36,256 nt of DNA from a virus, in the IMG/VR virus record IMGVR_UViG_3300046534_000500, positions 1 through 36,256 of that record; one strand, 5' to 3'. The position numbers were made by a program, and so were the translations under genes. Positions 1 through 36,256 of the stretch are shown here, piece after piece. Position 1 is the stretch's first letter. The number at the start of each line of letters is the position of its first letter. A model generated the notes under the pieces. It was not told where the DNA came from. It worked only from the letters and a program-made list of their open reading frames with translations, and made no database searches.

Positions 1-3000
1 TCCTTCAATGCAACAACTACCTTTTCATTTATATCCTTACTGGCTACTTTATCCTCAATGTTAGCTGCAGTAGTTCCCATGACAGAAGCAAAGTCGTTAT
101 CTTTCTCCATGAAAGTATCTTTAACATGCTCAGACATCATGTATCTGTAACCTATTACCTTCTTCACGTTATTCATTACTGGAATAGTGTATGTAGCATT
201 AGGACTAAGTTGCTTAGGAGAATTAAAAATATCCTCAATTAGAGCTTTCTTACTGGCCTTAGTATCTACAATATCATGTATAGCTGTAATGCCCGGTGTA
301 GGATCTCCTAACTGACTACGAGTAGTAAAGGTATTTGCTCCCTTAGCTACCTTACCTGTCTTAGATATAGAACCAGAAACAAATCTGTTTAATCCACCAT
401 GTCGATTAACAAACATGTATATAGGAATAGTATTGTTAGGATCTGTAGCATCTTTAGCTAATGGTTTAGCTTGAGGATCTCTGAAGAACCCCATTCTATT
501 CATTTCAGCTTCATCTGATAACTGACCGTACTCAACACCAATGTTAGGATTTAAGGTTTCCTTTGTGTAGCCTTTAATCATAGCGTTGTGCCCAACGAAT
601 ATACGCTTCTCAGAGTCTTTCTTAATATTTGCTGCCATACTAAGGGTAAAACTAACACCGTTCTTAAGGTTGTTATTTGCGCTCTCAGTAAGCATCACTT
701 GAGAGAACTCTTTTCTATAAGCTTTATCACTATATTTAATAGCATGAAGCGTAGCTAACTGATCAATAATCGGCTCAGCTTCTTTTGCCCATACCGGTGT
801 AGGCTTACCTTCTACCCATACTTCAGCTATCTGTCTAGCATTCATAAGAGTGTGTGTTTCTATAGCTGTTCCCTTAACCATAAAGTGGCCAAGATTCTCT
901 GCCATACGAGAGTAGAAGTTACCTAGATTACCAAACTTATATACGTCAGCTGTAAGACGAGCTATCTCAGCATCAAGCTTAGTATCAGATTCTACTAACT
1001 GTTGAATCTCGGCTAATGAGCGACCGTCAGTAAGTGATTGTAAATCTGTCTTAAGAGCTATCTTTGTAATAGCAACTTTCTGGACATCAGTAAGACCATC
1101 TTTATGAGCTTCGTACATTTTATTACTCAGCTCTGAAATCAATGTTTTAATATGATTACGCTGCTGATCAACTGTCATGTTAGCTATTCTATTTAGATCA
1201 TGGAATACACCATTATCAATAGTTCTACCCATTAATTCAGTAACTGTTGCTCCAAATAAACCTTCCTTACCTTCTGAGCTCTCATTGTATATCTGTCTTA
1301 AACCTTCAAAGATAAAGTCAGGCCTATTTTCTAATAGTGTTGCAGAGATAACACCAGTTAATCTAACAGGTAAAAGCTTAGAGTTAGCAACTATAGGTGA
1401 GTCAGCTATCTTAACCAAAGCCTGTCTAGTCTGAATAATCAAACCATTCATCTTCTCGGTAGTAAGATCAGCAACACTTTCAAGTTGAGCAAGAATAGGA
1501 TTCTTATGTCTCTGGTTTACGTTTGATACAGCTCTGAATAAGTTATCCATCTGATCTACAGCAGTAATATCTGCATTACCTTTAACAACAGTAAGTCTGT
1601 GCCAAGCATCCATAATAATTGCAAATAACTCTGCAACCATCTCAAGTAGATTAGTACTTAATTTAAAGTCAGCACCTACATTAGGAGTAAGCTTTCTAAG
1701 TGCTTCTCTGAATCTAGCATTAGTCATAGAGAATGCCATGAACTCATGCAGGTAATCAGCTTTACCATCAGCTTTACTTACTGGATCAAATACGTGATCC
1801 CACTTTCTTTGTGCAGCTAATCTCTCAATAGGAGTATCTGGTACATTAGGATTCATGAAAGCTTCAACAGTAATTCCTTCTCTAGCTTTCTGCCATAACC
1901 TCGCAATCCTAGCACTCATTGGAGAAGACTTGTCTACGCCTGCTCTTGATACGTTATGGACCATCTCATGAGAGTACACTTCCTGTGAGCTCATACGAGT
2001 ACCATTGGTAGTCATACCTGATACTGTAACGTTAGGGGTGGCAGTCTGATTGATGATGTACATGTCTACACCATTAGTCATACCTCTGGTTTCACCCTGG
2101 TTATCATTTTCCATGTGTAAAGTAACTGGATCAAGAACCTGAGAAATAACGTCAGTCATAAGAGTGCGTAAGTGCTCAGCATGTGCAAATGAATCTTTAA
2201 CTGAACCAATAGAACCAAGACTCTCAAATACTTGTAGAGCTTCCATTCTAGATACTCTGGTTACCACATCAGTTTGGAATGTATCTAAATCGATACCCTC
2301 TGAAGAAGAACCTTTGTAATCAATACCTTTTTCCATAACCTCTTTAACAATCGCTTTAGGAATGTTAGCAGGTAGACGAGTAGCACGTAATGTTTCTCCT
2401 CCATCAATATGATACTGAGATACAGTACTAAAATTTTTAATACGCTTACCTTTAGCAGTATCCACTTTAGTAGAAAGAGCCTGCATTTCTCTTGAGAACT
2501 TATCTAAATATCTTTTAGTATAAGTAACTTCACCAGTATCTTTGTCTTTTGCTACTTCAGCCTTTAGTTTAATTGCTTTAACTAGAGCTGGATCATACTT
2601 ATACAGTACATCTAATGAACGCTTCATAGCATCATATGCTGAGCTCATTATTGAGAACTCTTCTTGAACTTGTATAAACGCTTTGTTTATATTTTTTGCT
2701 TGCTTAAGCGCTTCGTCTTGACCGGTGATGATTGCGTCATACACATTCAATGCTGCGTACTTCTTAAGGTGTATCAACATAGTTGCTGCATCTATAGATT
2801 GCACGCCTAGCACTGCAGGAGAAGCTCCTGGAGATACCATCTCACGAACTCTACCTTGTGTAGTAAGATTCTTACTCTCAGCTCCATCTGGTTTAACTAA
2901 GTATCTCTGATCCACAGTGTATTCACTAGACTCAGTACGCTTAAGCTCATACTTACCTACAAATAAACCTTCTAGTATTTCACCAGTCTTCTGTGAGAAG

Positions 3001-6000
3001 AATGTCTTCATGATTGGCATTGCAGCTACGAACTCTTTGTTGATGTTATTAACATCTTCTTGAGTAATCTTGTAGTCATCAACCTGCAGTTTAGCAATTT
3101 CTTTATCATACATAAGTTTGTATGACTGGAACGCTACATCTAATGCATCATTAATCATCTTACCTTTTTTCTTAAAATCACCAAATGATTCATCAATAGC
3201 TTCTACAAGAGACTCACCATAAGTAGCTTCAATAAACTTAACCAGTTCAGCTTCATGCTTACCTGATAGTAGTTGTTCCATTGGCTCAGAATCCAATCTA
3301 ATTGAACCAGGAACAATGGTGTTCATTGCTATGCTTAATCTTTTTAAAGTTGTGCGATCATTCTTCTCAGAAGCTTTAGTGACATGGGCATAGAACTTAT
3401 CAAGGAATGCATAACCTACACTTTCTTTAATGCTTGGATCAGCAGCTCCGTATACAGTCTGGATCAAACCACCTTTAGAATCGTTACGTTCTATTTCTAG
3501 ACCAAAGATCTGTCTAGCAGCTCGAGCTTTAACTCGGTCATTACCCGTAAGATTTCTCAATAGATCTAAAAACTTACCATTCCATGATGAAGAGATAGCT
3601 GTATAACTGTCGTCGTTTAACTCTCTGTAGATACCAAATTGATCAGTAACACCGTCACTCAGTAAACCACCTCTAGCAAGCTTAGTAGTCTTATCAGCTT
3701 CACTTGTTCCAGCATCTAGGTTTAATGTGCCTATGATTACACCATTGGTAACACCATCTATTTCTCTAAATAGATCTGTTTCAAATAACTGACTACCTAA
3801 TGAATCGCGGTATCTACCTAAGTTCATCAAACCATCATATGAGTAAGCACCTTCTTTTATGTAAGGTAAGAATATCTCTGAATCACCTTTACCACTGTAT
3901 ACTGCATCTGCAGCAGCTTGGATACTAGGATCATTAACCATAGACATGATCTTTTCACCATAGCCGGGATGAGTAAACGTACCTAACCACGTACCCTTAT
4001 CAGTCTTAACTCCCATAGATTCACCAAATGCAGAGAAGAATTCATTCATCTGTTGAGTGTCATCTTTGTCTACAGTGTTAGTCCAACTAGCCTGTTGAAC
4101 GAAGTGGCGATGAGTCTTTGAACCCTGAGGGTTAAACGTATTACTCACAAGTAGAAGTCTGTTTACTACAGTCATCTCATGTTCAAAGTACATAGCATTA
4201 TCACCAAACTCTTCGTTGGCTTTCTCCATGTATTTAAGCTCACGTTCAATAGAATTATTCTTAGCAAGCAAAGCTTTACGTTGTGAGACATGAACCAGTT
4301 TATCTTCATGTCCCATGATCTTAAGTTGTACTTCTCTAGGCAGAGCTAGGAACTTATCCATCTTCTCTCTAGAGATATAATGAGCTCGTTCTTGATGTTT
4401 TTTAATGATAGGTACAGCTTCTGCTGGAGTAAGCATATCAGTCTTACGTTGGAACTTTGATACCTTACCTTTAGGCTTAGACTTTGGACCTGTTAAACCA
4501 AACTGAATACCAAATAGCTCTGTAAATATTCCTGCAGTATCTGCATTAGAATCTACGATCGCAGCTGGATTACCATCCATCTCTTCCTGTTCATCTACCA
4601 CTACAGTAGCCACTCTATAGAATGGGCGGTTAAGTATTACTTCTCTAGTTCCACCTGATTTAAGGTTTTCTACTCTAACATCTGGTGCACGCTCTCCATC
4701 TTGAATTTCCTTTTCACGAATAAGTCTATCACCTGGAGGAAACGCAGCAGTTATGTCTGGTGCAGGAATTAAGTTCTGCTTTATATAACCAGAGTCTAGC
4801 AACATAGATAACCCCATGGCGCCAAGAGATTGCTCTAAGTTAGATTTATTACTAACAGGTGCAGTATCCGCAGAGACTAAACCAAGAGATGCAGCAATAG
4901 CTGGTCCAATAGAATCTATAATACTATTCTCAGTTGCACCCGCAGTAGTGAGTAGATTTGGTAAATCCCCCATAATTGCATCATCTTTTCTACCTAGCAT
5001 AGAGTTAATATCTTCAAAGTTATTAAACATCGTTTTACCAGCTGAAGAAATAACCCAATTATATGCACCCATTGCAATAGCTGTTTTAACGTTCTCATCT
5101 ACAACGCCATCTACTGACATGTATTGTAAGAAGTCGTCCTTAGCATTCTGATGGCGATGCCTAAACAACTTATTAAATGAAGCAACAGTCTGGTCTCTAA
5201 AAGCAATCATAGTCTTAAGAGCAGTAGACTGTTTATCTGATAAGACTGGCTTACCTTCAGAGTCTTTATCTTGCTTGTCTGTATCAGCATACTTAAGAGC
5301 TAAACTAGGATCTTCTGCAAGTCTAGTCATTAGATCCGCTTCAACTGTTAGAGCTGCAGGACTAGCTTTCTCACCTTGAGGTGGAGCTTTAACTATAAAA
5401 CCAATATCACTAAGCGATACACCACCTTCACTCTTAGCAGTTAATAGAGTTTCTGTTAGATTGATAGGTTCTGGTTTAATGGGCACTTGTTCAATAGTGC
5501 TGAGGTTTTCAGATACTTCAAAACCTAGTTCACTAATCTCCTGTTCTAATGCATCTATTTTAGCAAGCATTCCTTGATACTCGGCTTCTTTATATAAATC
5601 ATGTATTGAGTCATTACCTGACAAGATTTCATTAACCAACTCAACAACATCACTCTCAGTAAGTGATGCTCCTGTATCTTCACTCAAAATTTCTACAAGA
5701 CCGTCAGTTGTGAGTCCACCTTCCACTTTAAATAACTTATGAAACTCTGTTGCGTTCTTGTCTGCAATATCTTCTATATCTACCCCATCAGCAATAAAGG
5801 ATTCTTTATTTAATCCGCCTGCTCTAGCGATAACCTGAGAAGTAGTTTTATTACTCTTTCTAAACTTCTCAGCTTCAGTAGTAAGTTCTTTAACTTCCTT
5901 TTCTAAGTTAGCAGTCTTTTCTTTTGTTTCTGTAGACTGTATAGGAACAGCTTCTGAGCTACCTTCAGCCACTTTCGGCTTCGCCTGCGTGGCTTCAGGT

Positions 6001-8261
6001 TTAGTAGTTTCTTCTTGTACATTAGTAGTCTCTTGTGTTGATACTTCTGGTTTAATGCCTATTCTAGCTTCTGCTTGTGCTACTGCAGCATTCAATGCAA
6101 TAGATTCACTACCAGTACGTGCAACCAATCCAGCAGAGAACTTAGCATTCCTTACTTTAGGAGTAATAGTGTTGTTCCACTTAGCAGCAGATTCTTGTAT
6201 AGCAGTAGTATCTCCAGCGAATGCTTTAGCAAACGTCTGAGCTTTGTCAGCATGACCTTCAGCAAACTTACGTAGCTTACTCAACTGAGCATTAGCAGTA
6301 GACTTATCGCCTAAATCCATAGCAGCATTAATACTGGATTGATAGTTACGAATACCAAGGAACTTATCCTTAGCAGAGCCATCAATAATATTACTGGATA
6401 CCTCATCCATAGATTTGATTGCTTGCTCTAATTCAATATGAGCATCTAGTTCACGTTCAACTTCTGGAGGTAGATCTTTAGCCACTTTCTTAAATGCAAT
6501 TACATCTTCTTCACTGATACTCTCAGGAGACAATCTGAAGCTTCCTACGAAGTCTTGTACATTACCTGACTCAATGCTTGCCTCTACCTTCTCAGTCGTA
6601 ACCTTGGACTGCTCACGTGTCTGTACAGCTTTGAATTGAGTTAAAGCTAATTGTTGTTGCTTCTGCAGAGTAGTATGAGCGGCTTGAAGCTTCTTAATCT
6701 CTTTTTCAGAATTAGACTCTTCCATCTTCTTAATAAGATTCTCAGATTCAGTCATACTCTCAACTATTAACTTACGAGCTTCACCGATATTAGCTGTATG
6801 CTCCTCGTCAGTAGTCCCCTCAACAGCATTACGCTGGAGTATACCGTCCATCTTTGTATTAATATTATGATCTGGATCATTGACTAGCTCTGCAACATTA
6901 CCTTCTTTGGCTTTGTCGATAGCATCTTTAACAGCCTGAGTCTGAGCAGTGAATTCTGCACTGGCAGCTTTAATTGATTCTTTGGTGGTTGCAACAACTG
7001 TGCCAGGTCCTGATAAAGCACCTGCAGATAATCCACCTGCTAGAGCTCCTGCACCTATGTTGGCGCCAACGCCACCTAATACATCAGTATCTTTATCAAC
7101 ATGACGCTTCTTAGCTACGTTAGATGAAATCTGTCCAGCAGCTCCTTGAATAGATTCTTCAAAAGCTTCTTTAACAGTTCTACCTGCTAAGTCTTTAGTA
7201 CCTGCAGCAAGAGCATTCTTAATACTTCCTTTGATTAGATCAGGAGAGAATACATTACCTTCTAACTTACCTGCTCCAGATAGCTTAGAGATACCTGCAC
7301 CGATCAATGCAGCAGGAATGAATGTCTCGCTTGCTACCATGTCTGCTAGAGAACGTTTGGCTTCAGTTGGACTCATTACCTTAATTAATTCATTGTACTG
7401 GTCAGAGCCTTTAACGAGCTCCTCATGGGACATCTTCAGAACATCAGCTTCTGCCTGTACAGCATTAGATCCACCTTCTTGGCCACCAGTGTATAAAACA
7501 GCACCAATTGTTCCTGCATTCTCAAGTTTAGCTTTACCTCGAGCAGTAGTTTTTAATACTTCTTTTGCGCTCTCAGTCATACCTTTGGTAGCTAATAATT
7601 TAGATGCTGAACCAGTAACACCGGCGCCTATTAACTGAGGTATCTGTTCTATAAGAAGATTACCTAATGCAACTGGATTATCTTTATAATCCATAACAGT
7701 TTCTGCAATAGAACCTGCTTCATCAACTACACTAGCCATATCAGGAGAGTAGCCTTCCTCTTGAACCAGTTTAGTTACCCGGGCAGCTTTACCCGCTGCA
7801 CGTTCTGCAGTCTTCTCTTCAACTTTTCTATTAGATTCTACTGAAACATCTGTAGCGTAATTTGCATCTACATCTTGTCTAGCAGAGTCAAATGAAGAGG
7901 ATAAACCAGCGATTTCATCTAATGATCTTGGGTTAGCTCCTGCTAATTCAGCAACTGCTTTAATAGGGTTGTTATTATATAAGGCTTCACTTATACCGTA
8001 TAAACCTTGGTTTATTCCTGTGATACCTTTAACGGCACTCGCAGCAGCATCTTGAGCAAACTCTCCACCTGTACGTGAACGCTCAGCCTTGAGTCTTGCT
8101 AACTTTTCTTTATGCTGTGCATTAAGATGGGATAATCCCTGCGCTCTTGCAGAGATCTTATTATTTTCTTCCTCTGATAAGTAAACAGGAGTTGCTGATA
8201 GGCTCTGCCTAAGCAGATTCCCCATAGCGCTGTTAGAAGAGGAATCTGTGTGCTTAGCCAT
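1..8261 (-). CDS. N4-like virion RNA polymerase, 3' part outside window
   Basis: This frame is open from ATG 8261 to the left edge (2,753 complete codons, no stop). It matches the giant DNA-dependent RNA polymerase that N4-type phages package and inject to transcribe early genes. Polymerase motifs in order: TVVNR followed by FNPQG (Arg1368, the T/DxxGR region), DGVTNG (Asp1502, motif A), RNDSK plus VYG (Arg1592, Lys1596, Tyr1604, motif B) and AYDAM (Asp1877, motif C). Spacings Arg to Asp (134) and Tyr to Asp (273) agree with N4 vRNAP as I remember it (135 and 273). About 1,350 residues precede the core: mostly helical, with a Gly/Ala-rich stretch near residue 400. Behind the core lies HEMVH (2098-2102) with a downstream HEFMAF (Glu2173), a zincin-like signature. 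The start has GGAAG five bases upstream and lies 12 bases after the preceding stop. The C-terminus is not visible. Confidence 0.93.
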   Translation of the reverse strand, partial: MAKHTDSSSNSAMGNLLRQSLSATPVYLSEEENNKISARAQGLSHLNAQHKEKLARLKAERSRTGGEFAQDAAASAVKGITGINQGLYGISEALYNNNPIKAVAELAGANPRSLDEIAGLSSSFDSARQDVDANYATDVSVESNRKVEEKTAERAAGKAARVTKLVQEEGYSPDMASVVDEAGSIAETVMDYKDNPVALGNLLIEQIPQLIGAGVTGSASKLLATKGMTESAKEVLKTTARGKAKLENAGTIGAVLYTGGQEGGSNAVQAEADVLKMSHEELVKGSDQYNELIKVMSPTEAKRSLADMVASETFIPAALIGAGISKLSGAGKLEGNVFSPDLIKGSIKNALAAGTKDLAGRTVKEAFEESIQGAAGQISSNVAKKRHVDKDTDVLGGVGANIGAGALAGGLSAGALSGPGTVVATTKESIKAASAEFTAQTQAVKDAIDKAKEGNVAELVNDPDHNINTKMDGILQRNAVEGTTDEEHTANIGEARKLIVESMTESENLIKKMEESNSEKEIKKLQAAHTTLQKQQQLALTQFKAVQTREQSKVTTEKVEASIESGNVQDFVGSFRLSPESISEEDVIAFKKVAKDLPPEVERELDAHIELEQAIKSMDEVSSNIIDGSAKDKFLGIRNYQSSINAAMDLGDKSTANAQLSKLRKFAEGHADKAQTFAKAFAGDTTAIQESAAKWNNTITPKVRNAKFSAGLVARTGSESIALNAAVAQAEARIGIKPEVSTQETTNVQEETTKPEATQAKPKVAEGSSEAVPIQSTETKEKTANLEKEVKELTTEAEKFRKSNKTTSQVIARAGGLNKESFIADGVDIEDIADKNATEFHKLFKVEGGLTTDGLVEILSEDTGASLTESDVVELVNEILSGNDSIHDLYKEAEYQGMLAKIDALEQEISELGFEVSENLSTIEQVPIKPEPINLTETLLTAKSEGGVSLSDIGFIVKAPPQGEKASPAALTVEADLMTRLAEDPSLALKYADTDKQDKDSEGKPVLSDKQSTALKTMIAFRDQTVASFNKLFRHRHQNAKDDFLQYMSVDGVVDENVKTAIAMGAYNWVISSAGKTMFNNFEDINSMLGRKDDAIMGDLPNLLTTAGATENSIIDSIGPAIAASLGLVSADTAPVSNKSNLEQSLGAMGLSMLLDSGYIKQNLIPAPDITAAFPPGDRLIREKEIQDGERAPDVRVENLKSGGTREVILNRPFYRVATVVVDEQEEMDGNPAAIVDSNADTAGIFTELFGIQFGLTGPKSKPKGKVSKFQRKTDMLTPAEAVPIIKKHQERAHYISREKMDKFLALPREVQLKIMGHEDKLVHVSQRKALLAKNNSIERELKYMEKANEEFGDNAMYFEHEMTVVNRLLLVSNTFNPQGSKTHRHFVQQASWTNTVDKDDTQQMNEFFSAFGESMGVKTDKGTWLGTFTHPGYGEKIMSMVNDPSIQAAADAVYSGKGDSEIFLPYIKEGAYSYDGLMNLGRYRDSLGSQLFETDLFREIDGVTNGVIIGTLNLDAGTSEADKTTKLARGGLLSDGVTDQFGIYRELNDDSYTAISSSWNGKFLDLLRNLTGNDRVKARAARQIFGLEIERNDSKGGLIQTVYGAADPSIKESVGYAFLDKFYAHVTKASEKNDRTTLKRLSIAMNTIVPGSIRLDSEPMEQLLSGKHEAELVKFIEATYGESLVEAIDESFGDFKKKGKMINDALDVAFQSYKLMYDKEIAKLQVDDYKITQEDVNNINKEFVAAMPIMKTFFSQKTGEILEGLFVGKYELKRTESSEYTVDQRYLVKPDGAESKNLTTQGRVREMVSPGASPAVLGVQSIDAATMLIHLKKYAALNVYDAIITGQDEALKQAKNINKAFIQVQEEFSIMSSAYDAMKRSLDVLYKYDPALVKAIKLKAEVAKDKDTGEVTYTKRYLDKFSREMQALSTKVDTAKGKRIKNFSTVSQYHIDGGETLRATRLPANIPKAIVKEVMEKGIDYKGSSSEGIDLDTFQTDVVTRVSRMEALQVFESLGSIGSVKDSFAHAEHLRTLMTDVISQVLDPVTLHMENDNQGETRGMTNGVDMYIINQTATPNVTVSGMTTNGTRMSSQEVYSHEMVHNVSRAGVDKSSPMSARIARLWQKAREGITVEAFMNPNVPDTPIERLAAQRKWDHVFDPVSKADGKADYLHEFMAFSMTNARFREALRKLTPNVGADFKLSTNLLEMVAELFAIIMDAWHRLTVVKGNADITAVDQMDNLFRAVSNVNQRHKNPILAQLESVADLTTEKMNGLIIQTRQALVKIADSPIVANSKLLPVRLTGVISATLLENRPDFIFEGLRQIYNESSEGKEGLFGATVTELMGRTIDNGVFHDLNRIANMTVDQQRNHIKTLISELSNKMYEAHKDGLTDVQKVAITKIALKTDLQSLTDGRSLAEIQQLVESDTKLDAEIARLTADVYKFGNLGNFYSRMAENLGHFMVKGTAIETHTLMNARQIAEVWVEGKPTPVWAKEAEPIIDQLATLHAIKYSDKAYRKEFSQVMLTESANNNLKNGVSFTLSMAANIKKDSEKRIFVGHNAMIKGYTKETLNPNIGVEYGQLSDEAEMNRMGFFRDPQAKPLAKDATDPNNTIPIYMFVNRHGGLNRFVSGSISKTGKVAKGANTFTTRSQLGDPTPGITAIHDIVDTKASKKALIEDIFNSPKQLSPNATYTIPVMNNVKKVIGYRYMMSEHVKDTFMEKDNDFASVMGTTAANIEDKVASKDINEKVVVALK

Positions 8262-8273
8262 ATACGCTTCCTA

Positions 8274-9692
8274 TTAGTAATCGAGTTGTTTTTGTTTCCA
8301 TTTTGCGTATTTTATACGTTTTGTATCAGCTTTACGACGTTTAATGCTATTAGCTGACTTTTTAGCAGTCTCATCTGCTACTTTAGCTAGTCTATTCATC
8401 TCAGCTTTACCACCTGGACCCTGCAGTTCCATTACTTTTTGTGCCAGTTTCATCTGGTAGTTAGTAACATCATCTGAATTATTTGAGGTAGGTATGGGTA
8501 CTACTTCCAATGCTACTTGCATAGCTTTGGAACCTTCTTTGTTAGCAGTCCATTCTTTTAGTGTTTGCTCAACGTCAGTCATATATACATCTGGATCGCC
8601 AAAAGCTTCAGCAGCAGTTTGAGAATGAATTCGCATGGCTGCACGCATCATTGATGTGCTGTATCCACCTTCTTGACGAAGAGTCTCCATTTTTGTTTTA
8701 AGTTCAGTTCCTCCAGTATCGCCATCATCTTTGATACTAAAGTTAGCCATCCAAGATTCATTTCCATGGGATTTCTCAAGCTCACCCATAAAGTTACCCC
8801 AAGATTCTAGTTCAGTATCTCCGTTAACGTCTACTTTACCACTGCTATTTATAACAGATAGCCTATCACTAGCTGATTGTAGCTCAGTTTGTTGTTGATC
8901 TATCTGCTCATAATCTAATTCTAGCTCAGATTCAATCCTATCAGTAGTTGGCTTAGAAAATTTAACATCCAATATACCTCTAAGCTGATCTGCGTAAGAA
9001 GCAATCTCAGCAGAGTCTGCAGTACCCTTTCTATCAGTTTTAAATTGTTCTATTTTATTCTGAACGTATGCTTCGTAATTACCATCACTAGATAGAAGTT
9101 CTAAAAGAGGTCTATTACTTTCCTGCACACCTTGATCAATATATTTAGCATCAACTTCGTTAGCCAATCTATCAGTTCTAACTTTGTCTTTATCAGTACG
9201 ATCAGTCTTAGCGTAAGCATCTTGCTCAATACTATCCAAAGCATTCGCTTGTGCACCACTGCCTGCTAGGGTTCCAGCTAGAGTAGTAGCTTCTTTGCTA
9301 TTGCCTTTTTCTAGCGCTAATTTAATAGAGTCCATAATAGGTTTATTAGCCCTACCTTGGAGCATCTCATCACGTGCAAACTTGGCATCACCCTCTGTAT
9401 CAATAGACTTATCACGTCCTCTTAGAGCAGAGTTAATAGCACTTTGATCTACGTTACCTAAGTCACCAAACTGATTACCTTCCAACGCAGCAGTTAAACC
9501 AGCACGATCTAGAGAACCAATTTCATTAGTTGCAGCTTCAGTCTGTTCAGTCTTCTGATTACTTTCCAGTTTACCACCTAAGTTAGCAAGCTGTTGTAAT
9601 CCTGATAACATAGTTTGGTTACCAGATTCAATAATCCTATTACCTCCTGTGAAGTCAGGATTATTAATATTTCTCCAAGTAATCTGAGCCAT
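8274..9692 (-). CDS. Internal virion protein, gp51-like position
   Basis: A 472-residue, mostly helical, polar protein. Its beginning (MAQITWRNINNPDF) resembles the N-terminus of podovirus internal virion proteins, and it lies directly before the vRNAP gene, where N4 has gp51. Gln, Asp and Lys/Glu heptad-like stretches around residues 230-290 suggest coiled coil, and the C-terminus is strongly basic (SIKRRKADTKRIKYAKWKQK), which could suit DNA or polymerase contact inside the capsid. No enzyme motif is visible. The start ATG shares a base with the upstream stop (TAATG at 9692), with GGGAG nine bases before it. A role as an ejected partner of the polymerase is inferred from position only. Confidence 0.75.
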   Translation of the reverse strand: MAQITWRNINNPDFTGGNRIIESGNQTMLSGLQQLANLGGKLESNQKTEQTEAATNEIGSLDRAGLTAALEGNQFGDLGNVDQSAINSALRGRDKSIDTEGDAKFARDEMLQGRANKPIMDSIKLALEKGNSKEATTLAGTLAGSGAQANALDSIEQDAYAKTDRTDKDKVRTDRLANEVDAKYIDQGVQESNRPLLELLSSDGNYEAYVQNKIEQFKTDRKGTADSAEIASYADQLRGILDVKFSKPTTDRIESELELDYEQIDQQQTELQSASDRLSVINSSGKVDVNGDTELESWGNFMGELEKSHGNESWMANFSIKDDGDTGGTELKTKMETLRQEGGYSTSMMRAAMRIHSQTAAEAFGDPDVYMTDVEQTLKEWTANKEGSKAMQVALEVVPIPTSNNSDDVTNYQMKLAQKVMELQGPGGKAEMNRLAKVADETAKKSANSIKRRKADTKRIKYAKWKQKQLDY

Positions 9693-10123
9693 TAGATTTT
9701 ACTCCCATCCACTGAGTTCTGTTTCATGTAATCAGAGACTGATTGATAATTACCAGGAGAAGCATCTAATCTGCGAGCCTGTCTATCACGTAATTCACTA
9801 TTAACTGTCTGAGCTTGGTTTGCTAGATTTCTATTAGTAGAATCTTTAGTAAAATCTAACTGCTTTTCACCAAGCTTAATGCCTTTCATACCTGTTAGTG
9901 CAGCCATTAAACCAGCGATACCTTGTCCGATAGAGCCTATACCTGATAAGTCCATTCCTGGCTTCTGAGCAGGCATACCAAAACCGGTACCACCGGGTTG
10001 GTCTCCTTGACCGATCTGTAGTAGTTGACTAAGTATGTCGTCAGGATTGGTACCTGCATATTGTGTGTCGGCAGTTGGTTTACCAATGTAATTATAATTT
10101 GAACCTGAAAGCTTTGTAGTCAT
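9692..10123 (-). CDS. Small internal virion protein, gp52-like
   Basis: A 143-residue protein with a disordered Gly/Pro-rich first half and a conserved-looking second half: a hydrophobic GIGSIGQGIAGLMAALTG segment (about 60-77) followed by KLGEKQLDF and NLANQAQTVNSELRDRQ. This last pattern recurs in small virion proteins of N4-like and related podoviruses (N4 gp52, about 15 kDa), often described as head-tail or ejected components. GAGGC lies seven bases before the ATG. It is translationally coupled to the next gene by a TAATG overlap. The glycine-rich hydrophobic segment may be membrane-active, but that is a guess. Confidence 0.75.
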   Translation of the reverse strand: MTTKLSGSNYNYIGKPTADTQYAGTNPDDILSQLLQIGQGDQPGGTGFGMPAQKPGMDLSGIGSIGQGIAGLMAALTGMKGIKLGEKQLDFTKDSTNRNLANQAQTVNSELRDRQARRLDASPGNYQSVSDYMKQNSVDGSKI

Positions 10124-10150
10124 GTCTATTGCCTCATATAATATTAATTA

Positions 10151-12235
10151 CTAAGTCTTAGGAAGCCTAAGAGCATTAGGTACATAGTGCTCTATTGCAC
10201 TTAAAGATGCTACACCAGGGTTTGTATTATGTATTGTTCGCTCGTAGTATTGATCAGGAGTTTCATCAAAACCTATATTAGAACGTTGAAATATTATATC
10301 AAATGGATCTATTGAACCATCTCCTAATAAACTCTGAGCTTCGTCTATCTTTTCTTGTCTATCTTTTGCGGTCTCTAAGAAATCACCTGTTTCTTTATAG
10401 ATCTCACTAAGAGCGTCATTAATAGGTTTACCTAGTGCATTTAGGAAAGTTGTAGATGCTGCAAGTAATTCGTTTGCCCAGGGTAAACCAGCATGACTAA
10501 TAATATCATAAGACTTAGATGCTATTGCTATTACTATAGCTACAGCTAACGCAATAAAAGTATTTTCTAAACCAAACTCTTTAATAAATAAGTCTAATAG
10601 GTACTCTATAACTAACCCTTTTAAGTAAATTTCTACTACTAGCGTTAGCACCAGCGCTGTAGCTACCCATACACTTGCTGCTAAAGACACGGCAATTAAT
10701 TCAGGTTGCAGGGTGTATACAGATAAAGCTATACCTAAAATTTGAATTAGACCTATAAATCCAGGGGTCTCATACCATTCAAGATGCGATACAGTTCTTG
10801 TATTAATCTCTAGCATTAAAGCAACTTTTAATAAGTCATTTCTTTTAATATAACTGTTAGAAAATCTTTTTAAAGTAGTTAAATTAACTGGTATAAATAG
10901 CGGCCAATAAGCATCTGTACCATAGTCTCTAGTACTAGCTGTTACTGCCCTATTACGCTCAGTACTTGAGAAACTACCATCAGGAGCGTATACAGTGCGT
11001 AACCCGTATACAGTAAGTTCTGAATAAGAATTCGGGGTTAGTTGCTTTCGTATAATTAAAAATCCACCGGTAGTAGATTGACTGCTGGGAGCAGTAAGTC
11101 CTGGTATTGGTCCACTTGGATTAGTTGTATAGGTGTAAGAATCATTTCTTCCATATATTTTAGTAGCTTCTGTGAATGTCCCTGAGTATATTTTTTCATC
11201 TACAAAAGCAACACTGATAGCGTAATAGAAGTTGACCGTGGTAAGTCTTATGTAAAATCCACGAGTGTCTGTACCAAATCCACCTCCTTCATCTCTTAAG
11301 TCCATAAAAGAAATCATCTCATAGAATGTAGTCCATAAATATTCTATTGCGACTGAGTTGGTTGTAGTGATATCTATTCCAAACTGTATAGAAGCATCTT
11401 CAATATCACCTATATCAGGGTTAGCAGAAACACTGGCGGCAACATCATCAAAGTCTACGCCAATAAGATTTGCAGCAACTACAGCGGAAGCATAACCTTC
11501 ATCAGTATTATCTAGGGTATGCTTTTCTACTCTTAAGGGGATTACCGGTAAGAAGTCTACTAAGTTAGTACTTTCAACAGTTGCATTATCTAATTCGGGA
11601 TATACACCAGTTGAAGGATTATATATCCAATACTTAAATACAGTAGGTGCTGCCAAAGTATGATACACAATCATATGATATAAGTTAGTTAACAAAAATC
11701 CTGTTAAAGGTTCCGTAAAAACTTCTACAGTAGGAGGGGATGCATCAATCAACTGTACTGAATAAGATATATCTAGATCACCCCCTATAAAATCGGCATC
11801 CAAATAAGTAACTACAGTATCCGCTGCAACAGTAAAAGGGGGATTACTCACTACTTCTGTATCGAGATCATACCCATATAACGCAAGCATCCTCTCCTCT
11901 GCAAAGAACTTTTCATCTCCTTCTGCAAAGTTAGCAGAATCTATTTGTATATCTTCTCCTTCTATTACGGTAATTACATTTTGTAAATCAATATCTATAG
12001 TACGAGTGAATAAAGCATAGTCTACAGTAGGGCTGCCATAATAATACTCTGGTCCCTTACTATACTCCTGCAACTTTTTAACTAGAGTATGTAGCCCTTG
12101 AGTGCTCCCCTTTAGAATAGTTCCTGCTATATCTGCATCATACTTATTAGCTTCCAAAATAATATTGGAATTACTAGGAGCACTCTCTGTTAAAATAGGG
12201 GTTATGTATATACCCCTATATACTTCACTTGGCAT
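10151..12235 (-). CDS. Large virion-module protein with C-terminal membrane segments
   Basis: A 694-residue protein I do not recognise as a family. The first 480 residues look beta-rich and acidic. Residues about 492-537 and 557-573 form two or three strongly hydrophobic, Ile/Leu/Val/Ala-rich segments, separated by short charged turns, followed by an amphipathic helical region and a polar tail. It lies between gp54-like and gp52-like genes, the slot of N4 gp53, so it is probably a virion component. Membrane spans in an internal virion protein would suit a role in the conduit that carries DNA and the polymerase across the host envelope; this is inference. AGGGA lies seven bases before the ATG, and the spacing to both neighbours is short. 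Confidence 0.7.
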   Translation of the reverse strand: MPSEVYRGIYITPILTESAPSNSNIILEANKYDADIAGTILKGSTQGLHTLVKKLQEYSKGPEYYYGSPTVDYALFTRTIDIDLQNVITVIEGEDIQIDSANFAEGDEKFFAEERMLALYGYDLDTEVVSNPPFTVAADTVVTYLDADFIGGDLDISYSVQLIDASPPTVEVFTEPLTGFLLTNLYHMIVYHTLAAPTVFKYWIYNPSTGVYPELDNATVESTNLVDFLPVIPLRVEKHTLDNTDEGYASAVVAANLIGVDFDDVAASVSANPDIGDIEDASIQFGIDITTTNSVAIEYLWTTFYEMISFMDLRDEGGGFGTDTRGFYIRLTTVNFYYAISVAFVDEKIYSGTFTEATKIYGRNDSYTYTTNPSGPIPGLTAPSSQSTTGGFLIIRKQLTPNSYSELTVYGLRTVYAPDGSFSSTERNRAVTASTRDYGTDAYWPLFIPVNLTTLKRFSNSYIKRNDLLKVALMLEINTRTVSHLEWYETPGFIGLIQILGIALSVYTLQPELIAVSLAASVWVATALVLTLVVEIYLKGLVIEYLLDLFIKEFGLENTFIALAVAIVIAIASKSYDIISHAGLPWANELLAASTTFLNALGKPINDALSEIYKETGDFLETAKDRQEKIDEAQSLLGDGSIDPFDIIFQRSNIGFDETPDQYYERTIHNTNPGVASLSAIEHYVPNALRLPKT

Positions 12236-12247
12236 AGCAGATCCCTG

Positions 12248-13588
12248 TTAAGCAGGTGTAGTGAATGAAGTAGAACTAACTACAGTAGAGAAAACCCCAG
12301 TAGCATTCTGATGTATAAAATGCATGTAGTAAGTAGTAGCAGCAGTCAGTCCTGTAACAAGTATAGTTTGTATACCTGCAGTAGTTACTGTTGTCTGTGT
12401 ACCTGAGTTTATTACTGCACCACCCAGTTCTTCTACATTAGTAGTAACCAAACTATACATAGTACCTGTAGCAGCAGTAGTTACGATGCTACCAGTAGCA
12501 GTTGTTGCAGCTGTTGCGCTTGCTCCAGGTAAGCTAATAGAGATACTATTAGAATCTGCACCGATACCTAGTTTAAGTCTATCAACTGCTTCTTTGATAG
12601 AATCATCATTGATTCCAGCAGGTCCTGCAAGAGCCTTATCTGTAGACTGACGTATACTCCACGTATCCAGTAACATCTTAGTTGCAGCCTGTTCAGCATT
12701 ACGTAAGAAACCATCTGCTTGTCTCTGATACAACGTAGCCTGCTTACCCATAATAGAATCATTAGCTGCAATATCTTGTGTCTGAGCAGTCTCAGTTACT
12801 GTCTTCTGGTTTAGCAATGCAATCTCTTCTACTAGCTTAAGTTGTTGTGAACTCAATATAGTATTTGTAGTAAGAGCATTTGCTGTATTCTGCTCTATAG
12901 CATTAATTTCTGCTGTACCTTTTTCAAAATCTTGGATAGTGTTCAATGCAACCTGTGCATTAATAACAATTTCACCATCTACTTTACTTTTCTGGCTTAT
13001 TAGTAAACCATCCTCAGTAACCATGTTGAGTAACTTCTGCTCTGTTAGGTCAGTATTGGCATTGATCTGTAGTAAGTCTGCTGCCATATTCAAATTTTGT
13101 TGAACCTTGTTGGCAGTCTCTTCTATAGCTAATGCAATACCTTCAGTAGTTATTTTAACTTCTTCAATAACTTTTAATGTTTGTTGCTCATTAAGAGCAA
13201 GCTGTGAATCCATCACATCCAACTGCTTAGTTTTAATTAGTAATTCAGCTTCTGAGTTGAGCTTATCAACATCGGCCTGAATAGATTGCTTAGCTAACAA
13301 GGTTCCTTGCGCTTGGGCATTAAGTAATTCTTGATCAATTACTAGTTTTTGTGATTTAGTTAGTTCAGCTTGTACATCCGCTTGCTGAACTCCCAAAAGG
13401 TATGCAAGAGATTGTTGCATAGCTCCCTGCATACCTTGTAAGAGTAAGTTGGAATAATCAGTAGCATTGATACGGTTCTTAAGGAACGCTTGCTCTAGAC
13501 GTATAGAGGAAGCTTCCATAAGCTTATCAAATACACCATCGCCATCAATGGTTCCAGATGTTAAGTCTTGTATTAGTATTTCAGCCAT
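12248..13588 (-). CDS. gp54-like coiled-coil virion protein with C-terminal FN3-like domain
   Basis: The 446-residue protein begins with IQDLTSGTIDGDGVFDKLM and TDYSNLLLQGMQGAMQQS, a start typical of the N4 gp54 family of head-tail virion proteins. Residues about 60-300 are a long Gln/Leu-rich helix with repeated LLNQ/LLIKTKQ-type stretches, consistent with coiled coil. The last 82 residues are different: a Thr/Ala-rich beta domain (LVTGLTAATTYYMHFIHQNA) of fibronectin type III character, clearly related to a domain in the gene ending at 22436. N4 gp54 is about 30 kDa, so the FN3-like part looks like an addition. It could sit on the outside of the head-tail junction. Start ATG has GGAA upstream. 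Confidence 0.8.
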   Translation of the reverse strand: MAEILIQDLTSGTIDGDGVFDKLMEASSIRLEQAFLKNRINATDYSNLLLQGMQGAMQQSLAYLLGVQQADVQAELTKSQKLVIDQELLNAQAQGTLLAKQSIQADVDKLNSEAELLIKTKQLDVMDSQLALNEQQTLKVIEEVKITTEGIALAIEETANKVQQNLNMAADLLQINANTDLTEQKLLNMVTEDGLLISQKSKVDGEIVINAQVALNTIQDFEKGTAEINAIEQNTANALTTNTILSSQQLKLVEEIALLNQKTVTETAQTQDIAANDSIMGKQATLYQRQADGFLRNAEQAATKMLLDTWSIRQSTDKALAGPAGINDDSIKEAVDRLKLGIGADSNSISISLPGASATAATTATGSIVTTAATGTMYSLVTTNVEELGGAVINSGTQTTVTTAGIQTILVTGLTAATTYYMHFIHQNATGVFSTVVSSTSFTTPA

Positions 13589-13607
13589 TACTGATTATTC
13601 CTATTAG

Positions 13608-14147
13608 TTATTCGTCGATTGAACGTGAGATTGCTTGGCGTTCTTTAAGTTCTTGAATCTCATCAGGAGTCAATGGAGGTAACTCTGTGATTACATACTC
13701 ACTAATTTGCTTACCAGCTTTAACTCGTGCACCTTGTGCAGTCTTCTTCCAAGAGAATACCTGACATTTCTTCTCACGTAGAACATTTAAAATGATTTGG
13801 GGTACATGCCATCCCTCTTCATTGTTGAAGGGAATGTACTTAGTTGTGGAACCTATTAATGAGTTCCCTGCTGTAAAGGTATCACCTTCACTTTCTGATT
13901 TTTCTGGGTTACGACAGCTTACCACTACACGAACTAGTCGATGAGCTTCTTTACGTCTACGAGCAATATATTGGGATCTACTTTCAGATTTAGAATCTTT
14001 GCTTACTGGTTCTACTGGAGCATCTTCTATAAGCATGCCATTAACTAGTAGTTTTAGTTTATCTACTCCAAGGTTCACATGGTGCGTGATACCCATTTGT
14101 TTTGCTCTTGCTACTAAAGTGGCTCTCTCATCTAGATTGGCTGACAT
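13608..14147 (-). CDS. gp55-like conserved phage protein
   Basis: A 179-residue protein corresponding in position and character to N4 gp55. The N-terminus (LDERATLVARAKQMGI) looks like a short helical, LEM/SAP-like lead. A basic stretch follows (SRSQYIARRRKEAHRLVRVVV), then a beta-rich core with CRNPEKSESEGDTFTAGN and TKYIPFNNEEGWHVPQIILN, and a C-terminal EVITELPPLT-like segment. The family is found next to the capsid gene in N4-like phages; its role is not known to me. It lies downstream of the capsid terminator at 14188-14213, so its expression should depend on readthrough or another promoter. Confidence 0.75.
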   Translation of the reverse strand: MSANLDERATLVARAKQMGITHHVNLGVDKLKLLVNGMLIEDAPVEPVSKDSKSESRSQYIARRRKEAHRLVRVVVSCRNPEKSESEGDTFTAGNSLIGSTTKYIPFNNEEGWHVPQIILNVLREKKCQVFSWKKTAQGARVKAGKQISEYVITELPPLTPDEIQELKERQAISRSIDE

Positions 14148-14187
14148 GTATAAATCTCTCTATTTAGTTATGGGGTTGTTTCACCCA

Positions 14188-14213
14188 AAAAGGCCGCCCA
14201 AAGGCAGCCTTTT
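14188..14213 (-). terminator. Rho-independent terminator after the capsid gene
   Basis: In the minus-strand transcript an 11-pair stem (arms 14213-14203 and 14198-14188) closes on a four-base loop (14202-14199). The 5' arm is A-rich then GGCUGCC, the 3' arm GGCGGCC then U-rich. The single C/A mismatch seen on the plus strand becomes a G-U pair in minus-strand RNA, which points to minus-strand use. It lies 15 bases beyond the capsid stop codon and before the gp55-like gene. Confidence 0.85.
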
Positions 14214-14227
14214 GTACTACTTAACTC

Positions 14228-15712
14228 TTACCATTCAGCTACTAACTTCATAAGCGCGATACGCTCAGGACGTAATACCATGAAACCGTAGTACCACTTG
14301 ATGCTCATGAAACCTAACTCACCATATGGATCTGTACGGTCAGCAGTCTCAACACCAGGCTTCTTGTGGGTGATCTTGAACTTCACAGTCTTACCATCAG
14401 TTTGGAAACCGATGTTAACAAATGAGCCAGAACCGACTACAACAGCAGGGAATACGTCGTAGTTACCACCAGTTTCACGGTAACCATCGTTAGTACCAAC
14501 AGCAGCACCAGCACCTGCCCAATGAAGCATTTCAGGAACAACTATGATCTTGAATGAACCAATTGCACCAATCTCGCCTTCAGCTAGAGTACCTGCTGAG
14601 CCGTACTGATGAACAGGAACAAATGCTTGATTGTTGAAATGATCAGTCATACGCTTGAACATTGGGACTAACTCAGAACCACAGTGAATGTAGCGAGTAG
14701 AGCCAACAGTCTTAGTATCAACCATACGAGAACCAGTGATGATAGTAGTCTCTTTAGGGCAACGGTTGTTGTCCAAATCGATATCTAACTTCATCAAGTC
14801 ATCATAAGTAAGAATAGATGCAGTAACACCGTTCTCACCAGTAATTTCAATTGTTGCAGTAGCTTCGCCACCAAAACGTACAACACCTGCAGCATTCAAG
14901 ATATCAATCTGAAGTTGATCTTCATTGATTTCTTCTGCACCCATAATCATCTCACGAGAGATGTGACTCATTAGCTGGTCATCAGTATCAAAGTCCAAAG
15001 ACTCTTGAGTGTATTCTGAGAAGAAACCAAACTTGTTTAATGAACCGGTAAGTTCAACACGTTTGAAGCCGACTCGGTTAACACGACCACCAAATTCAGT
15101 GATAGCAGGGAACTTACCAGCGATTGTACCAATGTCCTTACTAGAACCGTAAAGGTTACCAGACTCAGGTACAGCATCACCAACAGTATCACCAGTGAAA
15201 CGGTAGCCTTTAACATAAGCAACACCGTCAGCAGAGTTAACACCATCTACATACTTAAGTGCTTCAGTAGCACCTGTCAATGTAAGACCTAGACCACCAG
15301 ATACAACAGCACGCACCATAAATGAATTTACAAGAGTTTGCGCAGCAACCAATGCAGCAGCTGCAGTTGCACCTTCACCAACAAACGTAATATTACGTCT
15401 ATTAGAATAATCAGGTTGTGTGCCAACAGTAGTTTCAGGATGTTGTACAGTGATTGTGATCTTCTGGTTCACAGTAAGACCTGCAGCATCAATACCTTGA
15501 TCGTTGATGTTAGCATCGTCTAGCATAGGCAAGTAGTGGTATCGCTTAATAGCTTTACCCATATGCTTAGGCATGTTTTCTACAGTACTCATCTGACCGA
15601 AGAAGCGTTTTTTCTTTGCTTCAATCAGACTAGCTTTATTCCATTTGTCGATATTAAACTGGGTTCCAATGCTGGAATCCTGTCCGTTACCGTATGCTTG
15701 TTCGTTAGACAT
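14228..15712 (-). CDS. Major capsid protein (N4 gp56-like) with an apparent insertion
   Basis: This 494-residue protein builds the icosahedral shell (HK97 fold expected). Stretches such as FFGQMSTVENMPKHMGKAIK, YHYLPMLDDANINDQGID, GGRVNRVGFKRVEL, FGFFSEYTQESLDFD and VPEMLHWAGAGAAVGTN are strongly N4 gp56-like. N4 gp56 is about 400 residues; the extra length falls between DQGIDAAG (about residue 78) and NLYGSSKDIG (from 186), a Thr/Val/Ala-rich beta-type segment. In N4-like capsids those two motifs are, as I remember, nearly adjacent. The gene is followed by a strong terminator, fitting high expression. A short AT-rich leader with GTGAGA precedes the ATG. Confidence 0.95.
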   Translation of the reverse strand: MSNEQAYGNGQDSSIGTQFNIDKWNKASLIEAKKKRFFGQMSTVENMPKHMGKAIKRYHYLPMLDDANINDQGIDAAGLTVNQKITITVQHPETTVGTQPDYSNRRNITFVGEGATAAAALVAAQTLVNSFMVRAVVSGGLGLTLTGATEALKYVDGVNSADGVAYVKGYRFTGDTVGDAVPESGNLYGSSKDIGTIAGKFPAITEFGGRVNRVGFKRVELTGSLNKFGFFSEYTQESLDFDTDDQLMSHISREMIMGAEEINEDQLQIDILNAAGVVRFGGEATATIEITGENGVTASILTYDDLMKLDIDLDNNRCPKETTIITGSRMVDTKTVGSTRYIHCGSELVPMFKRMTDHFNNQAFVPVHQYGSAGTLAEGEIGAIGSFKIIVVPEMLHWAGAGAAVGTNDGYRETGGNYDVFPAVVVGSGSFVNIGFQTDGKTVKFKITHKKPGVETADRTDPYGELGFMSIKWYYGFMVLRPERIALMKLVAEW

Positions 15713-15742
15713 TATATATTCTCACTTTAATTAATTGTGAGC

Positions 15743-16903
15743 TCACATGCTTGCCATAAATTCTTCATCAGTCATATTTAAGTATGCCTTCTGAGGTTTG
15801 GCTGTAGCAGGTTTACTCTTCGTTGTAGCCGAAGCCTTTTTCTGTTCTAAATTGGGATCGATTTTCCCCTTAGGCTTAATAGCTTTAGTAATGGTTCGTG
15901 GTGTTTGCGCAACAGGTTTCTCCTCCGGGGAAGATAAGTGTGCAAAGAGACCTTCACCGTTCATACGTTCTGCTACTTGACCATAGGCTTCTATTTCCGA
16001 TACACCCATATAACTACCTAACATCTTCTCCTGCTCTAAACGTTCCATGATTGAGTCATAGATACCTGCGTTCATATGACTGTCTAGAATGTTTAGTAAT
16101 GCTGGTTTAGATCTTAAGATTACTCTACTGGATTCACCCCACTTAGTAGAAAGTAGACTTACTATTTCAGGTGCGTTTTCTGAGTTTTCTAAATCAGTTA
16201 ACACATCATCTAAAGCTAGTTTGTCTTCCCCTCCAGAGTAAGCTTCTGGTTGGTACGAAGAGGCAGCTTCCATGTTCATGTTCAGTGGATCTAACTTAGC
16301 ATCAGTAAACAGTTTTGCAATTGCAGCTGGGTCCTTCTTATCCAATGCGATGAGGAAATCTAGCTTACCTTCTGCCAGTAAACCGTGTTCCTTCATCTTT
16401 TGTTGTAGTAAGCGAGCAGGCTTTAAACTCTCCATGCTTTTTGTATAACCCATACCCATAGATATGAACTTACGCGCTTCTTCAACCGATCTAATAGTAT
16501 TCTTCTTTCCGTTAGCTTGTATAGGAGCAAACAGCTCCTCTACCTGAGCTTGATAATTGATAGCCTCTGCTTCTTTAGGCTTACCTTTTTTACCTACTTC
16601 TTCTTCGTCAGTCTCATCTTCCTCGACTTCTGAAGTTTCATCTTCTGAACTCGCATCCGATGTTCCATCGGAAGTCTCTTCAGAAGTTTCATCTTCAGAA
16701 CTCTCTTCAGATTCGTCTTCCTCAGTTAATTTGTCAGTTACTTTATCAGTAACAACTGCTTCCTCTTCTGGCGTTTCAGCTTCTGCTTCTTCGCCTTGCT
16801 CGTTGGACGAGTCTTCGACATCTGCTGCTACCTCAGTAAAATCTTGTGCAAGGAATGCCTCATCGGACATTTCCCAAACTTCTGGTTGAGTTTCTGTAGT
16901 CAT
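15743..16903 (-). CDS. Scaffold-like acidic protein (gp57-like)
   Basis: A 386-residue protein immediately upstream of the capsid gene, the usual place for a scaffolding protein and the slot of N4 gp57. Residues about 25-110 are an extremely acidic, Ser/Thr-rich low-complexity stretch. The middle (about 115-310) is predicted helical (VEEARKFISMGMGYTKSMES, KPARLLQQKMKEHGL). The C-terminus is basic (KAIKPKGK, KSKPATAKPQKA), as in scaffolds that bind capsid protein electrostatically. The two ends carry near-identical short motifs, EMSDEAFLA (residues 11-19) and NMTDEEFMA. AGGAG lies six bases before the ATG, inside the end of the gp58-like gene. The scaffolding role is inferred. Confidence 0.75.
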   Translation of the reverse strand: MTTETQPEVWEMSDEAFLAQDFTEVAADVEDSSNEQGEEAEAETPEEEAVVTDKVTDKLTEEDESEESSEDETSEETSDGTSDASSEDETSEVEEDETDEEEVGKKGKPKEAEAINYQAQVEELFAPIQANGKKNTIRSVEEARKFISMGMGYTKSMESLKPARLLQQKMKEHGLLAEGKLDFLIALDKKDPAAIAKLFTDAKLDPLNMNMEAASSYQPEAYSGGEDKLALDDVLTDLENSENAPEIVSLLSTKWGESSRVILRSKPALLNILDSHMNAGIYDSIMERLEQEKMLGSYMGVSEIEAYGQVAERMNGEGLFAHLSSPEEKPVAQTPRTITKAIKPKGKIDPNLEQKKASATTKSKPATAKPQKAYLNMTDEEFMASM

Positions 16904-16906
16904 AAC

Positions 16907-17251
16907 TTACTCCTCTGACTCAGACTCTTCTTGAAGTAATTCCTCGCGTGTGTTGTTCATTGCATCTAGTTCAGCAGCGAACTGCTTGCCCTGCATACGC
17001 TTTATAAATAGGAACTGTTGCAACTCCCCAATACCAATCATAGCATTCTCAATACTCATCTGATTGGCTTGATCTGCCATACCAGGCATTGCTTTACGCT
17101 GAACCAACAAAGCAGCATTATCTTTGAAGTAGCCTTCGGTGATAACCAGCTTAAAATCTTTATTACGGAAGAGTCGATCAATTGCTTCTGACTCTTTAAT
17201 AGATCTTTTTGCTACTTCAATACTTACTTCAATCTGTTCTACTGTAGACAT
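16907..17251 (-). CDS. gp58-like small helical protein
   Basis: A 114-residue, mostly helical protein between portal and scaffold-like genes, in the slot of N4 gp58. It starts MSTVEQIEVSIEVAKRSI, has a central RNKDFKLVITEGYFKDNAALL segment and ends in a Glu/Ser-rich tail. The segment KDFKLVITEGYF..AA.LV recurs, as I remember, in small phage proteins encoded near portals. Its role is unknown. It is separated from the portal stop by about 60 bases that contain a small hairpin, and from the next gene by three bases. Confidence 0.7.
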   Translation of the reverse strand: MSTVEQIEVSIEVAKRSIKESEAIDRLFRNKDFKLVITEGYFKDNAALLVQRKAMPGMADQANQMSIENAMIGIGELQQFLFIKRMQGKQFAAELDAMNNTREELLQEESESEE

Positions 17252-17294
17252 GGGGTATTACCTATATTGTATGTGTGGTCTTTCGACACGTTCC

Positions 17295-17310
17295 GGGAGA
17301 TTATTCCCCC
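17295..17310 (-). other. Small hairpin just after the portal stop codon
   Basis: In minus-strand RNA the sequence GGGGGA-AUAA-UCUCCC forms a six-pair stem with one G-U pair, starting two bases past the portal stop codon. No U-tract follows, so it is not a classic terminator. It could stabilise or mark an mRNA end; it may also be chance. Confidence 0.3.
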
Positions 17311-17312
17311 TA

Positions 17313-19445
17313 TTAGTTGTTACTCTTACCTGAACTCTTTACTTTTTCTTTCTCAATATCTTGCTGACCCTTTAAGGAGCTAGTTACGATATCTCTTTGA
17401 AGATTGGACTTAGCCTGTACTTCTCCCATTTCTAGGTTACGTGCATGCGTTACTCCTTCTTCCTGTTCTACATGATCTAAAGCAAATTTACCAGCTTGTG
17501 CTAGTTTTAATTGAGCAGCTGCATTCTTTTCTGCAACCTCTGCTTTAAGCATGTCGTTTTCTAATTGAGCCTTTTCTTGTGCAATTGGGTCTGGCTCAGG
17601 TGTAAATTCTCTTAATTTTTTAGCTAATTCAGGCATATTACGCAATGTTGCGATCTCTGACAACAACATATTACGCAATTCAGGAGGAGTAGTATTATCC
17701 ATGGTTTGAAGCATGAATGCTAATTCCTCAGCTTTTGCTGCATCAGCCTCAGGAGTACTAATAGAAAGTTTGAGATCGAAGTTACCAACTAAGGAGTCTC
17801 TTCGTATAATTACAAACTTCTCCCCTGTAATTCTTACTGATTCTTCTTCGGATAAAAATATACCATTCATGGCAATAAACTTTAATCCGATTTCACGCAT
17901 ACCTTGGGAGACTCTACGTAGGACACCCATTTCTCGTTTACTAGCTGCATCCATCGCAGACTTTCCTAAGCCAGTAGATTCTCCCAAGGCGGCACCTGTT
18001 ATCCCGTTATTAAAAGCTTTAATACCGGAAAAAGATTCTGCATCTGCATGCTGCATACTTAACATATTAGCTGCTGAGTTTGATATCTCAGGATACGTAT
18101 GCATGTATATGACTTCATTAGGTGTCATACCTGGATTATACTCGTAATCATCCCCACGTTCAAACTTATGTCTGTTTACTATATCTAAGGCGTCCTTACG
18201 CGTACCTGTCTGCCCGTTTGCAGACTTACCCATGATATCCATCATTCCACGAGTAACGGCTCCTATGACCTTCTGATTGTCTTCTAATAGCTCACCATCT
18301 GGTTCACCGTATAAAGACTTACGTACAGGTAAATATTGCATAATAACAAAAGGGAGTTTTTTATCAGGAAATGGATTACGCTCCATTCTAACTAATGTGT
18401 TGCCCACCCATGTAGCAACAAAGGGCTGAACTATCCCGGTACCATCAATATCGTAATAACCCCAGTACTCATAAGCAACAAACTTCTTGCGCTCCTTATC
18501 GTTGAAGTTCATTGAACCAGTATTACTTTCATGGTAATCAGGTGAGCCAAGAATACTATTGTTATCAATGTTGATACCTTCTAGATTCTTATACCGCTTA
18601 GGATCTTTCTTCAGTTCTGATAAGGATGTTTCAAAGCTATACACCACAAACTCTGCTTTATCTAGATCACCCTTACATGTTGGGTCGGGAAACACATTAC
18701 GATAATCACACACTACTAATGATGGTTGATTACGGGTTACCTTCTCTACAGTAACTTCTTCAAATTCATTAGTACGTCTAGGCATCCTCGGTAAGCCGTC
18801 TTGCATAAACATTTCATGAGCTTCTAATAACTCTTCAGACTGAGTAGCATATACATTTGGCTCATTAATCATCATAGCATGTAGGTCTTCATGTAGACCC
18901 GTAGCAGCATCATCTACCGTGTACTCATAGATAGGGACCTTCTCTGTTACTTCTTCATAAGCAAAGTCCCAACCTGTTCTAACTATAACTGTACCTTCAT
19001 CAACAAGAGCACGAACCAGCTCATCAAAGAAGCTTACTTTATTAAGTTGGTTATTGAATTGATGATTGAGCATTAAACCATTCTGTACTGCAGCTTCTTT
19101 ATCTTCTGCTGAAGCAGGCTCTGCATTAAATACATCAGAGGTAGAAAGGAATGGTTCACTTAATGCAGAGTATCTCCATTCAGCTTGCTTACGTATAAGC
19201 TTAGGTTGAATCTGAGATTTATTCTTCTTAGCATTCTTGCTATTCTTTGGGTCAGCACTACCTGTAACATTCAAGTTAGCCAGCCATCTCTCTACATTAG
19301 CAGTATGATTAGTGTGGTCAGACAAAGAGTCTTCAAGGTCACTTTTTAAATTAGCAAGTGTAGGTTCTTTAGCCCAAGTAGTTAGTTTAGGGGTAGCTGA
19401 CTCTGATGGAGAGAATTCCACCTTAACTTCTTGATCATTAGCCAT
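17313..19445 (-). CDS. Portal protein (N4 gp59-like)
   Basis: The 710-residue protein fits the N4-type portal (gp59, about 94 kDa), the dodecameric ring at the capsid vertex through which DNA passes. Typical stretches are QIQPKLIRKQAEWRYSALSE (about 79-98), EPFLSTSDVFNAEPAS, LVRALVDEGTVIVRTGWDF, VFPDPTCKGDLDKAEFVVYS and LPFVIMQYLPVRKSLYGEPD. The C-terminal 90 residues are Lys/Glu/Ala/Gln-rich and helical, matching the barrel/crown helices of portals. The ATG follows AGGA at six bases. It is the first minus-strand gene downstream of the divergent region at 19446-19550, where a sigma70-like promoter can be drawn. Confidence 0.93.
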   Translation of the reverse strand: MANDQEVKVEFSPSESATPKLTTWAKEPTLANLKSDLEDSLSDHTNHTANVERWLANLNVTGSADPKNSKNAKKNKSQIQPKLIRKQAEWRYSALSEPFLSTSDVFNAEPASAEDKEAAVQNGLMLNHQFNNQLNKVSFFDELVRALVDEGTVIVRTGWDFAYEEVTEKVPIYEYTVDDAATGLHEDLHAMMINEPNVYATQSEELLEAHEMFMQDGLPRMPRRTNEFEEVTVEKVTRNQPSLVVCDYRNVFPDPTCKGDLDKAEFVVYSFETSLSELKKDPKRYKNLEGINIDNNSILGSPDYHESNTGSMNFNDKERKKFVAYEYWGYYDIDGTGIVQPFVATWVGNTLVRMERNPFPDKKLPFVIMQYLPVRKSLYGEPDGELLEDNQKVIGAVTRGMMDIMGKSANGQTGTRKDALDIVNRHKFERGDDYEYNPGMTPNEVIYMHTYPEISNSAANMLSMQHADAESFSGIKAFNNGITGAALGESTGLGKSAMDAASKREMGVLRRVSQGMREIGLKFIAMNGIFLSEEESVRITGEKFVIIRRDSLVGNFDLKLSISTPEADAAKAEELAFMLQTMDNTTPPELRNMLLSEIATLRNMPELAKKLREFTPEPDPIAQEKAQLENDMLKAEVAEKNAAAQLKLAQAGKFALDHVEQEEGVTHARNLEMGEVQAKSNLQRDIVTSSLKGQQDIEKEKVKSSGKSNN

Positions 19446-19470
19446 GGGTAATCCTAGTAGGTATAAAAGA

Positions 19471-19476
19471 TATAAT
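19471..19476 (+). promoter_or_regulatory. Possible -10 box for the plus-strand island
   Basis: A perfect TATAAT lies 75 bases before the first plus-strand gene in an AT-rich stretch. No good -35 box is seen at the right distance, so the call is weak. A phage-type or activator-dependent promoter is an alternative. Confidence 0.25.
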
Positions 19477-19481
19477 AGTGC

Positions 19482-19511
19482 AATATACCAATAACACTAG
19501 GTATAGTGCAA
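19482..19511 (-). promoter_or_regulatory. Candidate sigma70-type promoter for the portal operon
   Basis: On the minus strand TTGCAC (19511-19506) and TATATT (19487-19482) are 18 bases apart and would start transcription about 30 bases before the portal ATG. A second copy of the same block (plus strand ATAGTGCAA) sits at 19475-19483, and GGTATA (19460-19465) is inverted as TATACC at 19484-19489, so regulator binding is possible. N4 late genes are read by host sigma70 polymerase, which fits. This is pattern matching only. Confidence 0.4.
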
Positions 19512-19550
19512 CTCCGTTGCTGAATGCGACATCAATTACTAGGAATAATT

Positions 19551-19751
19551 ATGATTAGATATAGAGTAAATCCTAAAACAGGGGATATAAATAGAATGGA
19601 GATGCTACTAGAGCCATTCGATACTGATGAATACTACTTCAAGTGCACGTACACAGAGGCTAAGTGTAGCTTACTTAATCTCATAAGCGATGAAGTAAAT
19701 AAATTGAAAGCCCTACTAAATAAAGTAAAACAAACGGAGTACCCCTCATAA
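19551..19751 (+). CDS. Small protein of unknown function
   Basis: A 66-residue protein, first gene of the plus-strand island. I chose ATG 19551 because AGGA lies six bases upstream; an in-frame start at 19524 would have no ribosome site. It begins MIRYRVNPKTGDINRMEM, has two cysteines in EYYFKCTYTEAKCSLLNL, and ends with a Lys/Leu helix. No known family is recognised. Its stop overlaps the dUTPase start (TAATG), so the two are translated together. Confidence 0.6.
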   Translation: MIRYRVNPKTGDINRMEMLLEPFDTDEYYFKCTYTEAKCSLLNLISDEVNKLKALLNKVKQTEYPS

Positions 19752-20161
19752 TGAAGTTTATTAAATTAAGTCACGAAGCTACACTACCAACTAGAGGAAC
19801 TAGAGGATCTGCAGGTTATGATCTTTACACTCCTAATGAAATTACACTACACCCAAACCAGCAATTACTAGTACCAACCGATATAGCTTGGACAAACTGT
19901 CCAGAATATTTAGTAGGGATCATTAAGGATAGAAGCTCCATGGCTCATAAGCATAACATGGTAACTATGGCTGGAGTTATAGACTCAGACTATGACAAGA
20001 AGAATATAGGAGTAATCCTAAAAAATACTTCTGATGAAATTAAAGTGTTCAAAAAAAATGAGCGTATAGCTCAGATGATAATTACTCAGAGATTCTTAGT
20101 ACAGAACGATATAGTTATCGACGATGAGCGTACTGGTGGATATGGAAGTACTGGCGCGTGA
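19751..20161 (+). CDS. dut: Deoxyuridine triphosphatase (dUTPase)
   Basis: A complete 136-residue trimeric-type dUTPase, which converts dUTP to dUMP and pyrophosphate, keeping uracil out of DNA and feeding dTMP synthesis. All five motifs are present: AGYDLY (21-26), KDRSSMA (59-65), AGVIDSDY (74-81) with the catalytic Asp78 and Tyr81, RIAQMI (105-110) and RTGGYGSTG (127-135). Motif 3 has DKKN where RGEI-like residues are usual, and motif 5 has Tyr in place of the common Phe that stacks on uracil. The gene is coupled to both neighbours by stop-start overlaps. A nucleotide-metabolism enzyme inside a late structural region is unusual in location. Confidence 0.95.
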   Translation: MKFIKLSHEATLPTRGTRGSAGYDLYTPNEITLHPNQQLLVPTDIAWTNCPEYLVGIIKDRSSMAHKHNMVTMAGVIDSDYDKKNIGVILKNTSDEIKVFKKNERIAQMIITQRFLVQNDIVIDDERTGGYGSTGA

Positions 20162-20583
20162 ATAATTATCATAGAGTATACGGTTACGGTTCTAGTAGTA
20201 TGAAAAATATTAATACTACTGTAGAGCAATTACAGGAACTATGTTTGAGAGCTATGGAGATAGCTTGTAAGCGTAAGTTATATTGTCCTGACTTTGGTAT
20301 ATCTGAAGGTAAACGTACCACTGCAAGGCAGGAGTATCTGTTTAAAGAGGGTGCATCCAAGTGTGATGGAATAATTAATAGATCTAAGCATCAAGATGGT
20401 TTAGCTATCGATTATTTTGCATATTATTTAGGAAAAGCAGATTATGACCCTGGAAGGTTAGCACTTATATTCACATGCTTTCAAGAAGCAGCTCTAGATA
20501 TGAATATTCAAATAAAGTGGGGTGGCAATTTTAACTCAATTGCCGATGCCCCACATATTGAATTAGTATCTGGGATAAATTGA
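20158..20583 (+). CDS. M15-family peptidase, probable endolysin
   Basis: A peptidoglycan peptidase of the VanY/L-alanyl-D-glutamate (M15) type, expected to cut the cell-wall peptide at lysis. Counting from the internal ATG at 20200 (127 residues), the zinc ligands are His64 and Asp71 in SKHQDGLAID and His119 in DAPHIEL, with Asp116 in the position of the catalytic Asp; WGGNF precedes it as usual. Two starts are possible: GTG 20158, which overlaps the dUTPase stop and has GGAAG nine bases upstream, or ATG 20200, which begins close to the family core but lacks a clear ribosome site. No signal peptide is seen, so a holin would be needed. The last 21 bases overlap the converging gene. Confidence 0.9.
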   Translation: MNNYHRVYGYGSSSMKNINTTVEQLQELCLRAMEIACKRKLYCPDFGISEGKRTTARQEYLFKEGASKCDGIINRSKHQDGLAIDYFAYYLGKADYDPGRLALIFTCFQEAALDMNIQIKWGGNFNSIADAPHIELVSGIN

Positions 20584-20850
20584 TAAGTTAACACTTGTTG
20601 TTCCATCACCACCTGAGGTTACTGCACGAATTTGCGCCCCAAGAGCTAAGTGTAGTAACTTCTGTCCAGACTGACTAAAAACCCCTTCAGTTACTGGCTC
20701 CCAATTCCCCTGCTCTAACATTTCTAAAGTAATAGCTACCCCTCCAAATGTTCCTCCAAATGAAACAAGCACATCTGCAGATACTACAGAATGATATCCT
20801 GTAGTTGCATTATTGCCTGCTCCTGTCATTAACTTTTTTACACTACCCAT
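20563..20850 (-). CDS. Small beta-rich virion protein
   Basis: A 95-residue protein with alternating hydrophobic residues throughout (VVSADVLVSF, VAITLEMLEQGNWEPV, LHLALGAQIRAVTSG) suggesting a small beta-sandwich like those of phage fibre tips or decoration proteins. The pattern 'LE....G.W.PV....' and 'A.IRAV.SGG' occurs in small proteins encoded near tail fibres. AGGTGA precedes the ATG. It is the last gene of the adhesion cassette and its stop lies inside the converging endolysin gene. Function unknown. Confidence 0.6.
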   Translation of the reverse strand: MGSVKKLMTGAGNNATTGYHSVVSADVLVSFGGTFGGVAITLEMLEQGNWEPVTEGVFSQSGQKLLHLALGAQIRAVTSGGDGTTSVNLSIYPRY

Positions 20851-20857
20851 AAATCAC

Positions 20858-22420
20858 CTATTCTATAACTACGTAATCAATATCAACCAGAGAATCTGAT
20901 ATAACTTCTGAAACTACTCCCCCACCATCTACAGTATGTAGAGCTGGATCATACACTAATACTCTTCTAGTAACAGTTGTAGCTACATTTCCTGCAGAGT
21001 CTGTTGCATTATAATATCTTGTGTATGTGCCTATAGTATTATGTAAAACTAGGCCTGTACCAGTCACTTGTCTATCTGGATCTACATTATCTGTAACAGT
21101 TGCACCTTCATCTATAAAAGATCTTCCTTGTGGTATTGCAAAGTTAGCAGAGCCATTTAAAACTATTACTGGAGGAGTGATGTCTCTGAGGGTAGATACA
21201 TCTAATCTGGGTAATAATCTATAATTGTTAGCGTAATCTCTCAACGCTCCATATACATCATAAGCCCTATAAACCTCCATATCCTGTATAGGAGTAATAA
21301 CTTCTACACCAACTCCCATACCTGCAATAGGAGATTCTCTAGATATATTAGGTACACCTCCTGAAAAAACTTCTTCAGCAGTAGGAGCTGTTTGGTTATT
21401 CGGCAACACTATAAGTTTAAAAAAACCAGACTCATCCGCAGTAAAGCTAATATTAAACGAATTATCAGTTATATTAGTAGCAGATAGCACAGCATTCGGA
21501 GCTTCATCAACTATAGGGGTAACATATAATATCGCAGTATCGGTTATTGTAGTGCCTTCTGTATTAGTGAATTTAGCCCTATATCCACTAGAGTTATCCA
21601 CTAAATAAGTAACATCTGTTCCTGTAATAATTAAATCTGTAGAGGTTGCTCCAGGTATTTCTTCATACGAAGTCCCTTTAAACACTTCCCATTGCACAGT
21701 AGGTGCATTTTGTGCTGTTGCAGCCACACTGAAAGTAATCGTATCTACAGAACCTTCCAGTAGGGTATGGTTTATAGGATCTAGAGTAACTACTGGTGCT
21801 TTAGCAGATTCTGTTATACTTAATACTGCAGGCACAGAAGTGACTGAGCCAGCAATATTACTAACTCGCACTCTATAACTTTCCCCGTCATTTGCAAAAA
21901 CTCTTTGTGACCCATACACAGTAAGTGAATTTTGTGTAGCACCTACTACATTTGTGCCCTCCCTTATCCATTGGTAAGTAACAGCAGGGTTTCCTGAAGC
22001 TACTACACTGAACACATGGGTACCACTCCCTTCTACAATACTTCCTGCTAGAGGCTGTACAGATATGATAGGTAAAACAATTGCGTTAGTAGGATCTTCT
22101 ACAATATCAGTAAAATTTAATTTGATGTTATAGCCTGTATTTACTCCAATACCATAACTATACACAGTCTGATTACCATTTCCTTGTATATTAGGTACTG
22201 TGTATGTACCGTCAGGCAAAGCAACTACATCCAACCCTCCGTCAGTAAATAGATCAATAACCCATTCATCTCCTGCGAGTACGCCATGCGCAGTAGGAGC
22301 TGTTAATTTAATTGCTTGCATTCCCTCTGGAGGACTAACAACCAAAGGAAAAGTATTAGATATAACATATGGAGCATAAGCTACAGCTTGTACTCTAAAT
22401 ATATTTGATACTCTTAACAT
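20858..22420 (-). CDS. Multi-domain Ig-like adhesion protein
   Basis: A 520-residue protein built from beta-sandwich modules. About 30-110 is a lead domain; 117-203 is an immunoglobulin-like domain with the TYQWIREG core Trp and SYRVRVSN edge; 208-302 is a second Ig-like domain (TVQWEVFKG, GYRAKFTN); 307-410 is FN3-like; 414-492 is a DUF5011/HYR-type domain (ITPPVIVLNG, FIDEGATVTDNVD, YNATDSAGNVA). No enzyme motif or signal peptide is seen. Such domains on phage virions are thought to bind cell-surface carbohydrate. GAGGAAGGAA precedes the ATG. Probably part of the tail or receptor-binding apparatus; which substructure is not visible. Confidence 0.75.
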   Translation of the reverse strand: MLRVSNIFRVQAVAYAPYVISNTFPLVVSPPEGMQAIKLTAPTAHGVLAGDEWVIDLFTDGGLDVVALPDGTYTVPNIQGNGNQTVYSYGIGVNTGYNIKLNFTDIVEDPTNAIVLPIISVQPLAGSIVEGSGTHVFSVVASGNPAVTYQWIREGTNVVGATQNSLTVYGSQRVFANDGESYRVRVSNIAGSVTSVPAVLSITESAKAPVVTLDPINHTLLEGSVDTITFSVAATAQNAPTVQWEVFKGTSYEEIPGATSTDLIITGTDVTYLVDNSSGYRAKFTNTEGTTITDTAILYVTPIVDEAPNAVLSATNITDNSFNISFTADESGFFKLIVLPNNQTAPTAEEVFSGGVPNISRESPIAGMGVGVEVITPIQDMEVYRAYDVYGALRDYANNYRLLPRLDVSTLRDITPPVIVLNGSANFAIPQGRSFIDEGATVTDNVDPDRQVTGTGLVLHNTIGTYTRYYNATDSAGNVATTVTRRVLVYDPALHTVDGGGVVSEVISDSLVDIDYVVIE

Positions 22421-22435
22421 TATTATTTCCTTCCT

Positions 22436-23032
22436 CTAGATATTAATAGTAAGTATAAGATCTGAAGGATTTATTAAAGATATACCAGAAGCTGGGCACA
22501 TAAAATCACAAGAAGTTTCCGTGATGTTAGTTAAACCAGTTAAGGTTATTCCTTCCAATGTAGCTGTAATACTTATAGCTGTAGTTAAATCATATGTACC
22601 AGAAGTAGATATAGTAAATATGTTATTTGGTATCACGGCAGACACGCTTGCTATAATTAAGCCTGCCCCCGCTTCTGTAACAAACGATAGAGTACTTGCT
22701 ACTACAGACTCATTACCAGAAGCATCTACATGTACGTAGTGTATGTAGTAAGTAGTATCGACTGTTAAACCAGATATACTTACATTCTGTATACCTGCTG
22801 CAACCAAAGGTTGTTGACTGCTGGCTTTGACTACAGAAGCATTCTCAGATGCATTAGTAGATACCAAGTAATATAAAATACCTCCAGATTCATCAGTCGT
22901 TACAGTACCAGAAGCAGTGTACTGACCTGGACTCACCCCCGTGGGAAGAGTCAGTACAGGATCAGTAACGTCAGGCGGAATTACGCTTAAGACTCCTACA
23001 AAACTACTAGATAAATCTACTACTAATTTCAT
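22436..23032 (-). CDS. FN3-like virion protein
   Basis: A 198-residue protein. I start it at ATG 23032, where the start overlaps the upstream stop as ATGA and GGGGA lies upstream; a longer form from 23047 is possible. Residues about 23-119 are a fibronectin type III-like domain (GILYYLVSTN, AGIQNVSISGLTVDTTYYIH), closely similar to the C-terminal domain of the gp54-like protein at 12248-13588. The second half (125-198) is another beta-rich unit with two cysteines. Likely a virion surface protein. Binding partner unknown. Confidence 0.7.
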   Translation of the reverse strand: MKLVVDLSSSFVGVLSVIPPDVTDPVLTLPTGVSPGQYTASGTVTTDESGGILYYLVSTNASENASVVKASSQQPLVAAGIQNVSISGLTVDTTYYIHYVHVDASGNESVVASTLSFVTEAGAGLIIASVSAVIPNNIFTISTSGTYDLTTAISITATLEGITLTGLTNITETSCDFMCPASGISLINPSDLILTINI

Positions 23033-25548
23033 ACAAATTGTCCCCAATCTCTAAAGTACCTACTAGGTAAATTACCTGAATCCCTTAGAATTACTAAGTA
23101 ATCTGTAGCAGGAGTAGCAAGTGAACTAATCATTGTCCCAGTTCCGTCTATAATAGAAACGTCCACTGTTGAATCTACTAGCGTGCCTCCCTCTTCTGGA
23201 GCTGCTGTCCATACCTCACCGATTGGGAAAGTATAAGTAATATTAGTAAGTGCTGCGCCATCCAACACAACTAAAGGATCAAGTTCTCCAAAAGTGTATG
23301 TACTTATAACTATGGCTTTAGCAGTTACACTGAATGTATCTGTAACGCTTCCATTCACTATAGGACTAATATTTATTAATTGACTATAAATATTTCCTGT
23401 TGTAATGGAGGCTCTAACTAAAGTTTGGCCTGTTACCATTGATACAGAAGATGACCAAGTGACTCCATTGTCATTAGATAATTGACCGTTAGTAACTGTA
23501 AGAGTTTGGCCAACGTCCACATCTACAATGGATCTATCGCTTAAATACATAGTATTTAGTTCAGCATTTAACACATCAACAAATGTAAACTGGTCCGGTG
23601 TAGAATCTGCAGCCACAACATTAACTGTTCTTGCTACCTGTACTGCTACATTTCCAGCGTTATCTGTTGCGTTGTAAAGAATTACTTGAGAGCTTACAGT
23701 ATTGATATTTGGAGGACTGTCTGCAAGTATAATTCTTGCATTATCCACGTTATCAATAACATCTGCACCCGGATCGACCCAAGACGCGCCTTGCACCCAA
23801 ACTAGTGGGGATCCACCTCGTAAGGTGATAACAGGTATTACGGTTTCGGCTGTATAACTGTTTGTTGCATAAGCATCAGACCACGTATTATCCGTAATAT
23901 CATAAAGCGAATAGTCAAAAGATACGTTAGAAGACGGATTAGCAGAATACAATCCTGTTGCGGGGTCAATAACAATATCCCCTACTATGTTCTTGATATG
24001 CGCAAAGTCACCAACCACCAAGCCCACGTCGTTTCCATAGATACCCGCTGCGTCAATATCTGTTATTTCTGCGAATAACTCTCCCGCTGGCACTTGTATT
24101 TGAATACTTGCCGTATCGTTAGTAGTTCCGTCACTAAGAGTTACTACAATAGGGGTTTCGTAGTTAAGGGTTTGATTACCAAATAAACCAGGTTCAGGGA
24201 CATCTAGAATAAATTGGCCGCTTGTGTACGTTCCACTTAACGCTCCTGCTGAGCACGAAGCTGTTACGGTACCCGCTTCGTTACTTATTAGTATAGCTGT
24301 TGTGCTTCCTGCATCAGGCGTAACATCAATAATTGAATCTATTGATAGGGTAGGGGACGCAACTGCATTTACCCACTCATAACTACTTAAGGGAGTAAAC
24401 GTACCTAAACTCTCGTCCCAAAACTTGTACCAACCAGTTATTGTTGCTGCTGGATTAATTGTTGGCACTGTTTCTGCATCGACCGCCATTCCTGTTCCAT
24501 CTTGGAATACTAAGGTGTCTGCAATAGCAGATGTAAAGTTTCCTACTTCAGCATCAGTAATTGCATATCGATGAAATGAAGCTTTAGACAAATCTGGTAT
24601 AGCTGTTTGAGCAATAAGTGTTGCGCCTGTAGCTGCTGAGAGAGTGACACTGCCTAAAGTTAAAGCTCCTGTTTGGTCTGTTACAACTAAATTTCCTGAA
24701 GTACCCCATTTCATATTTATATGTAGAGGGATAGTTACATTAACATTAGTAGTAGTTGGCGTATCTGTTATCGTAACTGCTTCGCCACCTAATGTAACGC
24801 TAACAATAGGCAAAGCGAAACCTACACCTGTAATACTTGCACCTGTTTGTCCGGCCTGTACGTCATTATCGGCATCTATATTAGTAATCGAACGGGATGG
24901 TGCTACCGCTTCGCCCTCAAAACTAACGGATATACCCGCAAAATCTACAGAAGCATTACCTTCTACAGTGTCTGCGTCTACACCGTCTTCACTCCACACG
25001 TAGTATGATGAACTGGCAGTACTGTTATATTCTTGATAAATAGAGGTATCGTCGCCACCAGAAATATTAGCAGAATAAGATGCAACTGCCGCTATATTTA
25101 ATGAAGTAGCAGAGGAAGCAAGTGTAAAACTAGGAACAACTGCCGTACCGGAGTTTAATTCAAAGTCGTTAACTGGCGTTCCTGCTGTGTCTACATCAGC
25201 AAGACAAAAACCACACGCTTTTAACTGCCGGTTTGCTGATGAGATAGTAACTCGCAGAGTAACTGATCCGGTTCCAGGCCAGTTAGCGTTTGTATCGTAT
25301 ATTACGTACAGGCCTGAATAAGTGTCTAGATTGTTTAGTTGCGTATACTGAGCAAAATCATCAAGATCGTATGGTGTTCCTCCAGGATTACCTTGAACAC
25401 TTACCACTGACATTGCTGATCCAGCAAACCCACCAAACGCCATACATATAGCTTTTGCGCCTGCTGGTACTGTAAGAGTGACTTCAGAAAAATCATTGGA
25501 GGTTGCAACTGTTCCTGTTGTAGTACCTACTATGGAAGGCCTAGGCAT
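23029..25548 (-). CDS. Large multi-domain adhesion protein
   Basis: An 839-residue protein when started at ATG 25548, which overlaps the previous stop (TAATG) and has GGGAG upstream; a 13-residue longer reading is possible but lacks this coupling. Domains by appearance: a lectin-like beta domain (about 1-205), an IPT/TIG-like domain (about 218-315, ITNIDADNDVQAGQTGASIT), further beta repeats, and a DUF5011-type Ig-like domain (about 567-646, SWVDPGADVIDNVD, LYNATDNAGNVA) like that in the gene at 20858. The rest is low in charge and rich in Thr, Val, Ser and Ala, typical of secreted or virion adhesins. Proposed role: receptor or matrix binding on the tail. Confidence 0.75.
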   Translation of the reverse strand: MPRPSIVGTTTGTVATSNDFSEVTLTVPAGAKAICMAFGGFAGSAMSVVSVQGNPGGTPYDLDDFAQYTQLNNLDTYSGLYVIYDTNANWPGTGSVTLRVTISSANRQLKACGFCLADVDTAGTPVNDFELNSGTAVVPSFTLASSATSLNIAAVASYSANISGGDDTSIYQEYNSTASSSYYVWSEDGVDADTVEGNASVDFAGISVSFEGEAVAPSRSITNIDADNDVQAGQTGASITGVGFALPIVSVTLGGEAVTITDTPTTTNVNVTIPLHINMKWGTSGNLVVTDQTGALTLGSVTLSAATGATLIAQTAIPDLSKASFHRYAITDAEVGNFTSAIADTLVFQDGTGMAVDAETVPTINPAATITGWYKFWDESLGTFTPLSSYEWVNAVASPTLSIDSIIDVTPDAGSTTAILISNEAGTVTASCSAGALSGTYTSGQFILDVPEPGLFGNQTLNYETPIVVTLSDGTTNDTASIQIQVPAGELFAEITDIDAAGIYGNDVGLVVGDFAHIKNIVGDIVIDPATGLYSANPSSNVSFDYSLYDITDNTWSDAYATNSYTAETVIPVITLRGGSPLVWVQGASWVDPGADVIDNVDNARIILADSPPNINTVSSQVILYNATDNAGNVAVQVARTVNVVAADSTPDQFTFVDVLNAELNTMYLSDRSIVDVDVGQTLTVTNGQLSNDNGVTWSSSVSMVTGQTLVRASITTGNIYSQLINISPIVNGSVTDTFSVTAKAIVISTYTFGELDPLVVLDGAALTNITYTFPIGEVWTAAPEEGGTLVDSTVDVSIIDGTGTMISSLATPATDYLVILRDSGNLPSRYFRDWGQFV

Positions 25549-26279
25549 TATGTATAACTCCCGCTGTTTACGATTACTGAGGTACACTCAGTAGTGAAAG
25601 AAGGTACGTAGGTCCATCCGTATGTAACTAATCCTATTCTAAGAGGACCTGCTCCTAATGAGACATAGTTAAATAGACTACTATGTGGAAGAGTAGTCCA
25701 TGTTGTACCGCCAACTTGTCGAAAGTAAAAAGTAATTAAAGAACCTACTCTAGTAATACGTAAATCACATCTATAATTAGATATAGCGTTAATACCTATG
25801 TCATTTTGATTTGATGAAAAAGCCACTGTAGACTTGTATTCAATAGTCGATACAGTAGATCCTCTATTACCTGCAACAGCAAATTGATAGTTACCATCTG
25901 ATTCCCAAGCCATTAAACCGCAGAACTGGTATTCGTCAACTGTGGCTCCAGTGGCTAGACCAATGTTATTAGCCTGTATGTCAAAATCTCCAGTAAGGGT
26001 AAGATAATCAAGGCGCCCTTGAAGTGTATCAAACCAAGAAGTAGGTGCTGCGTTTGTCTGATCTACGGAGCCTTCACCTATATCTGCTGAGTAAACTCCA
26101 TCCGTGTTTGCTACTGTCGTTAAACTACCTGCTTGGTAAGTATGCGAGCCATCTAGCATGGTGGGTATAACGTTGCCTGCACCACCTCCACCAATAATAG
26201 GCGCATCTCCATTAGGATAATTACCATTCATTATATCGCCTTGCAAAGGGCTTTGACTTATCGATTCACTAAAGCTCAT
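25548..26279 (-). CDS. Lectin-like (jelly-roll) virion protein
   Basis: A 243-residue protein. After a disordered Gly-rich start, residues about 75-235 look like a concanavalin-type jelly roll: FDIQANNIGLA, FCGLMAWESDGNYQFAVAG, RCDLRITRVGSLITFYFRQV, WTTLP and LRIGLVTYGW. This order of strands (internal 'W..DGNY', 'R..G..I..YYR..G..W', 'V.IGL..') resembles DUF1349/LamG-like carbohydrate-binding folds. Start and stop both sit in TAATG overlaps, between the beta-helix protein and the large adhesin. Carbohydrate binding is inferred from fold resemblance. Confidence 0.65.
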   Translation of the reverse strand: MSFSESISQSPLQGDIMNGNYPNGDAPIIGGGGAGNVIPTMLDGSHTYQAGSLTTVANTDGVYSADIGEGSVDQTNAAPTSWFDTLQGRLDYLTLTGDFDIQANNIGLATGATVDEYQFCGLMAWESDGNYQFAVAGNRGSTVSTIEYKSTVAFSSNQNDIGINAISNYRCDLRITRVGSLITFYFRQVGGTTWTTLPHSSLFNYVSLGAGPLRIGLVTYGWTYVPSFTTECTSVIVNSGSYT

Positions 26280-28108
26280 TATTCAAATGCTCCCAAATTA
26301 GTAGTTGTTATTCTAGACTGCACGCCACCACCTAAACTTGGTAGAATTGGTTGCCCTAGTACAGGGTAATTACTCATTGGGCTTGGTAGTGCTACTCCAA
26401 CGCCAATAGCTGATGAACCAGTCTGTAAGCTAAGATCAATCTGCTCGATGTCAGCGTTTGAAATGTCTGTGAATAGTGGATCTAATCCTGTCACAGCTTG
26501 AAGAAACGTGGGGCTAGAAGCACCAATAATTGTTATTTCTGGGTCGTCCACATCTAGCAAGTCTCGTCCCTCGTTTAAAGTTGTGTAAGCTGAACCAGAT
26601 ATGAAAGCGACGTTCACACCTTGGTACGTTAACTGTCCTGCACTTCTCAAATGTGAAGCATAAACTTGATTAGCAGGCACTGTATCTGCAAAGTGTATCA
26701 CGTTATTTGCTGCTACAACTTCACCGGTAAAACTTGCTTGACCACTACTTCCTGCGTCTAAGTCAAATATGGATTGATAGTACTCACCTCCATTGTTTGC
26801 ATAATAAGAATTATTATAAAAATAGACAGGAGAACCTACGCCCCTAGCCATCGGACTGCCTTCAGCTGCACCTTCATTAGCACTAAATAATTGTTCGTCT
26901 GTTGGATTTGCTGTGCCAGTGTCCATACCTACGTGAATGCCGTATGTGGCTATGAAGCCTCGCTGATCATCGGCCCAAAACTGATTGCCATAAACATACG
27001 ATGTTCGGTATCTGTCTAATATTTCTTGGGCTGAGAATGTACTAAATATGTAATTTGGTAGAGCATCTTGAGCCTCCACTAAATCTAAGCATCTTTGGGC
27101 ACAAATCACAGTGTTATAGCGAAAGATCAGATCAGTACCTCTATGTTTCATAGAAGAGTTGCCACTCGATCCTGCTCTTAATGGCCCAAAATAGTTACCT
27201 TCGACCACATTGCTAAACGGTCTGTCACTGACAGCTTGAAAGTATAAGTTATGTTCAAGATAACTACCAACTACCCCATTACCTTCAAACTTGTTACCGA
27301 TTATTTGATAATCCATGTTAGCTCTGTTACCACTTGTCATAAACAAGCCATTACCATTATCCCTAAAAATGTTACCAATTATCTTAATATGATCTGCTTC
27401 AACAAACCTAATAGGTGCAGCAATATCATAGTAAGGAACGCCACCGTCCGAGGTGTATTCAGAACTTGCACCGTACATCTCTAGGTTTCTAAACTCCATC
27501 CATTCAACAGGGTTATTCCATTCACCATCTTCACGACTATAAGTAAGAACCCAACAGCCGTAAGGAGCTACCCAAGTAATACTACCGTCTTGCATATTTT
27601 GAGTGGTTGCGCCTTCACAATTAATTTGAGGCCGATTTCCACTTGCATCTGTCACACCATTAATAACGATTGGACTCGCTTCTGTTCCATCTTTATGAAA
27701 AACAAGTTTAGTACTGTAAGGTTGCAAACGATGAAAAATATTAACTACAGAGCCTGCAGTTAATGTACCGGGATCTAATCCGCTTAAATCATTAAAGGTG
27801 TTATTACCACCACCAATATCTATTCTAAGGCCAGTACCAGTTGCGTCCATCGCTGTAGTAACGTTTGTCCAGCCATTTATAAGAGCCTCTGGCGGAGGAG
27901 ATTCCCCTTGAGGGCATGTACCATTTCCAAGCCTACCGGCTGCACATTGAGTATCAAAAACTAATGTATCTACTACAGGATTTATTTTTGCGTTAGCAGT
28001 ATTTACCAATAAAGTGCCCCAGACCAAAGTTGCTAAAATTACTAAAAAAACAATTATAATTCTTTTCGCTTGTTCTTTGCTTTTATTAATATCTAAAGGG
28101 TTAATCAT
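26279..28108 (-). CDS. Parallel beta-helix protein with signal peptide, possible depolymerase
   Basis: A 609-residue protein. Residues 1-40 look like a Sec signal peptide: basic n-region with Lys9, Lys11, Lys15 and Arg16, a hydrophobic run from 17 to about 34, and ANA before Lys41 as a cleavage site. Residues about 190-420 are typical right-handed beta-helix rungs (IKIIGNIFRDNGNGLFM, YQIIGNKFEGNG, VVEGNYFG, YVYGNQFW) as in pectate lyase-like and tailspike depolymerases. Catalytic residues cannot be assigned by eye. AAGG precedes the ATG, and the start overlaps the preceding gene by eight bases. Either a secreted polysaccharide-degrading enzyme or a membrane-anchored protein; a normal tailspike would not need the signal. 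Confidence 0.8.
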   Translation of the reverse strand: MINPLDINKSKEQAKRIIIVFLVILATLVWGTLLVNTANAKINPVVDTLVFDTQCAAGRLGNGTCPQGESPPPEALINGWTNVTTAMDATGTGLRIDIGGGNNTFNDLSGLDPGTLTAGSVVNIFHRLQPYSTKLVFHKDGTEASPIVINGVTDASGNRPQINCEGATTQNMQDGSITWVAPYGCWVLTYSREDGEWNNPVEWMEFRNLEMYGASSEYTSDGGVPYYDIAAPIRFVEADHIKIIGNIFRDNGNGLFMTSGNRANMDYQIIGNKFEGNGVVGSYLEHNLYFQAVSDRPFSNVVEGNYFGPLRAGSSGNSSMKHRGTDLIFRYNTVICAQRCLDLVEAQDALPNYIFSTFSAQEILDRYRTSYVYGNQFWADDQRGFIATYGIHVGMDTGTANPTDEQLFSANEGAAEGSPMARGVGSPVYFYNNSYYANNGGEYYQSIFDLDAGSSGQASFTGEVVAANNVIHFADTVPANQVYASHLRSAGQLTYQGVNVAFISGSAYTTLNEGRDLLDVDDPEITIIGASSPTFLQAVTGLDPLFTDISNADIEQIDLSLQTGSSAIGVGVALPSPMSNYPVLGQPILPSLGGGVQSRITTTNLGAFE

Positions 28109-28379
28109 CTTTACTTACCTTTTCTTTATCTGACTTAAGTTTAGCTAACTCTTCTAGCTTAATTTTTTTAATACGCAGTGCAGCCCTAATAGTTATTAAA
28201 GCTGTGATACAAAATATTATGTCGCGAATACTTAATCCTCCTATACTAGTAATAAATACATGAAAGTCCAAGAGGCTATCTGGTGAGATTATATTCACTT
28301 TGTCCTCCAAGTAATTAGCGCCAGTCAATGTCCCGCCTGTTGTTGCTACTGCGCTTTGATAAACAATATCGGAGGCCAT
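28101..28379 (-). CDS. Small single-span membrane protein, lysis candidate
   Basis: A 92-residue protein with a polar N-terminal half, one hydrophobic span at about 48-68 (SIRDIIFCITALITIRAA) and a highly charged Lys/Glu C-terminal tail. This layout fits a small holin or spanin-like membrane protein, but no family is certain. Its start lies inside the preceding small gene in another frame and its ribosome site is poor, which suggests coupling to that gene. Its stop overlaps the beta-helix gene start by eight bases. Confidence 0.55.
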   Translation of the reverse strand: MASDIVYQSAVATTGGTLTGANYLEDKVNIISPDSLLDFHVFITSIGGLSIRDIIFCITALITIRAALRIKKIKLEELAKLKSDKEKVSKDD

Positions 28380-28497
28380 AAAAAACCCGTAAAAGTAAGT
28401 GAATAAAATATTTAATGGTCCAGTATCCTATTTTAGCAATAAAGAACCACTGTATGATAAAAACAATATCTATAAGATACAGCGAAAAAATCTTCAT
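28315..28497 (-). CDS. Very small hydrophobic membrane protein
   Basis: A 60-residue protein with one long or two short membrane segments (FSLYLIDIVFIIQWFFIAKI and WTIKYFIHLLLRVFYGL) and a basic tail (SKRSSNNRRDIDWR). GGAG lies seven bases before the ATG, a better start signal than that of the following gene, with which it shares 65 bases in another frame. The pattern fits a holin or antiholin. No family is recognised. Confidence 0.5.
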   Translation of the reverse strand: MKIFSLYLIDIVFIIQWFFIAKIGYWTIKYFIHLLLRVFYGLRYCLSKRSSNNRRDIDWR

Positions 28498-28519
28498 GAA
28501 ATAACTCCTACTGCTTAGG

Positions 28520-28945
28520 TTATTTCACATCTACTCCTTTACCCTCCTGATACTTTGCTACTGCATGACTTCCAAAAAAGAAAATACTAATTGCAGAAAC
28601 AAGTCCTCCTAGAGTCCATGAAGTAGCTATGTTAAATAGAGTGGTAGACCACTCATTATTGATAGGGTAAACCATTCCAGACATAAATAATACTAATAGG
28701 AAAAATTTAATCACTAGCTCTGCAATAGAACGCCGTGAGCGCGATCTATCAGTAGATTCTGCCAATGTATCAACTACAAACTTACGCACAGCCTTGGCGT
28801 TCTCAAAACTCATCTCAGCTCTTTCTTCAGATGTAAATTGGGAGTTACCAATCCATCCTCCAAACTGAGTGAGTAAACCTTTATCTTTATCAAATACATC
28901 GTCTACTGATTTTGGTGCTGACTTTAAAAAGTTGTACCAAGCCAT
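28520..28945 (-). CDS. Probable holin, GTA-holin/3TM-like
   Basis: A 141-residue membrane protein. Residues 1-65 are soluble and helical (ERAEMSFENAKAVRKFVVDT), a basic RSRSRRS segment follows, then two or three membrane spans (LVIKFFLLVLFMSGMVYP and WTLGGLVSAISIFFFG) and a short polar end. The order 'helical lead, ST/DRSRSRR, spans' resembles the GTA_holin_3TM family. It would make the inner-membrane hole that lets the M15 endolysin reach the wall. It overlaps the upstream gene by 22 bases. Holin assignment is a family guess. Confidence 0.65.
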   Translation of the reverse strand: MAWYNFLKSAPKSVDDVFDKDKGLLTQFGGWIGNSQFTSEERAEMSFENAKAVRKFVVDTLAESTDRSRSRRSIAELVIKFFLLVLFMSGMVYPINNEWSTTLFNIATSWTLGGLVSAISIFFFGSHAVAKYQEGKGVDVK

Positions 28946-29325
28946 ATCTTAATCCTCTTAGTTAAAGTGTTTCCATATGTGAATAAGGCTATTACAGGAC
29001 ACACAAAAATAACAATTAAAGATAAAGCTCCTAAAGCGTAATGTGAGCTCTCTCTATGTATATACTTATTTTCAAATATCCATGCTGCTTTGCAATGTCC
29101 CGGTCCATCAATAGGCAAAAAAGTAAAATCAATAATCTTCTCTAATAGCTTCCAGTATGGATTTGGTTTGTTACCTGCAAAACAGCCTGTACGACCTGAC
29201 ACAGTTGTTCTAGGATTACCTCCACATAATGCATTACCTAATCGATCAATCTGTATTAGGAAGGGCAGAAGCCCCTCCCATACAAACAATGCTAGGAACG
29301 CTTCCTTAACATTTCTATACCACAT
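28924..29325 (-). CDS. Conserved phage membrane-associated protein, unknown function
   Basis: A 133-residue protein with the pattern [19 protein letters not shown] (about 29-47) followed by an [19 protein letters not shown] segment and one membrane span near the C-terminus ([19 protein letters not shown]). The pattern 'LNALLGG.ped.T.SsR.g ... W..l...ID.lf....HC' occurs in many short phage proteins encoded among tail or lysis genes; their function is not known to me. It overlaps the fibre gene stop and the holin-like gene start, so it belongs to the same translation unit. Confidence 0.65.
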
Positions 29326-32300
29326 TTTCTAATACCTCTAGTCTAGTTGTTAACTCTTGGATTGCTTTAACTAATACAGGAATTAACTTCCCATAATCTG
29401 CTTCAATTATGTCAATACCTAAGCCAGTGGCTGTTGCATCGTATTCTTGGTATGAGTTAAGACTGTCAGCACTATACGCATCCTGCGTAGCTTTAAATTC
29501 TTGTGCTATAAAACCTATCTGTTTAGTTCCTTGCTTAGCAGGAGCCTTCCCATCAGTAAAATGTTCATGTCGGTAGTCCCAAGTAAATTCTACTGGATTT
29601 AGTTCATTTACATAAGCCAATCCAATAGGGCACGAACGCCCTACATTCTTATCTCTACCATCTGATAAAGAGCTTATAGATGTGTCGTTACATCTTAAAT
29701 TAGTGACGTTTGTACTACCTAATGTAAATTGTCCTGCTGCTGTAGCTGATGCAAAATAACCTATAGATTCACTAGGTTGAAAGTTAGCAGTAGCATTTGT
29801 ACCTATAGCTGTACAGCCTGCACCTGTTGCAGATGAGTTGCTACCTATGGATATAGAGTTAATACCTAATGAGGTATTACCTGCTCTGTACCCAATACTC
29901 ACACTGCTATTACCACAACTTATTTCTCCTGCCCTTACTCCAATAGAAACAGTACCTGTCCCTTGTGTAGTACGCCCTGCGTTATTTCCTATAGCAACAC
30001 TACTATTTCCTTGATTAAGGTTACCTGCAGAGACTCCTATAGATATACTTTCTGTCCCTTGCGTATTACGCCCAGCAGAATCACCAATAGCTACACTTAA
30101 TGTACCTTGATTTAAGTATCCAGCTGCTCTACCTATACCTACAGAAGACACACCTTGATTAGTTCTACCTGCTGACTCCCCTATTGCAACACTATCATCT
30201 GCTTGATTGGAGTAACCTGCCAAGAATCCAATAGCTACACTACTATCACCTTGCGAAGTACGACCTGCTTGATAACCAAGAGCTACACTACCTGCCCCTT
30301 GTGTTGTTTGTCCTGAGTTATTTCCTATAGCTAGTGAGTTAGCCCCTTGACTAGTATCTCCTGCTAATGGCCCTATTGCCACAGAATTATTTGCGCTCTG
30401 AAATGCTACATCAATACCTCCCATAACTGTGGGCATATAATTAACAGTTCTTTCCACTCTAGTCCAACTACTAGACGATGTGTATGTTCCACCTATATAA
30501 ACTCTAGTCTCACTAAAACCAGTACTGTCATTATACTGAACAGAAATATCATTAACTAATGGGACTCCATATGGGGCAATAGCTGCAATAGCTGTATTTG
30601 TAGACCATGAAGTATAAGGAGAGCTGTAAAAACCTCTACTTCCTCTAATACCTGCAGAACCACTTGCCCCTGTTGGACCAGTAGAACCCGTGGTCCCTGT
30701 AGGACCTCTTGACCCTGTAGGACCAGTTGGCCCAGCACTACCAGTATTACCTGTAGTACCTGTAAGACCGGTAGCTCCATCGTCGCCATCAACACCATTT
30801 GTACCATTTGTACCTGCAAAACCGGTTGGTCCTCTTAGTCCTGTAGTACCTGTTGGGCCTGTTGCACCAGCTGCACCTGTGTTACCAATACTACCTTGCG
30901 CACCTTGGTTACCAGTAGCTCCAGTTAGACCTTGATCACCTACAACACCTATGTCACCTTGATCACCCTTAGATCCTTGAATACCAGTTACACCTCGTAA
31001 ACCTTGAGGACCGGGGGCGCCATTAACGCCGTCAGCACCTTGGAAACCTGTGTCCCCTTGAGGACCTTCTAAACCAGTATTGCCTACTAAGCCTTGCGGC
31101 CCTGTTGGGCCAGTGCTACCTATAGTGCCCTGAAATCCTTGTGGACCTCTAATACCTGTTGGCCCAATATCACCTTGTTCGCCTACAAGACCTGTGGGGC
31201 CTATATTACCTTGGTCACCTTGTATCCCTTGATTACCGTCTGAACCTTTTACACCCTGAGGTCCTTGAGCTCCAGTAGGTCCAGTTAATCCAGTTGCACC
31301 TTGTGGTCCAGTTGCACCTATTAACCCTGTAGCGCCTATTGGTCCATTAGGTCCTTGAGATCCTGTAATACCAGTAGCTCCTTGTGGGCCCGTAATACCA
31401 GCTGGGCCTTGAGGACCTTCAGGGCCAACACCAAATGGAATTGCTGTTGACCAGTCACCAGATGTATTTGAAAGTTTAACAAATAGTGAGCCAGTACCTA
31501 TTGCGTTTACGTGATCTGTTGCAAGATACGAGTAGCCATCTAGTTCTGCATTATGAGTAGCTCGTCCAGAGAATAAACCTACATTATCCACAGCAAACGA
31601 TGTACCTGCATTACCTTGAGAGCCAACTACGCCTTGTACACCCTGTGGACCAGTTGCTCCCGTAGATCCAGTAACACCAATTGAACCTTGAGAACCAGTA
31701 TCTCCTGTAAGACCTTGAATACCTTGAGGACCAGTAGCACCAGTTGTTCCAGTAACTCCAATTCCTCCTGTATCGCCTTGAGGACCCTGAATTCCAGTAG
31801 CTCCAACAGGTCCTTGTGGACCGACTGCTCCTGTATTACCTACAGTACCCTGTGGACCTGTGGGACCAACAACACCTTGATCACCCTGTGGGCCTTGAAT
31901 ACCGGTAACTCCTATGTTTCCTTGTGGTCCTTGATCTCCGGTTAAACCAGTAACGCCTTGATCGCCCTGTATACCTTGGATTCCTTGAATACCTTGTAGT
32001 CCCCTATCACCCGGCTCACCTTGATCGCCTTGTATACCCTGTATACCTTGGTCACCAGTTTCTCCAATAGGACCTGTATTTCCCTGAACACCTTGAAATC
32101 CGCGTTCACCTTGTATACCAATTACTCCTTGTATACCCGTCGGTCCTGTTGGTCCTGTTGGGCCTTGTATACCTGCTGGTCCTAGTGATCCTTGTCCAGA
32201 GAATATTGACCACTCTGTAGCGGTAACTCCGCTAATTACTCCATCAAACCAGACATAATCACCTTTTGGATAGTCTGTACCGGTATAGTAAAATCTTTGT

Positions 32301-32554
32301 GCATCTAGTCCAGTAACAGGGAGAGTTGTACCTGTGCCAGCGTAAGACTCGTTAAATGCAGCTAAATCAGAAGCAGCTTGAAGTTGTGTATCGAGTGCTG
32401 CCTGTGCAGATATAGCAGCAGCATCCCTAGCAGCTTCAGCTTCTGTTTTAAATTCTTCAGTTGCTGCAGTATCTGGAGAGCTTATTCCCCGCATACCTTT
32501 ACTGATAACTATGTACTTACTTCTATTGGACGTAACATTAATAGTGGTTGGCAT
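29315..32554 (-). CDS. Collagen-like tail fibre with head repeats and S74 chaperone
   Basis: A 1,079-residue fibre. Residues 1-120 hold an Ala-rich coiled segment and a small beta unit ending in [19 protein letters not shown]; 121-317 and 376-641 are Gly-X-Y collagen-like repeats broken by a 58-residue beta insert; 642-720 is a beta hinge; 724-915 is about 12 tandem 16-residue units of the S(V/I)(A/S)IG..AG..(T/N)QG type, like trimeric-autotransporter head repeats; 961-1079 is a Peptidase_S74 intramolecular chaperone with the Ser964-Lys969 dyad in SDGRDKN, GFIAQEF and a C-terminal coiled coil. The chaperone should trimerise the fibre and then cut itself off before Ser964. Coupled by TAATG to the gene before it. 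Host recognition is the likely role. Confidence 0.93.
29810..30385 (-). repeat. Twelve tandem 48-base coding repeats (head-like)
   Basis: Each unit encodes 16 residues with a conserved SVAIG-type start and AG...QG end; starts fall at residues 724, 740, 756, 772, 788, 804, 820, 836, 852, 868, 884 and 900 of the fibre. Spacing is exact, so units can be gained or lost by recombination without a frameshift. Similar units form left-handed beta-roll heads in YadA-like adhesins. Confidence 0.85.
30632..32194 (-). repeat. Collagen-like coding repeats
   Basis: Two blocks of nine-base repeats encode Gly-X-Y triplets (fibre residues 121-317 and 376-641), with GIQG, GPQG, GPTG and GATG dominating. They are interrupted at 31430-31603 by a non-repetitive beta insert. 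The blocks are prone to slippage, so length may vary between isolates. Confidence 0.9.
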
Positions 32555-32898
32555 TATACTATTACTCCACGTGTGATTTTAAGTCTACCTTGTAGTGGTG
32601 CTTCATCTATACCATCTACATAGCTAATTCTTACACCATAAACCAAGGATCTACGCATATCACCATCAGCTAGTAGGCTTCCTATCTGTACGTCATTTAC
32701 AGTAAACTGTGCAGTAGCATTACCAGAATTTATATAACCGTTAACCGCTATAAGTGGAGAAATATCTGCTAGTCTGCCTTTAATTTGTAGGACTGCAGTA
32801 GCTCCTACCAAGTCAGTAACTGGTTCCTTATTCTCATCAAGAAGTTGGATGTCTAGTAACCAATCCTCATTATTTTTAATCTCAAAGTCCACGCTCAT
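32554..32898 (-). CDS. Small beta-rich fibre-base protein
   Basis: A protein of 114 residues from ATG 32898, which overlaps the upstream stop (TAATG); a GTG three codons earlier is less likely. It reads as a single beta-sandwich: [47 protein letters not shown] and [10 protein letters not shown]. This 'DW...i.l.d.ng.P.dLtGa.a..qiR' pattern is typical of small phage proteins placed just before tail fibres, similar to the N-terminal domain of BppU-like baseplate proteins. It probably joins the fibre to the tail. Coupled by TAATG to the fibre gene. Confidence 0.7.
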
Positions 32899-33557
32899 TA
32901 CACCCACCCATTATCAGAAAACTTATTGTTAGTAAATTCAAACTTATGAATTAATCCATATTTCTGTATTGTTTCGCACTCTTCCTTATATTTCACTAAG
33001 TATTCCATACTTTTATTGATCCCATCTAATGTAGGAAGACTTGCATATATTCTACTAGTGATTAAATACAGCAACGGTTGTAACACGCCTGGATGAATAT
33101 CTAATTCAACAGTTTCAGCATCTAAGTTTATTGGATTTAGTTTAGGTAACGCTGCTTGGTAGTCAACGATGAAGGATCTACCCTCAACACCATAATCATA
33201 AGTGAAACCAGTAGTATCAGTTTGAACATTATAATCCCCTTCCACTTCATCATCTACAATGTACTTATCATTAATTCTATTTAGACTGTAGGGGTTACCC
33301 AAGTTATCTACTATGGATATAATATTTAGTAAGTCAGCGTCTAACACATATGTAAACTCGCCTGCTACCTGAGATGTTCTTACTCTTTTCTTGTTTAATT
33401 GAAATTTCTTTGAAAGATCTAGTAATGCAAAGTTTACATGAGAAACTATCTTCTCGTAGTCTTCTTCTCTAATACCATATCCATCATTAAGTCCACCAAG
33501 AGCTACTGTTGATAACTCACCGTGACTTAATTGATCAAATACATATAGTAAATTCAT
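32898..33557 (-). CDS. gp67-like head-tail structural protein
   Basis: A 219-residue protein next to the large terminase, the slot of N4 gp67 (a virion protein of about 30 kDa). It has a helical N-terminal part (EEDYEKIVSHVNFALLDLSKKF), a beta middle (EFTYVLDADLLNIISIVDNL), and a helical end (LLYLITSRIYASLPTLDGI). The layout 'helices, LDL...F.l....v.', 'D...dLl.I..v.d..G' suits connector/adaptor proteins that sit under the portal. A short gap of nine bases separates it from the terminase stop. Confidence 0.75.
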   Translation of the reverse strand: MNLLYVFDQLSHGELSTVALGGLNDGYGIREEDYEKIVSHVNFALLDLSKKFQLNKKRVRTSQVAGEFTYVLDADLLNIISIVDNLGNPYSLNRINDKYIVDDEVEGDYNVQTDTTGFTYDYGVEGRSFIVDYQAALPKLNPINLDAETVELDIHPGVLQPLLYLITSRIYASLPTLDGINKSMEYLVKYKEECETIQKYGLIHKFEFTNNKFSDNGWV

Positions 33558-33566
33558 GTGTCCTCC

Positions 33567-35165
33567 TCAGACTACATAAGAGCTTATTGAATATTTGTTG
33601 TTATCGTCGTCTTCGTCCATGCCCCAAATACCACTATCATCGTGGTTAACACTTAAATCAATTATCTCAGAAGGTCTCCAAGCATTCATTGAACCAAGCA
33701 TTGAAATAGTATCAATAAAGTCATCATGTCTAGACTTAAATTCTTTAGAAGAAGCTAACGTTAGCTCATCCATTGCTTCTTTCATTTGGGGAGTTTCTTT
33801 CATCTCTTCTGGAAAGAACATTTTACACGACTTGAACAGAGGAACCATAATGTTAAATCGTTGCATTTTATTAGTGTTAGGTCTTATACCATCTTTGCCA
33901 CCATTACTATCTGATGCCATGCTGAAAAAACACTGTCGTGAACTCATCTCAGTCCGGATCATTGAAACAAATCCTCCCTGTTGACCTGATACTTCTATAC
34001 CCACAGATTGTGGTCTATAGATTTGAACCAGTCTAAATAAATCGTTAACGTTCTTATCCATTAACTGCTTAGCAACTATACCATCAACCCAGAACCAGTT
34101 ACCATTATGATCTATGGCCCATACTGATATAACACTAAAGTCTGCTGAAGTTTTCTCAGATGTTGCGAAGTCAGTGGTGATATAGTAGTTGTATGCTTGC
34201 CTATTTTTCATTAGATCAGACCGTCTGTACCACATTATGTCATGATCATTTATGAGTCTATCCTCATCAGACATTACTCTTAGCATAAGCTCTTGGTTAA
34301 ATGTATTAACCTTTCCGGCTAGTACGGATATGTCGTACATTTCCTTAACATACTCATATGTAAATCTATCTGGCCATGCTCCTTTAAACTCTTCTCGAGT
34401 GCAAGGGAAATGCTCACATACTGGATACACGTTTACGTGCCATGCTCCAGATTCAACTGCTTTGTACAACGGATCTCTTGCGTTAAACGGAGTACCTGAC
34501 CATATAATCTTATGCTTAACTGGATCAAGTGCGTAGCGTATTGCTTTATAGACTGTATCCTCAATACTGTTAATAACTGTAGCGGAACGAGCATCTTCAT
34601 CTGAAACCAAGTCATCTAGTACAGCCAATACAGGACGTTTACCCATCTCCTTACTACCACGTACACCTGTTTTAGCGCCATAACCTTTCACTACAAAAAC
34701 GTTTCCATCTATATTAGTAAACTCCCAGCGAGAGTCTGTAAATTTAGTATCTGGCACATATTGCTGCAAAAACTCACTATTCTCCCAACGATATTGTAAG
34801 TTCTTGCGCATGTTTTTCACACCGTTTTCCATACTATCGGAAACATACAATGCTAAATCTATTTTACCAAATCCAGGTATTTCACCAAACACTGCAATGT
34901 ATAAGAATAAGTATTCTCCCATTACAGTAGTCTTAGCTAAACCACGAGAACACATGTTAAGTATGTTTTTCTTCATGCCGGATACTTGGTCCAGCATCTT
35001 ATAGTGAACCACAGGGGTTAAATGAGATTCTCCTTCATCACCATTTACAAGCTTAATAAAGTTTACGAATTCTGTTGCAAATTCCGACTGAACGTACCCA
35101 TCTTTGTAGGCATAGTTCACCTCGTTAAGGAATTCCACTACTGTTTTAGGGGATGGCATTGACAT
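33567..35165 (-). CDS. Terminase large subunit (TerL, N4 gp68-like)
   Basis: The 532-residue motor that cuts and pumps phage DNA into the procapsid. ATPase: Walker A-like SRGLAKTT (73-80), Walker B VLAVLDDL (179-186), coupling motif IWSGTPF (221-227). Nuclease (RNase H-like): Asp332 in YYITTDFATS, Glu391 in SVGIEVSG, and Asp481/Asp482 plus Asp485 in RHDDFIDTIS. The Walker A departs from GxxxxGKT (Ala in place of the last Gly), as is common in this group. It is followed directly by the gp67-like gene; a terminator at 35204-35230 separates it from the upstream gp69-like gene, so it may have its own promoter or rely on readthrough. ATG has only a weak GAGA upstream. Confidence 0.95.
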   Translation of the reverse strand: MSMPSPKTVVEFLNEVNYAYKDGYVQSEFATEFVNFIKLVNGDEGESHLTPVVHYKMLDQVSGMKKNILNMCSRGLAKTTVMGEYLFLYIAVFGEIPGFGKIDLALYVSDSMENGVKNMRKNLQYRWENSEFLQQYVPDTKFTDSRWEFTNIDGNVFVVKGYGAKTGVRGSKEMGKRPVLAVLDDLVSDEDARSATVINSIEDTVYKAIRYALDPVKHKIIWSGTPFNARDPLYKAVESGAWHVNVYPVCEHFPCTREEFKGAWPDRFTYEYVKEMYDISVLAGKVNTFNQELMLRVMSDEDRLINDHDIMWYRRSDLMKNRQAYNYYITTDFATSEKTSADFSVISVWAIDHNGNWFWVDGIVAKQLMDKNVNDLFRLVQIYRPQSVGIEVSGQQGGFVSMIRTEMSSRQCFFSMASDSNGGKDGIRPNTNKMQRFNIMVPLFKSCKMFFPEEMKETPQMKEAMDELTLASSKEFKSRHDDFIDTISMLGSMNAWRPSEIIDLSVNHDDSGIWGMDEDDDNNKYSISSYVV

Positions 35166-35203
35166 ACTAGTATTCTCTTATGAAATTATCTTATAGTAGA
35201 TAC

Positions 35204-35230
35204 AAAAAAGCCCCAGCGCAAGCTGAGGCT
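35204..35230 (-). terminator. Rho-independent terminator after the gp69-like gene
   Basis: In minus-strand RNA AGCCUCAGC (35230-35222) pairs with GCUGGGGCU (35217-35209) around a UUGC loop, followed by five more U (35208-35204). The only imperfect pair is a G-U that would be a mismatch in plus-strand RNA, so it works on minus-strand transcripts. It lies 20 bases past the gp69-like stop codon and before TerL. Confidence 0.9.
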
Positions 35231-35250
35231 AATAGTAACAATAATGTAAT

Positions 35251-35970
35251 TTAATTAATTATATCTGCATCTTCAATATCTTCATGAGTTATTAACTTAG
35301 CGTGAGCAGCTTGCTGTGCAGTCATAGCACCTGACTCTACTTGAGCCACTGTAGCTACGGTTAATGCTGCAATAGAGGCTTTTAATGAATCAATAGACTT
35401 AGTATTAACTACTACATCCACATCCATCTCTATCTGATGTTTCTCTGGACCTTTAAGGTGGGTTAACACACTATTAGCTGCATCAGACCTGACCTTCTCA
35501 GATCTAGCTGTAAGCATTAGCTCAACTTGCACCTCTAAAGCTTTTTGTCTCACATCTTGATTATAAACATGGAAAGGAATACTACTTTGTTCCCATATTA
35601 GATTAACTAGCTTATTCTTATTATAGGCAGCAACATAACTAGAAATATCTTTATCTGAAGTACCTACATTAATAAAGTGCTGGATTCTTGAAGGGAATGT
35701 CTTTGAATATGCCCCTATATTAGTATCATCAAGTAGCTTATATGACACATACCTGACAGCATCTATATAAGATTCCATCTTGAACCTGCCACTCTTGAGT
35801 ACAGAAGAGAAGCCTATAAGGTTATCCCTATAGTTCTCCATAAACACTGGATCAGCATTTATATTTGTAAGAGTGGTATTAACAGAATCTACTATAGCCT
35901 GATTTAAGCTTTTCTTAGACTGTAACGGCAACACTTTGTGAAACTGCTCAAATGAAATTGCATTACTCAT
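35251..35970 (-). CDS. gp69-like protein, possible small terminase
   Basis: A 239-residue helical protein matching N4 gp69 in position and in stretches such as DAVRYVSYKLLDDTNIGAYS, KTFPSRIQHFI, ISSYVAAYNKNKLVNLI and LMLTARSEKVRSDAANSVL. These are strongly conserved in N4-like phages. The place beside TerL and helical content suggest a packaging role such as small terminase, which is not shown by any motif I can see. AGGAGT lies six bases before the ATG, giving it one of the best ribosome sites in the window. It is the first minus-strand gene after the divergent gap at 35971-36040. Confidence 0.8.
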   Translation of the reverse strand: MSNAISFEQFHKVLPLQSKKSLNQAIVDSVNTTLTNINADPVFMENYRDNLIGFSSVLKSGRFKMESYIDAVRYVSYKLLDDTNIGAYSKTFPSRIQHFINVGTSDKDISSYVAAYNKNKLVNLIWEQSSIPFHVYNQDVRQKALEVQVELMLTARSEKVRSDAANSVLTHLKGPEKHQIEMDVDVVVNTKSIDSLKASIAALTVATVAQVESGAMTAQQAAHAKLITHEDIEDADIIN

Positions 35971-36040
35971 GATTGTACTCCTAATGTATATTGAGTTAGT
36001 CTATAGGTTCTATATAGATAATACTACTCGGAGCATGATA
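35971..36040. promoter_or_regulatory. Divergent intergenic region
   Basis: Seventy AT-rich bases separate the minus-strand gp69-like gene from a plus-strand gene, so promoters in both directions are expected. On the plus strand TTGAGT (35991-35996) and TATAGA (36013-36018) are 16 bases apart, a weak sigma70 match. GGAG at 36030-36033 serves the plus-strand start. Confidence 0.35.
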
Positions 36041-36256
36041 ATGAACAAAACACCATTAGCAGAAGTAAAACAAACTAAGAAAGTTAAACCAGGTGTGGAA
36101 GTACCCAAACCAGTATTTGAAGAAGTGGTGTACACTTCGCATAAGCAAGTAAAACCCTGCCCAATGAATCGACTAGACTACAACCTATTTCGTGGCTGGG
36201 AATTACCAGCTGATGAAGACGGAACAGACGAAGGTTATGTTGTTATGTACACCGAT
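36041..36256 (+). CDS. N-terminal part of a small conserved phage protein
   Basis: Open from ATG 36041 to the right edge (72 codons), with GGAG seven bases upstream. After a Lys/Val/Pro-rich lead comes MNRLDYNLFRGWELPADEDG followed by TDEGYVVMYTD. The pattern 'YN.yRGW.LPADE.G.DEGYLVEY' occurs in short phage proteins of unknown function; I cannot name the family with confidence. It opens the region beyond the late minus-strand block. Confidence 0.7.
   Translation, partial: MNKTPLAEVKQTKKVKPGVEVPKPVFEEVVYTSHKQVKPCPMNRLDYNLFRGWELPADEDGTDEGYVVMYTD

What the first reader, a model, noticed from the sequence alone, without database searches (positions are those of the whole stretch)
1738..1970. HExxH metallopeptidase signature inside the virion RNA polymerase
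Behind the polymerase core the giant protein carries HEMVH (residues 2098-2102) in YSHEMVHNVSRA and, 71 residues later, HEFMAFSMTNARF (Glu2173). HExxH plus a downstream Glu in an 'EF.A....N..F' context is the gluzincin-like arrangement found in some large multi-domain phage proteins. A protease fused to an injected RNA polymerase could process the polymerase, cleave host factors, or help passage through the envelope. I do not know this as a described activity of N4 vRNAP.
Basis: partly seen in the sequence, partly recalled or inferred. Interest (0 to 1): 0.72.

Follow-up and report, generated by a model that had tools for sequence, protein, structure and literature searches.

The report
Relocated metallopeptidase in phage virion polymerase
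A giant RNA polymerase that an N4-like phage packs in its virion carries an intact zinc-protease-type domain, but in the second of two tandem slots, where phage N4 itself keeps only a decayed copy and uses the first slot instead; the protease prediction is known for N4, this relocated version appears not to be described.

Summary
HEMVH lies at residues 2098-2102 and Glu2173 71 residues further, behind the RNAP core of a Schitoviridae vRNAP. His2098, Glu2099, His2102, Glu2173 and Phe2174 are invariant in the 42 non-redundant vRNAPs of the window's type. AlphaFold2 gives a confident minimal zincin with the motif on one helix and Glu2173 on a later one. The nearest solved fold is N4 vRNAP residues 2373-2592 (Z 11.2), then anthrax lethal factor and PPEP peptidases at Z 5-7.

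A zincin in N4 vRNAP is not new: Iyer 2017 predicted it; Evseev 2021 and the 2025 N4 structure repeat it. But N4's motif (HELVH, about residue 2228, domain C1) is a different, paralogous domain (A). The window lacks A. Its active zincin (B) corresponds to N4 residues 2391-2661, inside C2, where the catalytic residues have decayed. Of 134 non-redundant vRNAPs, 86 have active A and decayed B, 42 only active B, 6 both, none neither; Alteromonas phage AD45-P4 looks like one exception. Proteolysis, zinc binding and substrate are untested.

The parts
3..8261 (-). virion RNA polymerase (N4 gp50-like), 2753 residues, C-terminus cut by the window edge
   Evidence: ORF; PHROG 2206 virion RNA polymerase, E=0, residues 43-1912; tblastn to 391 phage records, largely N4-like
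2559..5099 (-). RNA polymerase core, about residues 1055-1901
   Evidence: tblastn start of matches and end of the RNAP-core profile match at residue 1901
2256..2558 (-). short linker (residues 1902-2002) where N4-type vRNAPs carry zincin domain A; the domain is absent here
   Evidence: gap from RNAP core to domain B is 102 residues here, against a median of 385 in A-type proteins; alignment
1362..2255 (-). zincin domain B, residues 2003-2300
   Evidence: alignment A1; hhalign to the decayed N4-type B domain E=1.6e-31 and to domain A E=2.2e-13
1722..2189 (-). predicted zincin core: helix 2025-2042, strands 2046-2053, 2059-2062, 2066-2072, motif helix 2092-2109, glutamate helix 2170-2180
   Evidence: AlphaFold2 model, mean pLDDT 82.9, pTM 0.77
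1956..1970 (-). HEMVH, residues 2098-2102: two predicted zinc ligands and the predicted general base Glu2099
   Evidence: invariant in 42 of 42
1743..1745 (-). Glu2173, predicted third zinc ligand
   Evidence: invariant in 42 of 42
8274..9692 (-). probable gp51-like ejection protein, 472 residues
   Evidence: position next to vRNAP as in N4; PHROG 6467, unknown function, E=2e-9; role inferred from synteny
9692..10123 (-). probable gp52-like ejection protein, 143 residues
   Evidence: position as in N4; PHROG 2646, unknown function, E=1e-21; role inferred from synteny

Best explanation
The motif is the active site of a zincin-fold domain (domain B) fused behind the RNA polymerase of an ejected vRNAP. 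His2098, His2102 and Glu2173 would hold a Zn ion and Glu2099 would activate water. Shown here: the motif, its invariance, the predicted zincin fold, homology to a decayed domain at N4 residues 2391-2661, and paralogy with N4's own intact zincin (domain A, C1). Inferred: early vRNAPs carried the tandem A-B; the N4 and LUZ7 lines kept A catalytic and let B decay into a scaffold; most of the window's clade deleted A and kept B catalytic. Inferred, less sure: the domain is an endopeptidase that works after ejection, in the host cytoplasm, most likely on a host or phage protein in trans rather than on its own chain. I put about 0.9 on the zincin assignment, 0.75 on peptidase activity and 0.4 on a host target.
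For: Invariant H, E, H and E across divergent relatives. AF2 topology helix, three strands, HExxH helix, Glu helix. VIA-align Z 11.2 to N4 2373-2592, then lethal factor 584-776 (Z 7.0), PPEP-3 (Z 6.4) and PPEP-1 (Z 5.4). Domains A and B match in register at HExxH and at E-F-x-A and split into two clades on one well-supported branch (SH-aLRT 97), with the A domains of the window's near relatives falling among the other A domains. In decayed B domains the ligands are replaced (H1 to F/L/I/M, H2 mostly E/V, Glu to R/V/T) while fold residues such as Phe2174 stay (81 of 86). A scan with RNAP-core patterns that ignore the zincin found 65 loci with the B fold: 47 A-active, 16 B-active, 2 both, none neither. 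Literature: vRNAP is ejected into the cell and the N4 protein is packaged unprocessed (PMC5512222).
Against: No zinc, activity or substrate data exist. Z of 5-7 to known peptidases is within the range of a common arrangement; only the N4 match is strong. LF and PPEP carry a catalytic Tyr seven residues before the Glu (from memory and PDB titles); the window has Gly2166 there. No Pfam or NCBIfam family matches. Independent switches are few (2-3 for B), so the trade-off between A and B is not statistically established. Alteromonas phage AD45-P4 has EEVVH at site B and no HExxH at all.
Confidence: 0.75

Rival explanations
1. Self-processing: the zincin cuts its own vRNAP chain, in the capsid or after ejection, for example to free the polymerase from the inhibitory C-terminal domain.
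For: Iyer et al. propose autoproteolysis for polyvalent proteins and cite processing of phage P1 DdrB. The N4 C-terminal domain inhibits the polymerase.
Against: N4 vRNAP is packaged unprocessed, and recombinant full-length N4 gp50 showed no degradation. These are A-type data; nothing is known for the window's type.
Confidence: 0.25
2. A metal site without peptidase function: structural zinc, or an iron/2-oxoglutarate HExxH hydroxylase as the N4 preprint mentions.
For: The N4 authors note that HExxH also occurs in radical-SAM-fused alphaKG-HExxH proteins. No proteolysis has been found reported for any vRNAP.
Against: Glu2099, the catalytic base in zincins and not a metal ligand, is as invariant as the ligands. 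Nearest folds outside N4 are peptidases, though the hydroxylase fold was not tested directly.
Confidence: 0.15
3. Envelope passage: the domain cleaves peptidoglycan cross-links or periplasmic proteins to open the way for the ejectosome.
For: N4 ejection proteins lack a known peptidoglycan hydrolase and the authors expect one in trans. The A-type profile also matches ejection proteins of other phages, 9sfn_G E=6e-15 and 8vb2_A E=2e-4.
Against: vRNAP is thought to be the last protein ejected and to pass through a finished channel; the domain sits behind a polymerase that must work in the cytoplasm.
Confidence: 0.12
4. Chance motif with no function.
For: A random protein of this size holds an HExxH in 5.7% of shuffles.
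Against: Invariance of all catalytic residues and the fold.
Confidence: 0.01

Closest known systems
Zincin-like metallopeptidase of phage N4 vRNAP (Iyer et al. 2017, PMC5512222; domain C1 in PMC12633501)
   Same: Same kind of protein, zincin fold with HExxH plus a downstream Glu in an E-F-x-A context, directly behind the polymerase.
   Different: It is domain A; the window lacks A and has the intact site in the paralogous downstream domain B, which in N4 has lost H, E, H and the Glu.
N4 vRNAP residues 2391-2661 (start of C2)
   Same: Orthologous domain: hhalign of the two B families E=1.6e-31, fold Z 11.2.
   Different: Catalytic residues decayed in N4; the preprint reports no structural homology for C2 as a whole and does not mention a zincin there.
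Tandem-zincin vRNAPs: Vibrio phage PG11, Vibrio phage phi 1, Vibrio phage 1.238.A, contig L175
   Same: Carry the same intact domain B.
   Different: Keep an intact domain A as well.
Anthrax lethal factor catalytic domain and PPEP peptidases (M34-type zincins)
   Same: Same general fold, HExxH and a downstream Glu (Z 5-7).
   Different: About 8-13% identity, 71 residues instead of roughly 40-45 (from memory) to the Glu, no Tyr seven residues before the Glu.
crAss-like phage RNAP-associated protein fused to a zincin
   Same: Polymerase-linked phage giant protein with a zincin; weak BFVD match E=5e-3.
   Different: Different phage group; relation beyond the fold not tested.

Membership tests
N4-like virion RNA polymerase (PHROG 2206) | Whole-protein profile match, place after the ejection-protein genes | tested here: met
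   E=0, residues 43-1912; neighbours as in N4
Zincin-like metallopeptidase domains of polyvalent proteins (Iyer 2017) | HEXXH on the first conserved C-terminal helix | tested here: met
   Motif at 2098-2102 on helix 2092-2109
Zincin-like metallopeptidase domains of polyvalent proteins (Iyer 2017) | Glutamate on the second C-terminal helix | tested here: met
   Glu2173 on helix 2170-2180, 42 of 42
Zincin-like metallopeptidase domains of polyvalent proteins (Iyer 2017) | Three-stranded sheet preceded by a helix | tested here: met
   AF2 secondary structure
Zincin-like metallopeptidase domains of polyvalent proteins (Iyer 2017) | Zinc binding and metal-dependent proteolysis | not testable with these tools
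   Needs protein in hand
Pfam PF18818 MPTase-PolyVal | Score above the Pfam cut-off | tested here: not met
   No match for the window domain or any B-type member; one A-type member at E=0.09
M34 peptidases (lethal factor, PPEP) | Fold similarity | tested here: inconclusive
   Z 7.0 and 6.4-5.4, within the range of common arrangements
M34 peptidases (lethal factor, PPEP) | Catalytic Tyr seven residues before the zinc-binding Glu (position from memory and PDB titles) | tested here: not met
   Residue 2166 is Gly

The most novel reading that the evidence does not exclude
Schitovirus vRNAPs descend from a tandem-zincin ancestor and need one working metallopeptidase, but not a particular one: whichever copy stays catalytic, the other is deleted (A) or decays into a scaffold (B). 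N4's supposedly new C2 fold then begins with a dead protease.
Probability: 0.5. Interest if true: 0.6.

Novelty: new variant of a known kind. Interest (0 to 1): 0.5.

Why it matters
The zincin of N4 vRNAP has been a prediction without a function since 2017. Showing that nearly every vRNAP sampled keeps one intact zincin, in one of two places, suggests the activity is under selection and tells experimenters which residues to remove in which phage. It also offers an explanation for the first part of N4's C2, for which no relative had been recognised.

Tried and rejected
Pfam, NCBIfam and PHROGs gave no zincin family for this domain; a weak Gpi1 hit (E=0.012) falls on helices and was dismissed. 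The single-protein scan of viral contigs found nothing; profile queries were needed. A 16-sequence RNAP-core alignment was too diverse to scan with; five sequences worked. I first read the N4 motif as the orthologue of the window's; the alignment and profile comparisons showed it is the paralogue. The paired test for an A/B trade-off had too few independent events. Coordinates of the models were not available, so ligand distances were not measured. Two of the locus scans used patterns that contain the motif, so counts of B-active proteins are inflated; the count from the RNAP-core scan is the fair one. Papers on the 8vb2 ejection protein were not in the library.

Full report
The window is a 36,256-base viral record with the structural genes of an N4-like podovirus: terminase, portal, major head protein, tail and ejection-protein genes, then the vRNAP, nearly all on the minus strand. 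The vRNAP runs from 8261 off the window at 3, 2753 residues. HEMVH is at 2098-2102 and Glu2173 follows 71 residues after His2102. It is the only HExxH in the protein.

The motif is conserved where it should be. Thirteen B-type domains at 19-34% identity to the window share twelve invariant columns, among them the two His, both Glu and Phe2174. In a larger non-redundant set the same five positions are identical in all 42 proteins of the window's type and in all 6 that carry two HExxH motifs behind the polymerase.

The fold is a zincin. AlphaFold2 on residues 1988-2313, with 44 sequences, gave mean pLDDT 82.9 and pTM 0.77. The order of elements is helix, three strands, the HExxH helix, and later the helix with Glu2173, which is the core that Iyer et al. 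describe. Foldseek's only hit below E=0.001 among solved structures is N4 vRNAP. VIA-align places the model on N4 residues 2373-2592 at Z 11.2, 179 residues, rmsd 4.3, and then on the catalytic domain of anthrax lethal factor and on PPEP peptidases at Z 5-7. The latter are the nearest peptidases but the scores do not prove kinship.

What is already known. Iyer et al. [quoted passage not shown] Evseev et al. 2021 extended this to Pectobacterium phages. The 2025 cryo-EM preprint assigns the HExxH to C1 (2124-2375) and reports no structural homology for C2 (2376-3500).

What is different here. N4's motif is HELVH at about residue 2228 (corrected for 12 residues before the start codon), about 1,270 residues from the C-terminus. 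The window's type has it about 1,020-1,090 from the C-terminus. Profiles show why. The window's domain B aligns over its full length with the N4-type region at 2391-2661 (hhalign E=1.6e-31; hmmsearch on the PDB sequence E=4e-11), where FQMVT stands for HEMVH and T for Glu2173. N4's intact domain A aligns with domain B only at the zincin core, with HExxH and E-F-x-A in register (E=2.2e-13). In the window the polymerase core ends at 1901 and domain B starts at 2003, so there is no room for domain A; in A-type proteins the gap has a median of 385 residues.

Survey. Of 134 non-redundant vRNAPs, 86 have an intact A and a decayed B, 42 have only an intact B, 6 have both and none has neither. In two of the six (L211, L216) the upstream motif has no domain-A profile match, so only four are clear A-B tandems. 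Because two scans used the motif in their patterns, the fairer count is from a scan with polymerase-core patterns: 65 loci with the B fold (not de-duplicated), 47 A-active, 16 B-active, 2 both, none neither; elsewhere two loci (L106, L107, both with an intact A) had no detectable B. The closest annotated phage by coverage, Vibrio phage PG11, has both. In decayed B domains the first His is mostly F, L, I or M, the second mostly E or V, and the Glu mostly R, V or T, but fold residues persist. A tree of zincin cores puts all 92 A domains on one side and all 48 B domains on the other (SH-aLRT 97, few columns), including A domains from PG11, L175 and L122; PG11 and L122 are near relatives of the window by polymerase. 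L122 is of type A and groups with the window's clade, so the B site probably decayed there separately. The simplest history is a tandem A-B ancestor. An AF2 model of a tandem protein (L175, pLDDT 76.7, pTM 0.52) shows two such cores and aligns to N4 2124-2592.

Limits. The trade-off rests on few independent switches: two to three for B, eight for A, so the rule that one copy must survive is descriptive. Alteromonas phage AD45-P4 shows EEVVH at site B, no detectable A domain and no HExxH, in a gene its depositors flag as possibly frameshifted. It is a probable exception.

How it most likely works. vRNAP is ejected into the host with the DNA, and N4's is packaged whole; recombinant full-length N4 vRNAP shows no degradation. 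So I favour an endopeptidase that acts in the infected cell in trans on a host or phage protein, over cutting of its own chain. This step is inference. The copy that lost its site is kept when it is B, perhaps because B is built into the large C-terminal domain, and is removed when it is A.

Verdict: an established kind of domain in an established kind of protein, in a position that seems not to have been described, together with a decayed counterpart hidden in N4.

Noticed in passing
L115 (AD45-P4), and L023 ORF starting at 3167: Alteromonas phage AD45-P4 vRNAP has EEVVH at site B and no HExxH anywhere; the gene is flagged as a potential frameshift. Only vRNAP seen with no intact zincin.
   Followed up: partly
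L039 ORF residue 1216; L181 ORF about residue 1037; L167 ORF residue 1527: Some vRNAPs carry an additional HExxH zincin on the N-terminal side of the polymerase, with domain-A profile matches at E 1e-7 to 1e-12.
   Followed up: no
L211 ORF 3, residues about 2257-2690: A divergent HEYAH region and a nucleotidyltransferase-like stretch sit between the polymerase and domain B.
   Followed up: no
window 14228-15712: Major head protein is 494 residues against about 333 matched profile positions, so it seems to hold an insertion of roughly 150 residues.
   Followed up: no
window 29315-32554: 1079-residue tail fibre with repeated matches to collagen-like minor tail proteins.
   Followed up: no
window 19524-20583: Three consecutive plus-strand ORFs between portal and tail genes, opposite to the rest of the module; possibly lysis genes.
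   Followed up: no
PDB chains 9sfn_G 420-560 and 8vb2_A 382-510: Ejection or internal virion proteins of other phages match the domain-A profile, so the zincin is shared beyond vRNAPs.
   Followed up: partly
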